Positions 1-64,000 of a stretch of DNA of 64,000 nucleotides are shown here, one piece after another. Below the pieces are notes generated by a model. That model saw only the letters and a program-made list of their open reading frames with translations, had not been told where the DNA came from and did no database searches. Within the stretch, counting starts at the first letter, position 1, and the number at the start of each line of letters is the position of its first letter. Source of the stretch: Mycolicibacterium chubuense NBB4 (GTDB taxonomy: Bacteria > Actinomycetota > Actinomycetes > Mycobacteriales > Mycobacteriaceae); the NCBI RefSeq assembly GCF_000266905.1, contig NC_018027.1, positions 682,001 to 746,000 on the forward strand, given 5' to 3'. The position numbers and the translations under genes are program-made.

Positions 1-921
1 CTGCAGCCGGACCGGGTTCATCGCCGAGGCCCCGTAGTACACCGTCTCCAGCGACGACAGGTCGCGGGTGTGGGAGTCCGGGTGGTCCATCAGCGCGTAG
101 ATCATCGACGGCACCAGCATCGTCGCGGTGATCTTCTGTTCCTCGATGGTCCGCAGCACCTCGGCGGGGTCGAACTTCGTCAGCACGATCAGCTCGCCGC
201 CCTTGACGATCACCGGGGTGAAGAACGCCGCACCGGCGTGGGACAGCGGTGTGCACATCAAAAAGCGCGGGTTCTCCGGCCATTCCCATTCGGCCAGCTG
301 CACGGTCGTCATCGTCGTGATCGACTGGGTGGTGCCCATGACGCCCTTGGGCTTGCCGGTGGTGCCGCCGGTGTAGGTCAGGCCCCCGATGTGGTCGGGC
401 GGCAGGTCCGCGGCGACCAGCGGATGCGGCGGATACTTGGCGGCCTCGGCGGTCAGGTCGACCGCGGTCACGCCGCTGTCGGCCAGCTCGGCCGGCACCG
501 GCCCGATGGTCAGCACCTGCTTCAGCGACGGCACCTTCTGCAGCAGACCGAGCGCCCGCTCGACGAACATCGGGTTCGGGTCGATGATCAGCGAGCTCAC
601 CTCGGCGTCGGAGAGGACGTAGGCGTGATCGTCCAACGAGCCGAGAGGGTGTAGTGCCGTGCGCCGGTAGCCCTGGGTCTGCCCGGCGCCGATGATCATC
701 AGCACCTCCGGCCGGTTCAGCGACAGCAGACCGACGGCTGCACCGGTGCCCGCGCCGAGCGCTTCGAAGGCCTGAATGTACTGGCTGATCCGGTCGGCGA
801 GCTCCCCGCCCGTCAGCGTGGTCTCCCCGAGGAAGAGCACGGGCCGGTCCCGGTGGCGCTTCAGTGCGCCCACGGTGAGGTGGCCGGAGTGGACAGGATG
901 GCGCAGCAGCTGATCACTCAT
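1..921 (-). CDS. fadD8: Fatty-acid/acyl-CoA synthetase FadD8-like, 3' part outside the window
   Basis: Adenylate-forming enzyme that would activate a carboxylic acid to acyl-AMP and then acyl-CoA. The visible 307 codons start at the ATG at 921 and run off the left edge, so about the last 200 residues are missing. The P-loop TGGTTGKPKG lies near residues 181-191 and is preceded by the usual N-terminal Rossmann-like half. The assignment to FadD8 rests on synteny: it lies to the left of menC and menD as Rv0551c does in M. tuberculosis. The substrate cannot be read from the sequence. It is transcribed away from the tandem TetR gene at 992. A TAGTCT -10 box ends 7 bases before the ATG, so the mRNA may be leaderless. 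Confidence 0.85.
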   Translation of the reverse strand, partial: MSDQLLRHPVHSGHLTVGALKRHRDRPVLFLGETTLTGGELADRISQYIQAFEALGAGTGAAVGLLSLNRPEVLMIIGAGQTQGYRRTALHPLGSLDDHAYVLSDAEVSSLIIDPNPMFVERALGLLQKVPSLKQVLTIGPVPAELADSGVTAVDLTAEAAKYPPHPLVAADLPPDHIGGLTYTGGTTGKPKGVMGTTQSITTMTTVQLAEWEWPENPRFLMCTPLSHAGAAFFTPVIVKGGELIVLTKFDPAEVLRTIEEQKITATMLVPSMIYALMDHPDSHTRDLSSLETVYYGASAMNPVRLQ

Positions 922-928
922 GGCCTAC

Positions 929-946
929 AGACTAGAACGTGTTCCA
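929..946 (-). promoter_or_regulatory. fadD8 promoter with a KstR-type palindrome
   Basis: On the minus strand TAGTCT (929-934) sits 7 bases before the fadD8 ATG. Overlapping it, positions 933-946 read TAGAACGTGTTCCA. This fits the known KstR operator TnnAACnnGTTnnA at every fixed base. KstR is the TetR-family repressor of cholesterol catabolism in mycobacteria. About one such match is expected by chance in 64 kb, so its placement on the promoter of an acyl-CoA synthetase is the main support. Confidence 0.5.
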
Positions 947-991
947 ATTTCAGTCAGCCGGTCCCCGCGAAACGGCAGCTAGGGTGACGAG

Positions 992-2203
992 ATGCCCACC
1001 GCTGCCGCCGTCCACGGGGAGGGCCGTAGGCGACCCCGGGACCGTAAGCAGCAGATCGCACGGGCCTCGGCCGAAGCGTTCAGCGAGCTCGGCTACCACG
1101 CGGTGAGCATGGAGGACATCGCCGCACGCGTCGGCGTCACCGCCGCCTCGCTCTACCGGCACTACGCCGGCAAGTACGAGTTGTTCCGCGCGGCGGTGCT
1201 GGGGCTCGGCGAACAGCTCGTCACGTGCACGGCGTTGGCCGACGGCGATCTGGAGTCGCCGCCGGACGAAGTGTGGGACCGGATCGTCGCGCGACTGATC
1301 GACACCACGCAGAAGAACCGGTCGAGCGGCGGCCTGTACCGCTGGGAAGGCCGCTATCTGCGTGAAGAAGACCAGGCTCTGCTCAACGAGCAGATCAAGC
1401 TGGTGAACCGCAGGCTGCAGGAGCCGCTGAGAGAATTGCGGCCCGATCTCGACAGCAGGCAGCGGTGGACCATCTCCTCGGCGGTGCTCAGCGTGATCGG
1501 CAGCATCACCGATCACCGTGCCAAACTGCCGACGCAGGAGCTGCGGACGCTGTTGGCGACGCTGGCACGAGAACTCCGCGACGCCGACCTGCCGGCCGTG
1601 ACGGCGACGGCCGAGCCCTCCGCGTCGCGGACGACATCGATCGGCGCTGCAGGCGAATACGAGCTCATCCTGCACACCGCGATGGTGCTGTTCAACGAGC
1701 GCGGCTATCGCGAAACGGGGATGGACGACATCGCCGCGGCCATCGGGCTCCCGACGTCGAGCATCTACCGGTTCTTCAGCGGAAAGGCCGCGATACTGGC
1801 GACCGTCTACCGGCGCGCCGCCGACCGCGTGTCCGGTGATGTGCCGACGATCCTGGCGACGACCGACAACCCGCACGAGATCGTTGCCCGGTTGGTGGAC
1901 GCCTACGTCTGGCGATCGTTCGCGAGCCCGGAGCTGGCGTATGTGTACTACGCCGAACGCGTCAACGTGCCGGCTGATGACCGTGTGGCGCTGCACAACA
2001 TCCAGCGCGCGACGGTCGAGGCGTGGGTTCGGCAGGTCGTCGCGGCAGGGGCACGCACACCGGCGGCGCAGGCGCGGTTCGCCGTGCACGCGGCCTTCGC
2101 CCTCGTGGTGGACCTCGGCCGACTCGTCCGTTATGAGAGCACCGAGTCCTCGATGAAGACCATCAGCCAGCTCGTCAAAGTGGTCCTCCTCGGCGATAGT
2201 TGA
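992..2203 (+). CDS. Tandem-domain TetR-family transcriptional regulator
   Basis: A 403-residue protein, twice the usual TetR length of about 200. It holds two complete TetR DNA-binding domains, one at about residues 15-65 (helix-turn-helix MEDIAARVGVTAASLYRHY) and one at about 222-275 (GMDDIAAAIGLPTSSIYRFF). Each is followed by its own helical ligand-binding half. One chain could therefore bind DNA as a pseudo-dimer. The ATG at 992 lies 7 bases after a TAGGGT box (980-985), which predicts leaderless translation. It is divergent from fadD8 across 70 bp and is a candidate regulator of it. The effector is unknown. Confidence 0.9.
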   Translation: MPTAAAVHGEGRRRPRDRKQQIARASAEAFSELGYHAVSMEDIAARVGVTAASLYRHYAGKYELFRAAVLGLGEQLVTCTALADGDLESPPDEVWDRIVARLIDTTQKNRSSGGLYRWEGRYLREEDQALLNEQIKLVNRRLQEPLRELRPDLDSRQRWTISSAVLSVIGSITDHRAKLPTQELRTLLATLARELRDADLPAVTATAEPSASRTTSIGAAGEYELILHTAMVLFNERGYRETGMDDIAAAIGLPTSSIYRFFSGKAAILATVYRRAADRVSGDVPTILATTDNPHEIVARLVDAYVWRSFASPELAYVYYAERVNVPADDRVALHNIQRATVEAWVRQVVAAGARTPAAQARFAVHAAFALVVDLGRLVRYESTESSMKTISQLVKVVLLGDS

Positions 2204-2251
2204 GCTCGATTCGACTGCAGCGCAAAGGATTCGAGCGCGCCTGACCCCAAT

Positions 2252-2321
2252 CCCCGCCGAACTTGCATTCCACGCGGTGCTCACCTCGAGTTTTCCCGCG
2301 CGGAATGCAAGTTCGGCGGGG
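2252..2321. repeat. Dispersed inverted repeat, family 1, copy 1
   Basis: Two 25-base arms (2252-2276 and 2297-2321) are reverse complements with one mismatch and are separated by 20 bases. The arm core is CGAACTTGCATTCC. Closely related copies lie at 60231-60296, 61326-61394 and 63632-63695, all between genes. It lies downstream of the tandem TetR gene and upstream of the mpaB-like promoter. It would form a strong hairpin in RNA. Confidence 0.9.
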
Positions 2322-2330
2322 AAGTGGGCG

Positions 2331-2369
2331 TTGACATGTTGACACAGATGGCTACTCTTTGTGTCAACA
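2331..2369 (+). promoter_or_regulatory. Promoter with a perfect 10-bp inverted repeat (operator)
   Basis: TTGACA (2331-2336), a 16-base spacer and TACTCT (2353-2358) form a sigma-70-type promoter. Overlaid on it is a perfect inverted repeat: TGTTGACACA at 2337-2346 and TGTGTCAACA at 2360-2369, separated by 13 bases. Such an arrangement is typical of a repressor site. The likely binder is the TetR protein encoded at 3350, which is cotranscribed with the controlled gene. That assignment is inferred from position. Confidence 0.75.
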
Positions 2370-2384
2370 CCGAGGGAGGCTCGC

Positions 2385-3344
2385 ATGGTCGCGGTCACGG
2401 AGAACGCCCAGCAGCCGGCGGCGGAGTCGGTCCGTCCGCGAGTCATCAGGGAATTCCGCAAGCACTCCGGCAGCGTTCTGGGCGGGTTCTTCGGCGCCGC
2501 CGCCTTCGACGAGGTCGCGCTGGTCCCGGTGGCCGCCGCGGTCGACAAGACCGGCCGCTTCGCGTCGAACTTCGCCGATCGCGGTGTGCGCAGCGGATTC
2601 TCGGCCTTCCTGGCGATCTGGGGAGACGCCGAGGACCGGGCCGCCGAGGGGGAGCGGCTCAAGACGATGCACCGCGAGGTCCGCGGACGCGGCGCCGGCG
2701 ACTTCGCCGACGTCCGCTACAGCGCCCTGGATCCGAAGCTGTGGAACTGGATCGCCGTCAGCGGACTGTTCGTGGTGCTGAATTCGTTCACGCCCTGCAC
2801 CGGCATCGAACTGACCGACGCCGAGCGCGAAGTGGCCTACCGCCAACTACTCGAGGCGTTCCGTTCGCTGGAGCTGCCGGGCAAGAACGCGAAACTGCCC
2901 GCCACCTACGCCGAAGCCGACGCGTACTACGAGGCCATGGTGCACGACGAGTTGGCGTCCAACGCGTTCCTGCGGCGCGTCACAGCCGACCTGACGAAAC
3001 TGCCACTGCCGACGCTGATGCTGCCGCCGGTGCTGCGCGCGGCGCTCACCCCGCCCTGGCTGGCGTTGCGGCCGCTGGCCGGGCGGGTCGTGACGGTGTG
3101 TTCGTTCGGCATCCTGCACCCCGGCATCCGCGAGCTCACCGGATTCGACTGGCGGCCCCGGCACGATCGTGAGTTCGCGATCTACACCCGGCTGCTGCAG
3201 CTGGCCTGGCGCACGCTGCCCGATCGCGTGCTGCTGATCCCGTTGGCGCGCAACCGGATCGAGTACGAGAGATTGGTACGCCTGCACCGTTCCGTCGCGC
3301 TGGAGTCCTTCGCTCCGCCGCCTGGCCGCTGCCCGGTCGGCTGA
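2385..3344 (+). CDS. MpaB/rubber-oxygenase family protein (DUF2236)
   Basis: A 319-residue member of the oxygenase-MpaB/rubber-oxygenase (DUF2236) family, whose studied members are b-type-haem oxygenases. The domain spans about residues 15-270. It carries the family's early GFFGAAAFDEVALVPV stretch and a later LNSFTPCTGIELTDAE segment. I take the ATG at 2385 rather than the in-frame GTG at 2361, because 2361 lies inside the operator and a GAGGGAGG ribosome site (2372-2379) precedes 2385. A TetR gene follows after 5 bases, so the two form an operon controlled at 2331-2369. Many mycobacterial paralogues exist and the substrate is unknown. Confidence 0.82.
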   Translation: MVAVTENAQQPAAESVRPRVIREFRKHSGSVLGGFFGAAAFDEVALVPVAAAVDKTGRFASNFADRGVRSGFSAFLAIWGDAEDRAAEGERLKTMHREVRGRGAGDFADVRYSALDPKLWNWIAVSGLFVVLNSFTPCTGIELTDAEREVAYRQLLEAFRSLELPGKNAKLPATYAEADAYYEAMVHDELASNAFLRRVTADLTKLPLPTLMLPPVLRAALTPPWLALRPLAGRVVTVCSFGILHPGIRELTGFDWRPRHDREFAIYTRLLQLAWRTLPDRVLLIPLARNRIEYERLVRLHRSVALESFAPPPGRCPVG

Positions 3345-3349
3345 ACCGG

Positions 3350-3937
3350 ATGCGACGGCTCCGCAACACCGACAGCCGCACCGAGCAGGAGTCGGCGATT
3401 CTCAAGGCGGCAGCCGAGGAGGTCGCGCTCGTCGGTGTCGGCCGCCTCAGCATGGACGTGGTGGCGCGTCAGGCCGGCGTCAGCCGCAGCACGCTGTATC
3501 GGCGCTTTCCCAGCCGGGACGCACTGATCACCGAATTGGGCCGGCAGACCTTCGATTTCGCGATGGCCCGGTTGCAGACGGTCGCGATCGACGACGGCCC
3601 GCAGGCGGCGGCGGTGGCCGCGTTCCGCGAGGGCGTCCGCCTTCTCAGCGGCGAGCCGGTGATGCGCCGTTTCCTGCAACTGGACGGGGAGTTCACCGCG
3701 ACGACGGGGATGGTCGACGAAGCCCGCCTCTTCCTGGTCAGCGCCGCCACGGCGATGGCCAAGGCGCTGAGGGCGGCCGGCGCCACGATGGCCGACGACG
3801 AACTGCTCGCGGTGGCGGAGGTTCACATCCGACTCGCCGCCTCGTTGGTCCAGGTCAGCACGCCCGTCCTCGACGTCACCGACGACGATGCGGTGGCCGA
3901 CTACGCACGCACCCACCTCGCACCGATGGTGCGCTGA
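3350..3937 (+). CDS. TetR-family transcriptional regulator
   Basis: A 195-residue one-domain TetR regulator. The N-terminal helix-turn-helix lies at about residues 30-55 (MDVVARQAGVSRSTLYRRFP), followed by a helical ligand-binding and dimerisation half. It starts 5 bases after the MpaB-like gene and ends 13 bases before the acyl-CoA ligase, so it is the middle gene of an apparent three-gene operon. It probably represses its own operon through the perfect palindrome upstream of 2385. Ligand unknown; an acyl-CoA would fit the neighbours. Confidence 0.88.
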   Translation: MRRLRNTDSRTEQESAILKAAAEEVALVGVGRLSMDVVARQAGVSRSTLYRRFPSRDALITELGRQTFDFAMARLQTVAIDDGPQAAAVAAFREGVRLLSGEPVMRRFLQLDGEFTATTGMVDEARLFLVSAATAMAKALRAAGATMADDELLAVAEVHIRLAASLVQVSTPVLDVTDDDAVADYARTHLAPMVR

Positions 3938-3950
3938 TCGCGAAGGAGCA

Positions 3951-5579
3951 ATGACGAATGACGATTGGGCGAAACCGGACAGCGGCGAACACCGGCATGG
4001 CACGCTGCTGACCATGGCCGATCTGCCCGAACCCCGATTCCTCGACGAACGCGTCGCCCACTGGGCCGCCACCACGCCCGACGCCGAGGCGATGGACTAC
4101 CTCGACCGCAACTGGACCTGGGCGCAGTGGAACGACCGCGTCCGGCGGCTGGCCGGTGCCCTCAAGGAGCGGGGCGTCGGCCGAGGCGACGTGGTCGCGT
4201 TCCTCGACAAGAACCACCCGGCCTGCGTCGAACTGACTATCGCCGCCGCCTCGCTGAGGGCGGCCAACGCGATCATCAACTTCCGGCTTGCCGCCGACGA
4301 ACTCGACTACGTACTCAACGACTCCGACGCCAAGGTCCTCATCGCCGGGGCCGAGTTCATGCAGTCGATCGACAAGATCCGCGACAAGCTGACCAAGATC
4401 GAACACGTCATCGCCGTGACCCCCGAGGGTGACGACGAGTACGAGGCGATGCTGGCGTCGTCGACGCCCGTCGACCGCGGAGAAGACGTCGAACCCGGAG
4501 ACGTCTGCATCATCATGTACTCCTCGGGCACGACGGGCCGTCCCAAGGGTGTCGAGCTGACGCAGTCCAACATCATCGCCCACACCGTCAACGCCCACGA
4601 GGGTTTCGAGTTCGACGAGGGTGACAAGAACATGGTGTCGATGCCGCTGTTCCACGTCGGCGGTTCGTCGTACGTGCAGTTCGGGTTGTACGACGGTGTG
4701 CCCAGTGTGATGACCCGCGATGTCGACGGCGCCAGCCTGGCCGGCGCGATCCTCAAGGGCGCCAACCGGACCTTCCTGGTGCCCGCCGTGCTGGCCAAGG
4801 TGCTCGACGCCGGCGAGGACGCCGTCAAACTCTTCGGCTCGCTCAAGACGTTCGCCTACGGCGCGTCGCCCATGCCGCTCCCACTGCTGCGCGCCGCGCT
4901 GGAGGCGTGGCCGAACACCGATTTCATGCAGGCCTACGGGTTGACCGAATTGTGCGGCGTGATCAGCCATCTGCTGCCCGAAGCCCACCGCGACCCCGGC
5001 CGGGAGGAGCGCCTCGGCAGCGCGGGCACCCTCGTGCCCAACGCCGAGGTCCGCGTCGTCGACCCGGACACGCTCGAGGACGTGCCGACCGGCGAACAGG
5101 GCGAGTTGTGGTTCCGCTCACCGCAATTGATGAAGGGCTACCACAACAAGCCCGAGGCCACCGCCGAGGCCATCACCGAGGACGGCTGGTTCCGCACCGG
5201 CGACATCGGCCGTGTCGACGACGGCGGGTACATCTTCGTCGAGGACCGGCTCAAGGACATGATCATCTCCGGTGGCGAGAACATCTACTCGATCGAGGTC
5301 GAGCGGGTGCTGGCCGAACACGAGGCGGTCGTCGAGGTCGCGGTGATCGGCGTTCCCGACGAGAAGTGGGGCGAGGTCGTCAAAGCCGTCGTCGTGGTGG
5401 AGTCGTCCGAGGTATCCGAGAAGGATCTCATCGCTTTCGCCCGCGAGCGGCTGGCGGCCTACAAGTGTCCCAAGTCCGTCGAGATCACCGACGAGCTGCC
5501 GCGCAACCCCACCGGCAAGGTCCTGAAAAAGGAACTGCGCAAACCGCATTGGGAAGGTCGCGAGCGCAGCACCGTCTAG
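3951..5579 (+). CDS. Fatty-acyl-CoA synthetase (FadD-type)
   Basis: A 542-residue adenylate-forming ligase of normal length. The P-loop YSSGTTGRPKG is at about residues 190-200 and the adenine-binding QAYGLTE near 326. The hinge region EDRLKDMIISGGENIYS is near 430-446, and the C-terminal lysine motif PTGKVLKKEL near 519-528. All catalytic motifs are intact. The ATG at 3951 follows AAGGAG at 3943-3948, whereas the longer reading frame from 3888 has no ribosome site. It is third in the operon with the MpaB-like oxygenase and its TetR regulator. Its stop overlaps the stop of the convergent SOUL gene by two bases. Acyl chain length and pathway are not visible. Confidence 0.92.
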   Translation: MTNDDWAKPDSGEHRHGTLLTMADLPEPRFLDERVAHWAATTPDAEAMDYLDRNWTWAQWNDRVRRLAGALKERGVGRGDVVAFLDKNHPACVELTIAAASLRAANAIINFRLAADELDYVLNDSDAKVLIAGAEFMQSIDKIRDKLTKIEHVIAVTPEGDDEYEAMLASSTPVDRGEDVEPGDVCIIMYSSGTTGRPKGVELTQSNIIAHTVNAHEGFEFDEGDKNMVSMPLFHVGGSSYVQFGLYDGVPSVMTRDVDGASLAGAILKGANRTFLVPAVLAKVLDAGEDAVKLFGSLKTFAYGASPMPLPLLRAALEAWPNTDFMQAYGLTELCGVISHLLPEAHRDPGREERLGSAGTLVPNAEVRVVDPDTLEDVPTGEQGELWFRSPQLMKGYHNKPEATAEAITEDGWFRTGDIGRVDDGGYIFVEDRLKDMIISGGENIYSIEVERVLAEHEAVVEVAVIGVPDEKWGEVVKAVVVVESSEVSEKDLIAFARERLAAYKCPKSVEITDELPRNPTGKVLKKELRKPHWEGRERSTV

Positions 5580-6187
5580 ATCGAGACGGCGACCTCGTTG
5601 CGGCGGCGGAACGGCAGGGTCCACGGCGGGTCGTAGAACCAGGAGACGGGGTCGCCGGCCGGCTCGATACCGTTGTCGCGCAGGGTCTTCAGCAGCTCCT
5701 CGGTGCGTTCGGCGATGGCCGCCGTGCTGCGGTCGCCGCTGAACGTCAGCACCGCCACCGTTTCGGGGGGCACGCTCACCAACCGCACCGTGTCGTCGTT
5801 CGGCGCCGGCAGGGTCTCCATCGACCACTTCGAGGGCATGAAGAACCGGACCGTCCAGCCCTGCTCGCTGCCGGTCTGGGACACGGGTGCGGTCATGGCG
5901 ATGTCCTCGCCGGCCTGCTGGCTCACCGGGGCGGTCATCGCGATCTCGGTGTCGCGGTGGTTCTTGCCGAAGATGTATGCGGCCAGGCGGCGGAAGCCGG
6001 TGTTGAGCGCCTGCTGCTTGTCCCCGGCGACGGTCGTCTCGGCCGCGATGCGGCTGCCGTACTGCCGGATCTCCACCGTGTCGGTCAACGGGCGCCTGAT
6101 GAAGTGGGGCTCCTCGACGGTGCGCACACCGACGACGGACAGCACCGACTCCGAAATCTGGCTTGCCAATTTCACGATCCGATTCAC
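5576..6187 (-). CDS. SOUL-family haem-binding protein
   Basis: A 203-residue protein matching the SOUL/HBP haem-binding fold. It has the family's N-terminal VEEPHFIRRPLTDTVEIRQY region, repeated IAMTAPVSQ segments (residues about 77-96), and a C-terminal YDPPWTLPFRRRNEV ending typical of the family. The GTG at 6187 is chosen because the homologous part starts just after it, with MNRIVKLASQ. No signal peptide is obvious. It stands alone and converges on the acyl-CoA ligase. The cellular role of bacterial SOUL proteins is poorly defined. Confidence 0.85.
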   Translation of the reverse strand: MNRIVKLASQISESVLSVVGVRTVEEPHFIRRPLTDTVEIRQYGSRIAAETTVAGDKQQALNTGFRRLAAYIFGKNHRDTEIAMTAPVSQQAGEDIAMTAPVSQTGSEQGWTVRFFMPSKWSMETLPAPNDDTVRLVSVPPETVAVLTFSGDRSTAAIAERTEELLKTLRDNGIEPAGDPVSWFYDPPWTLPFRRRNEVAVSI

Positions 6188-6284
6188 GCCCGGTATTCGT
6201 CGCCGGGACCCGGGTGGATGGGTGTGACCGCGCGCCGAACGAGGACCAGTGGGTAACGTGGCCGGTGCAGGCCCGATCCCGGGT

Positions 6285-6329
6285 GCTGGCGGACGAGGGA
6301 GCAGTACCCGCAGCTGACAAGACTGACTC
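6285..6329 (+). promoter_or_regulatory. Guanidine-III (ykkC-III) riboswitch
   Basis: The segment contains the signature blocks GGACGAGG (6291-6298), GTACCCG (6304-6310) and ACAAGAC (6317-6323) in the order and spacing of the known ykkC-III/guanidine-III class. Helix P1 forms from GCGG (6289-6292) with CCGC (6308-6311). Helix P2 forms from GAGCAGT (6299-6305) with ACTGACTC (6322-6329), with one bulged A. Together they give the expected pseudoknot. A GAGGAGGT ribosome site follows at 6333-6340, before the first SMR gene. The class turns on guanidinium exporters when guanidine binds. Identified by pattern, not by a covariance-model search. Confidence 0.85.
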
Positions 6330-6343
6330 ATCGAGGAGGTCCT

Positions 6344-6658
6344 GTGGCGTGGCTGGTCCTGGTGCTCAGCGGTGTCATGGAGGCCGTGTGGGCCACGGCT
6401 CTGGGGCTGTCGAACAATTTCCGGCGCTGGCGGCCGACCCTCGTCGTCGCGATCGCGCTGCCCGCCAGCATGCTGGGGCTCGCGTACGCCATGAGGTCCG
6501 TGCCGACGGGGACGGCCTACGCGGTGTGGGTCGGCATCGGCGCGTCGCTGACGGTGCTGTGGGCGATCGCGACGAAGAGGGAAGCCGCCTCCGCGGCCAG
6601 GCTGTCGTTGCTCGTCCTGCTGGTCGGCAGCGTCGTCGGGCTGAAGGCGGTGAGTTGA
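6344..6658 (+). CDS. Small multidrug resistance (SMR) guanidinium exporter, subunit 1
   Basis: A 104-residue, four-helix inner-membrane transporter of the SMR family. It has the essential glutamate E13 in MEAVWATALG and the TAYAVWVGIGA stretch of helix 3. Both match the Gdx/SugE guanidinium-exporter branch better than the EmrE multidrug branch. It starts at a GTG with a strong GAGGAGGT site and lies directly behind a guanidine-III riboswitch. A second SMR gene follows after 3 bases, so the pair may form a heterodimer. It is predicted to export guanidinium in exchange for protons and to be induced by guanidine. Confidence 0.9.
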   Translation: MAWLVLVLSGVMEAVWATALGLSNNFRRWRPTLVVAIALPASMLGLAYAMRSVPTGTAYAVWVGIGASLTVLWAIATKREAASAARLSLLVLLVGSVVGLKAVS

Positions 6659-6661
6659 CTC

Positions 6662-7027
6662 GTGGCGTGGATCGTCCTGGTGCTGAGCGCGGTACTGGAA
6701 GCCGTGTGGGCGACTGCGCTCGGCCGCACCGAGGGCTTCACGGCACCGGTCGCCACGGCGGTGTTCGTCGTCGCTGTGGCGGCCAGCATGGCCGGACTCG
6801 GCTGGGCTGCGAAGTCCATCCCGATCGGCTCGGCGTACGCGGTGTGGACCGGTCTGGGCGCCGCGTTGACGGTCGGCTACGCGATGGTCACCGGCGCAGA
6901 GGCCGTCTCGGTGGGCAAGGTGATCTTCCTGACCGGCATCATCGTCGCGGTCGTCGGCCTGAAGCTGCTGCCCGCGGGCGCCGACGGCGACCGGGCAGCA
7001 CCGGTGTCGGCCACGTCCGACCGCTGA
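6662..7027 (+). CDS. SMR guanidinium exporter, subunit 2
   Basis: A 121-residue SMR protein with four predicted helices. Its opening is nearly identical to that of its partner: E13 in LEAVWATALG and SAYAVWTGLGA in helix 3. A short hydrophilic tail of about 17 residues follows. It starts with GTG 3 bases after subunit 1 and is presumably cotranslated and controlled by the same guanidine riboswitch. Paired SMR genes usually encode the two halves of one antiparallel dimer with fixed topology. menC follows after 6 bases, so riboswitch-driven transcripts may read into it. Confidence 0.88.
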   Translation: MAWIVLVLSAVLEAVWATALGRTEGFTAPVATAVFVVAVAASMAGLGWAAKSIPIGSAYAVWTGLGAALTVGYAMVTGAEAVSVGKVIFLTGIIVAVVGLKLLPAGADGDRAAPVSATSDR

Positions 7028-7033
7028 GCCACC

Positions 7034-7999
7034 ATGGAGCCCGTGGTCGAACTCGCCGACGTCCTCGATCGGCTGCATGTCGTCGCCCTGCCGATGCGGG
7101 TGCGCTTCCGCGGCATCACGACCCGCGAGGTCGCGCTGATCGAGGGGCCCGCGGGCTGGGGTGAGTTCGGCGCCTTCGTCGAGTACGGGCCGGCGGAGGC
7201 CGCGCACTGGCTGCGGGCCGGCATCGAGGCGGCCTACCGGCCGATGCCCGAGGTCCGGCGCGACCGCATCCCGATCAACGCGACCGTGCCCGCGGTGACG
7301 GCCGCCGAAGTCCCCGACGTGCTGGCCCGGTTCCCGGGGGCGCGCACCGCGAAGGTGAAGGTCGCCGAGCGCGGTCAGTCGCTGGCCGACGACGTCGCGC
7401 GCGTGGACGCCGTGCGCGCCCTGGTCCCGACCGTGCGGGTCGACGCCAACGGCGGCTGGGACGTCGAACAGGCCGTCACCGCCGCGCACGCGCTGACCGC
7501 CGACGGGCCGCTGGAATACCTCGAACAGCCCTGCGCGACGGTGCCCGAGCTCGCCGAGGTCCGCCGCCGCGTGGACGTCGCCGTCGCCGCCGACGAGAGC
7601 ATCCGCAAGGCCGACGACCCGCTGCACGTCGTGCGTGCCGGCGCCGCCGACGTCGCGGTGCTCAAGGTCGCACCGCTGGGCGGAGTGCGCGCCATGCTCC
7701 GCATCGCCGCGCAGATCGACATCCCGATCGTGGTGTCGAGCGCGCTGGACTCGGCGGTCGGTCTCGGCGCCGGGCTCGTCGCCGCCGGATGCCTGCCGCA
7801 GCTGCGGCACGCGTGCGGCCTCGGCACCGCGGGACTGTTCGTCGCGGATGTCGCCGAGCCGCTGACCCCCGTCGACGGCTATCTCCCGGCGGTGACCGTG
7901 GCGCCCGACCCCGACCGGATCGCCGCGCTGGCCGCCCCGGCCGGACGCCGCGACTGGTGGATGGAGCGGGTCCGCGCCTGCTTCCCGCTCATGTCCTGA
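7034..7999 (+). CDS. menC: o-Succinylbenzoate synthase MenC
   Basis: A 321-residue enolase-superfamily enzyme that dehydrates SHCHC to o-succinylbenzoate in menaquinone synthesis. The catalytic KVK motif is near residues 107-109. The metal ligands fall in DANGG (about 137) and ADES (about 186-189), and the second catalytic lysine in VLKVAPLGG (about 212). The family fold is complete. Synteny with Rv0553 supports MenC over other enolase-superfamily members. It lies 6 bases behind the SMR pair. In M. tuberculosis bpoC and menD follow directly, but here two DJ-1/PfpI genes intervene. Confidence 0.93.
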   Translation: MEPVVELADVLDRLHVVALPMRVRFRGITTREVALIEGPAGWGEFGAFVEYGPAEAAHWLRAGIEAAYRPMPEVRRDRIPINATVPAVTAAEVPDVLARFPGARTAKVKVAERGQSLADDVARVDAVRALVPTVRVDANGGWDVEQAVTAAHALTADGPLEYLEQPCATVPELAEVRRRVDVAVAADESIRKADDPLHVVRAGAADVAVLKVAPLGGVRAMLRIAAQIDIPIVVSSALDSAVGLGAGLVAAGCLPQLRHACGLGTAGLFVADVAEPLTPVDGYLPAVTVAPDPDRIAALAAPAGRRDWWMERVRACFPLMS

Positions 8000-8053
8000 T
8001 CTGTGGGATGCATGGCCTGGACGTCACCGCCGGGGCCGGCCGACACTGAACCC

Positions 8054-9016
8054 ATGGTGCGCACGGTGCTGATCGTCGGCTTCGCCGGCGTGCAGGCACT
8101 CGACATCGTGGGGCCCTTCGAGGTGTTCACCGGAGCCTCGCTGTTCGTGGGGGCGCGAGGAGGCGACGGCTACACCGTGCGGGTGGTCTCCGTCGACGGC
8201 ACGCCCGTCAGCACCGGCACGGGCCTCACGCTGGTCGCCGACCCGCTACCCGACCCCGGCGAGCCGGTGGACACCGTGGTGCTGCCCGGCGGGATGGGCA
8301 CCGAGGCGGCCCGCACGAACGCCGGACTGGTCGAGTGGATCACCGCGGTCGCGAGCCGCGCCCGCCGCGTCGTCAGCGTGTGCACCGGGTCGTCGCTGGC
8401 CGCGCAGGCCGGCCTGCTCGACGGCTGCATCGCGACCACCCACTGGGCGTTCGCGCCGCAGATGACATCCGAATTCCCTTCGGTGACAGTCGATCCCGAA
8501 CCGATCTTCGTACGCAGTTCGGAGAAGGTGTGGACGGCCGCGGGAGTGACCGCGGGCATCGATCTGGCGCTGTCGCTCGTCGAGGACGACCACGGCACCG
8601 AGGCCGCCCAGACCGTCGCCCGCTACCTGGTGATGTATCTGCGGCGGCCGGGCGGTCAGACACAGTTCGCCGCCCCGGTGTGGATGCCGCGTGCCCGCCG
8701 CACCCCGATCCGCGACGTCCAGGAGGCGATCGAGGCACACCCCGGCGCGTCCCACAGCATCGCGGAGCTTGCCCGGCGTGCGACCATGAGCCCGCGCCAC
8801 TTCACCCGGGTGTTCACCGAGGAGGTCGGCGAAGCGCCCGGCGCCTATGTCGAACGGATCCGCACCGAGGCCGCTCGCCGCCAGTTGGAGCAGAGCGACG
8901 ACACCCTGACGGTGATTGCGGCGCGCTGCGGATTCGGGACGGCTGAGACGTTGCGCCGCAACTTCGTTCGCCGCCTCGGCGTCTCGCCCGACCAGTACCG
9001 CAAGACGTTCGCCTGA
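8054..9016 (+). CDS. AraC-type regulator with DJ-1/PfpI (GATase-1-like) sensor domain
   Basis: A 320-residue GlxA/FtrA-type regulator. The N-terminal DJ-1/PfpI domain (about residues 1-170) has the nucleophile-elbow segment VVSVCTGSSLAAQAGLLDG with its cysteine. The C-terminal AraC helix-turn-helix pair (about 220-318) contains SIAELARRATMSPRHFTRVF and ends LGVSPDQYRKTF. The ATG at 8054 is preferred to the upstream in-frame ATG at 8003, because the domain starts at MVRTVLIVGFAG. The next gene, 13 bases on, encodes a free-standing DJ-1/PfpI protein and is its likely target. Confidence 0.9.
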   Translation: MVRTVLIVGFAGVQALDIVGPFEVFTGASLFVGARGGDGYTVRVVSVDGTPVSTGTGLTLVADPLPDPGEPVDTVVLPGGMGTEAARTNAGLVEWITAVASRARRVVSVCTGSSLAAQAGLLDGCIATTHWAFAPQMTSEFPSVTVDPEPIFVRSSEKVWTAAGVTAGIDLALSLVEDDHGTEAAQTVARYLVMYLRRPGGQTQFAAPVWMPRARRTPIRDVQEAIEAHPGASHSIAELARRATMSPRHFTRVFTEEVGEAPGAYVERIRTEAARRQLEQSDDTLTVIAARCGFGTAETLRRNFVRRLGVSPDQYRKTFA

Positions 9017-9029
9017 AAGGACACCGGCC

Positions 9030-9749
9030 ATGCAGGTCGCCATCATGCTCTATCCCGGGTTCACCGCGCTGGACTTCATCGGTCCGTACGAGAGCCTGCG
9101 CTGGCTGCCCGACACCGAGGTCCGGTTCGTCTGGCACGAGCCGGGGCCGGTGGCGGCCGATTCCGGGGTGCTGCTCGTCGGCGCCACGCACTCCTTCGAC
9201 GAGACGCCGTCGCCCGATGTCGTTCTGATCCCGGGTGGGTTCGCCACGATGGAGCACGCGCGCGACGAGAAGGTGCTCGACTGGGTGCGTCGTGCGCACC
9301 GGACGTCGACCTGGACCGCGTCGGTGTGCTCCGGCTCGGTGATCCTGGCCGCCGCCGGGTTGCTCGAGGGCAAGCGCGCGACGTCGCACTGGGCGGCGCT
9401 GCCGGTACTCAAGACACTGGGCGCCGAACCGGTGGGTGACGAGCGGATCGTGCCCGCCGACGACAAGACGGTCACGTGCGCCGGCGTCTCGGCCGGCATC
9501 GACCTGGGGCTGTGGCTGGCGGGCAGGATCGGCGGCGAGGCGAAGGCCAAGGCGATCCAGCTGTCCATGGAGTACGACCCGCAGCCGCCGTTCGACTCCG
9601 GGCACATGTCGAAGGCCTCGGCGGGCACCAAGGCCGCGGCTGTCGCGATGATGGGCCGGGAACTGGCCAGGCCCGCCGCGCTCTCCGCGTCCGCGGGCCT
9701 GCTGTGGGACGCCGCCCTCGGGCGAATCCGGCGCGCACAACGACGCTGA
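9030..9749 (+). CDS. DJ-1/PfpI-family protein (isonitrile-hydratase-like)
   Basis: A 239-residue single-domain DJ-1/PfpI protein. The opening VAIMLYPGFTALDFIGPYE and the nucleophile region TASVCSGSVILAAAGLLEGK (cysteine near residue 100) resemble isonitrile hydratases and glutamine-amidotransferase-like proteins. The ATG at 9030 follows GAAAGGA at 9014-9020. The upstream extension of the frame overlaps the preceding regulator and is not used. It is probably cotranscribed with the AraC/DJ-1 regulator. The pair interrupts the menC-bpoC-menD order found in M. tuberculosis. Substrate unknown. Confidence 0.85.
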   Translation: MQVAIMLYPGFTALDFIGPYESLRWLPDTEVRFVWHEPGPVAADSGVLLVGATHSFDETPSPDVVLIPGGFATMEHARDEKVLDWVRRAHRTSTWTASVCSGSVILAAAGLLEGKRATSHWAALPVLKTLGAEPVGDERIVPADDKTVTCAGVSAGIDLGLWLAGRIGGEAKAKAIQLSMEYDPQPPFDSGHMSKASAGTKAAAVAMMGRELARPAALSASAGLLWDAALGRIRRAQRR

Positions 9750-9774
9750 GGGTGCCTGAGAGCGCCGGATCCGC
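9722..9774. repeat. Inverted repeat, family 3, copy 1
   Basis: GCGAATCCGGCGC (9722-9734) and GCGCCGGATCCGC (9762-9774) are reverse complements with one mismatch. The left arm lies inside the last codons of the DJ-1/PfpI gene. The same left arm, GCGAATCCGGCGCGCA, recurs at 25395-25410 within a second hairpin. It could act as a terminator between this gene and bpoC. Confidence 0.6.
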
Positions 9775-9784
9775 GAGCCAGTAG

Positions 9785-12720
<2,936 letters not shown>

Positions 12721-12721
12721 C

Positions 12722-13411
12722 CTACGAGTCGACGAGCTTGTCGAGCCAGCCGTCGTCGGCGATGTCGAGTTTCTCGCCGGCTTTCAGGTCGTAGACCGTC
12801 GGAGTGCCGGTCTGCGCCGGGTCGATGTCGTAGAGGAAACCGAAGTTGGTGGCCTCCATCTCGGCGACGTCGACCGCCCGTCCGCTCGCCGCGACGTGGT
12901 CGGCCACCGCCCGGGGCAACCCGGCCTCGCCCGCCATCGTTCGCAGTTCGTCGTCGCTGAACACAGGACCGCCGGGGTGCTGGTGGGCCCATAAGGCCTC
13001 GACGAACCTCTGGAACTGGGTCCCGCTGGTCGCCGCCTCGCCGACCACGTCGGTGGCCAGGAACAGCGCGTTGGCGACCTTCGCCGAGTAGCCGGCCGCG
13101 CCGTCGTCGAGGAAGGTCAGGGGACGGTAGGTGACCTGGAGCCGGCCGACGGTGATGTCGTAGGCGATCTCGTCGCCGAAGTCGTGTTGCAGGTCGTGGC
13201 AGTGCGTGCACTGCGGTTCGGTGTAGATCTCGATCCGGGCGGGGGCGTCGTCGAACCCCGCGACGATCCCGTAGCCGTCGTTCGCCACGGCCAGCGGCAC
13301 GGCCGTGGCGTCGGGTCGGGCCTCGCCGGCGGTCTGTCGGGTGCATCCCGCGACCAGCCCCAGCAGCACCCCGATCACCGCGACGACCAGCGCCGCCCGG
13401 GATGCCTGCAT
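12722..13411 (-). CDS. DsbA/thioredoxin-fold lipoprotein
   Basis: A 229-residue exported thiol-oxidoreductase-like protein. The N-terminus is a lipoprotein signal with lipobox LVAGC (Cys23). A thioredoxin fold follows, with a CTHC active-site motif near residues 73-76 (TEPQCTHCHDLQHDF) and the cis-proline segment TGTPTVYDL near 203. This resembles the DsbA/BdbD-like thioredoxin_4 family, so disulfide formation or a similar envelope redox role is likely. It is convergent with the Rv0556-type gene (1 bp apart) and divergent from mgtA. Confidence 0.87.
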   Translation of the reverse strand: MQASRAALVVAVIGVLLGLVAGCTRQTAGEARPDATAVPLAVANDGYGIVAGFDDAPARIEIYTEPQCTHCHDLQHDFGDEIAYDITVGRLQVTYRPLTFLDDGAAGYSAKVANALFLATDVVGEAATSGTQFQRFVEALWAHQHPGGPVFSDDELRTMAGEAGLPRAVADHVAASGRAVDVAEMEATNFGFLYDIDPAQTGTPTVYDLKAGEKLDIADDGWLDKLVDS

Positions 13412-13537
13412 GGTCGAGAAGGGTAGCTGCCGGCACCCGTGGTCGCTGGGTGTCCGGTCAGCCGAGGTATCCGGCTATTCGCGTGACATATCCCTGACGG
13501 CAACCTCGGCGACAGCTGACGATGTCACCGTCGTGGC

Positions 13538-14665
13538 GTGCGCGTTGCAATCGTCGCAGAATCGTTCCTCCCGAACGTCAACGGCGTCACCAACTCGGTG
13601 CTGCGGGTGATCGAGCACATGCGTCGCACCGGTCACGAGGTGCTGGTCATCGCCCCGGACACGCCGCGGGGCGAACCCTCCGCCGACCGCGTGTACGACG
13701 GTGTCCGCGTTCACCGGGTGCCGTCGCGGATGTTCCCGAAGATCACCTCGCTTCCCCTGGGGATCCCACGCCCCCGGATGGTGGGGGTGCTGCGGGGATT
13801 CGACCCCGACGTCGTTCACCTGGCGTCGCCGGCGCTGCTCGGCTGGGGCGGGGTGCACGCGGCCCGTCACCTGGGCATCCCGACCGTTGCGGTGTTCCAG
13901 ACCGACGTGGCGGGGTTCGCGCAGAGCTACGGCATCGGCGTGATGTCGCAGGCAGCCTGGACGTGGACGCGGCGTCTGCACAGCAAGGCCGACCGCACGC
14001 TCGCGCCGTCCACGTCCGCGATGGAAAACCTGGCGGCACACGGCGTTCCGCGGGTGCACAAGTGGGCCCGCGGCGTGGACGTCACCGGCTTCGCACCATC
14101 GGCGCGCGACGAGCGTCTGCGCCGGACTTGGTCGCCGGACGGCAAGCCGATCATCGGCTTCGTCGGGCGGCTGGCTCCCGAGAAGCACGTCGAACGGCTG
14201 GCCGCGCTGCGGGACCGCGACGACCTGCAGATCGTGGTGGTCGGGGACGGTGTCGACCGGGACAGGCTCGAATCCGAGCTCCCGCGAGCGGTTTTCACCG
14301 GTGCGCTGTACGGAGCCGAGCTCGCCGCCGCCTATGCCAGCATGGACGTCTTCGTCCATCCCGGCGAACACGAGACGTTCTGCCAGGCCGTGCAGGAAGC
14401 CATGGCGTCCGGGCTGCCGGTGATCGCACCGGACGCGGGCGGCCCGCGGGATCTGGTCGCGCCGTACCGCACCGGCCTGCTGCTGCCGGTGGCCGAATTC
14501 CAGAGCCGGCTGCCCGAATCGGTCGACCACCTGGTCGCCGAACGCCGCCGGTACTCGGTGGCGGCGCGCCGCAGCGTGCTGGGCCGCACGTGGCCGGCGA
14601 TCTGCGATGAGCTGGTCGGTCACTACGAAGCAGTGGTCGGCGCGCGTCGGCTGCGGGCGGCGTGA
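13538..14665 (+). CDS. mgtA: GDP-mannose-dependent alpha-mannosyltransferase MgtA
   Basis: A 375-residue GT-B glycosyltransferase of family 4. The N-terminal half opens [20 protein letters not shown]. The donor-binding half has [15 protein letters not shown] (about residue 208) and the [20 protein letters not shown] signature with its E-x7-E pair (about 278-298). By synteny it equals Rv0557. That gene was once named pimB and is now MgtA, which adds mannose to a glucuronosyl diacylglycerol acceptor for lipomannan-like glycolipids. GTG start at 13538. Membrane-associated action on the cytoplasmic face is expected from the family. Confidence 0.92.
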
Positions 14666-14684
14666 CGACGGGGTCACTCAGGGG

Positions 14685-15170
14685 TCAGTCCGTCTCGACG
14701 TCCTCGGAGAAGACCGACACCGAGCCCTTCGATTCGTAGAGGGCCAGTCCCACCTCCGACGGGCTGGTGTACCCGTGCCGGCGCAGGATCGCGTCCAGAT
14801 CCGCGGGAGTGATACCTGCCCGCTTCACGTTGCCGCGCTGGACTTCTCCGCGCCGGATCAACACGCGCACCGGTGGGTCGACGAGTCGCCGGAACCAGGG
14901 GATGAACCGCAGCCTGGAGACGGCGCCGTGGGCGGCGAGCAGTGTCACCAGTGCTGCCGCGCCCGTCAAGTAGGACGTGTCGGTCGAAGTGGCGACCCGG
15001 CCGACGATCGCCCCGACCGCGACCGCCGTCACCCAGTCGAACGGACTGAACTCCGCGATCGTTCGTCGCTCCGCGAAGCGGAACGCCGCGGCTGCGGTGA
15101 TGAAGAGCGCCAGCGCCTTCAGTGCCGCGAACAGGGGGTGCTGCCACCCGTCGAAGATCTCGTGGGCCAT
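14685..15170 (-). CDS. DUF421 (YetF-type) membrane protein
   Basis: A 161-residue protein with three predicted N-terminal membrane helices. The DUF421/YetF C-terminal domain includes RRGEVQRGNVKRAGITPADLD and ends with GLALYESKGSVSVF. Its ATG overlaps the stop of the upstream FAD-dependent dehydrogenase by one base (TGATG), so the two are translationally coupled. Function of this widespread family is unknown. Confidence 0.85.
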   Translation of the reverse strand: MAHEIFDGWQHPLFAALKALALFITAAAAFRFAERRTIAEFSPFDWVTAVAVGAIVGRVATSTDTSYLTGAAALVTLLAAHGAVSRLRFIPWFRRLVDPPVRVLIRRGEVQRGNVKRAGITPADLDAILRRHGYTSPSEVGLALYESKGSVSVFSEDVETD

Positions 15171-16690
15171 CAGGGGTCACCAGATCGCAGCGACGCCGGT
15201 GGTCCGATGTCGGGCACGCCGTCGATGCCGAATCGGCTGCGCAGAAGTCTTCGCGCGGCGTGGACCCCGGGCATGCCGTGCACACCGGGGCCGGGAGGGG
15301 TGGAGGCCGAGCACAGGTAGACGTTCGGCAGCGGCGTGCGGTACGGGTCCCACCGCGGAACCGGCCGCGCAATGATGCGATACAGCGACACATGCCCCGC
15401 CGCGATGTCGCCGCCGACGTAATTGGCGTTGTGCGAGGACATCTCGCTGGCCGGGATGCAGCGGGAACCGACGACGACGTCACGGAATCCGGGGGCGAAG
15501 CGCTCGATCTGACTGATCGCGATCTCGGTGATGTCGCGGGTCGATCCGTTGGGCACGTGCGCGTAGCTCCACAGCGGACTATGCCCGCCCGGTCCGATCC
15601 GGGTCGGGTCGACGACCGTCGGTTGGCTCAGCAGCATCATCGGCGTCTGACTGAGCCGGCCCTTGCTGGTCTCGGTCTCCGCGCGGGCCATCTGCGCTCG
15701 GGTGCCGCCGAGGTGAACGGTGCCGGCCTGGCCGATCCGCGGATCCGACCACGGGACCGGTTCGCTCAAGGCGAAGTCGACCTTGGCGACACCACCGTTG
15801 TTGGGGGTGAAGCGCCTGATCGCGCGACGGTATCGAGGGCTGAGCCGATCACCGAAGACCTTCGTCAGCGTCCACGGCGCGGTGTCGAACAGGTATGCCC
15901 GCGCCGGTGGAAGGTCCTCGGCGCTCTCGATCCGGACATCGCAGGCCACTGTCGCGCCGCGGGCCGCGAGATCGGCCGTCAGCGCATCGGTGATTGCTTT
16001 GCTGCCGCCGACGGGGATCGGCCAGCCGTGCGAGTGGGCGAGTGTGCCCAGCAGCAGCGCGGTGGCCGCGCCGGCCAGTGATGGGATCGGCGTGTTCGCG
16101 TGCGCGCCGACGCCGGTCAGCATGGCGCCGCAGGCGGGCGCGTCGGTGTTCTTGTCCCATAGCGGGGTGCCGAGTTGCAGCGCGCGTCCCGCCAGGGTGA
16201 CGGCGGCGGCGATCCCGCGGGGACTCAGCGCGGCGGAAGGGACGCTCCGCACGTCCGACAATCCCAGGCCGCGGACCACGTCGACGTTGTCCACCAGGGG
16301 CGTCATGATGCGGCGATACAGGCGCGCGTCGCGCTCGCTGTGCTCTTCGAGCGCTCCCACCGCGCGGGAGAGGTCGCGGTAGGCGAGGGCGGCGGGCCGC
16401 CCGTCCAGCGGGTGGGCGTACGAGATGTCGGGGTGACCGAAGCGAACTCCGCGCGCCTCGAGGTCGAATTGAGCGAAGAAGGGAGATGCCACCGCCATGG
16501 GGTGCACGGCCGAGCACACATCGTGCATCAGCGGCACCCCGAGGTCCAGGTGTTGCGTCCGGCAGCCGCCTCCGGGCTCGGGTTCGGCTTCCAGCACGGT
16601 CACCGACAGCCCCGCCGCGGCGCACAGGACCGCGGCGGCGAGCCCGTTGGGCCCCGATCCGACGACGACGACGTCGCAGGGCGCGCTCAT
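15170..16690 (-). CDS. FAD-dependent phytoene-dehydrogenase-like oxidoreductase
   Basis: A 506-residue flavoprotein of the phytoene desaturase/CrtI-like NAD(P)/FAD family. The dinucleotide-binding motif is VVVGSGPNGLAAAVL (about residues 7-21), followed by VTVLEAEPEPGGGCRT. The C-terminal flavin signature is VYLCSASTPPGPGVHGMPGVHAARRLL (about 460-488). The ATG at 16690 has an AGGAGGTG site just upstream. The longer frame up to 17701 is antisense to the methyltransferase gene and is not used. Substrate is unknown: no other carotenoid genes are nearby, so a polyprenyl or quinone-like substrate is equally possible. Confidence 0.85.
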   Translation of the reverse strand: MSAPCDVVVVGSGPNGLAAAVLCAAAGLSVTVLEAEPEPGGGCRTQHLDLGVPLMHDVCSAVHPMAVASPFFAQFDLEARGVRFGHPDISYAHPLDGRPAALAYRDLSRAVGALEEHSERDARLYRRIMTPLVDNVDVVRGLGLSDVRSVPSAALSPRGIAAAVTLAGRALQLGTPLWDKNTDAPACGAMLTGVGAHANTPIPSLAGAATALLLGTLAHSHGWPIPVGGSKAITDALTADLAARGATVACDVRIESAEDLPPARAYLFDTAPWTLTKVFGDRLSPRYRRAIRRFTPNNGGVAKVDFALSEPVPWSDPRIGQAGTVHLGGTRAQMARAETETSKGRLSQTPMMLLSQPTVVDPTRIGPGGHSPLWSYAHVPNGSTRDITEIAISQIERFAPGFRDVVVGSRCIPASEMSSHNANYVGGDIAAGHVSLYRIIARPVPRWDPYRTPLPNVYLCSASTPPGPGVHGMPGVHAARRLLRSRFGIDGVPDIGPPASLRSGDP

Positions 16691-16984
16691 TGCACCTCCT
16701 TTCGTCCCCGCCGGTATTCCACGGTGACGCGGCGTCAAACCCCGGGCACCGCGCGAAACGGTTGCGTCACGGCAAGCGTCGCCGATGAGGCCGGGCAGCC
16801 CGAGCCGTCGGTGACATCGACCTGCGCGGAGATGGATTCTGTTGTCCCGTACAGTGATTCGCTTTCCGACGTCGGCGACGCCGAGCGGGCCCCGCCAGCA
16901 TCCGTTGTGCTGCGCTGGGGTCGGGGACGTCATCGGTCCTCCCGATGTGCTGGTCTCGGGCCGACCCGGCGTAGCTTCGTCGGT

Positions 16985-17827
16985 GTGGGTTCCGACGGCA
17001 AGATCGATGCCAGGGCGTTGGCCGGTGTGTCGGAGACGGCGCTGCTGACCCTCAACGGGCGAGCTCATCAGGCGCGCCATCGCAAGGCCATCATCGACGA
17101 TCCGATGGCGATCCGCCTGGCCGAGGCCATCGACTTCGATTTCGACAAGTTCGGTCGCCGTAAGGGGCAGGAGATGGCGCTGCGCTCGCTGGCGTTCGAC
17201 GCCGCCGCCATCCGCTACCTGTCGCAGCACCCGTCCGCCACCGTGGTGGCGCTCGCCGAAGGCCTGCAGACCAGCTTCTGGCGGCTCACGGCTGCCCTGC
17301 CGGACGCCGGATTCCGCTGGCTCAGCGTCGACCTCGAACCGGTCATCGCCTTGCGACGCCAGTTGCTGCCCGACTCCGAGCGCATCACCAGTCTCGCGCA
17401 GTCGGCACTCGACTACAGCTGGATGGACGCGGTCGACAGCACCCACGGCGTCTTCATCACCGCCGAGGGCTTGCTGATGTATCTGCAGCCCGAGCAGGCG
17501 ATGGGTCTGATCACCGCGTGCGCCGGCCGCTTCCCGGGCGGTCAGATGATCTTCGATCTGCCGCCGGTGCTGGTGAAGAAGTTCGCGCCGAAGGGCATGC
17601 GGTCGTCGTCGCGGTATCGGGTGCCGCCGATGCCGTTCAGTCTGTCGGCAGCGGAGTTGGCGGACCTGGTCCACACGGTGCCCGGCGTGAGCGCGGTGCA
17701 CGACCTGCCGATGCCCCGCGGTCGCGGGGTGATGTTCGAGCGATTGTTTCCCGCCTTCTGGCAGTGGAAGCCCACCAGGAACTATCGCGGGGCCTACACC
17801 CTGCTCGAATTCGGAGGCGGTGCGTGA
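16985..17827 (+). CDS. SAM-dependent methyltransferase (leucine-carboxyl-methyltransferase/TcmP-like)
   Basis: A 280-residue class I methyltransferase of the LCMT/TcmP-like family that is expanded in mycobacteria. Key regions are TALLTLNGRAHQARHRKAII at the N-terminus, VVALAEGLQTSFWRL for SAM binding (about residues 82-96), VDLEPVIALRR (about 112) and FITAEGLLMYLQPE (about 158). The GTG at 16985 is chosen because TAGCTT (16972-16977) lies 7 bases upstream and homology starts there. The in-frame extension to 16175 overlaps the divergent dehydrogenase. The stop overlaps the next ATG (TGATG). Substrate unknown. Confidence 0.85.
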   Translation: MGSDGKIDARALAGVSETALLTLNGRAHQARHRKAIIDDPMAIRLAEAIDFDFDKFGRRKGQEMALRSLAFDAAAIRYLSQHPSATVVALAEGLQTSFWRLTAALPDAGFRWLSVDLEPVIALRRQLLPDSERITSLAQSALDYSWMDAVDSTHGVFITAEGLLMYLQPEQAMGLITACAGRFPGGQMIFDLPPVLVKKFAPKGMRSSSRYRVPPMPFSLSAAELADLVHTVPGVSAVHDLPMPRGRGVMFERLFPAFWQWKPTRNYRGAYTLLEFGGGA

Positions 17828-18306
17828 TGCCTATGCCCAGAGATTTCGCGGCCGGTCTCGCGGAGCGGGCGCTGCGCACACCGGCTCTGGTGCGGGCACC
17901 GATCGCCGTGTACCGGGCGCGCCTGGGCTTCCTGTTCGGGACCCGGGCGCTGATGCTCGAGCACGTCGGCCGGCGCACCGGCAAGACTCGTTACGTCGTG
18001 CTCGAGGTCGTCGGACACCCCTCGCCGGAGGTGTACGTGGTGCCGTCGGGCTTCGGAGAGCGTTCGCAGTGGTTCCGGAACGTCGTGGCCCATCCCGACG
18101 TCAAGGTGTCGGTGGGCACCCGTCACAGCGTGGCGGCGACCGCCCGCCGGTTGTCGGCCGCCGAAGCCGATGAGGTCCTGCGGCAGTACATCGACCGTCA
18201 CCCGCGTGCCTGGGCAGCGCTGCGTGGCGTGCTCGAGTCGACGCTGGGCGGTCGGGTGGCGCCACCGGACACGGAGTTGCCGATGATGGGGTTGCGCATC
18301 AAATGA
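17827..18306 (+). CDS. Deazaflavin (F420)-dependent nitroreductase-family protein
   Basis: A 159-residue protein of the Ddn/F420H2-dependent quinone-reductase family. The central LEHVGRRTGKTRYVVLEVVG block (about residues 44-62) and the FGERSQWFRNVVAHPDVKVSVG block (about 75-96) form the split-barrel F420 site typical of the family. It is translationally coupled to the methyltransferase upstream, and its stop overlaps the start of the lipoprotein gene downstream, so the three form a tight operon. Reduction of a quinone or similar substrate with F420H2 is a family-level inference. Confidence 0.88.
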   Translation: MPMPRDFAAGLAERALRTPALVRAPIAVYRARLGFLFGTRALMLEHVGRRTGKTRYVVLEVVGHPSPEVYVVPSGFGERSQWFRNVVAHPDVKVSVGTRHSVAATARRLSAAEADEVLRQYIDRHPRAWAALRGVLESTLGGRVAPPDTELPMMGLRIK

Positions 18307-18713
18307 CCACCCCAGCAAGGCTTTTCATGCCGGTCCTGGCGCTGCTGCTGTGCTGCGTGAGCTGCTCGAGCGGCGCGCCGTCCCAGCAGGGGGCGACCAC
18401 CACCACCGCCCCGCCGGAGGCGGTGGAAACCACGCTCGCGAGCGCGGTCGTCGCCAACCTGCAGAAGGGCGACGGCGTCGATCTCCATCCGACCGACACC
18501 ACCGCCGCCGACTGTCCCGATGCCGGCTGCGCGCAGTCGGTGACCACCGACAGCTTCCGCATCATGTCGTTCTCGACGACCGGTCGCGCCCAGCGCTACG
18601 CCGGCACGCACGACTCACGGCAGATCGAGGCGCTGGTGGTGACGTTCTCGCCCAACGTGTCCGCTCAGCAGCGCGATGCCCTGTGGGCGAAGATCACCCG
18701 GATGGTGCGGTAG
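18303..18713 (+). CDS. Hypothetical lipoprotein
   Basis: A 136-residue secreted protein with a clear lipoprotein signal (hydrophobic core PVLALLLCCVSC, lipobox Cys21). A Thr/Pro-rich linker follows, then a small domain containing one CPDAGC pair. No family recognised. The ATG overlaps the stop of the deazaflavin reductase by four bases (ATGA). It converges on the SDR gene with no spacer. Confidence 0.75.
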   Translation: MTTPARLFMPVLALLLCCVSCSSGAPSQQGATTTTAPPEAVETTLASAVVANLQKGDGVDLHPTDTTAADCPDAGCAQSVTTDSFRIMSFSTTGRAQRYAGTHDSRQIEALVVTFSPNVSAQQRDALWAKITRMVR

Positions 18714-19538
18714 TCAGCCCTGCGCTTCGACCGCGACCGGCTGCCACTGCTCCCACGTCGCCAGCCGGCTCTCGTAGTCGGCCTTGGCCAACTGCAAGGG
18801 CAGCTCACCGAAGAACACGCGCAGCGGCGGTTCGGGTGCGTCGACGACCTTGAGGATCGCGCGGGCCGAGGCCTGCGGATCGCCGGGCTTGGCCGACCGC
18901 GACGCGCGCTGTTCCTGCGCCTTCGCGTGCGCCTCGGCGTAGGCGGGCAGCTCCTCGGCGTGCTTGGCCGACGGGCCCGCCCAGTCGGTGGAGAAGCCGC
19001 CGGGCTCGACCAGCGTGACCTTCACGCCGTGGGGTGCGACCTCCTGGGCCAGCGCCTGCGAGAAGCCTTCCAGTGCCCACTTCGACGCGTGGTAGATGCC
19101 CACGTTGGGGAACGCGGTGATGCCGCCGATCGAGGAGACCTGGATGATGTGGCCGCTGCCCTGGTCGCGCAGGTACGGCAGTGCGGCCTGGGTGATCCAC
19201 AGCGCGCCGAACACGTTGGTTTCGATCTGATCGCGGGCCTCGGCCTCGGAGAGCTCCTCGATGAAGCCGAACTGGCCGTAGCCCGCGTTGTTGACCACGA
19301 TGTCCAGCCGTCCGAAGTGGTCGTGCGCCTGGGCGACCGCCGCGAAGTCGGCGCCCCGATCGGTGACGTCGAGCCGAATCGGCAGAATCGCGTCGCCGTA
19401 CTTGGCGACGAGGTCGTCGAGGGTTAACACGTCGCGGGCGGTGGCGACGACCTTGTCGCCGCGTTCGAGCGCTGCGATCGCCCATTCGCGCCCGAAGCCG
19501 CGTGAGGTACCAGTGATGAACCAGACTTTTTCGCTCAT
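18714..19538 (-). CDS. Short-chain dehydrogenase/reductase
   Basis: A 274-residue classical SDR. The NAD(P)-binding motif is [11 protein letters not shown] (about residues 9-19), NNAG lies near 84, and the catalytic Ser is in VSSIGG (about 134) with YHASK near 148-152. The TGxxxGxG region with Arg after the first Ser suggests NADP(H). ATG at 19538; the in-frame extension to 19592 lacks homology. It stands divergent from menG. Substrate unknown. Confidence 0.9.
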
Positions 19539-19630
19539 GGAAGGGTTCAATGCCCGCCTCGATGCGCGGCATTCCCCGGCGGCGATCTGCACAGAGAACT
19601 TTCAGAATGGCGGCTGATACGTTCGGCACC

Positions 19631-20323
19631 ATGAACCGCGCGTCGCTGGAGAAGGATCCTCGTGAGGTGGCGTCGATGTTCGACGGCGTCGCGCGGCGCT
19701 ACGACCTGACCAACACGGTGCTCTCGCTGGGGCAGGACCGGTTCTGGCGCCGCGCCACCCGGGAGGCGTTGCGGATCGGGCCCGGCGACAAGGTGCTGGA
19801 TCTGGCCGCCGGGACCGCGGTGTCGACGGTGGAGCTGGCGACGTCGGGGGCATGGTGTGTGGCCGCGGACTTCTCGGTCGGCATGCTCTCAGCCGGAGCG
19901 GGGCGGGCGGTGCCGAAGGTCGCCGGCGACGCGACGCGGTTGCCGTTCGCCGACGGCGCGTTCGACGCCGTGACCATCAGCTTCGGCCTGCGCAACGTCG
20001 TCGACTACGCGGCCGGGCTGCGGGAGATGGCCCGGGTCACGCGGCCGGGTGGACGGCTGGTGGTGTGCGAGTTCTCGACGCCGACGAACGCGCTGTTCGC
20101 CACGGTGTACAAGGAGTACCTGATGCAGGCGCTGCCGCGGATGGCGCGGGCGGTGTCGTCCAACCCCGACGCCTACGTCTATCTGGCCGAGTCGATCCGG
20201 GCGTGGCCGAACCAGCGCGAGCTCGCGCAGCGCATCGAGGACTCCGGTTGGACCGATGCGCGGTGGCGCAATCTGACGGGCGGCATCGTCGCGTTGCACG
20301 CCGCGACCAAACCCGTCACCTAG
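19631..20323 (+). CDS. menG: Demethylmenaquinone methyltransferase MenG (UbiE)
   Basis: A 230-residue class I SAM methyltransferase that adds the last ring methyl group in menaquinone synthesis. The opening [20 protein letters not shown] and the SAM motif [11 protein letters not shown] (about residues 57-67) match Rv0558 closely, as do ISFGLRNV (about 117) and [12 protein letters not shown]. The ATG at 19631 follows a TACGTT box by 7 bases, so the mRNA is probably leaderless. The 23-bp tandem repeat starts 2 bases after its stop. In M. tuberculosis the next genes are Rv0559c-Rv0561c; here an esterase and a small protein take part of that place. Confidence 0.95.
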
Positions 20324-20324
20324 C

Positions 20325-20427
20325 CACCGCGAGCCCCCTCACCCAGGCACCGCGAGCCCCCTCACCCAGGCACCGCGAGCCCCCTCACCCAGGCACCGCG
20401 CGCCCCCTCACCCAGGCACCGCGAGCG
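20325..20427. repeat. Tandem repeat, 23-bp unit, about 4.5 copies
   Basis: Unit CACCGCGAGCCCCCTCACCC plus AGG, starting at 20325, 20348, 20371 and 20394, then a partial fifth unit that runs into the family-2 inverted repeat. Copies 1-3 are identical; copy 4 differs by one base. It lies immediately downstream of menG. No spacers and no coding frame, so not a CRISPR. Confidence 0.95.
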
Positions 20428-20480
20428 TGCGTGTCTGCGGCGGACACGCCGCGAATTCCCGGGAGTTTCCGCACGTTCGC
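20421..20480. repeat. Dispersed inverted repeat, family 2, copy A
   Basis: GCGAGCGTGCG (20421-20431) and CGCACGTTCGC (20470-20480) pair with one mismatch. The element shares GTGCGTGTCTGCG and its right arm with 21599-21653 and, in reverse orientation, with 22110-22168. It sits just upstream of the esterase promoter. Confidence 0.75.
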
Positions 20481-20530
20481 AGCCCGCGAAAGCCCCGTTT
20501 CGCACACGCCGCGGCGCTACCGTCACCAGC

Positions 20531-21589
20531 ATGCTGCACGGACGTCACGCCGATCCCGACGCCACCCTCGCCACCGACCCGCGCTCCGATCCACGCATGG
20601 TCGAGGCCTTCACCACCCTCGGCCTCGCCGGCCGTCTGCCCCCATCCGGGATCACGAAAGACTCGCCGATCGAAGAACGGCTCGCTTTCGCGACGATGAG
20701 CGAAGAGGGCATGGGCATGATCTTCGACACCCTCGCGAAAGACCTCACCCCGCCCGCCGGGGTGTCGACGAGCACGTCGACCATCACCGGTGTCGACGGC
20801 AACGACATCACCGTCTACATCAGCCGGCCGGCCGGCGCCCACCGCACGCTGCCGGGCGTCGTGCATCTGCACGGCGGCGGCATGGCGATCGCCAGTGCGG
20901 GCGATCTCCCGTACATCCGGCTGCGGGAACACCTCGCCGCCACCGGGCTCGTCGTCGTCGGCGTCGAATTCCGCAACAGCGGAGGTAAATTGGGCCCGCA
21001 CCCGTACCCGGCCGGCCTCAACGACTGCGCGTCGGCCGCCCGCTGGGTCAGCGCGCACCGCGACGAACTCGGTGTCGGCCATCTGATCGCGTCCGGCGAG
21101 TCCGGCGGGGGGAACCTCACACTGACACTGGCGCACAAGGCCAATCGCGAGGGGTGGATCGGCGAGATCGCCGGGTTCTACGCGCAGTGCCCGTTCATCT
21201 CGAACCGGTGGGCCGACTCGTGTGACGACCTGCCCTCACTCGAGGAGAACGACGAGTACTTCATCAGCCGCGAACAGCTCGCGATCCTCGGATCGCTGTA
21301 CGACCCGGACGGCCGGCATGCCCGAGACGCTGCGTGCTGGGCCTCGGTGGCGGCCGAGGACGAGCTGAGTGGGCTTCCGCCGCATGTGATTTCAGTCAAC
21401 GAGCTCGACCCGCTGCGCGACGAGGGCTTGCAGTACTACCGCAGGCTGCTGCGGGCGGGAGTGCCGGCGGTCGGACGGATGGTGGCGGGTACCTGCCACG
21501 GTGGGGATCTGCTGTTGGCGAGCGTGATGCCGGAGGTGTTCGGCGCCAGCATCCGCGACGTCAGCGGCTTCGCGTACTCCCTCGCCTGA
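20531..21589 (+). CDS. Alpha/beta-hydrolase esterase (hormone-sensitive-lipase type)
   Basis: A 352-residue esterase. The oxyanion motif HGGG is near residue 117 and the nucleophile elbow GESGGG near 182. Likely acid and base are in NELDPLRDE (about 293) and CHGGD (about 321). This is the arrangement of the HSL/arylacetamide-deacetylase group. ATG at 20531, 7 bases after a TACCGT box. No signal peptide. It is flanked on both sides by family-2 inverted repeats and stands between menG and menJ, so it looks like an accessory insertion into the core order. Substrate unknown. Confidence 0.88.
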   Translation: MLHGRHADPDATLATDPRSDPRMVEAFTTLGLAGRLPPSGITKDSPIEERLAFATMSEEGMGMIFDTLAKDLTPPAGVSTSTSTITGVDGNDITVYISRPAGAHRTLPGVVHLHGGGMAIASAGDLPYIRLREHLAATGLVVVGVEFRNSGGKLGPHPYPAGLNDCASAARWVSAHRDELGVGHLIASGESGGGNLTLTLAHKANREGWIGEIAGFYAQCPFISNRWADSCDDLPSLEENDEYFISREQLAILGSLYDPDGRHARDAACWASVAAEDELSGLPPHVISVNELDPLRDEGLQYYRRLLRAGVPAVGRMVAGTCHGGDLLLASVMPEVFGASIRDVSGFAYSLA

Positions 21590-21598
21590 CCCCGCCAC

Positions 21599-21653
21599 CG
21601 TGCGTGTCTGCGAGCGAAACGCCGCCGAAATCACGGAGTCCACGCACGCTCGC
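21599..21653. repeat. Dispersed inverted repeat, family 2, copy B
   Basis: CGTGCGTG near 21599-21606 pairs with CACGCACG near 21641-21648. The internal TGCGTGTCTGCG matches copy A. It lies between the convergent esterase (ends 21589) and the small gene ending at 21673, where it could serve as a bidirectional terminator. Confidence 0.7.
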
Positions 21654-21672
21654 GCCCCCTCGACCGCGCACG

Positions 21673-22095
21673 TCAGTCCCGCATCGACCAGATCCGCATC
21701 GACTCCTCGCCGACCGTCGGGTCGTGGGTCTGCTGAAAGTTGCGCCCCCCGCGGCCGAAGGTGGCGACGACGGCGCCGGGCGCCCGAGACTCGGTGACCG
21801 GGGAGTCGCGCCACCGGCATGGCCGGACGTGAACGAGATCGACGCCCTCGCCGCCCGCGTCGTAGAAGTACGGGCCCTCGAGGCGGCCCAGCCAGAAGAG
21901 GCCGTCGGCATCCCGGGTCCACACCAGCGACCCGTCAGGTGCTTCGGCGAACCGCTGCACCCGCCGGGCCAGCCGCTGCGCGTCGCGGTCCTCGCCGAAG
22001 CCGCACAGCCCCAACGACAGTGCGCGCTCGACAGCGAGTTGCGGATCGATGTCATCGGACCGCGATCGCATCGGCGCCCGGTAGACCAGCGTCAC
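21673..22095 (-). CDS. Hypothetical protein (about 140 aa)
   Basis: A 140-residue soluble protein with no signal peptide or membrane helix. It contains an internal segment RDADGLFWLGRLEGPYFYD and a C-terminal VVATFGRGGRNFQQTHDPT region. Codon use is like its neighbours and the frame is open throughout. I do not recognise the family. It lies downstream of menJ on the same strand, separated from it by the family-2 repeat copy C. Confidence 0.65.
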   Translation of the reverse strand: MTLVYRAPMRSRSDDIDPQLAVERALSLGLCGFGEDRDAQRLARRVQRFAEAPDGSLVWTRDADGLFWLGRLEGPYFYDAGGEGVDLVHVRPCRWRDSPVTESRAPGAVVATFGRGGRNFQQTHDPTVGEESMRIWSMRD

Positions 22096-22109
22096 GGTCG
22101 AGCCCGCCC

Positions 22110-22168
22110 ACCGTGCGCGTTCTCGGCTCCGAAGCCGCGTGTCGCCGCGCAGACATGCACGCTCGCGG
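22110..22168. repeat. Dispersed inverted repeat, family 2, copy C (opposite orientation)
   Basis: The right end GCACGCTCGCGG (22157-22168) with preceding GCAGACAT is the reverse complement of the start of copy A (CCGCGAGCGTGC, then TGTCTGC). The left end ACCGTGCGCG matches copy B. It lies between the menJ stop and the small gene at 21673. Confidence 0.65.
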
Positions 22169-22177
22169 AACGGGGGG

Positions 22178-23398
22178 TCACGTGAACGGGCGACGGTCGT
22201 CGATGCGGCGCGACAGCCGGCCCGCGCCGCGCCACACCCGGGCCACCGTGTCCTCGTCCTCGTCGGTGACGAAGTTGCCCATCACCCGCACCGCCACCGT
22301 CATCAGTGCCGACGACCGCATCGCGACTGGCCCGGTAACCGGCAGGAAGCGCGGGAACGTCAGCAACAGGGCCAGCCGGCGCGCGATCGAGAACCCACGC
22401 GCATAGTGCTCCTGCAACACGGCGGGCCACGCCTGCGAGTACTCGCCGCAGCCCAACAACGAGGCGGCCAGCCGCCCCGTCTCCAACCCGTAGTCGATGC
22501 CCTCGCCGTTGAGCGGGTTCACGCACGCCGCGGCATCGCCGATCAACATCCAGTTCGGCCCGGCCACACCCGACACCGCGCCGCCCATCGGCAGCAGCGC
22601 CGACAGCCCGGCGCGCGGTTCGCCCTCGAAGCCCCACTCGTCGCGACGCAACCCCGCGTAGTAGTTCATCAGCGGCCGCAGCGCGGCGTCCGCCGGACGT
22701 TTGGCCGTCGCCAGCGCGCCGACGCCGATGTTCACCTCGCCGTTGCCCAGCGGGAAGATCCAGCCGTAACCCGGCAGCACCTCCCCGGTCGGGGAACGCA
22801 ATTCCAGATGCGACGTGATCCACGGCTCGCCGTGGCGGGGGGTGGCGATGTAGCCGCGGATCGCGACCCCGTACACGGTCTGCCGGTGCCATTCGCGGCC
22901 CAGCGCCCGGCCCAGGCCCGAGCGGGCGCCGTCGGCGACGATCAGGTCCGCGCAGCGGATGACCTCGCCGGAATCCAGCACCACCCCCGACACCCGTCCT
23001 GCCGAATCACGCTCGACGTCAACGGCTTTGACGCCGAGCTTCATCTTCGCACCGTCGTCGACGGCGACCAGCCGGATGCGTTCGTCCAATTCCGTGCGCG
23101 GGACGGCGCTGCTGGTCGGCGGGAACGACGTGCCCGGCCACGTCACTTCGACGTCGGAGCCGAACCCCGACATCCGCAGCCCGCGGTGGGCGATCTTGTC
23201 GTCGAGCCACGAGCCCAGCCCGAGACGCCGCAGCTCCGCCACCGCGCGGGGGGTCAGACCGTCGCCGCACGCCTTGTCCCGGGGGAACGAGGCCGAGTCG
23301 ATCACCAGCACGTCGCGGCCCGCACGCGCGGCCCACGCCGCGGCCGACGATCCCGCGGGCCCAGCCCCGACGACGACCACATCAGCGCTCGGGTTCAT
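22178..23398 (-). CDS. menJ: Menaquinone reductase MenJ (geranylgeranyl-reductase family)
   Basis: A 406-residue FAD-dependent reductase. The dinucleotide-binding motif VVVGAGPAGSSAAAW is at about residues 7-21, followed by DVLVIDSASFPRDKACGDGL with the family's conserved cysteine. A second FAD motif ends in LIGDAAACVNPLNGEGIDYG (about 285-304). By synteny it equals Rv0561c, MenJ, which saturates one isoprene unit of the menaquinone side chain. It is divergent from the polyprenyl diphosphate synthase grcC1 across only 21 bp. The two may be controlled together through the palindrome at 23401-23424. Confidence 0.93.
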   Translation of the reverse strand: MNPSADVVVVGAGPAGSSAAAWAARAGRDVLVIDSASFPRDKACGDGLTPRAVAELRRLGLGSWLDDKIAHRGLRMSGFGSDVEVTWPGTSFPPTSSAVPRTELDERIRLVAVDDGAKMKLGVKAVDVERDSAGRVSGVVLDSGEVIRCADLIVADGARSGLGRALGREWHRQTVYGVAIRGYIATPRHGEPWITSHLELRSPTGEVLPGYGWIFPLGNGEVNIGVGALATAKRPADAALRPLMNYYAGLRRDEWGFEGEPRAGLSALLPMGGAVSGVAGPNWMLIGDAAACVNPLNGEGIDYGLETGRLAASLLGCGEYSQAWPAVLQEHYARGFSIARRLALLLTFPRFLPVTGPVAMRSSALMTVAVRVMGNFVTDEDEDTVARVWRGAGRLSRRIDDRRPFT

Positions 23399-23400
23399 GT

Positions 23401-23424
23401 CTCACAGTATGTTGGCACTGTGAG
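23401..23424. promoter_or_regulatory. Back-to-back menJ/grcC1 promoters on a perfect 8-bp palindrome
   Basis: CTCACAGT (23401-23408) and ACTGTGAG (23417-23424) form a perfect inverted repeat with 8 bases between the arms. It fills the whole 21-bp gap and overlaps the grcC1 GTG. TATGTT (23408-23413) ends 6 bases before the grcC1 GTG at 23420. On the other strand TACTGT (23409-23404) ends 5 bases before the menJ ATG at 23398. Both genes thus appear leaderless, with overlapping -10 boxes inside one operator-like palindrome. Confidence 0.75.
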
Positions 23425-24427
23425 GACACCGGCGAACGTGGTGGCAGGAGTGGACTTCGGGGACGCCCGATTCGCTCAGGACGTCCGTGACGGGGTGGCG
23501 CGCATCGAGGCGCTGATGTCCGAGGAGCTGGGCAAGGCCGACGTGCTGATGGCCGAGGCCGTGTCGCACCTGTTCGAAGCCGGCGGCAAGCGGTTCCGCC
23601 CGCTGTTCACCGTCCTGTCCGCCCAGCTGGGCCCGGAACCCGACGCCTGGCAGGTCACCGTCGCCGGTGCGGTGATCGAGCTGGTGCACCTGGCCACGCT
23701 GTACCACGACGACGTGATGGACGAGGCGCAGGTGCGCCGCGGAGCGCCCAGCGCCAACGCCCGGTGGAGTAACAACATCGCGATCCTGGCCGGCGACTAC
23801 CTGTTCGCGACGGCGTCGCGTCTGGTCAGCAGGCTGGGTCCCGATGCCGTGCGGATCATCGCCGACACGTTCGCGCTTCTGGTCACGGGCCAGATGCGGG
23901 AGACGCGCGGGGTCGCCGACCATGTCGACGAGGTGGAGCACTACCTGAAGGTGGTCTACGAGAAGACGGCCTGCCTGATCGCGGCCTCGGGCCGGTTCGG
24001 GGCGACGTTCTCCGGCGCCGACGACGATCAGATCGAGCGGCTGAGCCGGCTCGGCGGCATGGTCGGGACGGTGTTCCAGATCTGCGACGACATCATCGAC
24101 ATCGACTCCGACGCCGACGAGTCGGGCAAGGTGCCGGGCACCGATTTGCGCGAGGGCGTGCACACGCTGCCCGTGCTGTACGCGCTGCGCGAAACCGGAC
24201 CCGACGCCGACCGGTTGCGTCAGCTGCTGGCCGGGCCGGTCGAGAGCGACGACGATGTCGCCGAGGCGCTGCGGCTGCTGCGGTCCTCGCAGGGCATCAC
24301 CAAGGCCAAGGAGACGGTCGCGGGCTACGCGCGGGAAGCCCGGCAGGAGCTCGCGCTGCTGCCCGAGGGGCCCGGCCGCCAGGCGCTGGCGTCGCTGGTC
24401 GACTACACGATCAACCGGCACGGCTGA
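23420..24427 (+). CDS. grcC1: Polyprenyl diphosphate synthase GrcC1
   Basis: A 335-residue trans-prenyl diphosphate synthase that would build the menaquinone side chain. The first Asp-rich motif is DDVMD (about residues 97-101) and the second is DDIID (about 222-226). GGKRFRPLF near 54 binds the diphosphate, and the whole sequence follows Rv0562 closely. The GTG at 23420 gives the conserved MRTPANVVAGVDFGDA start; the upstream frame overlaps menJ antisense and is rejected. Chain length cannot be read directly; heptaprenyl to nonaprenyl is usual. Confidence 0.94.
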   Translation: MRTPANVVAGVDFGDARFAQDVRDGVARIEALMSEELGKADVLMAEAVSHLFEAGGKRFRPLFTVLSAQLGPEPDAWQVTVAGAVIELVHLATLYHDDVMDEAQVRRGAPSANARWSNNIAILAGDYLFATASRLVSRLGPDAVRIIADTFALLVTGQMRETRGVADHVDEVEHYLKVVYEKTACLIAASGRFGATFSGADDDQIERLSRLGGMVGTVFQICDDIIDIDSDADESGKVPGTDLREGVHTLPVLYALRETGPDADRLRQLLAGPVESDDDVAEALRLLRSSQGITKAKETVAGYAREARQELALLPEGPGRQALASLVDYTINRHG

Positions 24428-24453
24428 GTGCCAGGAACCTGCGCGGCCCCGTC

Positions 24454-24487
24454 AGGCGTTGAGTTCGGTAAGGCGTTGAGTTCGGTG
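24454..24487. repeat. 17-bp direct repeat, two copies
   Basis: AGGCGTTGAGTTCGGTA at 24454-24470 is followed at once by the same 17 bases with one change (24471-24487), then AGGCG again. It lies in the 88-bp gap between grcC1 and htpX, upstream of the GAGGAGG ribosome site. It may be a replication-slippage duplication in the leader. Confidence 0.9.
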
Positions 24488-24515
24488 AGGCGGCAGTTTT
24501 GAGGAGGCAGTCACG

Positions 24516-25394
24516 ATGACTTGGCACCCGCATGCCAACACGGCCAAGACGTTCCTGTTGCTGGTGCTGTTCTCGGGTCTGATCGTCGGGGTCGGCGCGC
24601 TGTTCGGGCGCAACATCATGTTCCTGGCGGTGCTCTTCGCCATCGGCATGAACGTCTACGTGTACTTCAACAGCGACAAGCTGGCGCTGCGGGCGATGCA
24701 CGCCCAGCCCGTCACCGAGATGCAGGCGCCGGTGATGTACCGGATCGTGCGCGAGCTGGCCACCACCGCGCGCCAGCCGATGCCGCGGCTCTACATCAGC
24801 GACACCGCCGCACCCAACGCCTTCGCCACCGGACGCAACCCGCGCAACGCCGCCGTCTGCTGCACCACGGGCATCCTGCAGATGCTCGACGAGCGTGAGT
24901 TGCGCTCCGTCCTCGGCCACGAGCTGTCCCACGTCTACAACCGCGACATCCTGATCTCGTGTGTGGCCGGGGCGATGGCGTCGGTGATCACCGCGCTGGC
25001 CAACCTCGCGTTCTTCGCGAGCATGTTCGGCGGCAACCGCGAAGGCGGCACGAATCCCTTTGCGATTCTTCTGGTTTCACTGCTGGGTCCGATCGCCGCG
25101 ACGGTCATCCGGCTCGCGGTGTCGCGGTCGCGGGAGTATCAGGCCGACCAGTCCGGCGCCGAGCTGACCGGTGACCCGCTGGCGCTGGCGAGCGCCCTGC
25201 GCAAGATCAGCGCCGGGGTGGAGCGTGCGCCGCTGCCGCCCGAACCGCAGCTGGCCGATCAGGCGCACTTGATGATCGCCAACCCGTTCCGGTCCGGCGA
25301 GAAGATCGGCAAGCTGTTCTCGACGCATCCGCCGATCGCCGACCGCATCGCGCGACTGGAGGCGATGGCCGGGCGGGGGCCGGGCCACTACTGA
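24516..25394 (+). CDS. htpX: Membrane zinc metalloprotease HtpX
   Basis: A 292-residue M48 protease. Two N-terminal membrane helices (about residues 9-45) are followed by the zinc site HELSH (about 135-139) in [14 protein letters not shown] second hydrophobic pair lies at about 150-205, and [13 protein letters not shown] holds the third zinc ligand. HtpX degrades misfolded inner-membrane proteins. ATG at 24516 with GAGGAGG 8 bases upstream. Position equals Rv0563, downstream of grcC1. Confidence 0.95.
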
Positions 25395-25447
25395 GCGAAT
25401 CCGGCGCGCAAAAGCACCCTCGCGGTGCGTATGCGCGCACGATTCGC
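25395..25447. repeat. Inverted repeat, family 3, copy 2, with nested hairpin
   Basis: GCGAATCCGGCGCGC (25395-25409) and GCGCGCACGATTCGC (25433-25447) pair at 13 of 15 positions. Between them GCACC and GGTGC form a second small hairpin. It starts right after the htpX stop and ends just before the -10 box of the next gene. Probably an htpX terminator; it shares its left arm with 9722-9737. Confidence 0.65.
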
Positions 25448-25466
25448 CGCCGTTAGGGTGTGCGAC

Positions 25467-25925
25467 GTGCTGAGAAGAATCGTCACCGGGCTGGCCCTCG
25501 GCGCGGCCATGCTGACCACCGCCGGCGTCGCGTCGGCGCAGCCGCCGTTCGACGTCAACGCGCTCCCGCCGGTGAATCCGCAGCCCTTCGCCGGTACCGA
25601 AGGCGCGTGGTACTCCTTCGGCGTGCCCGGGGGAGTGACCTGCGTGATGGACCGGCAGACCGGCAGCTACGGCTGCAACGGCCCGCTGCCCGGCGCACCG
25701 GGCGGAGCCAACGTGGTCACCGGGTGGGCCGGCGGACCGCCCGGATTCGGCCACGCCGACGGGCCGATGTACGGCGCCACGGCCGAGCCGCTGCCGCTTC
25801 CGCCGAACACCCGGATGAGTTTCCGGACCGTCAGCTGCGGTACCGACGGCGTCGTCACCTCGTGCCTGAACACCCTTGACCGGTCCGGCTTCGTCATCAG
25901 CCCGGCCGGCAGCTACGCATTCTGA
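25467..25925 (+). CDS. Secreted protein, tandem paralogue 1
   Basis: A 152-residue exported protein. The signal peptide LRRIVTGLALGAAMLTTAGVASAQ is cleaved after about residue 24. The mature part has four cysteines in two pairs (TCVMD/YGCNG and VSCGT/TSCLN) in a pattern shared with the next gene. The GTG at 25467 is supported by TAGGGT at 25454-25459, 7 bases upstream, and by the same GTG-CTG-AG start in the paralogue. Family not recognised; common in mycobacteria as small secreted proteins. Confidence 0.8.
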   Translation: MLRRIVTGLALGAAMLTTAGVASAQPPFDVNALPPVNPQPFAGTEGAWYSFGVPGGVTCVMDRQTGSYGCNGPLPGAPGGANVVTGWAGGPPGFGHADGPMYGATAEPLPLPPNTRMSFRTVSCGTDGVVTSCLNTLDRSGFVISPAGSYAF

Positions 25926-25964
25926 AACACTGCTCGCCGGTGCGGCGACATCTAGTCTGTGATG

Positions 25965-26501
25965 GTGCTGAGCAGAACCCTCGTCGGTCTCGCGTGCGTC
26001 GCCGCGGCCGGTGTCCTCAACGCGTCGGGGCTCGCCGCCGCCCAGCCCGCGCCACCGACCGAGCCGCCGACGCCGCCCGCGCCGAACATCAACGCCTACC
26101 CGTCGGCGAATCCCAAGGACTACGCCGTGCTGGGCGGCATCGCGTATGCGTTCAGTTCCGGCGGCCTGACCTGCATGCTGCAGCGCAGCGGCGGCTACGG
26201 CTGCAACGGCGTGCTGCCGGGAGCGCCGGAGGGCGCGAACCTGGTCAGCGGCGCATCCGGCGCGGTGCCGGGGTTCTCCACCGCTCCGGCGCCGATGTAC
26301 GGCGGGCCGGTCAACGCGCTACCCGCCAACACCCGCCTCAGCTTCGGCACCGTCAGCTGCGGCGGTGACGGCACGGTGACCGCCTGCGTGGACAGCCGCA
26401 ATCAGTCCGGCTTCGTCGTCAGCCCCTCGGCGACGTGGATCGTCAACGAGGTCAACCCGCTCGTCGTGCGGCCGGACGGGACCAACCCGTACTTCAACTG
26501 A
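25965..26501 (+). CDS. Secreted protein, tandem paralogue 2
   Basis: A 178-residue exported protein, paralogous to the gene upstream. It has the same signal-peptide start (GTG-CTG-AGC-AGA), a Pro-rich linker, then YGCNGVLPGAPEGANLVSG aligned with the paralogue's YGCNGPLPGAPGGANVVTG. Both cysteine pairs are conserved, and a 20-residue C-terminal extension is added. I use GTG 25965 rather than ATG 25962 or GTG 25959, because TAGTCT (25953-25958) ends 6 bases before it. It converges on gpsA 1 bp away. Function unknown. Confidence 0.78.
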   Translation: MLSRTLVGLACVAAAGVLNASGLAAAQPAPPTEPPTPPAPNINAYPSANPKDYAVLGGIAYAFSSGGLTCMLQRSGGYGCNGVLPGAPEGANLVSGASGAVPGFSTAPAPMYGGPVNALPANTRLSFGTVSCGGDGTVTACVDSRNQSGFVVSPSATWIVNEVNPLVVRPDGTNPYFN

Positions 26502-26502
26502 C

Positions 26503-27528
26503 CTAGAAACCCGAGCCGTGCACCTCGTGGCCCGGCTTCTCCACCATGAGCCCGCGGTAGGCCTCCTCGACGGTCGAACCGTGGTTGACCACGCCGTCGA
26601 CCTCGCGGGCGATCGGCATCGAGATGCCCAGCTTGTCGGCGAACTCCATGATCACGCTGGACGCCTTGACGCCCTCGGCGACCTGGTTCATCGAGGCGAT
26701 GATCTCGTCGATGGGTTTGCCGGCCCCGAGTTGTTCGCCGACGTGCCGGTTGCGGCTTCGCTGGCTGGTGCACGTGACGATCAGGTCGCCCATGCCGGCC
26801 AGACCGGCGAACGTGTCGCGGTTGCCGCCCATCGCCTCGCCCATCTTCGACATCTCGCGCACCGCGCGGGCCATCACCATGGCGCGGGTGTTCTCCCCGA
26901 TCCCGAGCGAATAGCCCATGCCGACCGCGATCGCGTAGACGTTCTTTAGCGCGCCCGCCATCTCCACGCCCACCACGTCGTCGGTGGTGTAGGTGCGGAA
27001 TCGCTTGGTGCGGAACAACTGTGCCAGGTGCGCCGCCAGATGCTGATCGGGCATCGCCAACACCGCGGCGGCGGCGTACCCGTCGGCCACCTCGCGGGCG
27101 ATGTTGGGGCCGGCCAGGATTCCCGCGGGATGCCCCGGCAGGATCTCGTCGACGACCTGGCTCATGCGGTAGTTGGTGCCCTGCTCGAGGCCCTTCACCA
27201 GGGACACCACCGGCACCCACGGCCGCAGCTTCGAGGCCAGCTCGGTCAGCACCCCACGGAATCCGTGCGACGGCACGCCCATCACGATGACGTCGGCGGA
27301 CTCGGCGGCTTCCTCGAAATCGTTGGTGGCCTTCAACGAGTGAGCGAGCTCGACCTCGTCGCCGAGGTACTTGGTGTTGCGGTGGTTCTCGTTGATGTCC
27401 TTCGCGGTCTCCGCTGAGCGCACCCACTGCAGCGTCGGCCCGCGCCGGGCACAGATGGAGGCCACGGTAGTGCCCCAGGATCCGCCTCCCAGGACGACGA
27501 CTCTCGGTTCGCGTTGCGCAGGTGCCAT
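26503..27528 (-). CDS. gpsA: Glycerol-3-phosphate dehydrogenase [NAD(P)+] GpsA
   Basis: A 341-residue enzyme that reduces dihydroxyacetone phosphate to sn-glycerol-3-phosphate for phospholipids. The Rossmann motif VVVLGGGSWGTTVA is at about residues 9-22. The catalytic region includes GALKNVYAIAVGMG (catalytic Lys, about 195), SRNRHVGEQLGAGK and a C-terminal GSTVEEAYRGL. The ATG at 27528 gives the conserved MAPAQREPRVVV start, against a GTG at 27537. Position equals Rv0564c (gpsA1). Confidence 0.95.
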   Translation of the reverse strand: MAPAQREPRVVVLGGGSWGTTVASICARRGPTLQWVRSAETAKDINENHRNTKYLGDEVELAHSLKATNDFEEAAESADVIVMGVPSHGFRGVLTELASKLRPWVPVVSLVKGLEQGTNYRMSQVVDEILPGHPAGILAGPNIAREVADGYAAAAVLAMPDQHLAAHLAQLFRTKRFRTYTTDDVVGVEMAGALKNVYAIAVGMGYSLGIGENTRAMVMARAVREMSKMGEAMGGNRDTFAGLAGMGDLIVTCTSQRSRNRHVGEQLGAGKPIDEIIASMNQVAEGVKASSVIMEFADKLGISMPIAREVDGVVNHGSTVEEAYRGLMVEKPGHEVHGSGF

Positions 27529-27653
27529 GGCAGTCACATTAGGGGCGGGGGATGGCGTCGAGGGCGGCTTTGACGACCACCGGTCGATCGGCGCACGGAC
27601 CCGGCCCCGGCAGTGGGCATAATGAGAACCACTTTGCTCCAGGGGGTCGCGCT

Positions 27654-29492
27654 GTGTCGGTCACGGTATCGACGGTCGAAGGTTCGAATCCGCAGGGTTT
27701 GACGACGGCCGCGAACGGGCTCAGCGCCGAGATCGCGCAGATCGACACCGTCGTCGCCGCCCAGCAACAGGCGCTCGGCCAGTTGCGCGGAGCATGGCAC
27801 GGCGGCGCCGGTGAGGCCGCGATCGCGAAGGCCGAGCAGGAGCTGACCACCCAGCTGCAGCTGCGGGCCCGGCTGGAAGCCGTGCAGAAGGCCCTGGCCA
27901 CCGGCGGCGCCCAGCTGGAGGCCACGCGCGACGGGCTGAGGGGAGTCGTCGGCGCGCTGCGGGCGACGGGCTGGACCGTCACCGACGACGGCCGCGCGAT
28001 CGCGCCGCCCTTCCCGCCGCTGCTCAAGCAGTTCGAACCCGGCTTCACCGCGATCGTGCAGCGTCTGCTGCAGCTGTTCGACCAGATCGACGCCGCCACC
28101 GCCGGGGCGGTGCGCACCGCGATCGGGGGAGCGCCTCCGGCGACGCCACCCGGTGCGCCGCTGCCCGCCCCGCCGCCGCCCGGGGCGTCCGCCGAACAGG
28201 TCAGCCAGTGGTGGCAGTCGCTCAGCGACGCCGACAGACGCCGGCTCACCGAGACCGCGCCGCGCGGACTGGGCAACCTCGACGGACTGCCCGTCGAGGT
28301 GCGCGACGCGATGAACCGCAGGGTGATGGACCGCGACATCGCCCGGGTGGAGAACGCCGCGAACGCCAACGGCGTCGGCGCCGACGAGGTCGCGGCGAAC
28401 CCGCAGCGCTACGGCCTCAACCAGGCCGACGTGCTGGCCTATCAGAACGGGCTCAAGGCGCGCCAGGGTCTCAAGCATCAAGCCGAGGGCGACAACCCGG
28501 GCAGGCCCCGGCCCACGTATCTGTTCGGCTACGACCCGCTGGCCTACAACGGGCAGGGCACCGCGGCCATCGCGTTGGGCAATCCGGACACCGCCGACAA
28601 CGTCGGGGTGATCGTGCCGGGCACCGGCAGCAGCCTGCAGTCCGACTGGCTCAACAGCGGCCGCAACGACGGCATCAACCTGCTCGACCAGATGTCCAAG
28701 GCCGACCCGGCCAAGCAGAACGCGGTGCTCATGTGGATGGGCTACGACGCGCCCGACAGCTTCGTCGACCCGCGGATCGCCAATCCCGAGTTGGCGCGGG
28801 CCGGCGGCGCGTTGCTGGCCGGAGACGTCAACAGCCTGCACGTCACCCACACCGGTGCAGGCCGGCCGAACATCACGGTGCTGGGCCACTCCTACGGCTC
28901 CACGACCGTCGCCGACGCGTTCGCCGGCAGCGGCATGAAGGCCAACAACGCGGTGCTATTGGGTTGTCCCGGAACGGATCTCGCGCACAGTGCGACGGAC
29001 TTCGGACTGCAGGGCGGTCAGGTCTACGTCGGCAACGCGTCGACCGACCCGATCGGCTGGATCGGGGAGAGCGACGTGGCCGCCGACGTCCTCAACGGTC
29101 CACTGGCCGACCCGCTGGGCCTGTCGGTCGGACTCGGCGACGACCCGGCCGCCGAAGCGTTCGGCGGCGTGCGGTTTCGCGCCGAAGTCCCGGGCTCGGA
29201 CATGCCCGACTTCGCCGACCACTCGTACTACTACACGATGGGCAGTGAATCGCTGCACAGCATGTCCGCGATCGCATCAGGTCACGGAGATGCGTTGGGC
29301 GAGTTGGGAATGCTGGCCGGTGAGCGCACGGCGCCGACGATCAGCACCCCGGAGCGCATTCCGACACCGTTCGGCGACGTCCCCCTTCCGCATGTCGACA
29401 TCCCACTCGGGCCGGCGGTGCTGGACCCTGAGTTCGGCCGCGACGGCAGCTCGGTGACGTCCGACCACAAGTTCGACGGAAACCCGATCTAG
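27654..29492 (+). CDS. DUF1023 alpha/beta hydrolase with WXG100-like N-terminus
   Basis: A 612-residue protein. About residues 1-110 form a helical hairpin with a WHG turn (LRGAWHGGAGEAA), which resembles the WXG100 fold of type VII secretion substrates. A Pro-rich linker follows (about 160-185). The DUF1023 hydrolase domain (about 270-520) has GVIVPGTGSS and the nucleophile elbow GHSYGS (about 410). The GTG at 27654 follows AGGGGGT at 27641-27647; the upstream frame lacks homology. A lipoprotein gene starts 7 bases downstream and is probably cotranscribed. Secretion by an ESX system is an inference from the fold only. Substrate unknown. Confidence 0.82.
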   Translation: MSVTVSTVEGSNPQGLTTAANGLSAEIAQIDTVVAAQQQALGQLRGAWHGGAGEAAIAKAEQELTTQLQLRARLEAVQKALATGGAQLEATRDGLRGVVGALRATGWTVTDDGRAIAPPFPPLLKQFEPGFTAIVQRLLQLFDQIDAATAGAVRTAIGGAPPATPPGAPLPAPPPPGASAEQVSQWWQSLSDADRRRLTETAPRGLGNLDGLPVEVRDAMNRRVMDRDIARVENAANANGVGADEVAANPQRYGLNQADVLAYQNGLKARQGLKHQAEGDNPGRPRPTYLFGYDPLAYNGQGTAAIALGNPDTADNVGVIVPGTGSSLQSDWLNSGRNDGINLLDQMSKADPAKQNAVLMWMGYDAPDSFVDPRIANPELARAGGALLAGDVNSLHVTHTGAGRPNITVLGHSYGSTTVADAFAGSGMKANNAVLLGCPGTDLAHSATDFGLQGGQVYVGNASTDPIGWIGESDVAADVLNGPLADPLGLSVGLGDDPAAEAFGGVRFRAEVPGSDMPDFADHSYYYTMGSESLHSMSAIASGHGDALGELGMLAGERTAPTISTPERIPTPFGDVPLPHVDIPLGPAVLDPEFGRDGSSVTSDHKFDGNPI

Positions 29493-29499
29493 GACACCG

Positions 29500-30024
29500 A
29501 TGACCCGCCTGCTGACCCTGTTGCTGATCGCCCTCGCCCTTGGAGGTTGTGGCATGTCCGATTCCGAGCCGAATCCCACGGCGCGTCAGACGAATTCATT
29601 CGACAACTCGGAGAACGCGCTGTCCGACGAGCAGGCCAGGGCTCAGGTCGTCGACCCGGCGGTGCAGGTGGTGCGCGCCGTCAGGCTCGACGACGTCACC
29701 GGCGGCTTCTCCTTCGGCTCCTGCAACGACCAGGGTGAGCCGCCGTTCCAGGGGCGGGTCGAGGTGGCGTTCAAGCTGCCGGCCGACCCGGCCCGAACGT
29801 ACGCGGCGATCCGCGACGCGCTGCTCGCCCAGGGGTGGACGAGCGGGGCGCCGGCAGGACAGGTCGTGCACGGCGACTCACTGCACCGGGGCGGGGTGAC
29901 GGCGACGGTCGGTCCGCGCGCGGCCGACCCGGGCTACGGCGCGCTGCAGTTCTACGGAGAGTGCCGCAACTCCGGCGACCACGGCTCCGAGGGTGCGGTC
30001 GACATCACCGGCCAGCTGCGGTGA
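29500..30024 (+). CDS. Hypothetical lipoprotein downstream of the DUF1023 hydrolase
   Basis: A 174-residue secreted lipoprotein. The signal TRLLTLLLIALALGGCG has the lipobox Cys17. The mature part contains two cysteines (GSCNDQGEPPF and YGECRN) that could form a disulfide. It starts 7 bases after the DUF1023 gene, suggesting an operon and possibly a chaperone or inhibitor-type partner, which is only inferred. No family recognised. Confidence 0.75.
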   Translation: MTRLLTLLLIALALGGCGMSDSEPNPTARQTNSFDNSENALSDEQARAQVVDPAVQVVRAVRLDDVTGGFSFGSCNDQGEPPFQGRVEVAFKLPADPARTYAAIRDALLAQGWTSGAPAGQVVHGDSLHRGGVTATVGPRAADPGYGALQFYGECRNSGDHGSEGAVDITGQLR

Positions 30025-30037
30025 GCGGTGCCTCGAG

Positions 30038-30087
30038 TGTGGGGCCTGTGCACAGAAAACCGCGTCGCGGCGTGCACGACCCCCACA
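30038..30087. terminator. Bidirectional terminator hairpin
   Basis: TGTGGGGCCTGTGCAC (30038-30053) pairs with GTGCACGACCCCCACA (30072-30087) at 13 of 16 positions. It lies in the 70-bp gap between the convergent lipoprotein and yajQ genes and has no U-tract. It is judged a terminator from its position. Confidence 0.6.
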
Positions 30088-30094
30088 GTCGCGC

Positions 30095-30586
30095 TCAGCG
30101 GTAGTTGACGAACTGCAGGGCGACGTCGAGGTCGGCGCCCTTGAGCAGGGCGATCACGGCCTGCAGGTCGTCGCGCTTCTTCGAGCTCACCCGGATCTCG
30201 TCGCCCTGGATCTGGGCCTTGACGCCCTTGGGCCCGTCGTCGCGGATGAGCTTGGTGATCTTCTTGGCTTCGTCGCTGCCGATGCCCTGCTTGAGGCTGC
30301 CGGTGACTCGGTAGGTCTTTCCGCTGGCCTGCGGGTCGCCGGCGTCGAACGCCTTCATCGAGATGTCGCGACGGACCAGCTTCTCCTTGAACACGTCGAC
30401 CGCGGCCTTCACCCGCTCCTCGGTCGAGGAGACGATCTCGATGACCTCGTCGCCCTTCCAGGCGATGCTGGTGTCGGTGCCGCGGAAGTCGAAGCGGGTG
30501 TAAAGCTCCTTGGCGGCCTGGTTGAGCGCGTTGTCGACCTCCTGCCGGTCGACCTTGCTGACGACGTCGAACGATGAATCCGCCAT
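30095..30586 (-). CDS. yajQ: YajQ-family nucleotide-binding protein
   Basis: A 163-residue YajQ/DUF520 protein of normal length. It has the characteristic start [22 protein letters not shown] and the RFDFRGT segment near residue 31. [14 protein letters not shown] and the C-terminal [31 protein letters not shown] ending are also present. Family members bind nucleotides, and some bind cyclic di-GMP. The physiological role is unclear. ATG at 30586 with GGAGGGACGG upstream. Position equals Rv0566c. Confidence 0.94.
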
Positions 30587-30745
30587 TGGACCCGTCCCTC
30601 CCTCGCTTGTGTGTCGGTGCCTGGTCCTATCTTCACCGCCCGCCGAGGAGCCGCCGACACCGCCCCCCACCCGCCGGTTTGTGTCCGGGGGCGGTGCTCG
30701 TTGTATCCTGCTGTGCGCGTTGTGCAGCGCACGACGAGCACCCAG

Positions 30746-30828
30746 GCAGGTTGCCCGAGCGGCCAATGGGAGCGGACTGTAAATCCGTCGGCTTACGCCT
30801 ACAGTGGTTCGAATCCACTACCTGCCAC
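30746..30828 (+). tRNA. tRNA-Tyr (anticodon GTA)
   Basis: The acceptor stem GGCAGGT (30746-30752) pairs with ACCTGCC (30821-30827), followed by discriminator A at 30828. The anticodon GTA is at 30780-30782 within GACTGTAAATC. The T arm is GTGGTTCGAATCCAC, and a long variable arm makes it class II, as bacterial tRNA-Tyr is. No CCA is encoded. A strong terminator follows at 30836, and an integrase remnant lies against its 3' end. Confidence 0.97.
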
Positions 30829-30835
30829 GCTGGTC

Positions 30836-30858
30836 AGGCCCCCTTTCGAGGGGGCCTG
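30836..30858 (+). terminator. Intrinsic-type terminator of the tRNA-Tyr gene
   Basis: CAGGCCCC (30836-30843) and GGGGCCTG (30851-30858) form a perfect 8-bp stem with a 7-base loop, 7 bases after the tRNA. It is followed by CTTGCGTATT, a weak T-rich stretch. Confidence 0.85.
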
Positions 30859-30865
30859 CTTGCGT

Positions 30866-31020
30866 ATTACGAGATGATCGCCCGCAGTAGATCGCGCCGC
30901 CGCGTCGACTGCGTCGGGGAACAGGTGCGCATAGCGGTCGAGCGTGAGTACCGCCGTCTTGTGCCCGAGAAGCCTCCCCTGCGGGATGAGGAGGCATTCT
31001 CGATCCTGCGCGAACCACGA
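30866..31020 (-). pseudogene. Tyrosine integrase, C-terminal remnant
   Basis: The minus-strand frame reads LLGHKTAVLTLDRYAHLFPD (30972 down to 30913), then AVDAAARS. LGH holds the second catalytic histidine, and the Tyr of TLDRY is the nucleophile of tyrosine integrases. The upstream part in the same frame, SWFAQDRECLLIPQGR, aligns loosely with the helix preceding LGH. One in-frame TGA (31026-31024) separates it from a further integrase-like stretch (GTDLRDSA, compare HDLRHTA) that now ends the neighbouring ORF. There is no start or N-terminal half. Its 3' end faces the tRNA-Tyr 3' end, the standard place for an att site. Confidence 0.8.
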
Positions 31021-31023
31021 TCG

Positions 31024-32691
31024 TCAGGCGCTGTCCCGCAGATCCGTACCGGCGACGCGCAGGCGCGGCGGGCCGGTACTCGAGCGTCGCGACCGAATGT
31101 CAACGAACGCTGCTTCACGTACGACGCCCAACGGGCCGGGTCCGGTGAACCGGGCAAGGCCGGATGCCTGGAGCGCGAAGCCCGCCTTCGCCTGGCGGAA
31201 GCCGACCGTGACCCCGAGGCCGGTGAGGCTGATCATGCCGAAAAGTCCCAAGGCGGCAGCGGTAAATAGTGCCCAAACCGACACGCTGCGGATGAACGTG
31301 CTGACGCAGGGGGAGTCCAACTGGAATCGCAGATGAGAATGCAGCTGATTGGTGACAGCTTTGGCGATTGGGGGCAACGATGCCGTCTGGGCCGCCAGTG
31401 TCATCGAAATCTTATGCAGCAAAGCATGACCGCTCGGCAGGTCGATCAGTGGCATTGTTTGAGGAGCACCCAGTGTCGTGCTCAGCCACGGAAGCTGCGT
31501 CGAGAGAAACGCCGGTGTCAACGAGTTTTCGAATATGGCGTTCATCATTCGGGTGTCTCTGACGTCGAAGCGACTCAGGACGGGTGTCGCTTCCGAGCCG
31601 TTGAGCTGCTGCTGCCACTGCATCAGCCACTGAAGTTGAAACCAGGTGAACAAGACGAACCACTGCAGTATGCCGGGCGGTGCGGCCGCCGCTGTTACCG
31701 AGACGAGCGGGACCGTCCAGGGGATATCTGTAACAAGAACGGGCGCAACGACACTCGGTCCGAAAGCGGGCAGCGCCGGCTGAACGAGGGTGGCGGGGAC
31801 ACTCTCCACGGCGGAGGAGTCACTGGCGACTGACGCGCGATCGGCAGCGGGCGGTGGAACGCTCGCGGTGATCGTGCTGACCGCGGCTGTGGTGGTCCCC
31901 GCCGTGGAGTCGTCTGTCATCCCAGCTATTGCGATCGCAGTCGCCAACGCGATGGAGCCCGAGGATGAAACTGCCAGAGGCGTGGGCGAATTGGGCCCGG
32001 TGGTAGAGCCGGTGGCTTGGGCAGGTGGGCTCGGGTCGATTGCCGGGTTGTCTTGGCCCGCAATGATCGGCACGTCCAGCGTCGTACTCGACGAGTTCGG
32101 AGACGTCGAGGATGGAGGATCCGCAGGCGTTATGGCCGACGCATCGCCCTGCACCGGAAGCGACGAATCCACAGTGCTGTTCGGTGCGGAAGGAACATCG
32201 CCGGGGGATGATTCTGTTTGGTCGAGTTGTTCTTGGACACTGGTCGCCGGAGCGGCCTCTGGAGCCGGCGTGGAGGCAGACGTGTCCTGGATTCTTGACG
32301 AAAGGGCGGCCTTATCGGTTGGCCGAGGCTTGTCCGAACGACCGGCGTCGTCGGCTTCCCCAGCCGTGGTCCCCGTCTGTGACGTCAACGAGGAGCTTCG
32401 TGCCTCGCGGGGCGACGGCGCCTTCTTCGTGAAGTGTTTGCTCCTCCAAGGATGGTTGCCGAATGTCGTCACCGATCTCGGGGGCGACGTGCGTCCGGAG
32501 CGGTCAGCAATCGAGGAGCTGTGTCGGCTGCTGGAGCCGGTTACGTTCGACGTGCCGCCTCTGGCGTCGGCATTGGCGATAGCGCCTCCGCCAGCCAAGA
32601 TCATGAGGATCAACAACATTGCGCCACTCGCGGACACATACCGCCAGTCCGGCAAGGTAGGTCGCCTGAGCCGCCGGCCCCGCGCCCTCAT
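31024..32691 (-). CDS. Ser/Thr/Pro-rich membrane protein with an integrase-derived C-terminus
   Basis: A 555-residue protein. The N-terminal signal/anchor is SASGAMLLILMILAGGGAIA (about residues 21-40). A 250-residue Ser/Thr/Pro/Ala-rich linker follows, then a region with a hydrophobic aromatic stretch ILQWFVLFTWFQLQWLMQW (about 337-355), and a membrane helix (ALFTAAALGLFGMISLTGLG, about 475-495). The last 45 or so residues (GPLGVVREA to PPRLRVAGTDLRDSA) look like decayed integrase, in frame with the remnant beyond the stop. The ATG at 32691 is used; the alternative TTG lies 45 bases upstream. It is 41 bp downstream of the EspR-like gene, so probably an operon. No known family. Confidence 0.65.
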   Translation of the reverse strand: MRARGRRLRRPTLPDWRYVSASGAMLLILMILAGGGAIANADARGGTSNVTGSSSRHSSSIADRSGRTSPPRSVTTFGNHPWRSKHFTKKAPSPREARSSSLTSQTGTTAGEADDAGRSDKPRPTDKAALSSRIQDTSASTPAPEAAPATSVQEQLDQTESSPGDVPSAPNSTVDSSLPVQGDASAITPADPPSSTSPNSSSTTLDVPIIAGQDNPAIDPSPPAQATGSTTGPNSPTPLAVSSSGSIALATAIAIAGMTDDSTAGTTTAAVSTITASVPPPAADRASVASDSSAVESVPATLVQPALPAFGPSVVAPVLVTDIPWTVPLVSVTAAAAPPGILQWFVLFTWFQLQWLMQWQQQLNGSEATPVLSRFDVRDTRMMNAIFENSLTPAFLSTQLPWLSTTLGAPQTMPLIDLPSGHALLHKISMTLAAQTASLPPIAKAVTNQLHSHLRFQLDSPCVSTFIRSVSVWALFTAAALGLFGMISLTGLGVTVGFRQAKAGFALQASGLARFTGPGPLGVVREAAFVDIRSRRSSTGPPRLRVAGTDLRDSA

Positions 32692-32732
32692 CGTGGTATC
32701 CAGACCTTCGGCGTGGCTCTGAGAGGGCCCGA

Positions 32733-33140
32733 TCAAGCCGATGGATTGTCGGCGAGGTGCTCCCTGCGCCGTAATTCGTCGACTTTTTCCACAAGATCGC
32801 GCTGCGCCTCGGGCGACAGTCCAATCGCCCGTGCCGCCACACGGCGTACACCGTCGTCGCGCAGGCCGGCCAGCAGGGTCAACTCTTGGTCGAGCTTGGC
32901 GTAGTAGGAGTCATCGGTGAAGAATTCGGGTTTGATCCGGAAGAAGTTGGCCAACGCGGCCATTGTCGCGCGGGACGGATTCGTCCGGTTTCCCGATCTC
33001 AGTTGCGACAGGTAGGGGGCCGACATCGTGAGGCCCTCCGCCTTCAGTGCCGCGACCACTTCGGCGGAGGTGTGCGGTCCGCGCCCTGGCGGATAAACCG
33101 TGTCGAAAAGTCGGTTCAATCGCGCTGCGAATGTATTCAT
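32733..33140 (-). CDS. EspR-like XRE-family DNA-binding protein
   Basis: A 135-residue protein nearly colinear with M. tuberculosis EspR (132 residues) as I recall it. It opens MNTFAARLNRLFDTVYPPGR. The helix-turn-helix segment SAPYLSQLRSGNRTNPS is at about residues 37-53, and AALANFFRIKPEFFTDDSYY near 58-77. The C-terminal dimerisation part is more diverged. EspR is a nucleoid-associated regulator of ESX-1 genes and of cell-wall functions. This copy sits next to tRNA-linked insertion remnants rather than in the usual espR position, so I treat it as a paralogue. The ATG at 33140 matches EspR; the upstream frame does not. Confidence 0.9.
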   Translation of the reverse strand: MNTFAARLNRLFDTVYPPGRGPHTSAEVVAALKAEGLTMSAPYLSQLRSGNRTNPSRATMAALANFFRIKPEFFTDDSYYAKLDQELTLLAGLRDDGVRRVAARAIGLSPEAQRDLVEKVDELRRREHLADNPSA

Positions 33141-33456
33141 ATCCGCTTCCCACCCTGTGAGCCTTCGAGCGGCGTCCTGTGCCCGCCAGGACAGGATAGG
33201 TACCGGATTTGTCATAGCGAGCCTATTTGGCGGATTCGAACTGCACTGACGGGAACCGCTGGCGCAGCTCCGACCAACTTCGGGTTTGCTCTGGCGAACA
33301 CGTCCCGCGCGAGTCCACCCAGGCGGCGCCGACACGCGACCGGGCGTTCGGTCGTGGCTGGCCGCCGCGCGCGGAAGGAAGCACCGACTCGTCGCCGCCG
33401 CGGCACGGCGAAAGGTGCCCCTTAAGGCCCTAGAGTTCTGATGACAACGGTGTTAA
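33141..33456. other. Divergent intergenic region (EspR-like gene / SPW membrane protein)
   Basis: 316 bases without a supported gene. It holds the leaders of both flanking genes. A perfect 6-bp inverted repeat, GTCCTG/CAGGAC (33174-33179, 33187-33192), lies 34 bases upstream of the EspR-like start. A TAGAGT box (33431-33436) could serve the rightward gene. No second copy of the tRNA-Tyr 3' end was found here. Confidence 0.5.
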
Positions 33457-34224
33457 GTGGTGTTGGTGAATTCGAGGACATGGATCGGCTGGGTTGCAGT
33501 AGCAATCGGTGTATGCGCCGTGGTGTCGGCGTTTGCGTTCAGTTCGACCCGGGTCGGGGAGGGATTCGCTTTCGGCTTCGGCGCATTCATCGCGTTCTTC
33601 GGGGCGCTGTCCGTCCTCGCCCACAACCGGACCCCCGATCACTGGGGCTTGTTGGTCGTCGGCCTGGCGATGTTCACCGTTCCGTTCGTCGGCAACGCTT
33701 ACAGCTACGACCGAGGGGCCTCCTGGACGTGCTGGGTGGCTGGGGGCCTTGCGATAATTCTCGGTGGATTCGCTTGGACGCATGACCGGGCGCCGACCGA
33801 GTACGGCATCACCGAGTTAGGAGACAGCCAACGGCTGCGACACCCCTGGAGTTACTGGATCGGGCGACTGGCGTTGATCATCGGCCTCGCCAGCGTGCTT
33901 CTGGGTATCGCCTTCCACTCGACGCCAGCCGGGACCGCAGTCACCATCGGCCTGGGCGGGATGATCGCCGTGGTCGCCATCTGGTCGCTGCTCGCCTCCG
34001 AGCCCACCCACAACTTCCTGACGCTCGCCATCACGGCATTCGCACTGTTTCTGTCGCCCTGGGTGGCCGGGTTCGCCGGAGACAACCTCGCATGGACGGC
34101 CTGGGTAGCTGGTGCCTTCGCCACCGCGCTTGGCGTGGCAGGCTACCTCCAAGATGAGCGTCTGGACTTCGCAACCGCGGTCCGGGACGATTCGGCTGAG
34201 CGGTACCGCAGACGATACCGCTGA
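33457..34224 (+). CDS. SPW-repeat membrane protein
   Basis: A 255-residue integral membrane protein made of two similar halves of four predicted helices each. Each half ends in the SPW-type motif. In the second half it is LSPWVAGFAGDNLAWTAWVAG (about residues 198-218). In the first it is a diverged VPFVGNAYSYDRGASWTCWVAG (about 76-97). A hydrophilic tail of about 25 residues follows. GTG at 33457 is the furthest start; a GTG three bases in is equally possible. Followed by a strong terminator at 34226. The function of SPW proteins is unknown. Confidence 0.8.
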   Translation: MVLVNSRTWIGWVAVAIGVCAVVSAFAFSSTRVGEGFAFGFGAFIAFFGALSVLAHNRTPDHWGLLVVGLAMFTVPFVGNAYSYDRGASWTCWVAGGLAIILGGFAWTHDRAPTEYGITELGDSQRLRHPWSYWIGRLALIIGLASVLLGIAFHSTPAGTAVTIGLGGMIAVVAIWSLLASEPTHNFLTLAITAFALFLSPWVAGFAGDNLAWTAWVAGAFATALGVAGYLQDERLDFATAVRDDSAERYRRRYR

Positions 34225-34225
34225 C

Positions 34226-34247
34226 GGCCCCCTTTCCGAGGGGGCCC
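34226..34247. terminator. Terminator hairpin
   Basis: GGCCCCC (34226-34232) and GGGGGCC (34240-34246) form a stem with a 7-base loop, 2 bases after the SPW-protein stop. It also faces the end of the convergent thioredoxin-reductase-like gene, so it may act in both directions. Confidence 0.8.
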
Positions 34248-34278
34248 GACGTCGTTTAGCGAACGAGGCCGAGCACGC

Positions 34279-35928
34279 CTAGGAGGCGAGCGCAAGGCAG
34301 CGGTGCACGAAGGCGACGGCCATCCCGCCTTCACCGACGGATGCCGCGACGCGCTTCACCGATCCGGAGCGGATATCGCCGACCGCGAAGATGCCCGCGA
34401 CACTCGTCTCGAGAGCGAACGGCTCGCGATCACCTCGCCAGTACCCCGCCTTCGTCGCGTCGGATCCCGTCACGATGAAGCCGTGCTCGTCGCGCCCGAT
34501 CTCGGGCGGAAGCCATCCGGTCGCGGCTTCGGCGCCGATCAGGACGAAGACCACCGTCGCCTCCCGCCGGGACGTCGTCGCTGTTCGCCGGTCGGCGACG
34601 TCGATCGCCTCGAGTCGTTGGTCTCCGTGCGCGGCGACGACCTCGGATCGTGTTTCGACGCGGATATTGGCTTTCGTCGCGATCTGCTCGACGAGGTAGG
34701 CGGACATGCTTTCCGCGAGGGACGTACCCCGGACGAGCAGTGTCACCGATCGGGCGTGGGTGGAGAAGAAGATGGCGGCCTGGCCCGCCGAGTTGCCGGC
34801 GCCGATCAGGAACACATCGTGTCCCTGAGTCAGGCTCGCGTCGCTGCGCGCGGCACCGTAGTAGACACCGGAGCGGACGAATCGGTCGATCGATTCGACG
34901 TCCAGGCGGCGCCATTGCACACCGGTGGCGAGGATGACCGCTTTCGGTCGGAGAACGTCGCCGCCGTCGAGACGGACGGTCCGGTCAGCCGGGTCGATGG
35001 CTTCCACCCGGCGGGTCACGACGATCTCGGCGCCGAGCCGCTTCGCCTGTTGCAGAGCGCGGTTGGCGAGTTCGTCCCCGGACACGCCGAAGGGGAACCC
35101 CGTGTAGTTCTCGATCCGGGTGGAGGTACCGGCCTGCCCGCCCGGGGCGAAGGATTCGATCACCGCGGTCTGCAGGCCCTCCGAGGCGGCATTGACGGCC
35201 GCGGTGAGACCCGCCGGGCCGCCGCCGACGATCACGACGTCGTAGTGTTCCCGGCCGGGTGTGACCGTCAGGCCCGCGACGCCGGCGACGGCGCGCATCG
35301 TCGGGGCGACGAGCCCTGTCCCGTCCCGCCGCACCACCACGGGATACGGCCCCGCCACGCGGTCGCCATGCCCTGCGAGGGCCACCGCCGCGGGATCGTC
35401 CGGATCCAGACGTTGGTAGGGGATCTCGTTGCGGCGCAGGAAACTGTCGCAGCTGTGCACTCCCGCGTCCACGGGCGGCCCGATGACGATCAGCGTCGGC
35501 TCGAGCGGTTCCGCGGTGGCGGCGGTGAGCATGTCCATCCGCCGCAACGCGGCAGCGCCGACCGTCGCGGAGATGTGCGGGGCCATCGCGGCGAGCGTGT
35601 GGTAGACCTCGACGGTCATCTTCAGTACCCGCGACGGCTCGACGGCCCGCATGCTCGCGGGTAGCGGGGTGCCGAGTGTCATCGGTATCTCGCCGCCCAC
35701 CTCGCCGGGCAGCCTGACCCCGATGACCTGCTCGACGCCGTTCACCACCTTCGTCAACTCCGTTCTGCCCTCAACGACGATCGCCAGGAACCGGCCCTCG
35801 CCCTCGTGGGCTACGTATTCCCCGGCGACCAGGCGGATGTCCTCCACCTCGCCGGCGAGGTAGTCGAGTTCCTTCTCTGTGAGGGCGGACAAGAGGGGGA
35901 TGGTGACGAGTTCATCGACGCTGAACAT
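34279..35928 (-). CDS. Cyclic-nucleotide-binding domain fused to a thioredoxin-reductase-like flavoprotein lacking CxxC
   Basis: A 549-residue fusion. An N-terminal cyclic-nucleotide-binding-like domain (about residues 1-125, with VEGRTELTKVVNGVE and LPGEVGGEIPMTLG) is joined by a thioredoxin-like linker (145-200). The thioredoxin-reductase fold has FAD motif GGGPAG (235-240), GGQAGTSTRIENYTGFP (264-280) and NADPH motif GAGNSAG (376-382). Where TrxR has CATC, this protein has GAAR (358-361), so the redox-active cysteine pair is absent. It also ends with the FAD motif GIFAVGDIRSGSVKR. Possibly a ferredoxin-NADP reductase-like or signalling enzyme. SBP56 lies upstream on the same strand. Confidence 0.88.
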   Translation of the reverse strand: MFSVDELVTIPLLSALTEKELDYLAGEVEDIRLVAGEYVAHEGEGRFLAIVVEGRTELTKVVNGVEQVIGVRLPGEVGGEIPMTLGTPLPASMRAVEPSRVLKMTVEVYHTLAAMAPHISATVGAAALRRMDMLTAATAEPLEPTLIVIGPPVDAGVHSCDSFLRRNEIPYQRLDPDDPAAVALAGHGDRVAGPYPVVVRRDGTGLVAPTMRAVAGVAGLTVTPGREHYDVVIVGGGPAGLTAAVNAASEGLQTAVIESFAPGGQAGTSTRIENYTGFPFGVSGDELANRALQQAKRLGAEIVVTRRVEAIDPADRTVRLDGGDVLRPKAVILATGVQWRRLDVESIDRFVRSGVYYGAARSDASLTQGHDVFLIGAGNSAGQAAIFFSTHARSVTLLVRGTSLAESMSAYLVEQIATKANIRVETRSEVVAAHGDQRLEAIDVADRRTATTSRREATVVFVLIGAEAATGWLPPEIGRDEHGFIVTGSDATKAGYWRGDREPFALETSVAGIFAVGDIRSGSVKRVAASVGEGGMAVAFVHRCLALAS

Positions 35929-36049
35929 GATTGCCTCCTAAAGTCCTTCGCCTGCGACACATCGCGCAGGTGTAGTAAGGAGAAGCATCGGCCGACATCG
36001 TCTGCAGCGCATAAGGCATCCGCCTCACATTGCGTGCGTCGGCAGAGGT

Positions 36050-37450
36050 TCAGCTCGTGTAGCAGTAAGAATCGCTGGACGCGTCGCCCCCCTGGAGCCG
36101 GGTCTGGTGAACGCGCAGGCCGCGGAAGTCGTCGCCGTGCGAGAAGAAGCGATTGTCGAGCTGAAGACCTCCCGCGGAGACGTCGGCGTCGACCTTCGCC
36201 ATCCACGCCCCGACACCGTCCGGGTACAGCGTGTCATCCCATGCGGCGTACAGCGAGTTCGTGACATACACCCGTCGACCGTCGCGGCTGATCTCCACCA
36301 TCTGCGGTCCACCGCGGAGTGGCAGATCCGGTGCCGCCGGATGGGGCTCGCGCCGGACGATCCCGCCGAGGCGCACCGAGGCAGTCTCCCGCGGACGGAA
36401 CGGATCACTGACGTCGTATTGCTTCAATTCTCCTGTGCCCCAGCATGAGACGTACAACCACCGGTCGTCGACGGAGAGGTCGATGTCGGTGACCAGCGGC
36501 GGCACGGCGCCGAAGGGCTTGAGCAGCTCCGGCAGGTCGTCGGGTTCGGCGGGCTCGGCCGGGATGGTGATGACCTTGTCGACCGACCACTGGGCACCGT
36601 CCTTGTGCCACACCCACACCGACGCCGAGAGGTCCTCGGCGCTGATCACCGTGTCGACGAAACCCCATGCCTGGGTCGGGTCGTGGGCCGGGCGCAGCTC
36701 GAGCACCATCTGGTGCTCGTCGCCGAGATCGATGCGCTGCAGCAGTTTCCGTTCGGACATGCTCCAGAAATTCAGGTGGTGGCCGAACTTGCGGCCGAGC
36801 AGGTCCTCGGGGTTGAGCCCGTTCTCGACCATCGACGGTGTCGCCCACTCGGAGGTGATCACGGTGTCGTAGTTCAGATGCCACCACACGTCATACGCCA
36901 GGACCTGCGCTCCCCGCTCCACCTCCCATGGCCCGATGACCGCGAACGTGTCGTGGTCGATCAGGGCGACGCCACCGGGACCGTCGGCTCCGTTGGCACC
37001 GCCCAATGCCGACATGAAGATGCCACCGGTTCCGCAGTGCACGGTGTGGGGGCGCGAGTATCCCGCGCCGGCGAGCTCGTCCGCCTCGATGGTGTGCACG
37101 ACCACCGGGTGACGTGGGTCCGGCTTGGTGTCGAGCACATAGATCCGCGATGAGCGGATGCCGGGCACCAGCAGGTAGCGCCGCTCGAGATGGCCGGCGT
37201 GCCCCTCGTGGCACAACGCGCTCGAGCATGCGTTCCAGCCGAAGTGGTGCAGTTCGTTGCCGGCCGTCGGCAGCTCGGCCCAACCCACCACACTGCCGTA
37301 GGTCGCGGAGCCCGCCGCGCAGTCGACGACGGCGAGGGCGTCTTTCTTCTGGCCCGACGGGTCGAACGCCGCGACGTAGGCGAGTTGCTCGGGGGCGGCT
37401 GTGATGGCGGCGGTGGGACTCCGGTAGAACGTGGGGTCGACGTCAGGCAT
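36050..37450 (-). CDS. Selenium-binding protein 56 family (methanethiol oxidase)
   Basis: A 466-residue SBP56 protein of usual length. It has the conserved HHFGWNACSSALCHEGHAGH block (about residues 68-87), with clustered His and Cys that suit metal binding. PHTVHCGTGGIFMSALG (about 134) and YDVWWHLNYDTVITSEW (about 187) are further conserved blocks, and LYVSCWGTGELKQYD (about 331) follows. Characterised bacterial members are copper-dependent methanethiol oxidases that release formaldehyde, hydrogen sulfide and peroxide. It is followed 121 bp downstream by the CNB/TrxR-like flavoprotein on the same strand. A shared sulfur or peroxide role is possible but inferred. Confidence 0.9.
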   Translation of the reverse strand: MPDVDPTFYRSPTAAITAAPEQLAYVAAFDPSGQKKDALAVVDCAAGSATYGSVVGWAELPTAGNELHHFGWNACSSALCHEGHAGHLERRYLLVPGIRSSRIYVLDTKPDPRHPVVVHTIEADELAGAGYSRPHTVHCGTGGIFMSALGGANGADGPGGVALIDHDTFAVIGPWEVERGAQVLAYDVWWHLNYDTVITSEWATPSMVENGLNPEDLLGRKFGHHLNFWSMSERKLLQRIDLGDEHQMVLELRPAHDPTQAWGFVDTVISAEDLSASVWVWHKDGAQWSVDKVITIPAEPAEPDDLPELLKPFGAVPPLVTDIDLSVDDRWLYVSCWGTGELKQYDVSDPFRPRETASVRLGGIVRREPHPAAPDLPLRGGPQMVEISRDGRRVYVTNSLYAAWDDTLYPDGVGAWMAKVDADVSAGGLQLDNRFFSHGDDFRGLRVHQTRLQGGDASSDSYCYTS

Positions 37451-37733
37451 GTGCGTCCTCCTCGCTCGCGCACGTCCACAAACACGTGACGGTCAGTCGA
37501 GCCTGACTTCGATGATCCCCCTGCCTGCGCCCTGCACGACCGATTTGGCCGTTTTCGTTTTCCCCCGCAGGACCCGCCCACCGGATGTCCTCCGATCGGG
37601 GGACGCCACATTCGTCCCACCCTGGGTCCAGCCGGTGGATACCCGCGCACCCACGACTGGGGCATTCTTTGATCAACGCCGGAACACACCGGCAGAAGAA
37701 CTCGAGAAGCGCACCAGCACAGGAGAATTGACG

Positions 37734-37946
37734 ATGAACATGACCCGCATGATCGCCATCCCGGTCCTCTCGGCCGGCATTCTCGGCGGCGCCCTCGGCC
37801 TCGCCTGCACCGCCTCCGCCGACGTCGCCACCGACAGCCACTCCGTCGTCGCGGCGGCGTCCGACCGCTGGGCTCCCTCCGGCAAGGACATGAGCAAGAG
37901 GGAGCGCAAGCGCGCCGAACGTCAGTACGTCCTCAGCAACCGATGA
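37734..37946 (+). CDS. Small secreted protein, paralogue of 58568-58795
   Basis: A 70-residue exported protein. The signal peptide IAIPVLSAGILGGALGLACTASA is cleaved after about residue 29, leaving a basic mature peptide of about 40 residues (KRERKRAERQ). The leader CACAGGAGAATT directly upstream of the ATG (37734) is shared base for base with the paralogue at 58795. Signal peptides are also almost identical, but the mature parts differ completely. Function unknown. Terminator at 37964. Confidence 0.78.
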   Translation: MNMTRMIAIPVLSAGILGGALGLACTASADVATDSHSVVAAASDRWAPSGKDMSKRERKRAERQYVLSNR

Positions 37947-37963
37947 CCCGACCTGCCATCCCG

Positions 37964-37987
37964 ACCGGGCCCCTACCGGGGCCCGGT
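37964..37987 (+). terminator. Terminator hairpin after the small secreted gene
   Basis: ACCGGGCCCC (37964-37973) and GGGGCCCGGT (37978-37987) form a perfect 10-bp stem with a 4-base loop, 17 bases after the stop codon. It is followed by TTG rather than a long U-tract. Confidence 0.85.
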
Positions 37988-38145
37988 TGCGTGTCGCCGG
38001 CGACATCTTTCGGGAAGAGCACCTTAGGCGCCGGTCGTGCGTGTTTGAATCTCCCCAGTCCTGGCGCGAGCGTCGCCTTCCTGACGACCTGATATGGGGT
38101 TCGTGTGCCCCTTCTCCAGTCCAGGCCGGCGAAGGGGGGCACCTG

Positions 38146-40494
38146 ATGCGCAACGAGGCAGGCCGGCGTGCGGTCTTTGGTGGGTTGGCCGCGGCAGCGG
38201 GCATCGGTTTGGCGGTCGCATCGGGGAGCGGGGTAGCCGTCGCCGACAACACCGGCTCCGGATCTGCGGATGCGTCGGCATCGGCGGGTTCGGTGTCCCA
38301 GGCGTCTGCCGCACCCGGCGCAGCATCGGCTTCCTCCCGTGCGGTTCCGAAGAACCATCCGCGCCGCGGTGGGGCCTCGCGCTCTGCGCGGTCCACGCAG
38401 CCGTCCGCGGCGGCAGATGATCAGGCGGAGGACGCTGACACGAGCGCATCCGGCGGCGCCGTGAGCGACAGCCGGCCGGACCATCGTCGGTCCCGCCAGG
38501 CGGCGGCTCGGCCCCACGCGGCCGACGACGCCACGAAGACCGCCCTCCGGGAGAGTCACCCGGCCCGAACCACCGCCGCTCACGAGTTCTCCGGCGTGCC
38601 AGAGACTTTCACCCCGGCGAAGATTCGTCGATCAGTGTCCGCCGCGGTCAGCGCCGACGAGACTGCGCATTCGGCGGTTCCCGGGTTGACGCGGGCTGCC
38701 GCTGTGACCACGCCGGTCACTGCCGACGCCGCGGTCGTGACACCGCCGCGGGATGGGCTCATCCGGAAGGTGGTGGCCGATGTCGTGGCGCTGCTCGGGT
38801 CGCCGGGGGCGACGAATCCCGCAGCGCCTGCGCGGTTGCCGGGGCCGTCGGTGCTGGAGATGCTGTTCGCGGGTTCGCGCCGCGCCTCCACGGACAAGGC
38901 CGCCACAGCGGAAAGTGACGTGACGACAGGCCAGGACAGCCAGCCCCAGAGCGGCAATCTTCTGGTCAACTCGGGCGCGGAGGTCGGCGACCCGTCGCTG
39001 TCTGGATACGCCTCGGTCACCATCCCGGGCTGGACGGTGACGGGTACCCCCACGGTGATCCAATACGGCACCCTCCGTCGTGTGCCCGGCCTGTTCGGAA
39101 CCAAAGGCCCGACGCTGAGGCCGCACTTCGGGTTCCCCAGCGCGGACCAGGCACCACCCGACAGCGGCACGCAGTTCTTCGGGGGCGGCAACGTCGCCAC
39201 CTCGACGCTCACCCAGACCGTCGACCTCACCGCCGCGCAGTCCGAAATCGCCACCGGCACCTTGTCCTACGTGTTGAGCGCCGCGCTGGGCGGCGCCCTC
39301 TCGGACAGGTCCAACGCGAAGGTGACGGTGACGTTCCTCGACGCCGACGGCGCCGTCCTCGGCAGCGGCAGCATCGGTCCGGTCACGGCATTCAACCGCC
39401 GACTCCAGACCGAACTCCAACAACGCCAATTCACCGGGACCGTGCCGGTCGACGCCAGCAGCGCCCAGGTCGTCGTCACCCTGAGCGACCGCAATCCGTG
39501 GCTCGGCAACTACAACAACGCCTACGCCGACGACGTGTCGTTCACCGTCGGCACCGCGCTACCCGCGGCCGGGAATCCATCGCCGCCGGACTCCAACGTC
39601 GGCTCTCTCGATCACGTGGTGATGGTCTACATGGAGAACCACGGCGTCAACGACATCGTCGGCAGCCGCAACGCTCCCTACATCAACAGCCTCATCAACA
39701 CCTACGGGTACGCGTCGAACTACTACGCCCTGACCCACCCGAGCGATCCCAATTACTGGCCGATCCTCGGCGGGTCGGACTTCGGGGTGAACTACAACTG
39801 CGCGTCCGACTGCTTCGACGCGCCCAACCTGGCCGACGAGATCACGGCAGCGGGCAAGAAATGGGCCGCCTACCAGAACGGCGGCGGGGGCTACAGCGAC
39901 CCCACCGACCGCACGCCGTTCCTGGCGTTCCACGACATCTTCACCAACCCGGCACTCGTGAACTCGCACATCTTCGACATCTCGCAGATGGCAGGCGATT
40001 TCAACAACGGTGATCCGAGCAGCGTCGCGAATTTCGTGTGGTTCAGCGCCGACGAGGCGACCAACATGGAGGGCCCGATCGACAGTCTCGGCGGCATCGC
40101 CCGATTCGCCCTGAGCCAGCTCACCACTCACCAGTACAACGTCAAGGCCGGCGATGAGTTCATTGCGCAGCAGATGTCGGTCATCCTCGATTCCGAGCTG
40201 TGGAATTCGAGCGAGAAGACCGCGGTCTTCTTGACGTTCGACGAGGACTACAACAACATCTCCTGGGGGATCGGCAACGAGGGCAATCATGTGGTGATGG
40301 TCGTGATCCCGAACCAGGCCGCCATCGACGCGGGTATGCGCGGCGGCGCGTTCACGGCCACCGACTACTACAACCACTACAGCTTGCAGCGCACCATCGA
40401 AGACTCACTGGGCGTCGGTCCGTTGACCAACAACGACGAATACGCTCAGCCGATGAACGAGTTCTGGAATGTGACCCCGCCGGTATCCGGGTAG
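38146..40494 (+). CDS. Secreted phosphoesterase (phospholipase C/acid phosphatase superfamily) with long disordered N-terminus
   Basis: A 782-residue exported protein. The N-terminal RRAVFGGLAAAAGIGLAVA looks like a Tat-type signal, followed by a low-complexity Ala/Ser/Arg region to about residue 260. A beta-sandwich-like module (about 270-415) begins LLVNSGAEVGDPSLSGY. The C-terminal phosphoesterase domain (about 486-782) opens LDHVVMVYMENHGVND and contains HPSDPNYWPILGGSDFG and FLTFDEDYN, as in the phosphoesterase family PF04185. The ATG at 38146 follows GAAGGGGG; the frame upstream overlaps a terminator. The phosphorylated substrate is unknown, and cell-envelope location is likely. Confidence 0.82.
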   Translation: MRNEAGRRAVFGGLAAAAGIGLAVASGSGVAVADNTGSGSADASASAGSVSQASAAPGAASASSRAVPKNHPRRGGASRSARSTQPSAAADDQAEDADTSASGGAVSDSRPDHRRSRQAAARPHAADDATKTALRESHPARTTAAHEFSGVPETFTPAKIRRSVSAAVSADETAHSAVPGLTRAAAVTTPVTADAAVVTPPRDGLIRKVVADVVALLGSPGATNPAAPARLPGPSVLEMLFAGSRRASTDKAATAESDVTTGQDSQPQSGNLLVNSGAEVGDPSLSGYASVTIPGWTVTGTPTVIQYGTLRRVPGLFGTKGPTLRPHFGFPSADQAPPDSGTQFFGGGNVATSTLTQTVDLTAAQSEIATGTLSYVLSAALGGALSDRSNAKVTVTFLDADGAVLGSGSIGPVTAFNRRLQTELQQRQFTGTVPVDASSAQVVVTLSDRNPWLGNYNNAYADDVSFTVGTALPAAGNPSPPDSNVGSLDHVVMVYMENHGVNDIVGSRNAPYINSLINTYGYASNYYALTHPSDPNYWPILGGSDFGVNYNCASDCFDAPNLADEITAAGKKWAAYQNGGGGYSDPTDRTPFLAFHDIFTNPALVNSHIFDISQMAGDFNNGDPSSVANFVWFSADEATNMEGPIDSLGGIARFALSQLTTHQYNVKAGDEFIAQQMSVILDSELWNSSEKTAVFLTFDEDYNNISWGIGNEGNHVVMVVIPNQAAIDAGMRGGAFTATDYYNHYSLQRTIEDSLGVGPLTNNDEYAQPMNEFWNVTPPVSG

Positions 40495-40504
40495 ACCCTG
40501 CCGG

Positions 40505-40744
40505 TCACCGGCATCGAATCCAGAAGTTCTGGCAGAACATCCCGACGCCACCCCATCTCTCGACGGGGCCACCCTCGTCGTTCGGGGTCACCCCCAGGGC
40601 CGGCGTCGAGGTGATCAGCTGATCGATCACCGGTGCCGGCGGTGGGGGATTCGGCTGCGCGCCGGCCACACCCGCGCCGCCGCCGACAGCCACTGCGCTC
40701 AGGCCGCCGAACAGCAGGGTCGCCGCGTGGATTCGGAGTCGCAT
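40505..40744 (-). CDS. Small secreted protein
   Basis: A 79-residue exported protein. The signal peptide RIHAATLLFGGLSAVAVGGGAGVAGA is cleaved near residue 28. The mature part starts QPNPPPPAPV and ends WGGVGMFCQNFWIRCR with two cysteines. The ATG at 40744 has AAGGA upstream. Convergent with the phosphoesterase. Function unknown. Confidence 0.65.
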   Translation of the reverse strand: MRLRIHAATLLFGGLSAVAVGGGAGVAGAQPNPPPPAPVIDQLITSTPALGVTPNDEGGPVERWGGVGMFCQNFWIRCR

Positions 40745-40980
40745 CACGTGTTCCTTCGAGCCGATGTCGCGTTCGCTGTCGCCACGATATGTCGTTCCGA
40801 TCCCGATGCACAGGGAAACTGCGGCGTCACGCATTCTTTCGTCGCATGCAATAACTATCCGGAAACTATCCGGACTCCCGGTCGCAGGCCCGTCACGAAG
40901 TCACAACAATGTCGAGTTCTTTACCGACAGAGTCTCGCGGCGCCATTCCGCTGACGCTTACGGTAGCCGCCGTGACACCG

Positions 40981-41667
40981 ATGACCGAGGTCTTGCGGCG
41001 CGCGGAGGTTCTGGCCGCCTGCCTGCTGATCCCGGTCTCGCTCGCCTCCCCGGCGGGTGCCCAACCCGGCGCCGCTCCCGGGGTGGCGACGGTGGCCGAT
41101 ACGCAGGTTCCCGCCGGGGCCACGCAGACCGTCACCACACCCGACGGGTGGACGCTGACGCTCGGGGGCACGAACGAGTCCCAGGTTCCGGTGGCGCCGT
41201 TGACGACCGCCGTCTCGTCGCGCGAGTACCTGGCCAGCGGAACATTCATGGGCTCACTGGTCGGGCCCGGGGAACCGCGAGGAATCCTGGAAGTCGGCTA
41301 CGAGATCGGCTGCGGGATCGACATGAGCACCTCGAACGGCGTGACAATGGCGGGCAGCTCGGGTGTCACACCGTCGCTGGGGGTGTCGGGACCGCTGGGC
41401 GCACTGCCCACGGCCGTTCTTCCGGTCGTCTCGACGCCGGTCAACGGGGTGCTCACGGTCGGTCTGAAGCCGGGCGTCATCATCGTGGTGCCGGTGGACA
41501 AGAAGGACTTCAAGAGCCCCAACCCGTGGATCATGATCAGCAACTTCCACGTCAAGATCGACGGCTGTGTGGGCCAGTCGTTCATCCGCTCGTACGCGAC
41601 GTTGACGCGGCAGACGGATCAGTCCGACGTGGTGCTCTCCTATGTCGGCGTCACCAAGGTCGTCTGA
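40981..41667 (+). CDS. MspA-family porin
   Basis: A 228-residue secreted protein with signal peptide ending near residue 27 (SLASPAGAQ). The mature chain carries the MspA-family strands TPDGWTLTL, SREYLASGTF and RGILEVGYEIGC, the last matching MspA's GTLELGYQIG. The C-terminal strands FIRSYATLTR and VVLSYVGVTKVV follow. MspA porins form octameric channels in the mycobacterial outer membrane. This one is somewhat longer than MspA and has two cysteines, GCGI (about 120) and DGC (about 200), so it is a divergent member. ATG at 40981. It converges on gvpK. Confidence 0.85.
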   Translation: MTEVLRRAEVLAACLLIPVSLASPAGAQPGAAPGVATVADTQVPAGATQTVTTPDGWTLTLGGTNESQVPVAPLTTAVSSREYLASGTFMGSLVGPGEPRGILEVGYEIGCGIDMSTSNGVTMAGSSGVTPSLGVSGPLGALPTAVLPVVSTPVNGVLTVGLKPGVIIVVPVDKKDFKSPNPWIMISNFHVKIDGCVGQSFIRSYATLTRQTDQSDVVLSYVGVTKVV

Positions 41668-41690
41668 GCGAAGCGCTCGACCGCCGACGC

Positions 41691-42005
41691 TCATCCCTCG
41701 CTCGACAGCAGAGGACCGAGCGGCCCGAGATCGATGTTGAGGTCCTCGGGCTCGAGGCCGAAATGCTCGCGCAGCTCCGTCATCTTCTCTTCCAGGAGCA
41801 TCAGGGTGGTCCCGATCCGCTCGATCTGTTCGTCGGTCAGGTCACCGCGGTCGACGCGTCGAATGGCCTGCCGCTCCATGAGCTGACGCAACAGTTCCAC
41901 CAGAGTCAGCACCAGGCTCACCAGACCCCGTTCGACGCTTTCCGGGTCGGCGTCGACGCGGTGCCTCCGCGCGGGGACGGCGTCGTCGTCGGGACGTCCG
42001 GTCAC
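41691..42005 (-). CDS. gvpK: Gas vesicle protein GvpK
   Basis: A 104-residue GvpK homologue. After a short charged start come ESVERGLVSLVLTLVELLRQLMERQAIRRVD and a Leu/Glu-rich helix ending FGLEPEDLNIDLGPLG, which is the core of the family. The GTG at 42005 overlaps the stop of the upstream gvpS-type gene (GTGA). It is the last gene of the gas-vesicle operon. GvpK is required for vesicle assembly or growth in other bacteria. Confidence 0.92.
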   Translation of the reverse strand: MTGRPDDDAVPARRHRVDADPESVERGLVSLVLTLVELLRQLMERQAIRRVDRGDLTDEQIERIGTTLMLLEEKMTELREHFGLEPEDLNIDLGPLGPLLSSEG

Positions 42006-42205
42006 CGTCGGCCGTCCGCCGTGACGTCCGGTAACAGTGGTCCGACCGACGAGATCAACGTGCGCAACGAGATCACGACGAGGTCGACGTCGGCGATGGA
42101 CAACGTGATGTCGCCGGTGATCACGACACCACCGGCGAGTACGCGGTCGAGGAGATCGACCAGAGCGACATTCCGGTTGTTGTCGGCCGGCAGCATCTCG
42201 GCCAT
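42002..42205 (-). CDS. gvpS: Gas vesicle GvpA/J-family protein (GvpS-type)
   Basis: A 67-residue short GvpA-fold protein. LVDLLDRVLAGGVVITGDITLSIADVDLVVISLRTLISSV aligns with the GvpA core, but it lacks the hydrophobic signature of the main shell protein. In actinobacterial clusters the second small GvpA-like gene before gvpK is called gvpS, hence the symbol. The ATG overlaps the gvpL stop (TGATG), and its stop overlaps the gvpK start. Confidence 0.85.
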   Translation of the reverse strand: MAEMLPADNNRNVALVDLLDRVLAGGVVITGDITLSIADVDLVVISLRTLISSVGPLLPDVTADGRR

Positions 42206-42981
42206 CACGCCACCACGTCTCCGGCGAACGAATAGGGCGGCCAGGGGCCGGTGGTCTCCAGTTCGATCCCCGGCGTGTCTGCGCCGACGGCGGCCACGGT
42301 GGCGGTGAACTGGTCGATCGTCGTGGTGTCCACCAGGTAGGTGCCGTTGAGCACCGTCCAGTCCTTCCGGCCCGACAGCCGCTGATCGCCGGCCGGCTTC
42401 CGTTTCCCGTCGACGGCGTGCTGCAGCAGGAGTGCGTGGATACGGTCGGCGTGGCCGGCCGCGAGGCGGAACGCGTCGTCATCGTCGGCCAGGGCCCGCC
42501 GCCTGCGCATGAGATACGCGGTGCCGGACATCTTCTCGCCCGCCGCGACGTCAGCGTTCTGCTGACCTTTCAGGCCTCGTGGGTCCGCATATGCTTTGAC
42601 GCCCATCTCCACGCGCCCTGTCACCCGTTCGAGTGCGGCGCGGAAATCAGCTCGGCGCGCTGCGAGGAGTTGGCGCACCCGTTCGTCGTCGAGGTACACC
42701 GTCGCCATCCGCATGGGCACGACCGGCCCCGACCGCGCGAGAGCCGAGATCACGGCGTCGTGAGCTCGCGCCGTCGCCGCCAACCAGTCGAGGTTCTCGA
42801 GGTTGCGACGCAAGCCTTCCTCGCCGAACTCGTCGAGCCCCACGGTTCCGACCACGGCGGTGAGCCCGGCATTCGCGACCGTTCGGACGGGTTCACCGGA
42901 CACTCCATGCAGGCCGGCGAGATCGGGCTCGGCCGCGTCGCCCGCGACCACCGCGTACGTCCACACTCCGTCAGTCGGCAT
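42205..42981 (-). CDS. gvpL: Gas vesicle protein GvpL/GvpF family (GvpL)
   Basis: A 258-residue GvpL/F protein. It has the N-terminal WTYAVVAGD domain, then LRRNLENLDWLAATARAHDAVISAL, GPVVPMRMATVYLDDERV (about residues 86-103) and VEMGVKAYADP (about 123). The C-terminal ETTGPWPPYSFAG motif is typical of the family. It overlaps the upstream gvpJ gene by 11 bases. GvpF/L proteins take part in the assembly and nucleation of the vesicle. It is one of two such genes in this operon. Confidence 0.92.
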   Translation of the reverse strand: MPTDGVWTYAVVAGDAAEPDLAGLHGVSGEPVRTVANAGLTAVVGTVGLDEFGEEGLRRNLENLDWLAATARAHDAVISALARSGPVVPMRMATVYLDDERVRQLLAARRADFRAALERVTGRVEMGVKAYADPRGLKGQQNADVAAGEKMSGTAYLMRRRRALADDDDAFRLAAGHADRIHALLLQHAVDGKRKPAGDQRLSGRKDWTVLNGTYLVDTTTIDQFTATVAAVGADTPGIELETTGPWPPYSFAGDVVA

Positions 42982-43351
42982 CCTCGTGCTCCACGGCTCG
43001 GTCGGTCACCACCTGTCGCTGCCCGTTCCGCGACTCGAGCTCGTGGACCCGATGGCGCAACTGCTCGTTCTCGAGCTGGAGCTTGGCGCTGTCACCCGAG
43101 AGCCATGGATCGCTCTCCCACCAGTTGATTCCGGCTTCCTTGGCCGTCTCCAGAGAGGCGATCACCAGTCGCAGTTTGATGGTCAGCAGTTCGATGTCGA
43201 GAAGATTGACGCGGATGTCGCCGGCGATGACGATTCCGGTGTCGAGCACCCGCTCGAGGATGTCCGCGAGATTCGTCGACCCACCGCCGGACACCGCCGA
43301 GCCGCCGACTCGCTGCACGGCGGAGAAGTCGTCGTTCGGGGTGATCGTCAC
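42971..43351 (-). CDS. gvpJ: Gas vesicle GvpA-family protein with coiled-coil tail (GvpJ)
   Basis: A 126-residue protein. The GvpA-like core LADILERVLDTGIVIAGDIRVNLLDIELLTIKLRLVIAS spans about residues 28-66. Then comes WWESDPWLSG and a C-terminal coiled coil LQLENEQLRHRVHELES, as in GvpJ proteins. GTG start at 43351 overlaps the gvpO stop (GTGA). GvpJ is a minor structural protein of vesicle tips in studied systems. Confidence 0.88.
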   Translation of the reverse strand: MTITPNDDFSAVQRVGGSAVSGGGSTNLADILERVLDTGIVIAGDIRVNLLDIELLTIKLRLVIASLETAKEAGINWWESDPWLSGDSAKLQLENEQLRHRVHELESRNGQRQVVTDRAVEHEDAD

Positions 43352-43680
43352 AGTGCGCTGCTCCCGTCGCTGGTCTGGCCGCGCATGAAGCGGCGGGTCC
43401 GCCTGTAGGACAGGAGTTCTCCGCTGAAGTCGATCTCCACTTCGTACAGCGCCAGAATGTCGGCCAACGAAGGTATGCGCCGGTCCTCCACCATCTCGAC
43501 CTCGATGATCCAGCCGCCGTCGTCGGTCGGTGTCGCCGACGTCATCCGCACCGGTTCACTGCCGGCCATCTCGGTGGCGTACTCGCGGACCAGCGCGACG
43601 GCCTCGCGTGCCGTCAACGGCTCTCCGGGCTCCGGGTCGGGCGCCGACCTCGGGCGGGTGCGCTGGGCCATCGTCCTCAC
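43348..43680 (-). CDS. gvpO: Gas vesicle protein GvpO
   Basis: A 110-residue GvpO homologue. LTAREAVALVREYATEMAG forms the N-terminal helix. The beta domain GGWIIEVEMVEDRRIPSLADILALYEVEIDFSGELLSYRR (about residues 55-95) is the family's signature. The GTG at 43680 overlaps the gvpG stop; an ATG 9 bases further in (43671) is a possible alternative start. GvpO is needed for vesicle formation in haloarchaea and is common in actinobacterial clusters. Confidence 0.9.
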   Translation of the reverse strand: MRTMAQRTRPRSAPDPEPGEPLTAREAVALVREYATEMAGSEPVRMTSATPTDDGGWIIEVEMVEDRRIPSLADILALYEVEIDFSGELLSYRRTRRFMRGQTSDGSSAL

Positions 43681-43934
43681 CCCGTTTCAGGTGGCGACTG
43701 CGCCGGCGCCGCGGGAGTCACCCTCGCCTGGAGGATCTGCTGCTGAGCCTCGTGTTCATCTTCGGGCGTGATCTCGCCGCGCTCGCGTGCTTCCTCGAGC
43801 GCTTCGAGTTGCCGCCGTGTGTTGGCGGGGTTGTTCATTTCCTGTTCGACCTGCCGCTGGATGACTTCGGCCAGAGCGACCACACCGCGCACGGGGGCCA
43901 GTGGCAGCATCGCTATGCCGGAGAGCAGACCCAT
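43677..43934 (-). CDS. gvpG: Gas vesicle protein GvpG
   Basis: An 85-residue GvpG protein. The hydrophobic start GLLSGIAMLPLAPVRGVVALAEVIQ is followed by the helical RRQLEALEEARERGEITPEDEHEAQQQIL segment (about residues 40-68) and a Pro/Ala-rich end. It begins 1 base after the gvpF stop. Accessory assembly protein in known gas-vesicle systems. Confidence 0.9.
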   Translation of the reverse strand: MGLLSGIAMLPLAPVRGVVALAEVIQRQVEQEMNNPANTRRQLEALEEARERGEITPEDEHEAQQQILQARVTPAAPAQSPPETG

Positions 43935-43935
43935 G

Positions 43936-44733
43936 TCATCCCGCCGGATTCGTGGTGACGACGAAATCGTACGGCGCCAGAGGACCGAGCAACCGCCATT
44001 CGATCAGGTCACCCCAGTCCGACCGCAACCGGTCCAGGACCTTCTTGATCTCTTCCTGGCGGGCGACTTCGGTCAGCAGCGCGAGCGCTACCGCGTCCCA
44101 TTCGTGCGTGGGTTCCCGAGGATTCACATGCTCGGCCAGATCGCCGAGTTCCTCGACCACTGTCTGGGTGTGGGCCTGGCGCTGCTGCTCGACGGCGTTC
44201 GCGATGAGCTCACCGAGAGCGATCTGTGAATTGCGCGACGCGTCCTCGGGCAAGTTGTGGATGTCGTCTCGGAGCGCAGCCGCCTGGGCGTTCTCCGAGA
44301 GCAGACGGGAGAGGAACGCTTGCTCGTCGTACCGGCCTTTGATGATGAATTCGGCACAGCCTTCGAGGGTTTCGAGCGCCTGTGCGAATTCGTCGTGATG
44401 GCCGCGGAGCAGCTCCTCTGCCACCGAGTCGATATCCGTCATCACCGCACCGAACCGCAACGGCAGGACGGGCGCCACTTTGGCCGTACCGTCGAGGAGT
44501 TGCGCATGAGCCTGCAGGTCCTGCGGCCTGCCCAACGCCTGGTCCAGCGACACAGTGCTCACCAAAGCCGCGATGTCGCCCTCACGAACGACGTCGACCT
44601 CCGCCGGCGGCTCGCCGACGCCCTTCGCGTGCTCCTGGACCTCCACGTCTCCCGGAACGACGCCGTAGACGTAGACCCCCGTGCCGGCCTTCGTGTCGTC
44701 GGGACGGACGTCCGTCCCCGCTGACGAGCTCAT
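43936..44733 (-). CDS. gvpF: Gas vesicle protein GvpF
   Basis: A 265-residue GvpL/F-family protein. The start [15 protein letters not shown] is followed by [43 protein letters not shown] (about residues 85-99) and [14 protein letters not shown] (about 127). The C-terminus is [13 protein letters not shown], close to the GPWPPYSF ending of GvpL. Its ATG overlaps the gvpA stop (ATGA). GvpF interacts with GvpA during nucleation in studied systems. Confidence 0.92.
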
Positions 44734-45134
44734 CGGTCCTCCCGTTGGCTGCGAACCTTCTTGCGTTGCGGCTGTTGCTGATTGAGCATGTCGCCGAGCT
44801 TCTCACCGGCAGCGTCGAGTACGCCCTGCGTCTTGCTCTTGGCGGCACCGGACGTGACCTCGTTGACCAGTTCCGGCAGCCCGGCTTTGGGATCTTCCTC
44901 CGCGATATTGAGGCGGTTGACCGCCTGAGCGAACCGTAGATAGGTGTCGACGCTCGCCACCACGACCCGCGCGTCGATCGATATCAGCTCGATGCCGACG
45001 AGCGAGAGCCGGACGTAGGCGTCGATGACCAAGCCCTTGTCCAGGATCGTGTCGATCACATCGGCCAGACTGCTCGAACTCGGCCCTGCCGCAGGGTTGC
45101 TCGCCCCGCCCGACGGTTGGATGGCGGTCGTCAT
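44730..45134 (-). CDS. gvpA: Gas vesicle structural protein GvpA
   Basis: A 134-residue protein containing the canonical shell-protein core [19 protein letters not shown], then [20 protein letters not shown] and [14 protein letters not shown] (about residues 23-75). This is the best GvpA match in the window. Unlike the compact 70-residue GvpA of cyanobacteria it has a 55-residue basic C-terminal extension ([13 protein letters not shown]). Translationally coupled to both neighbours. With only one true GvpA gene, this would form the vesicle wall. Confidence 0.92.
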
Positions 45135-46210
45135 GCTTGGCTCCTTGACTTCGTGGCGGTCCGACGGCGGCCGGACCCTTCGGTGGTGGATGCTGTTCTC
45201 CGGGAACCGGCTCGGCCCACCCTCCGGCGGGCGCCCGTGCGCCGTTGGCCTGTGGCGCGCTCCGGCTCGTCGTCGTCGTCATCTGCTGCAGATACATCGG
45301 ACCCGTCGTCCTCGTCATCCGGTGTTGACGCATCGGTCTCGTCATCTGTGCCGGACTCCGGCTCGGTCACCTCGCCGTCATGGATTTCGCCGAGCCATCC
45401 CTCCACGTCGTCGGGGTGAAGAAGGGTCTGCGTCATCAGATTGCGTTGGAAGTGTTTGAGCTCCAGTCGAACTCGACGGCCTTGCGCTCGCCAGAGGTTT
45501 CCGGTGCGCTCGAAGAGACCCTGCGGGTGGTATTCGAGCACCACCACGACGCGCGTCAGGTTCGGTGCCAGCTCGTGGAACGTGATGGCTCCGTCGACGT
45601 AACCCTTGTCGCCCTTGGAGCGCCACACGATCCGGTCATTGGGGACCTGCTCGACGATGGTCGATTCCCAGCTGCGGTGTGACCAGAAGACCTGCGCCTT
45701 CCAGCGCAGCTTCTCCTCGGAGACCTGTTCGACCTGTTCCAGCTTCTTCATGAACTTCGGCCACTCGGAGAACTCCGTCCACTGGCGGTACACCAGGTCC
45801 ACGGGGGCACCGACGTCGATGTGTTCGACGATGTTGGTGACCTTGAGCTTCTTGCCGCCACCGCCCTTGCCCTTGCCGCCGAACAGCGCCCCGGCGGCGT
45901 TGCTCACCGTGTCCTTGACCTTGTCACCGGCAGTCGACAGGCCCTTTTTCGCGATCGACTTGACCGGCGATGTGACGTCATCCAATCCCGTGACCGCGGA
46001 CAGCAGTCCCTTGCCGCCGCCGTTCGCGGCGTAGTCGGTCAGCCTCTCGGTGGTACCGCCCAGACGATCCGACAGCGACGACACCGCGCGGTTGGTCACC
46101 GTGCCGGCCAGTTGCTGCAGGGATGACTGCAGCGGTCCTGACGGTGTTGCTTCGCGGGCACCGCCGGCGTCTTTGGGTGCTCCCTTGACTGTCTGCGTCA
46201 TCGTTCTCAC
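45131..46210 (-). CDS. SRPBCC (polyketide cyclase/START-like) protein of the gas-vesicle operon
   Basis: A 359-residue protein in three parts. A helical Gly/Thr-rich N-terminus (about residues 1-115) includes [19 protein letters not shown]. The SRPBCC cyclase/dehydrase domain (about 118-260) has [29 protein letters not shown]. The tail (about 275-359) goes from acidic to strongly basic. Such SRPBCC genes recur in actinobacterial gvp operons. The hydrophobic-pocket fold suggests a lipid-like ligand, but the role is unknown. Start GTG 46210 overlaps the upstream stop; an ATG at 46201 is possible. Its stop overlaps gvpA. Confidence 0.87.
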
Positions 46211-46965
46211 CGTCCTTGCCGGGTAGTGGACCGTGTTGCTGTCCTTCGCGGCGTTCGCGCTGCTGCCTTCTGTGGTGCACCTGACCGGCGGGCTGGGCGG
46301 CGACGCCGTGTCACGGGCGGTTCGGGCTCTTCCTCCGGCTCGTTGTCGAGTTCCTCGTCGAAATCCTCGCCATCGTCGACGTCGTCATCGAAGTCGTCGT
46401 CAACGTCATCGGCACCTTGGCCCTCCGAGTCGACGTCGAGCGGCTCCTCCTCGTCATCGGCCTCTGGTTCCATACCGACGTCCTCGTCGTAGTCATCGGC
46501 CGCTCTACCGCGTCTTCTCGACCGGCGACCGCGTCCGGTCGCTGCACCCCCGATGTCGCCCACGGCACCGCCGATGTCGCCGACCGCGCCGCCGATGTCG
46601 CCGACCGCGCCGCCGACGTCGCCGACCGCACCGCCGACGTCGCCGAGCGTCTCGTCGACGCCGACGGCGGAGGTGACGCCTTGCAGCCGGTTGTTGAGGG
46701 CGTCCACCTGGCTGACGGCGGCCGAGATCGCGGCGGCTTTACCTGCGGTGAGCAACTCGCCACGCAGCTGCTCGGTCAGCTGGCTGAGATCGGTTGAGGC
46801 GCTGAGTGATTTGACTCCGTATGCGACAAGATCGCTCGGGTGGGTCGGGAACTTCCCGGTGATGCCGGCGCCCGCCAGCATGAGCGCCCACCGCATCTTG
46901 CGGGTGCGGCCCAGTAAGTACCCCGTTCCTACGCCTGCTGCCAATGCGACTTTTCCAGTTGACAT
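46207..46965 (-). CDS. Gas-vesicle operon leader protein with GDxGGAV repeats and acidic tail
   Basis: A 252-residue protein and the first gene of the operon. The N-terminus STGKVALAAGVGTGYLLGR and RWALMLAGAGITGKF are hydrophobic. A helical region (about residues 50-105) is followed by five tandem 7-residue repeats of the form GD(V/I)GGAV. A basic patch (RGRRSRRRGR), a long Asp/Glu-rich stretch and a basic Arg/Thr/Ala tail follow. The ATG at 46965 follows AAGGAGATCGCGAC. No named family recognised. Placement and charge pattern match the SRPBCC partner, suggesting that they act together on vesicles or on the membrane. Confidence 0.8.
   Translation of the reverse strand: MSTGKVALAAGVGTGYLLGRTRKMRWALMLAGAGITGKFPTHPSDLVAYGVKSLSASTDLSQLTEQLRGELLTAGKAAAISAAVSQVDALNNRLQGVTSAVGVDETLGDVGGAVGDVGGAVGDIGGAVGDIGGAVGDIGGAATGRGRRSRRRGRAADDYDEDVGMEPEADDEEEPLDVDSEGQGADDVDDDFDDDVDDGEDFDEELDNEPEEEPEPPVTRRRRPARRSGAPQKAAARTPRRTATRSTTRQGR
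46550..46645. repeat. In-frame 21-bp tandem repeat inside the operon leader gene
   Basis: About 4.5 copies of a 21-base unit (CGATGTCGCCGACCGCGCCG plus C) encode the GD(V/I)GGAV heptads on the minus strand. Copies differ mainly at third codon positions and at V/I, so repeat number is under coding constraint. Confidence 0.9.
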
Positions 46966-47063
46966 GTCGCGATCTCCTTCGTCTCTGCGCACGTCGCTTC
47001 CACTGGGCGACGCTGAGGAAATAGGTTCGATGGATTTCCGATGTCGCCCGTGCTGACGGCGGA

Positions 47064-47090
47064 TTACCCCTTGTGTTGAGGGGCGAATCG
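47064..47090 (-). promoter_or_regulatory. Possible SigF-type promoter of the gas-vesicle operon
   Basis: On the minus strand CGATT (47090-47086), 16 bases and GGGTAA (47069-47064) resemble the mycobacterial SigF promoter GGWWT-N16/17-GGGTA. It lies about 100 bp upstream of the first gvp-operon ATG at 46965. It is a single-promoter pattern match without experimental support. Confidence 0.4.
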
Positions 47091-48066
47091 GAAACGCCAG
47101 AAAATTTGACGCGATATTTCCAGCGACTGTAGAACGATGTGACGGGACGTCAGAGAAAAGATTGCTGTAGACAGCATCAGCGCATTTCAGAGGTATGAAG
47201 TAGATCGCTAGAGGAAAGTTTGGAGCGTTTCATCAGTAATTTTCCCCACGTGAGCTAACCCCAAGCAGAAATTGTCGGAAAATAATTAGCGCAGCGAATA
47301 CTTGCGCCTATCACAATCGTCGAAATAAGCTGTGGTTGCGTCGTATTGCTCACGTCATAAAGTGAGGAATTTCCGAGGTTCCGTTATTCGAGGGAATGTC
47401 ACCCGTCTGGCACCCTGTGTTGCCGCGTCGACTCGCGTGCGATCCAGAGTCGGCGCGGGGCCGTCAGAACACCTGCTCGGGTGGAAATGCGACGGAAGCG
47501 CAGCCGCACTGCAACGGCGATCTTTGCTCATATTCGTCTGCGGCTCGAGCCCTCAGGACTCTCCAACGGTCGAGGACCCGCTGATCACGTTGTCCGGCTG
47601 CAGGTTCCATCGCACAGAGGACGCCGCCGGTCTCGGTGGTGAGCGCGATGAGCATTTCGCTCAGGGGGATAACCACGGACGACGATCTCGACATGGTGAC
47701 ACCACGGGTCCGCCGGAATGCCGTCGGTGCGGCGCCCGCCTGAGGGGATCCCAGTCGTTTTGCCCAGCACCGAAAGTGCAAACAGTCGGCGGATTCGCCC
47801 GCCGCAGGCGTCGCGGACCAGCAGCGATCGGGATCGGTCAGAAGGCGTCCACCCGAAAGAACCAGCGCACGCGTAAATGTCCAGCGTGGGGGCGATGCGG
47901 GGAACATGTTCTAGCCGGCAAACACACGCGTCGCGGCCTCCGCCGAGCGGCAGAGCGGTGAAACCCACCGCGACAGCACATTTCGCTTTGAACGGACCCG
48001 AAACGGGGAACTCCTGCGTCCTGAGAGCCGACCCGGGTGGGTCGCACGAAGAGAGGTCGTGACGCG
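47091..48066. other. Long intergenic region, A+T-rich on its left side
   Basis: Nearly 1 kb with no convincing gene. Positions 47091-47400 are clearly richer in A+T than the rest of the window (runs such as AAAATTTGACGCGATATTT and AATTTTCC). This suits a control region bound by Lsr2- or EspR-type nucleoid proteins. From 47400 the composition returns to normal, but reading frames on both strands overlap with mixed codon use. It may hold a decayed gene. Confidence 0.6.
47464..47694 (-). CDS. Possible small ORF, unsupported family
   Basis: A 76-codon frame from an ATG at 47694. Its first part has neighbour-like codon use (IPLSEMLIALTTETGGVLCAME) and it then becomes less coding-like. There is no good ribosome site and no recognised family. 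It may be the remnant of a longer gene, and could equally be chance. Confidence 0.25.
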   Translation of the reverse strand: MSRSSSVVIPLSEMLIALTTETGGVLCAMEPAAGQRDQRVLDRWRVLRARAADEYEQRSPLQCGCASVAFPPEQVF

Positions 48067-48243
48067 ATGAGCAATGCCGACAAGATCAGAAACGCGGTGC
48101 AGAGTCTGTCGGGTAGAGCGAAGAGGATCACCGGGCGTGCCACCGGCGATCAACGTCTGGAGGACCAAGGCTGGGCCGACCAGACGAAGGCCGACTTCAA
48201 GCAGCGGGCAGAGAAGCTCAAGGACGCCTTCCGCCGCCGGTGA
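48067..48243 (+). CDS. CsbD-family stress protein
   Basis: A 58-residue CsbD-like protein. SLSGRAKRITGRATGDQRLEDQGWADQTKADFKQ is the family core (about residues 13-46), highly charged and helical. ATG at 48067 with GAAGAGAGG about 12 bases upstream. CsbD is a general-stress protein of unknown mechanism in Bacillus (SigB regulon). Its presence next to the gas-vesicle operon and a small membrane protein suggests a stress-response neighbourhood. Confidence 0.85.
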   Translation: MSNADKIRNAVQSLSGRAKRITGRATGDQRLEDQGWADQTKADFKQRAEKLKDAFRRR

Positions 48244-48319
48244 CAGGGTCGGCCACCGGACGTGCCGAGCCGTCGCGCCGCGGGCTCGAACCTGCGGCGC
48301 GCGCCGGTGCCACCTCCGT

Positions 48320-48526
48320 CTAAGAGATGTGCATCAGGTCGCCGGACAGAGTGAGCAGGCGCCGTCCCAGCTTCATCACGGGTATCCCGAGCGGAAGCAG
48401 GAGTACGGTCACGCACAGCACCAATCCGAGGAGCCAGATCACCGCGGCGAGAATCCCCAGAACCACGCCGAGTACGGCTCCGAGGATTCCGAGCACCACA
48501 CCGAGTAGGCCATTCAACGCCTTCAT
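48320..48526 (-). CDS. Small membrane protein
   Basis: A 68-residue, strongly hydrophobic protein. Residues about 5-52 form two Gly/Leu/Val-rich helices (LLGVVLGILGAVLGVVLGI and VIWLLGLVLCVTVLLLPLGI). A basic turn VMKLGRRLL and an amphipathic end follow. ATG at 48526 with AAGGAGG upstream. Known in actinobacteria as a small hypothetical membrane protein; function unknown. Confidence 0.75.
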   Translation of the reverse strand: MKALNGLLGVVLGILGAVLGVVLGILAAVIWLLGLVLCVTVLLLPLGIPVMKLGRRLLTLSGDLMHIS

Positions 48527-48729
48527 GATGACCTCCTTGTCTCTTCGGGTACCCGTGCCCGCCGGGTTGATTCACCCTTCGGGATCGCGAATCCCAAGGC
48601 ACGCAGCACAGTGACACGCCGCCGGGCAACACGACGGCGACACAGATTGCTGTCGAGGCCCGCCAGCAACCTTCACGATGTACTGTTTGTCCTCCTGTTG
48701 GCTCCGTCCCTAGCGAGGCAGCGTTCACC

Positions 48730-50505
48730 GTGAGACTGATCCTTGAATTGCTCCGTCCGTATCGGTGGCTGGTGGCGGGCATCTTCGCCGTCCTGCTCGT
48801 CCAGATCGCGATGGGCCTCGCCGCACCGTGGCCGTTGAAGGTCGTTCTGGACAGCGTGGTCGGCGACCACCCGCTGCCGCCGTGGCTGCACGGGCTGCTT
48901 CAGCCGATCCTGGGCGGGGAGAGCCGGATGCACATCGCCGGGCTCGCGGCGATCATGGTCATCGTCATCGCGGTGATCGCCGCCATCGCGACGTATGTGG
49001 CCAACTACCTCACCGAGACGGTCGGGCAGCGCGTCGGCAACGACCTGCGCACCCGCGCCTACCACCACCTGCAGCAACTCTCGCTGAGCTACTTCGACAC
49101 CCACCGCGTTGGGCCCATCCTGTCGACCCTCACCGACGACGTCGACACCATCCAGGACTTCGCGTCCGCGTCGACGCTGGGCATCGCGACCGATCTGCTG
49201 ACGATCCTCGGCATGCTCGGTCTGATGCTGTGGCTGCAGTGGGATTTCACGCTGGTCGCGCTTGCGGTCGCGCCGCTGCTGCTGCTGTTCGTCTCCCGCA
49301 TCCGCAAGGCGGTCAAGGCGGCGACGCACGAAGTGCGCCAACGCGAATCGGACATCGTCGCGGTCGCAGAGGAGGGTCTGCAGTCCATCCGCGTGGTCAA
49401 AGCGTTCGACCGCGAGGATCACCAGGAACGGCAGCTGGCGCTCGTCGGCCAGCAGGCCGTCGACGCGGCGCTCAACGCGCGGCGGGTGAAGTCGGTGGTG
49501 TCGCCGATCGTCGCCGTGGTCGTCGCGGCCTGCACCGCCCTGGTGCTGTGGCGCGGCTCGGCCCTCATCCTCGCCGGCGCGATGACCGCGGGCACGCTGA
49601 CGGTGTTCATCAGCTACCTGGCGTCGTTCTTCAAGCCCGTGCAGGACCTGGCGAAGCTGACCAACACGATCGCGATGGCCGCCGTCGGGGTGGACCGCGT
49701 CGCCGCGCTGCTGGATGCGGAGACCGGCATCGAAGAGAAGGCCGACGCCGTCGACGCCCAACGCATCAGGGGCGCACTGAAATTCGAGAAGGTGGCGTTC
49801 AGCTACGACGGCGCCAAGCCGGTGCTGCGCGACGTCACCTTCGACGTCGAGCCGGGCCAGCTCGTCGGCATCGTCGGGCACACCGGCAGCGGCAAGTCCA
49901 GTCTGGTCAGCCTGATCCCGCGGTTCTACGACCCGAGCGTGGGCGCGGTGCGGATCGACGGCGTCGACCTGCGCGACTACAAGCTGCACGAACTGCGGCA
50001 GCAGATCGGCTACGTGCTTCAGGACACGGTGCTGTTCCGCGGGACCGTGCGCGACAACATCGCCTTCGGCCGGCCCGACGCCAGCCACGACGAGATCGTC
50101 GACGCGGCGAAACTCGCCAACGCCCACGAGTTCATCTCGGACATGCCGCAGGGCTACGACAGCGCCGTGGGTGAGCGGGGCATGACGCTGTCGGGCGGAC
50201 AGCGGCAGCGCATCGGCATCGCCCGCGCGCTGATCCGTGACAGCCCGATCCTCATCCTCGACGAGCCGACGGCCGCGCTCGACGCGCAATCCGAACATCT
50301 GGTGATGTCGGCGCTGCAGCGGCTGATGGCCGACCGCACCGTGATCACGATCGCGCACAGGCTCAGCACCATTCGCGACGCGGACAAGATCGTGGTGCTC
50401 GAGGAGGGACGCGTAGTCGAGCAGGGCACGCACCAGGAGCTGCTGACCTTCGGTGGCACGTACGCTGACCTGCACCGCATCCAGTACGAGAACGAGGCGC
50501 CGTGA
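48730..50505 (+). CDS. ABC exporter, fused permease and ATPase
   Basis: A 591-residue half-transporter of the MsbA/multidrug type. The N-terminal six-helix domain (about residues 1-320) contains the QRVGNDLRTRAYHHLQQL coupling region. In the ATPase domain Walker A GHTGSGKSS is near 382, the Q-loop near 424 and signature LSGGQRQR near 486. Walker B ILILDEPTAALD is near 505 and H-loop IAHRLST near 540. It would act as a homodimer, exporting a lipid or hydrophobic compound. GTG start at 48730. Its stop overlaps the start of the phospholipase D-like gene (GTGA). Confidence 0.92.
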   Translation: MRLILELLRPYRWLVAGIFAVLLVQIAMGLAAPWPLKVVLDSVVGDHPLPPWLHGLLQPILGGESRMHIAGLAAIMVIVIAVIAAIATYVANYLTETVGQRVGNDLRTRAYHHLQQLSLSYFDTHRVGPILSTLTDDVDTIQDFASASTLGIATDLLTILGMLGLMLWLQWDFTLVALAVAPLLLLFVSRIRKAVKAATHEVRQRESDIVAVAEEGLQSIRVVKAFDREDHQERQLALVGQQAVDAALNARRVKSVVSPIVAVVVAACTALVLWRGSALILAGAMTAGTLTVFISYLASFFKPVQDLAKLTNTIAMAAVGVDRVAALLDAETGIEEKADAVDAQRIRGALKFEKVAFSYDGAKPVLRDVTFDVEPGQLVGIVGHTGSGKSSLVSLIPRFYDPSVGAVRIDGVDLRDYKLHELRQQIGYVLQDTVLFRGTVRDNIAFGRPDASHDEIVDAAKLANAHEFISDMPQGYDSAVGERGMTLSGGQRQRIGIARALIRDSPILILDEPTAALDAQSEHLVMSALQRLMADRTVITIAHRLSTIRDADKIVVLEEGRVVEQGTHQELLTFGGTYADLHRIQYENEAP

Positions 50506-51494
50506 CGCGATCACTGATCATCCTGCCCGATGATTCGGCGCAGCCCGTTCTCGATGCGATCCACGGGGCGACGCGGTCGATCCGGATCAAGATGTTCGCA
50601 TTCAGCCATCGCCCGCTTCTGGATGCGGTCGTCGGCGCGCACCACCGCGGCGTCACGGTGAAGGTCATGCTGAACCCGGTGCGGCGCGACGGTGAGACCG
50701 ACAACGACGGCGCACGGGACCTGTTGGCGCAGTTCGGCATCGAGGTCACCGAGAGCAGCCCCGCGTTCGGCCTGACGCACGAGAAGTCGATGGTGGTCGA
50801 CGACGAGTACGCGTTCGTGGAATCACTCAACTGGACCGTCGAGAACTTCACCGAGACACGCGATTACGCGGTCGTGACGCCGAGCGCCCGCGAGGTCGAA
50901 GAGATCACCGAGTGCTTCGAAGCGGACTGGGCCCGAGAGGCATTCCAACCCGGAGGAGGCGCCTCACTGATCTGGTGTCCGACGAACGGCCGCACGCGCA
51001 TCGCGGAGTTCATCGATCGTGCCGAGAAGTCCCTGTTCGTGCAGAACGAGCGCTACCAGGATCCGGTGATCATCGAGCGATTGGTCCGCGCGGCCCGGCG
51101 TGGCGTGAAGGTCCACGTGATGGCGCGCGCACCGCATCACCTCAAGGCCGACAAGCTGTTGGAAGGCGTCAGCGGGCTGCGCATCCTCGACGACGTCGGC
51201 ATCAAGATCCACCGGCTCAAGCACCTGAAACTGCACGCCAAAATGATCCTGGCCGACCACGAGCGGGCCATCGTCGGCTCGATCAACCTGTCGCCGGGCA
51301 GCTTCGACCACCGCCGCGAACTCGCCATCGAGGTCGACGACCGCCACATCATGAAGCGCCTCACCGAGGTCGCCCATCACGACTGGAAGCATTCGGCGCC
51401 CATGGATCTCAGCGATGCGGCGCTGCTGGCGGATCTGGCCGGCCGGGACCGGCGCGAGGTGGATCAGCTCGCGTTGCACGACCCCGACGAGTGA
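50502..51494 (+). CDS. Phospholipase D-like protein (two HKD motifs)
   Basis: A 330-residue protein with two PLD catalytic motifs. The first is HEKSMVVDDEYAFVESLNW (about residues 93-111), the second HAKMILADHERAIVGSINL (about 244-262). Both have His and Lys; the usual Asp is shifted as in some bacterial PLD/cardiolipin-synthase-like proteins. There is no signal peptide or membrane helix. It is translationally coupled to the ABC exporter, so a lipid-transfer or lipid-modification role with it is plausible. Substrate unknown. Confidence 0.88.
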   Translation: MTRSLIILPDDSAQPVLDAIHGATRSIRIKMFAFSHRPLLDAVVGAHHRGVTVKVMLNPVRRDGETDNDGARDLLAQFGIEVTESSPAFGLTHEKSMVVDDEYAFVESLNWTVENFTETRDYAVVTPSAREVEEITECFEADWAREAFQPGGGASLIWCPTNGRTRIAEFIDRAEKSLFVQNERYQDPVIIERLVRAARRGVKVHVMARAPHHLKADKLLEGVSGLRILDDVGIKIHRLKHLKLHAKMILADHERAIVGSINLSPGSFDHRRELAIEVDDRHIMKRLTEVAHHDWKHSAPMDLSDAALLADLAGRDRREVDQLALHDPDE

Positions 51495-51501
51495 GCGGGG
51501 G

Positions 51502-53508
51502 CTAGCCGTTCGCCGCGGATGTCGCCTCCAGCCGCACCCGGTCGACGTGCTCGGCTCCGGCCGGAACGAGCAACACGGGCACCGCGGTGTGTGCGACCAC
51601 GGCGGCTGTGACACTGCCCTGCAGATGGCCCAGCAGTCCGCTGCGCCGGTGCGGCCCCAGCACGATCAGGCTCGCGTCGTGTTGGTCGGCGGCGCCGACG
51701 ATGCCCTTCCACGTCGGCGTGGCCTCCACGGCGACGCTGCACGCACGGAATCCCGCGGCGTCGGCGAGCGAGGCGCCGTGGGCGGCGGTCCGTTCGGCGG
51801 CGAGGCGGACCTCGCTGGCCCGGTCGGCGTCGAAGTGTGGCTCGGCGACGGGCGTGAACCCCACATCGACGGGCTGCCACACGCAGACCACGACCGCGTC
51901 GCGGCCGGCCGCGAGGTGGTCTCCGGCCCGGGTGATCGCGGCGGCCGCCAGCTCCGATCCGTCGTAGCCGAACAGCACCGGCCCTTCGACGCCTGGCGCC
52001 ACCGGCACCCGCCGCGACGCCGGGGCGGACGATCCGACGGTCGCTCGCGGCACGGGCAGGCTGCGCCGCAGACGAGCCAGCAACGGCGGCGAGTACCACG
52101 CCGGAGAGTCGCCGTCGAGGAACTCGTCGAGGTCGGGCTTCTGCGGCCGGGCGCCGCTGAGGACGTAGACGGCCACGCCGAACACCGCACCGCCGATCGC
52201 CAGCCCGAAGCCGACCCAGAGCGCGATGCCGGTGCCCTCGACCAGGTCGTCCGACACACGCGTGGCCAGGTGGGCGAAGATCGGCGCCACCATGAACGCC
52301 GCGACCGCACGCAGCAGCTCTATGATCGCGAACACCCGCTGCAGACTGTTGGACTGCAGCGAGAAACCCGCGACGAACAGCGCGGGCGCAACGGTGGCGC
52401 CCAGCGCCAGGCCGGTGAGCGCCGACCCCAGCAAGGCCAGACCCTCGTTCGCCGGGAGGGCGAGCCGGAACACGAAGATCCCTGCGGCCAGCAGGGCCAT
52501 ACCGACCAGCGGCAGGTAGTGCATCGCCCGCCGCGAGATGACGAACCCGAAGACGACGGCCATGACGATGGCGCCGCCCAGTTCGGGCAGGTAGAGCAGG
52601 CCGACCTGCACCGGGCTGAAGGACTGCAGGAACACCGTCGCCGTCAGCGCGGTCGCCGCCACCGACGCCGCCGCGGCGAACAGCGCGACGCCCACACCGG
52701 CGACCGGGATCGCGCTCGTCAGCATCGTGCGGATGGTCAGCAGCGGGCGGCGGGCCCGGAACTGATAGACGATCAGCACCACGATCAGGGCCAGGCCGCC
52801 GAGCATCGGGACCGTCACCGCGACGTCGGAGAATTCGTGGCTGGTGAGCTGGGCGGCTCCCACGAACGCCGCGGTACAGCCGACCGTCGCCAACGCGATC
52901 GCGGGCAGGTCGCGGGGCGCGTCGAGATCGGCCGCGGGTGCGTCGTCGAACGTCAGTGCCGCGAGGACCAGCGCCGAGAGCGCGATCAGAGCCACGATCC
53001 AGAACAGCGGCCGCCAGGCGCCCGCCTCGGCCTGAGCGCCGCCGATGAACGGCCCGAGCGCGACCGCGCCGAAGACGCACATGTTCATGATCACGGCGGT
53101 GTTGCGGAGCTTGTCGCGGGGGAAGCCGATGGTCAGCGGCGGGGCAGCGGCGATCAGCAGCATGCTCGTCGCCAGGCCCTGCAGGACGTGGCCGACGATG
53201 AACGTCGGTCCGTTCGGCGCGGCGGCGGCGATCACCGAGCCGACGACGAGCACCACGGCGTAGGCGACGAGCATCCGGCGTTGCGGCAGATGCTGGGCGA
53301 ATTGCACCGCCAGCACGGTGCCGACCGCGTACGCCGCGTTGCCCAACCCGGAGCTCAGCGTCATCGCCTGCGCAGTCATGTGCAGCTGCTCGGTGATGAC
53401 GGGCACCAGCGGGTCGATCGCCGCCGAGAGCGCCAGGTAGGGGATCAGCGCCAGGGTGACCATCGCGGCCACCGCGGGATACCTTCCGGCGAGGGGGCCT
53501 TGGCGCAT
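51502..53508 (-). CDS. MFS transporter fused to a universal stress protein domain
   Basis: A 668-residue fusion. About residues 1-480 form a 14-helix MFS drug-type transporter (LSAAIDPLVPVITEQLHMT, and GHVLQGLATSMLLIAAAPPL in the conserved central part). After a Pro/Arg linker, about residues 505-655 are a UspA domain. It starts VLFGYDGSELAAAAITRAG and holds the ATP-binding GPHRRSGLLGHLQGSVTAAV with ending TAVPVLLVPAG. The ATG at 53508 starts the MFS domain; the upstream frame to 53697 lacks homology. It ends 7 bp from the convergent PLD gene. Substrate unknown; ATP or AMP may gate transport. Confidence 0.88.
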   Translation of the reverse strand: MRQGPLAGRYPAVAAMVTLALIPYLALSAAIDPLVPVITEQLHMTAQAMTLSSGLGNAAYAVGTVLAVQFAQHLPQRRMLVAYAVVLVVGSVIAAAAPNGPTFIVGHVLQGLATSMLLIAAAPPLTIGFPRDKLRNTAVIMNMCVFGAVALGPFIGGAQAEAGAWRPLFWIVALIALSALVLAALTFDDAPAADLDAPRDLPAIALATVGCTAAFVGAAQLTSHEFSDVAVTVPMLGGLALIVVLIVYQFRARRPLLTIRTMLTSAIPVAGVGVALFAAAASVAATALTATVFLQSFSPVQVGLLYLPELGGAIVMAVVFGFVISRRAMHYLPLVGMALLAAGIFVFRLALPANEGLALLGSALTGLALGATVAPALFVAGFSLQSNSLQRVFAIIELLRAVAAFMVAPIFAHLATRVSDDLVEGTGIALWVGFGLAIGGAVFGVAVYVLSGARPQKPDLDEFLDGDSPAWYSPPLLARLRRSLPVPRATVGSSAPASRRVPVAPGVEGPVLFGYDGSELAAAAITRAGDHLAAGRDAVVVCVWQPVDVGFTPVAEPHFDADRASEVRLAAERTAAHGASLADAAGFRACSVAVEATPTWKGIVGAADQHDASLIVLGPHRRSGLLGHLQGSVTAAVVAHTAVPVLLVPAGAEHVDRVRLEATSAANG

Positions 53509-53768
53509 CAGAGGCGCCCGTCGGCGTCTGTGGGATTTCGCGGGTGTGGAGGGGGACAAGGCACGTGCGACGCCAACCACGGCCCGACGCGAGTCATTCC
53601 CGCCGCTGGGCAGTTCACAGGTAACCCGAAGGTTCGGCTCTTTGCCGTCGTCAACGGCTCGCCGTCCGTCTCGGGCGTGGTTCCGCGACCGCAGCAAATT
53701 TGCTCCCGTAGACTTCGAGCGGCTCGAGGCGCCCCGCCCCAGGGGTTCCGGGTGTGAGGGGGTTCGTC

Positions 53769-55268
53769 ATGGCGCAGCATCGGGAATCGGCGCGAGGCAG
53801 GCATCGCGCGCAGCGGATTCGTCGGAGGCAACGGGACGTGACTCCGCGCCAGGCCGGGGCCGGGCGCCGGTCGACGGCGGTCAAGGCCACGGCGTGTGCG
53901 TTCGGCGTCGCGTCGATGGCGGTCGCCGGCGCCGCCCTGATCGGCGCCGCGCCGACCCTGACGGCCAGTCCGCAGCTGCTCGCGACACTGCACTACCTGC
54001 GGGGCACGAACATCGGCTGGATACCGACCCAGCAGCAGTACGAGGACTTCATCGGCGTCGCACTCGACGGCACCGGCACCCCCGCGCCGGACGCGCCTTA
54101 CGAGGAGGTGCCCTACAACGCGGGCTTCCGCCCGTTCTCGCACGGCGGGTTCAAGGACCTGACGTTCGACCAGTCCGTCGCCCAGGGTGTGCAGAATCTC
54201 GAGGCCCAGCAGCCCGCGGCCGGTGACCTCATCTTCGGCTTCTCCCAAGGCGCTGTCGTGGCGTCGCAGTACAAGAAGACGCACACAGGCAACACGTACG
54301 TCCTCGTGGAGAACCCGAGCCGTCCCAACGGCGGCGTGATGGAGCGCTTCCAAGGACTGACCATCCCGTTCCTGGGCGTCACCTTCAGCGGTGCGACGCC
54401 GAACAACGGTGTCGACGGAGCCCCGGGAGACCCGACCATCGACATCGCCCGCCAGTACGACGGATGGGCCGATTTCCCGACCTACCTGTGGAACCCGCTG
54501 GCCGTCGCCAACGCGGTGGCGGGGATGGTGTTGGTGCACGGCAACACCCAGACGGAGCTCACCGCGGCCGACCTCGCCGCGGCGCAGGCGGCCGGCAGTG
54601 ACTACTACCAGCACGACGCCGCCTCCAACACCACCTACTACCTGATCAAGACCTACCCCGTCCCGTTGTTGATCCCGCTGGAGCACATCCTGCCCGCACC
54701 GGTCATCGCTGCGCTCGACAAGCCGCTGCGCGACATCATCGAGACCGCGTATGACAGAAGCGATTACAGCAAGCCGACGCGCGCCACGTTCTTCCCGCGG
54801 GTCAAGCCGGCCCCGCAGACCGAGACCGTCGACGCCGCCACGAGCGCGCCGGTGGCGGCGGACCCGGTCGCCGGCACGCACAGCCTTGTCGCGCAGAAGA
54901 CCACGACGCAGAAGACCACGACGCAGAAGAGCGAGGTCCAGGAGACCGCTGTGCAGAAGACGGCGGCGAAGCCAGCCGAGGAGGCACCTTCGGACGGGGC
55001 TGCGCAGGAGCAGTCGGCATCCGATGACGCCCCGAGCGCCCGGCTCCGTCCGACGACGCGCGAACGCCGGCACGACGTGTCGACGCCGCAGGACGAGCAG
55101 ACGAACCGGTCATCGAAATCCGCTGCGTCGCAAGTCAAAAGCGATGACGACGGCAGCGGCGGCGCCGGTGGTGGCGGCGACGAGCCGTCGAGCCGCGCCC
55201 GTGGTGAACGCTCCTCCGGGGCGACCGACTCGGGAACCGCTGCACGCAAGACCGGTAGCGCCGCCTGA
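53769..55268 (+). CDS. Secreted PE-PPE-domain serine hydrolase
   Basis: A 499-residue protein. The N-terminal anchor/signal TAVKATACAFGVASMAVAGAALIG (about residues 36-59) is followed by the PE-PPE hydrolase domain (about 70-290). There TNIGWIPTQQQYEDFIG and the nucleophile elbow GFSQGA (about 157-162) lie, with DGWADFPTYLWNPLA later. No PE or PPE N-terminal module is present. The C-terminal 160 residues are low-complexity and basic/acidic, with TTQK repeats (54896-54930). The ATG at 53769 is preferred to a GTG at 53754. Mycobacterial members act as esterases or lipases; its substrate is unknown. Confidence 0.85.
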   Translation: MAQHRESARGRHRAQRIRRRQRDVTPRQAGAGRRSTAVKATACAFGVASMAVAGAALIGAAPTLTASPQLLATLHYLRGTNIGWIPTQQQYEDFIGVALDGTGTPAPDAPYEEVPYNAGFRPFSHGGFKDLTFDQSVAQGVQNLEAQQPAAGDLIFGFSQGAVVASQYKKTHTGNTYVLVENPSRPNGGVMERFQGLTIPFLGVTFSGATPNNGVDGAPGDPTIDIARQYDGWADFPTYLWNPLAVANAVAGMVLVHGNTQTELTAADLAAAQAAGSDYYQHDAASNTTYYLIKTYPVPLLIPLEHILPAPVIAALDKPLRDIIETAYDRSDYSKPTRATFFPRVKPAPQTETVDAATSAPVAADPVAGTHSLVAQKTTTQKTTTQKSEVQETAVQKTAAKPAEEAPSDGAAQEQSASDDAPSARLRPTTRERRHDVSTPQDEQTNRSSKSAASQVKSDDDGSGGAGGGGDEPSSRARGERSSGATDSGTAARKTGSAA

Positions 55269-55742
55269 CAGCCGCGGCCGGCGCGGTGCGGTGGCGAACT
55301 CACGGGCACAGCTCGCAACCGGCGGGGGTCCTTGCGTTCGATCGCATCGGCGAAATCAGGGGTGGTACCAGGTTTACGCAGGCCGAAGATGGGTACGGTT
55401 CCAGGCAAACTGCGCGCAGACGTACAGATTCAGCAAACCTAGTTGCCGGTTTTTTCGCTTTGTGGACAGTTGCTGGGGCGGAGGCGCCGTCCTCATCGCT
55501 ATGATACGAAAACCGCCCACATACTGTGCAAAGGCGTCCAGATTCGCTGACGCCGACGACAATATCCATCGCCTCGGCGAGACCGCAAACGGACAAACGT
55601 GCGCTAACCCGGAAATCTAGCAACTCTTTGCGGGTAGCAAGCATTAGCTCTGCGAAGGTGTGACAGAAGCTGTTGGCTGCGCCACACTTGAGTTCGCGTA
55701 CCGAGGGGGTGCGAGCGTCGGGGAGAGCCTTCGGGGGTGGGT
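55269..55742. other. Intergenic region of 474 bases
   Basis: No supported gene. The first part is GC-rich. From about 55370 the sequence becomes poorer in G+C (GGTTTTTTCGCTTTGTGGAC near 55450, ATATCC near 55565), and frames on both strands are short with poor codon use. It probably holds the promoter of the regulator at 55743 and may include old, decayed coding sequence. Confidence 0.55.
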
Positions 55743-56681
55743 ATGTCGACGGAGCTGACGAAGTCAACACAGGTCTTGGCAAATCCGGGGGACGGGCGGT
55801 TGCCGTCCGACTGGGCGCCTGTGCCGGTACGCCGCAGAGTCCAAGTGAGCGGGGCGGTCAGGGCGACCGAGTGCGTGTACCGGCGCCCGGCCGCGGCGAG
55901 TCCCTTCAGGCAGGGCCTCCGCGAGAGCGCGGCATGGCCGGCTGCCGCGGGCTGGGAGTCGCCGCCGATCGTGGATCTGGGAGCCGCTTGCGTCGAATCG
56001 CTACCCGACGAGCTCATGGTGGCGCCGGAGCGCAAGGTCTTGATCGTCGACGACTGCAAGCTGAACCGGGAGAACCTCGCCACGGTGTTCACCGACCACG
56101 GTGGTGCCGCTCCGGCCGTCGCCTGGGATCTGCCGTCGTTGTTCGCCGCCCTCACCGCGACGCGTGCGAGCCTGATCCTGCTCAACATAAACACGCGAGA
56201 CAGCGCGATGCTGCTGCAGGCGATCTTCGAGATCAACCCGGGTCACAAGGTGATCGTGATGGGCATGGCCGAGGACGACGACGAAGGGATCGTCGCGTGT
56301 GCGGAGGCCGGGGTTGCCGGCTACCACCTACGCAACGAATCGCTCGAGGACCTGCTGGCGCTGATGGGCAGGGTTGCTGACGGCGAGTCGCTCTGTTCGC
56401 CAAGGGTTTCGGCGATCCTGCTGCGCCGGCTTTCGACACTCGCCGCCCAGCGCGAGCCCACCACCAAGGAACTGGTTCTCACGGCGCGCGAGGTCCAGAT
56501 CCTGCGCATGCTGGAGATGGGCCTGTCGAACCGGGAGATCGCCGACCGGCTGTGTATCGCGATCCACACGGTGAAGAACCATGTGCACAGCGTCCTGCGC
56601 AAGCTCGGGGTCAGTAACCGCACCGAGGCCGCAGCGCGTTTCCGCACAGTGAGATTCACCGAAGTCGAATCCGAGGACTAG
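55743..56681 (+). CDS. NarL/LuxR-type regulator with a degenerate receiver
   Basis: A 312-residue protein. It has an unusual 95-residue N-terminal extension, then a receiver-like domain (about residues 98-215) opening VLIVDDCKLNRENL. The LuxR helix-turn-helix (about 245-305) has LTAREVQILRMLEMGLSNREIADRL and IHTVKNHVHSVLRKLG. At the phosphorylation site it reads ILLNIN, so the expected Asp is Asn (about 148). The lysine of the receiver is also not obvious. It may respond without phosphorylation. No kinase gene is adjacent. ATG at 55743; GTG at 55737 is possible. Confidence 0.85.
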   Translation: MSTELTKSTQVLANPGDGRLPSDWAPVPVRRRVQVSGAVRATECVYRRPAAASPFRQGLRESAAWPAAAGWESPPIVDLGAACVESLPDELMVAPERKVLIVDDCKLNRENLATVFTDHGGAAPAVAWDLPSLFAALTATRASLILLNINTRDSAMLLQAIFEINPGHKVIVMGMAEDDDEGIVACAEAGVAGYHLRNESLEDLLALMGRVADGESLCSPRVSAILLRRLSTLAAQREPTTKELVLTAREVQILRMLEMGLSNREIADRLCIAIHTVKNHVHSVLRKLGVSNRTEAAARFRTVRFTEVESED

Positions 56682-56918
56682 TACCGGTCCGGTCCGAATT
56701 TGGCTCCGATTGCCCATATACCCAACCGGATCCACAGCGGATAGTAAGGCCATGATGGTCAGCCGGTTAGCTCGGATCTGGCTCAGGCCGTCGCCCAGGC
56801 ATATTGGGGTCCACCGGTGCGGCGCATCGGCAGAACCTGCCGACCGGCACCGCAAAAGCATTGCCGGAGGCGCGGTTCGACGATCCCGGGCATTCGGTGA
56901 CAACAGGGGGTTGCGGGC

Positions 56919-57197
56919 ATGGGGCATTCACTTCATCTCGCCGCGGTCGACGCAGATCGTCGCGGAACCGGTTTCCCCGTCACCGGTATCGACACCTGTC
57001 GCGGTGTGGTCCAGCCCGAGCTCGGGCGGCGAATCTCGTCGCCCGAGCACTGGCCGTTGCCCGGCAACGTCGGCAGTCATGCGTCGCGCGCTGCGGGCCT
57101 CGGCTGTGGCTACCCGGGCACCGACGGTGTTCGGCCGCAAGGGACTTTGCCGCATACCGCCGTGACGGCACCCGTCCGGGAGGGGCCGGGAAAATGA
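56919..57197 (+). CDS. Small protein translationally coupled to the StrS-like gene
   Basis: A 92-residue ORF that I do not recognise. Support: an AGGGGG ribosome site (56904-56909) suitably placed before the ATG, codon use similar to neighbouring genes, and a stop that overlaps the following ATG (ATGA at 57194-57197), the pattern of coupled operon genes. The protein is Gly/Pro-rich with three cysteines and no membrane helix. It could be a short leader peptide for the downstream gene. Confidence 0.5.
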   Translation: MGHSLHLAAVDADRRGTGFPVTGIDTCRGVVQPELGRRISSPEHWPLPGNVGSHASRAAGLGCGYPGTDGVRPQGTLPHTAVTAPVREGPGK

Positions 57198-58303
57198 ACG
57201 TCGACACCGAAGCAGTGCCGTTCCTCGATCTCGCCTCGATCAACACGATCCTGCAGCACGACTACGACGTCGCGTGGAAATCGGTGATGCAGCACGGACG
57301 GTTCGTGGGCGGCCCCGAGGTCGAGGAGTTCGAGGGGCACTTCTCGGCCTACTGCGGAGCCAGGGCCTGCGTCGGCGTCGCGAACGGCACCGACGCCCTG
57401 ACGCTGATCCTCGCGGGCCTGGGGATCGGACCCGGTGACGAGGTGATCGTGCCGGCGAACACGTTCATCGCCACGGCCGAGGCGGTCTGCGCCGTCGGGG
57501 CGCGACCGCGGTTCGTCGACGTCTTACCCGACACTCTGCTGATCGATCCCGATGCGGCCGCCGCCGCCATCCGGCCGGGAACCGCCGCGATCGTCGCCGT
57601 CCATCTGTTCGGGCAGATGGCCGACCTCCACGCACTTCATCGGGTGGCGCGGCGGCACGGGCTGGCGCTGATCGAGGACGCGGCGCACGCACACGGCGCG
57701 CGGCGGCGCGGCCGGCGCGCGGGAAGCTGCAGTGACGCTGCGGCTTTCAGCTTCTATCCGAGCAGGAATCTCGGCGCTCTGGGCGACGGCGGAGCGGTGG
57801 TGACGAACAATGTCGAACTCGCGGAGTGGGTCCGCAGTTGCGGTGACCACGGACGGTCGGTGACGGATCGCTACCGGCACGTGCAGCGCGGCTGCAACAG
57901 CCGCCTCGATTCACTGCAGGCGGGAATGCTCTCGGTCAAACTGGCGTCCCTGGACACCGCGAACACCGCGCGGCGCCAGGCCATGGAGCACTACCTGAGG
58001 CACCTTCCTCCGTGGTGCGAACCGGTGGCCGAGCACCCGGAGTCCGAGTCGGTCTATCACCTCGCGGTGATCCAGGTCGACAATCGCGCCGCCGTCGCAG
58101 CGAGCCTCGAGCGCAACAGGATCGGGTGGGGCATCCACTACCCCATTCCGTGCCACCGGCAACCGGCCTACAAGGAGTTCGTCGAGTATCTGCCCGTCGC
58201 CGAGCGCGCCGCCCGGCGCGTCCTGTCCCTGCCGATGTCGCCGTCGCTGAGCACTGCGGCCATAGAGCGGGTGTGTGAAGTGTTGTGGAAGGCGCCGGGC
58301 TGA
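57194..58303 (+). CDS. DegT/DnrJ/EryC1/StrS-family protein lacking the PLP lysine
   Basis: A 369-residue protein with the sugar-aminotransferase fold. It opens VPFLDLASINTILQHDYD, with GVANGTDALTLILAGLGIGPGDEVIVPANTF (about residues 57-85), the cofactor Asp in LIEDAAHAHGA (about 159-168) and the C-terminal HYPIPCHRQPAYKEF. In the lysine motif it reads SFYPSRNLGALGDGG: the Lys that forms the Schiff base is Arg (191, codon AGG). It may be a non-transaminating family member or a sensor-type pseudoenzyme. Normal length and no frameshift. ATG at 57194, coupled to the 92-aa ORF. Confidence 0.88.
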   Translation: MNVDTEAVPFLDLASINTILQHDYDVAWKSVMQHGRFVGGPEVEEFEGHFSAYCGARACVGVANGTDALTLILAGLGIGPGDEVIVPANTFIATAEAVCAVGARPRFVDVLPDTLLIDPDAAAAAIRPGTAAIVAVHLFGQMADLHALHRVARRHGLALIEDAAHAHGARRRGRRAGSCSDAAAFSFYPSRNLGALGDGGAVVTNNVELAEWVRSCGDHGRSVTDRYRHVQRGCNSRLDSLQAGMLSVKLASLDTANTARRQAMEHYLRHLPPWCEPVAEHPESESVYHLAVIQVDNRAAVAASLERNRIGWGIHYPIPCHRQPAYKEFVEYLPVAERAARRVLSLPMSPSLSTAAIERVCEVLWKAPG

Positions 58304-58560
58304 GCCACGGAGCCGCACCGGGCTTCGGTGAAGGTGTCGGCGCCGAGCGGCATACGGTCGGGGGATGGCTGCTGGTGTGGGTGATTGGCCTCGCGGTGGC
58401 GGTGATCCTGCTCGGAGGTCACGTCACGCGAGGGTCGGCGCCGCATGAGATCCCGTCGGTGCAGGTGAGCACGGTCGGGACTTCCGCAGTGCCGCTGCCG
58501 CACGGGTCGTCCCCGACGACGGGAAGCGGCCCTGCCGAGTCTTCCCGGAAGGGCCGCTGA
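58285..58560 (+). CDS. Small single-helix membrane protein
   Basis: A 91-residue ORF with one predicted membrane helix (WLLVWVIGLAVAVILLGGHV, about residues 28-47) and a Ser/Pro-rich outer tail. The GTG at 58285 lies 18 bases inside the end of the StrS-like gene, in another frame, so coupled translation is likely. No family recognised. It ends 8 bp from the convergent small secreted gene. Confidence 0.55.
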   Translation: MEGAGLSHGAAPGFGEGVGAERHTVGGWLLVWVIGLAVAVILLGGHVTRGSAPHEIPSVQVSTVGTSAVPLPHGSSPTTGSGPAESSRKGR

Positions 58561-58567
58561 CGTCGTA

Positions 58568-58795
58568 TCAACGGAGGTGAGCCCAGTGGCCGTGCCGGTG
58601 GCCACCGTGGCGGGGCCCCGTCCACTGCTGGTGGGTCGGCATGTGCGGCATGTTCGGGGTGGTCGCGGTGGAGTGGCTGCCGTTGGAGTTGTGGGTGGTG
58701 ACCTCGGCGCCGGCGGTGCCGGCCAGGCCCAGGGCGCCGCCGATGATGCCGGCCGACAGCACGGGCAGGGCGACGATGCGGGCGATGTTCTTCAT
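58568..58795 (-). CDS. Small secreted His-rich protein, paralogue of 37734-37946
   Basis: A 75-residue exported protein. The signal peptide IARIVALPVLSAGIIGGALG is nearly that of the 70-residue protein at 37734, cleaved near residue 30 (TAGA). The mature peptide is His/Asn/Thr-rich and ends PRHGGHRHGHWAHLR, suggesting metal binding. The leader CACAGGAGAATT in front of the ATG is identical to that of the paralogue. Function unknown. Confidence 0.75.
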   Translation of the reverse strand: MKNIARIVALPVLSAGIIGGALGLAGTAGAEVTTHNSNGSHSTATTPNMPHMPTHQQWTGPRHGGHRHGHWAHLR

Positions 58796-59054
58796 GTGAA
58801 TTCTCCTGTGTTGGTGAGGTTTTCGGCTTGTCCGCCGATGCGTTCCGGCGATGACTCAAGAATGCCGGGCGAAGCGCTGCGGGTCTGTCCGTCAGCCGGT
58901 TGACGCGCAGGAGTAATCCGCTGTCCACCGATCGGGGGATACGCAGGCGTGGCGCCTGGCGATGGATTCCGCCGGCGGGTGCGCGCGCCCGTCTGCCCGC
59001 GGTAATGTCGGGCGTTCAGTCACGAATTGATCAAGGTGGATCGGACCCGCACTC

Positions 59055-60230
59055 ATGGACCTCGTACTCGGCTTGTCGATGACCTCGTCGTCGGTCCGCT
59101 GGGTCCTCGTCGAAGCCACAACGGATGAGAGTGCCACCGTCGATCGAGGCTCGTTTCCCCTCCACGACGATGTCGACGCAGCGGGGCTGGTCGGTGAATT
59201 GCTCGCCAAGGCCGCCCCGCGCGGCGTCCACGCGATCGGCCTGACCTGGACTCGTGCCGCGGAGGCGATGACCAGCGCGGTATGGCAGGCGCTGACCGAC
59301 CGGCGAGTGGAGAACGTCATCGCGGTCTCCGATGTCGAGGCCGCCGAGGCGCTGGCCTGCGGGATCGCCGAGGCCGCGGGATGTGAGCGGGTCGCGGTGT
59401 GCGTGGTGGAACCCGATGCCTCGGTGGTGGCCTCGGCCTCCCCCGATGGGGTGGCGGCCGACCGGCTGGACCCGTCGGCGTTGCCCGACCTCGACCGCGT
59501 GGCGCCCGAGGCGGTCTTCGTGCTCGGCTCCGGCGACGTCGAGGGCGTGGTGTCGGCCCTGCAGGACGTCGCCGACGCGCCCGTCGTCTCCGCGGAGGAG
59601 GCCGACCTGGCGCTGGCCAGAGGGGCCGCGCTGGCCGCCGCGTCCGCCGTGGCGCTGCTCGAAGCGGCCGCCGGACCCCGCCGCTCCTGGACGCCGACGG
59701 CGGCACTCGCAGCGGTGCTCGTCGCCGCGGTGGTGACGTTCGTGGTGTCGGTGTCGGCGGCGCTGGGCCTGCGCCTGACGCCGGAGGAGACGGCGGCCCC
59801 GCAGATGGCGCGTTCCGAGCAGCCCGTGGTGCGCGAGGCGGCCCCGCCGCCCGCCCCTGCGCCCCCGCCACCGGCCGCCGTGCCCGTCGCGAACCAGCTT
59901 CCGGTCCCCGAGGCAGCCCCCGTCGACGAGCCGCCCGCCGCGCCGCCGCCCGTGTACGACGAGCCGATCGCTCCTGCGCCGGCCGAGGTGCCGCCCGCGC
60001 CCGAGTACGTGCCGCCGGCCCCGCCCCCGAACTATGAACCGCCGGCTCCCGCGGCGCCGGTGTACGTCCCGCCCGCGGCGCCGGTGTACGTCCCGCCCGC
60101 CGCGGTGCCGACCGTCGTGCCGCCCCCGGTGAACATCCCGGCACCGCAGCCGCGGCTGCGCGATCGCATCATCGAGCGCATCCCGATCATCAACCGCTTC
60201 CACGAGCCGCAGTACGGCTACACCCCCTAG
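59055..60230 (+). CDS. Mycobacterial membrane protein with Pro-rich C-terminus
   Basis: A 391-residue protein. An N-terminal domain of about 210 residues (MDLVLGLSMTSSSVRWVLVE, with VAVCVVEPDASVVAS and AVFVLGSGDVEGVVSAL) is of a type frequent in mycobacteria (I recall it as DUF7159, unsure). One membrane helix follows (about 217-240), then a 150-residue Pro/Ala-rich tail with PVYVPPA repeats that ends RLRDRIIERIPIINRF. Topology suggests a cytoplasmic head and an outer proline-rich tail. Function unknown. The family-1 inverted repeat starts right after the stop. Confidence 0.75.
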   Translation: MDLVLGLSMTSSSVRWVLVEATTDESATVDRGSFPLHDDVDAAGLVGELLAKAAPRGVHAIGLTWTRAAEAMTSAVWQALTDRRVENVIAVSDVEAAEALACGIAEAAGCERVAVCVVEPDASVVASASPDGVAADRLDPSALPDLDRVAPEAVFVLGSGDVEGVVSALQDVADAPVVSAEEADLALARGAALAAASAVALLEAAAGPRRSWTPTAALAAVLVAAVVTFVVSVSAALGLRLTPEETAAPQMARSEQPVVREAAPPPAPAPPPPAAVPVANQLPVPEAAPVDEPPAAPPPVYDEPIAPAPAEVPPAPEYVPPAPPPNYEPPAPAAPVYVPPAAPVYVPPAAVPTVVPPPVNIPAPQPRLRDRIIERIPIINRFHEPQYGYTP

Positions 60231-60296
60231 CGCCGAACTTGCATTCCACGCGGCGTTGAGCGCGAAAACCCCGCGCGGAATGCAATTTCGGCGGGG
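60231..60296. repeat. Dispersed inverted repeat, family 1, copy 2
   Basis: Arms at about 60231-60253 and 60271-60296 share the CGAACTTGCATTCCACGCG core with copy 1. It starts at the base after the stop codon of the preceding gene and could terminate its transcript. Confidence 0.88.
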
Positions 60297-60371
60297 TCAG
60301 CGGGTGACGAGCAGAGTGCGCCAATCCGGACGTGGACGGCTATTCGCACGTCGCCGTACCGTGAACTCACT

Positions 60372-61325
60372 ATGAGTACTCCCGGTTCGGTACTGCAGGT
60401 CGGTTCGCTAAAACCCTCGTTGGCCCAGACATTGGCCGACGACTACGCCGCGCGAACGTTGCCGGACGACCCGGCAGAGCGGGAGAGCTTCCTGACCGAG
60501 CACGGCACCGAGGTGACCGCCGTCGTGACGTCGGGCAGCACCGGGGTGGACGCCAAGCTCATGGCCGCACTGCCGAACCTCGGGGCGGTGATCAACTTCG
60601 GTGTCGGCTACGACACCACCGACGTCGACGAGGCGGCCGCGCGGGGAGTGTCGGTCAGCAACACCCCCGATGTGCTGACCGACTGCGTGGCGGACACGGC
60701 CGTGGGTCTGATGATCGACACGCTGCGGCAGTTCCCGGCCGCAGACAGATACGTCCGCGCCGGCCGCTGGCGCTCCGAAGGCAGTTATCCGCTCACCCGC
60801 CAGGTCAGCAACACCCGCGTCGGCATCATCGGCCTGGGGCGCATCGGCAGCGCAATCGCCTTGCGGCTCAGTGCCTTCGGATGTTCGATCAGCTACCACA
60901 ACCGGCATGAGGTGCCTGATTCGCCCTATACGTATGCGTCCTCTCCGGTGGCGCTGGCGTCGTCGGTCGACGTGCTCGTCGTGGCCGCCGCCGGCGGGGA
61001 CGGCACTCGCGGCCTGGTGAGCGCCGAGGTCATCGCCGCGCTCGGGGCCGAGGGGTATCTGATCAACATCGCGCGGGGCAGCGTGGTCGATCAGGAGGCG
61101 CTGGTCTCGGCGCTGGTGGACGGCCGCCTCGCCGGTGCGGGCCTGGACGTGTTCGCCGACGAGCCGCAGGTGCCCGAAGAGTTGCTCAGGTTGGACAACG
61201 TCGTGCTGCTGCCGCACGTGGCCAGCGGGACGGTGCAGACCCGAGCGGCGATGGAGGAGCTGACGCTGCGCAACCTCGACGCCTTCCTCGCGACGGGCGA
61301 GCTCGTCACCCCCGTCGCCACCTAA
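60372..61325 (+). CDS. D-isomer-specific 2-hydroxyacid dehydrogenase
   Basis: A 317-residue NAD(P)-dependent enzyme. The Rossmann motif is VGIIGLGRIGSAIALRL (about residues 151-167). The catalytic Arg is in INIARGSVVDQ (about 235), Glu in DVFADEP (about 264) and His in LLPHVASGT (about 283). All three catalytic residues are present. INFGVGYDTTDVDEAAARG near 75 suggests the hydroxypyruvate/glyoxylate reductase branch. NRHE after the second beta strand favours NADP(H). Exact substrate unknown. Followed at once by family-1 repeat copy 3. Confidence 0.9.
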   Translation: MSTPGSVLQVGSLKPSLAQTLADDYAARTLPDDPAERESFLTEHGTEVTAVVTSGSTGVDAKLMAALPNLGAVINFGVGYDTTDVDEAAARGVSVSNTPDVLTDCVADTAVGLMIDTLRQFPAADRYVRAGRWRSEGSYPLTRQVSNTRVGIIGLGRIGSAIALRLSAFGCSISYHNRHEVPDSPYTYASSPVALASSVDVLVVAAAGGDGTRGLVSAEVIAALGAEGYLINIARGSVVDQEALVSALVDGRLAGAGLDVFADEPQVPEELLRLDNVVLLPHVASGTVQTRAAMEELTLRNLDAFLATGELVTPVAT

Positions 61326-61394
61326 CCCGCCGAAATTGCATTCCACGCGGCGAAATTCGCGAAAGCTGCACGTGGAATGCAAGTTCGGCGCGGG
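61326..61394. repeat. Dispersed inverted repeat, family 1, copy 3
   Basis: Arms CCCGCCGAAATTGCATTCCA (from 61326) and the matching TGGAATGCAAGTTCGGCG (61373-61390). It lies between the convergent 2-hydroxyacid dehydrogenase and deazaflavin-reductase genes. Confidence 0.88.
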
Positions 61395-61424
61395 TGCCAC
61401 GCTGCGACGGCTCGGTGGTACTCG

Positions 61425-61901
61425 TCAGGCCTTGGCGGTTAGCTTGATCGCGGCGATCCCGAGCCGGTCGACGGCCTCGCCCCACTCCTCGGACGTCGGC
61501 ACCCGGCCGCCGGGGAACTTCAGGCCCATCATGCGCTGCGCCTTCTTCGCACCGTACGACGAGGCCAGTCGCTGCACGACGTCGGCCACCGTAGACCGCT
61601 CCGCGATCAGCACCCCGCGCATCGTCGAGGTCTTGCCGCGGTAGGACACCGTCGCGTCCGCCCCGTCGCGGAAGTTCACCTTCCACGGCGCTTCGAGCAC
61701 CACATAGAGGTCACCGTCGAGTCGGTGTGCGCTCACCGGCGTCGAATACCGCTTACCGGTCTTGCGGCCGGTGAAACCGACGAGCATGAACTCGCCGATC
61801 GGCGCCCCGAGGGGTGTCGGCAGCACCCGCCGCAACACGCTGTTGACCACGCGTAGCACGGCGTCGGGCGGATGGCCGACCTCGATCGCTTGATCTGCCA
61901 T
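61425..61901 (-). CDS. Deazaflavin (F420)-dependent nitroreductase-family protein
   Basis: A 158-residue split-barrel protein related to Ddn and to the gene at 17827. It contains FMLVGFTGRKTGKRYSTPVSAH (about residues 37-58), DLYVVLEAPWKVNFRDG and ATVSYRGK. The ATG at 61901 is chosen because homology begins there; the frame from 61931 adds only ten residues. Reduction of an unknown substrate with F420H2 is expected from the family. Confidence 0.83.
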   Translation of the reverse strand: MADQAIEVGHPPDAVLRVVNSVLRRVLPTPLGAPIGEFMLVGFTGRKTGKRYSTPVSAHRLDGDLYVVLEAPWKVNFRDGADATVSYRGKTSTMRGVLIAERSTVADVVQRLASSYGAKKAQRMMGLKFPGGRVPTSEEWGEAVDRLGIAAIKLTAKA

Positions 61902-62018
61902 GCACCCACCGTAGGACGCCGGCAGCGTCACCGTGTCGTATTCGATTACCAGCGGTGGCTCGCCGATTCGAATCGCGGGTCGACGGTGGGCACTTTCGGC
62001 CTCTGGACGGGGCCCTAA

Positions 62019-63617
62019 TCAGTCCTGCGTGAGCCGGCCGTCGATGCGCCGCCACAGCCGATCGGGGTTGCCGTCAGCGATCGCGCTGGGCAGCAGGGAC
62101 TTCGGGAGGTTCTGGTAGCACACCGGGCGCAGGTAGCGCTCGATCGCGCGTGCGCCGACCGATGTGGTGCGCGAGTCCGAGGTCGCGGGGAACGGGCCGC
62201 CGTGCACCATCGCGTGGGACACCTCGACGCCGGTGGGCCAGCCGTCGAACAGGATTCGCCCCGCCTTCAGCTCGAGCAGCGGCAGCAGGCGGGCCGCGTC
62301 CTCGAGGTCGGACTCGTCGGCGTGCACGGTCGCGGTCAACTGGCCCTCGATCCGCTGCGCGACGGCGCGCATCTGGTCGGCGTCGGCGCAGCGCACGATC
62401 AGGCTCGAGGAGCCGAACACCTCGGCCTGCAGTTCCTCGGAGGCCAGGAACGTTGGCGCGTCTGTGGTGAACAGTGCTGCGTGGCAGGCGGTTTCGCGCT
62501 CGGGCGGCAACCCGCGGGCGACCAGCTCAGCGGACTGCGACAGTGCCTCGACGCCGGTCGCGTAGTTCTGCGCGATGGTCGGGGTCAGCATCGGCGTGGC
62601 GGGTGCGGCGACCAGGGCCTCAGCGGCGGCGGCGACGAACGCGTCCAGGCCGGGGCCGTCGATCGCGATCACCAGGCCGGGGTTGGTGCAGAACTGCCCG
62701 GATCCCATCGTCAGCGACCCGACGAACGCCCGTCCGAGGTCGCCGCCGCGACTGTCCAGCGCGCCGTCGAGCAGGAACACCGGGTTGATCGAGCTCATCT
62801 CGGCGTAGACCGGGATGGGTTCGGGTCTGGCGGCCGCCGCGGCCACCAGGGCGAGCCCGCCGGACCGGGAGCCGGTGAACCCGACGGCCTTGATCCGCGG
62901 GTCGCTGACCAGCTCGGTGCCGAGGCCGGGGCCGGAGCCGAACAGCAGCGAGAACGTGCCGGCCGGCAGGCCGGACGATGCGACGGCGTCGGTGATGGCA
63001 CGGCCGACGAGCTCGGAGGTGCCCGGGTGCGCGTCGTGGCCTTTCACGACGACGGGGCAGCCGGCGGCCAGCGCCGAGGCGGTGTCACCGCCGGCGACCG
63101 AGAATGCCAGCGGGAAGTTCGACGCGCTGAACACCGCGACGGGGCCCAGCGGGACGAAGCGCTGCCGAATGTCCGGGCGCGGCAACGGGGTTCGTTCGGG
63201 CATCGCGGGATCGATGCGCGCGCCGTTCCAGCTGCCCTCGCGCAGCACCGACGCGAACAGGCGCAGCTGGCCGGTGGTCCTGCCGACCTCGCCGGTGATC
63301 CGCGCCCGTGGCAGACCGCTTTCGGCGACGGCGCGGTCGACCAACGGCTCGCTGATGGCCTCGATGTTGGCGGCGATCGCGTCGAGGAACTGTGCGCGCT
63401 GCTCGGACGTCGTCGCCCGGTAGGCCGCGAATGCGTCGGCGGCGGCCGCGCAGGCGGCGTCGGCGTGGGTGCCGTCCCCGTGCGGGTAGGCCGGGTCCAG
63501 CGTTCGGCCGGCGGCCGGGTCGAACGCGCGGATCTCGGTCCCGGTGCCGCGGACATAGGCCCCCGCGATGATCATCTGACCGGTGAGACGGGCCGTCGCG
63601 GAAATCGTCGCAGTCAT
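62019..63617 (-). CDS. Aldehyde dehydrogenase, alpha-ketoglutaric-semialdehyde type
   Basis: A 532-residue NADP-type aldehyde dehydrogenase. The catalytic cysteine is in [11 protein letters not shown] (about residue 307), the general base Glu in YAEMSSINP (about 270) and the oxyanion Asn in ASNFPLAF (about 164). [13 protein letters not shown] follows the cofactor pocket. Length, FTGSRSGG and the ending [12 protein letters not shown] match the 2,5-dioxovalerate dehydrogenases of sugar-acid catabolism. ATG at 63617. No other sugar-acid genes are adjacent. Confidence 0.9.
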
Positions 63618-63631
63618 GCCGCCAACGTTAG

Positions 63632-63695
63632 GCCGAAATTGCATTCCGGCCGCGAAAGTGCGAGTAGAGGTCCGCGTGGAATGCAAGTTCGGCGA
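63632..63695. repeat. Dispersed inverted repeat, family 1, copy 4
   Basis: GCCGAAATTGCATTCC (from 63633) and GGAATGCAAGTTCGGC (63678-63693) pair with one mismatch. The inner arms are diverged. It lies between the aldehyde dehydrogenase start and the end of the SCP2-domain gene. Confidence 0.85.
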
Positions 63696-63706
63696 GAAAG
63701 GGGGGC

Positions 63707-64000
63707 TCAGCGAGTCGCCAGGCTCTTCTCGACCATCGTCACCAGCGCCGCCTGCGCGGCGGAATCTCCCGTCACTTCGACGTCGCCGCCGGCCGCGGCC
63801 TCACTGAAGGTGACCTTGCCGCCGATGACGGCGGCGATGGTCGCGGCGCCGGCGGAGACGACCACGTCGGCCGGCGTCGGGCTCGGGCCCGCAGTGACCG
63901 ACACCGTGCCGGCGGCCACACGCAGACAGGCCACGCTGTCGCCGATGTGGAACTCGTAGGTCGCGTTCAGCCCGTCGGGCAGGTCCCTGCGGACGTCGGC
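63707..64000 (-). CDS. SCP2-like sterol-carrier domain protein, C-terminal part only
   Basis: The last 97 codons of a gene that continues beyond the right edge. The visible part, with [41 protein letters not shown] and [19 protein letters not shown], follows the SCP2 fold. In actinobacteria such domains often end HxlR-type regulators. Whether an N-terminal helix-turn-helix exists here cannot be seen. Confidence 0.65.

Follow-up and report, generated by a model that had tools for sequence, protein, structure and literature searches.

Why soil actinobacteria retain gas-vesicle (gvp) genes has been an open question since the Streptomyces clusters were described. The Streptomyces coelicolor cluster is named, in order, gvpOAFGYZJLSK (SCO6499-6508; PMC5839063), and the gene list published for this species includes no N gene (PMC9501494). 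Streptomyces is said to form gas vesicles (PMC9501494). No condition for making them is known in S. coelicolor (PMC4982088), disruption of gvp genes there is reported to have left buoyancy unchanged, and nitrogen storage was suggested for the Gvp proteins (PMC5839063). The promoter of the S. coelicolor gvp operon is reported to be regulated by SigB (PMC5733086), and acid shock was reported to raise 11 of 16 gvp genes, with gvpA and gvpF of one cluster going down (PMC2631018). A Nocardia cluster, gvpAFGOJLMK, is also in print, as are clusters from Streptomyces, Frankia and Rhodococcus (PMC7600791). For haloarchaea, A, F, G, J, K, L, M and O are listed as essential, and cells without GvpN are described as making tiny vesicles only (PMC9501494).

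We analyzed a stretch of 64,000 nucleotides from Mycolicibacterium chubuense NBB4 (hereafter the window). Between 46965 and 41691, on the minus strand, it carries ten intact and tightly packed gvp genes in the order gvpY, gvpZ, gvpA, F, G, O, J, L, S, K (Table 1). The ten-gene operon proposed in a preliminary description of this DNA is real: all ten reading frames are open, and Pfam identifies the families of all but gvpY. Its account of the junctions as mostly 4-base stop/start overlaps also holds. Such overlaps are certain at five of nine junctions (Z/A, A/F, O/J, L/S and S/K) and depend on the start codon at Y/Z and G/O, which overlap by 4 bases with the upstream GTG starts and leave a 5-base gap with the ATG starts; F and G are separated by 1 base, and J and L overlap by 11. 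The gvpY start is the ATG at 46965, with AAGGAG just upstream. A scan of positions 41300-48800 returned no sigma-70 promoter site and two terminator-like sites against 3.6 expected, and we therefore claim no terminator.

Table 1. Features of the gvp locus and its neighbors, in window coordinates.
Feature	Position	Strand	Remarks
hyd-associated box GAAT-N15-GGGTAC	48549..48573	-	similar class to the gvpY box; before hyd
hyd, 68-residue hydrophobic protein	48320..48526	-	without a Pfam family; associated with gvp within the genus
CsbD-like stress protein gene	48067..48243	+	PF05532, 51.3 bits (cut-off 40); divergent from the operon
SigF-type promoter box GATT-N16-GGGTAA	47064..47089	-	starts 124 bases before the gvpY ATG
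gvpY	46207..46965	-	no Pfam family; "leader" in the preliminary description
gvpZ	45131..46201	-	START/SRPBCC domain; PF03364 above gathering cut-off; alternative GTG start 46210; "SRPBCC" in the preliminary description
gvpA, shell protein	44730..45134	-	PF00741; 40/54 identical to Anabaena GvpA
gvpF	43936..44733	-	PF06386, 196 bits; solved relatives 4qsg, 6l5d
gvpG	43677..43934	-	PF05120, 65.7 bits
gvpO	43348..43671	-	PF05800, 77.8 bits; alternative GTG start 43680
gvpJ	42971..43351	-	PF00741, 58.6 bits; GvpJ is the top curated model, under its cut-off
gvpL	42205..42981	-	PF06386, 187.9 bits
gvpS (GvpM-like)	42002..42208	-	PF00741, 52.1 bits; GvpM is the top curated model, under its cut-off
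gvpK	41691..42005	-	PF05121, 131.6 bits; GTG start overlaps gvpS stop (alignment)

Pfam gathering cut-offs were reached by gvpZ, by gvpA and by every assembly factor (F, G, J, K, L, O and the M/S protein). GvpA also exceeds two curated NCBIfam cut-offs (NF006872, 159.3 versus 151 bits; NF006874, 102.6 versus 100 bits). Its wall segment matches the solved shells 8gbs and 7r1c and is followed by a C-terminal extension. Identity to the Anabaena wall protein is 25/45 for J and 17/52 for S. These two were separated only by their best curated models, both of which stay below cut-off, and S may on this basis be the M protein.

The preliminary description had noted that GvpN is missing, and this extends to the whole genome, where the GvpN model TIGR02640 gave nine matches, none above cut-off (best 63.2 versus 266.8 bits). 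The model does pick up GvpN elsewhere, at 344.5 bits in a different cluster of another genome of the genus (L059). A search for GvpC (PF01304) gave no match here and none in any control genome either, and thus does not demonstrate absence. In having no GvpN above cut-off, the genome departs from the canonical GvpA-C-N cluster type. From its sequence, the operon can be classed as an actinobacterial YZ-type gvp cluster, with GvpY and GvpZ homologues inside and no GvpN above cut-off in the genome.

The two leading genes of the preliminary description stand, although we renamed them gvpY and gvpZ because their homologues occupy those positions in Streptomyces. The conserved N-terminal domain of GvpY spans about 100 residues and is followed by an acidic stretch and then by a C-terminal tail that is basic; confidence in the GvpY structure model is low (mean pLDDT 57). 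GvpZ has a helical N-terminal region, a START/SRPBCC domain and a tail that is acidic, then basic; its model is good only within the SRPBCC core. Searching 80 named loci from Streptomyces, Nocardia, Rhodococcus and other genera by tblastn, we found Y in 60 and Z in 62; some of the 18 loci with no Z are cut contigs. GvpY and GvpZ are actinobacterial additions, and their fold and position suggest that they may take part in nucleation or work on the surface of a membrane or lipid. We rejected a role of GvpY, GvpZ and the neighboring hyd product in anti-phage defense, as PADLOC matched none of the three.

A GvpA-family gene occurs in 26 of 396 sampled genomes of the genus, and other actinobacterial clusters are published (PMC7600791); to call such a cluster unexpected in a mycobacterium is thus too strong. 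The gene order given in the preliminary description is borne out: of the 25 other positive genomes, 20 have Y-Z-A-F-G-O-J-L-S-K on a single contig (the remaining five comprise two split across contigs, one fragment and two with a different cluster type). This conservation of gene order is far beyond chance. Across five mycobacterial pairs, dN/dS ranges from 0 to 0.32 over all ten genes (0.10 for A and 0.12 for K in the window's own pair), which indicates that all ten are under purifying selection. In a 51-row tree, the cluster of genomes G077 and G344 groups with Pseudonocardia, and every other mycobacterial cluster falls into one clade (support 1.000). Among the titles listed by a literature search, none pointed to a paper on mycobacterial gas vesicles; most subscription papers lay outside its coverage, and we do not claim absence from print. 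The cluster itself is of a known kind, and what we add is a SigF-type box, hyd and the selection on all ten genes.

The box upstream of gvpY has the form GNNT-N14-17-GGGTA in 22 of 22 mycobacterial clusters examined and starts about 106-133 bases before gvpY, whose starts were estimated from tblastn. The 22 upstreams are those of the window, 20 stretches from other sampled genomes and a metagenome genome (L073); genomes in which tblastn could not place the gvpY start (G372, G269) or gvpY was not found (G365, G210, G355) were omitted. A strict G[AG]TT form is present in 17 of the 22 and absent from five, versus 22 of 1028 control upstreams, counts that are not independent because the 22 species are related and control rates that are rough and if anything too high because the controls contain the gvp genes as well as many non-genes. 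GGGTA is invariant in the 22 upstreams, and no spacer column exceeds 13/22. Beyond the genus, we found a SigF-type box in 4 of 17 upstreams examined.

The SigF consensus reported for M. smegmatis is GTTT-N14-19-GGGTA (PMC4694148), and GGWWT-N16-17-GGGTAY is also published (PMC7693655). The window's box fits the loose GNNT form, not the exact GTTT consensus, and the commonest mycobacterial box (GATT/GGTT followed by GGGTAG/A) likewise differs from the exact published consensus; the clusters of separate origin in G077 and G344 carry the published form, GTTT-N16-GGGTAT. SigF is present in this genome (NF005514, 494 bits; cut-off 372), and sigF follows an RsbW-like gene that has a box of this class ending 28 bases ahead of it. 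Five SigBFG-type sigma factors score above cut-off, so SigF is only a candidate for the cognate factor. Two strict forms of the box have 46 matches genome-wide, and we inspected the surroundings of two.

Upstream of the operon, hyd encodes a strongly hydrophobic protein that appears to be a new, previously undescribed co-inherited partner of gvp. All 23 genomes in which GvpY matched strongly have it, as do two more, one of which gave a weak match. Among 48 GvpK-positive genomes of the order, three carry hyd, all within the window's own family. Where the two are linked, their joint loss could be a simple deletion of neighbors; evidence that goes further comes only from the separately derived clusters of G077 and G344 and from four genomes in which hyd is unlinked, probably through a single event. 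A box of the similar class precedes hyd in 12 of 20 upstreams versus 71 of 1039 controls and is lacking in eight. The CsbD-like gene lies close to the cluster in six other loci. Genes for a patatin and an acyltransferase adjoin the cluster or hyd in 10 of the 25 other genomes.

We favor, with a probability of roughly 55%, a stress-induced, GvpN-less actinobacterial YZ-type gas-vesicle operon whose small shells would serve in turgor or stress rather than flotation. SigF, or a close SigB/F-type sigma factor, would turn the operon on in stress or stationary phase. GvpF, G, J, K, L, O and S, together with A, are the counterpart of the haloarchaeal shell set listed as essential. GvpY and GvpZ would work at nucleation or at the membrane or a lipid surface, and the product would be a small gas space that resists pressure and helps the cell to manage turgor or stress. 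Since GvpN is missing, the shells should stay small and the product should therefore not be a float; a promoter of the general-stress type likewise suggests shells for stress survival. The stress role raised in the preliminary description thus gains support from the conserved box and the CsbD-like neighbor. It is possible, though well short of probable, that the operon belongs to a wider stress-organelle module of the SigF regulon, in which GvpY, the START-like GvpZ and hyd, as a dedicated membrane protein, would tie the assembly of small GvpN-less gas shells to the membrane. In some of the species, CsbD, a GlsB-like protein and enzymes of lipid remodelling would assist.

Ordinary buoyancy of the kind seen in aquatic microbes, with shells lifting single cells or clumps to where water meets air, would suit a near-canonical GvpA wall protein and the presence of the minimal gene set. 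We consider it unlikely, given that no GvpN scores above cut-off, that haloarchaea without it are reported to make only tiny vesicles (PMC9501494), that disruption in Streptomyces reportedly did not alter buoyancy (PMC5839063) and that the promoter class is that of general stress. A decaying or silent cluster, horizontally acquired and without current function, could account for the patchy occurrence in the genus and for the two genomes whose cluster groups with Pseudonocardia. Such decay is very unlikely in view of dN/dS at or below 0.32 for every gene in the five pairs, the intact order in 20 of 25 other genomes, the box in all 22 upstreams and the single well-supported clade of the other mycobacterial clusters.

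The proteins might instead form an assembly that is not filled with gas, for example a coat on lipid droplets, a scaffold at the membrane or a storage protein. The START/SRPBCC fold of GvpZ, the hydrophobicity of hyd and the patatin and acyltransferase genes, together with GvpY, point to lipids, and nitrogen storage has been proposed for the Streptomyces proteins (PMC5839063). The lipid handling put forward in the preliminary description is only suggestive. The patatin and acyltransferase genes are absent beside the window's cluster, GvpA shows the wall-segment conservation of true gas vesicles, and gene set and order fit gas-vesicle assembly factors. We regard a non-gas assembly as doubtful.

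The conserved stress-type promoter, the selection signal and the co-inherited partner make the question of why these genes are retained simply testable in mycobacteria. If the stress-organelle reading is true, gas vesicles would serve bacteria that do not float as a device for turgor or envelope stress; and if shells form without GvpN, the operon would offer a natural and compact set of genes from which to build ultrasound reporters.

Compared with known systems, the operon shares the wall segment of GvpA with the canonical clusters of Anabaena and Bacillus megaterium, which are reported to carry GvpN (PMC9501494), whereas the mycobacterial operon has none above cut-off. With the haloarchaeal p-vac cluster it has the core A, F, G, J, K, L, M(S) and O in common but differs in its additional Y and Z and, again, in N. 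In part of the Streptomyces loci all ten families recur, Y and Z among them, in the order O-A-F-G-Y-Z-J-L-S-K, with O first and Y-Z in mid-cluster, whereas Y-Z comes first here; Y and Z reach only 29-43 percent identity in these O-first loci, and several Streptomyces loci show neither. In Nocardia, Rhodococcus, Gordonia and Amycolatopsis, nearly all loci (Nocardia concava, L138, being without visible Y or Z) have the same Y-Z-A-F-G-O-J-L-S-K order as the mycobacterial operon.

The ten-gene operon of the preliminary description is borne out: all ten genes are intact, with no room between them. By Pfam cut-offs, eight of them (A, F, G, O, J, L, S and K) count as standard gas-vesicle genes; A in addition clears two curated GvpA cut-offs, and J and S take their names from the best curated model, with both scores below cut-off. 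The first two genes, earlier labelled "leader" and "SRPBCC", are better named gvpY and gvpZ. Homologues of both genes occupy the gvpY and gvpZ places in Streptomyces clusters ordered O-A-F-G-Y-Z-J-L-S-K, names in use for S. coelicolor in PMC5839063, and the operon is therefore gvpYZAFGOJLSK. Its identity and intactness are firm. Serratia proteins described in PMC4982088 also bear the names GvpY and GvpZ.

Features of the window.
Feature	Position	Strand	Remarks
gvpYZAFGOJLSK operon	46965-41691	-	ten genes
box before gvpY	47064-47089	-	GATT-N16-GGGTAA
hyd	48526-48320	-	68 residues, strongly hydrophobic, without Pfam family
MspA-family porin gene	40909-41667	+	converges on gvpK, about 23 bases between stops
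ABC exporter gene, then phospholipase-D-like gene	48730-51491	+	

Across five pairs of mycobacteria, dN/dS ranged from 0 to 0.32 over the ten genes; by this measure, purifying selection acts on all of them. The wall segment of GvpA matches the solved shells 8gbs and 7r1c (Anabaena and B. megaterium), with 40 of 54 residues identical to the Anabaena segment (J, 25/45; S, 17/52). GvpY and GvpZ each end in an acidic stretch (35/59 and 19/39 acidic residues, respectively) followed by a basic tail (13/36 and 13/38 basic). In the predicted structure, the START/SRPBCC fold of the GvpZ core is well modelled; its nearest fold is DR_A0006 (3ggn), and M. smegmatis MSMEG_0129 (5z8o) is also among the matches. 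The window's GvpY matched no Pfam family. Two of its relatives (P0131 and P0167) bear the public label "DNA primase."

We surveyed mycobacterial genomes, as the preliminary description had proposed, and found a GvpA-family gene in 26 of 396 genomes of the genus. All ten genes lie in the same order on one contig in 20 of the 25 other positive genomes; the remaining five comprise two clusters split over contigs, one fragment (G365) and two clusters of a different kind (G210 and G355), in which Y and Z were not seen. The G355 cluster contains a true GvpN (L059, 344.5 bits). These two gas-vesicle clusters (L059:9344-10429 and L049, respectively from G355 and G210) encode GvpA proteins with 49 and 50 of 56 residues identical to Anabaena, and a scan covering G355 found CDC48-like ATPase and GvpH matches near its GvpN.

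In a sample of 298 genomes and 76 genera of the order, GvpK occurs in 48 and 22, respectively. Among the 80 named loci (the best 80 of at least 560 confirmed relatives), 60 carry Y and 62 carry Z, those without being cut contigs or, mostly, Streptomyces clusters that lack them. Carriers among the matches listed include M. colombiense E1334, M. elephantis DSM 44368 and several further Mycobacterium strains, followed by Prescottella, Rhodococcus, Nocardia, Gordonia and Amycolatopsis. A tree built from six joined proteins and covering the window, 38 of the 80 named loci and 12 other loci places the mycobacterial clusters in a single clade (support 1.000), apart from those of genomes G077 and G344; these two join Pseudonocardia dioxanivorans instead (support 1.000). 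In our reading of these sequences, the cluster passed down the genus mostly by vertical inheritance, was lost many times and had one further, separate origin. On a small contig of G269 (L067, G269:C186), F and A point in one direction and Y-Z-A in the opposite one, an arrangement suggestive of an incomplete second copy or a misassembly. A spray-drying microarray table in PMC5445863 annotates M. smegmatis MSMEG_5745 as a gas vesicle synthesis protein, which suggests that an orphan gvp-like gene can exist apart from any complete cluster.

The gene that we call hyd (mean column identity 84 percent over 20 sequences) is found in 25 of the 396 genomes: all 23 with a strong GvpY match (a 24th match, in G262, is weak at 22 bits), G359 (a partial hyd match in a genome 80 percent complete) and G258 (a weak hyd match, 21.8 bits). 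It shares a fetched stretch with cluster genes in 17 of 22 other genomes, lies elsewhere in G095, G153, G245 and G254, and in G269 sits on a small contig adjoining a gvpF match. The Pseudonocardia-like clusters of G077 and G344 have hyd with them too, though the P. dioxanivorans cluster showed none alongside. Judged by this distribution, hyd is co-inherited with the gvp cluster within the genus and is a newly described partner. Only 3 of the 48 GvpK-positive genomes of the order carry it, and Rhodococcus sp. JCM 9791 (L101) is the only non-mycobacterial locus with it among the best 80 of at least 560, which counts against a core role. Many relatives have a second, related hydrophobic protein beside hyd.

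Other genes recur around the cluster: a GlsB-like protein, whose Pfam match falls short of the cut-off, close to gvpK in 12 fetched stretches; a patatin together with an acyltransferase, in 10 genomes, next to hyd or the cluster; the second hydrophobic protein; and CsbD. Of all the recurrent neighbours, only CsbD and hyd were found to adjoin the window's cluster. The ABC exporter gene has a 93 percent identical counterpart near the L041 cluster. At L041:12362-14172, L045 and L057, a patatin-like phospholipase and an acyltransferase lie directly 3' of gvpK on the same strand, suggesting a longer operon in some species.

Each of the 22 mycobacterial upstreams examined has a GNNT-N14-17-GGGTA box, and the distance from its first base to gvpY, with gene starts estimated from tblastn, is about 106-133 bases. 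Seventeen of the 22 boxes take the strict G[AG]TT form, which is present in 22 of 1028 control upstreams; a loose form (N15-17) occurs in 44 of the 1028. GGGTA is invariant over the 22 boxes and the first half keeps its G in 20 and its last T in 21, with spacer columns at 13 or below. By its motif, the box is of the mycobacterial SigF class, for which published consensuses are GTTT-N14-19-GGGTA (PMC4694148) and GGWWT-N16-17-GGGTAY (PMC7693655). The separate-origin clusters of G077 and G344 have GTTT-N16-GGGTAT; of 17 upstreams examined from beyond the genus, only 4 carry the loose form. Of 20 hyd upstreams, 12 have a box of similar class, by a slightly looser pattern that 71 of 1039 controls also contain.

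Genome-wide, the GGGTAG form has 28 matches against 11 for the reversed control, and the GGGTAA form 18, including the gvp box, against 6. Of these 46 matches we examined the surroundings of two: the gvp box and one GGGTAG-form match. The latter ends 28 bases ahead of an RsbW-like gene, a weak assignment at 25 bits (under its cut-off); next after that gene comes sigF, whose 494 bits clear the cut-off. Five SigBFG sigma factors are present in the genome. Divergent from the rsbW-sigF pair is a protein that by eye resembles CsbD (L172:418-720, minus strand). Stress-type promoter control of the operon has good support from sequence comparison, and the regulatory context (SigF-type box) and partner context (hyd) of the cluster are new.

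Shell formation from this operon is likely, judging by its genes. The haloarchaeal essential gas-vesicle set described in PMC9501494 corresponds to the gene set present here, and the same source reports that GvpN loss leaves tiny vesicles. By analogy, we infer that the shells would be small bicones. Small or narrow vesicles withstand higher pressure, which would suit a high-turgor cell. A SigF-type stress response, its role here putative, may lead to the making of small gas shells, whose assembly GvpY, GvpZ and hyd could link to a membrane or lipid surface.

In S. coelicolor, PMC5839063 describes gvp disruption that left buoyancy unchanged and gvp genes that rose with salt, and proposes a role against hyperosmotic stress. 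Sources disagree on Streptomyces vesicles, for which one account found no conditions (PMC4982088) and another has them formed (PMC9501494). Acid shock raised 11 of 16 S. coelicolor gvp genes, with gvpA and gvpF of one cluster down (PMC2631018), and the gvp operon promoter of this species is described as SigB-regulated (PMC5733086). Together with the SigF-class box, this points to stress-sigma control as a theme shared by the mycobacterial and Streptomyces clusters.
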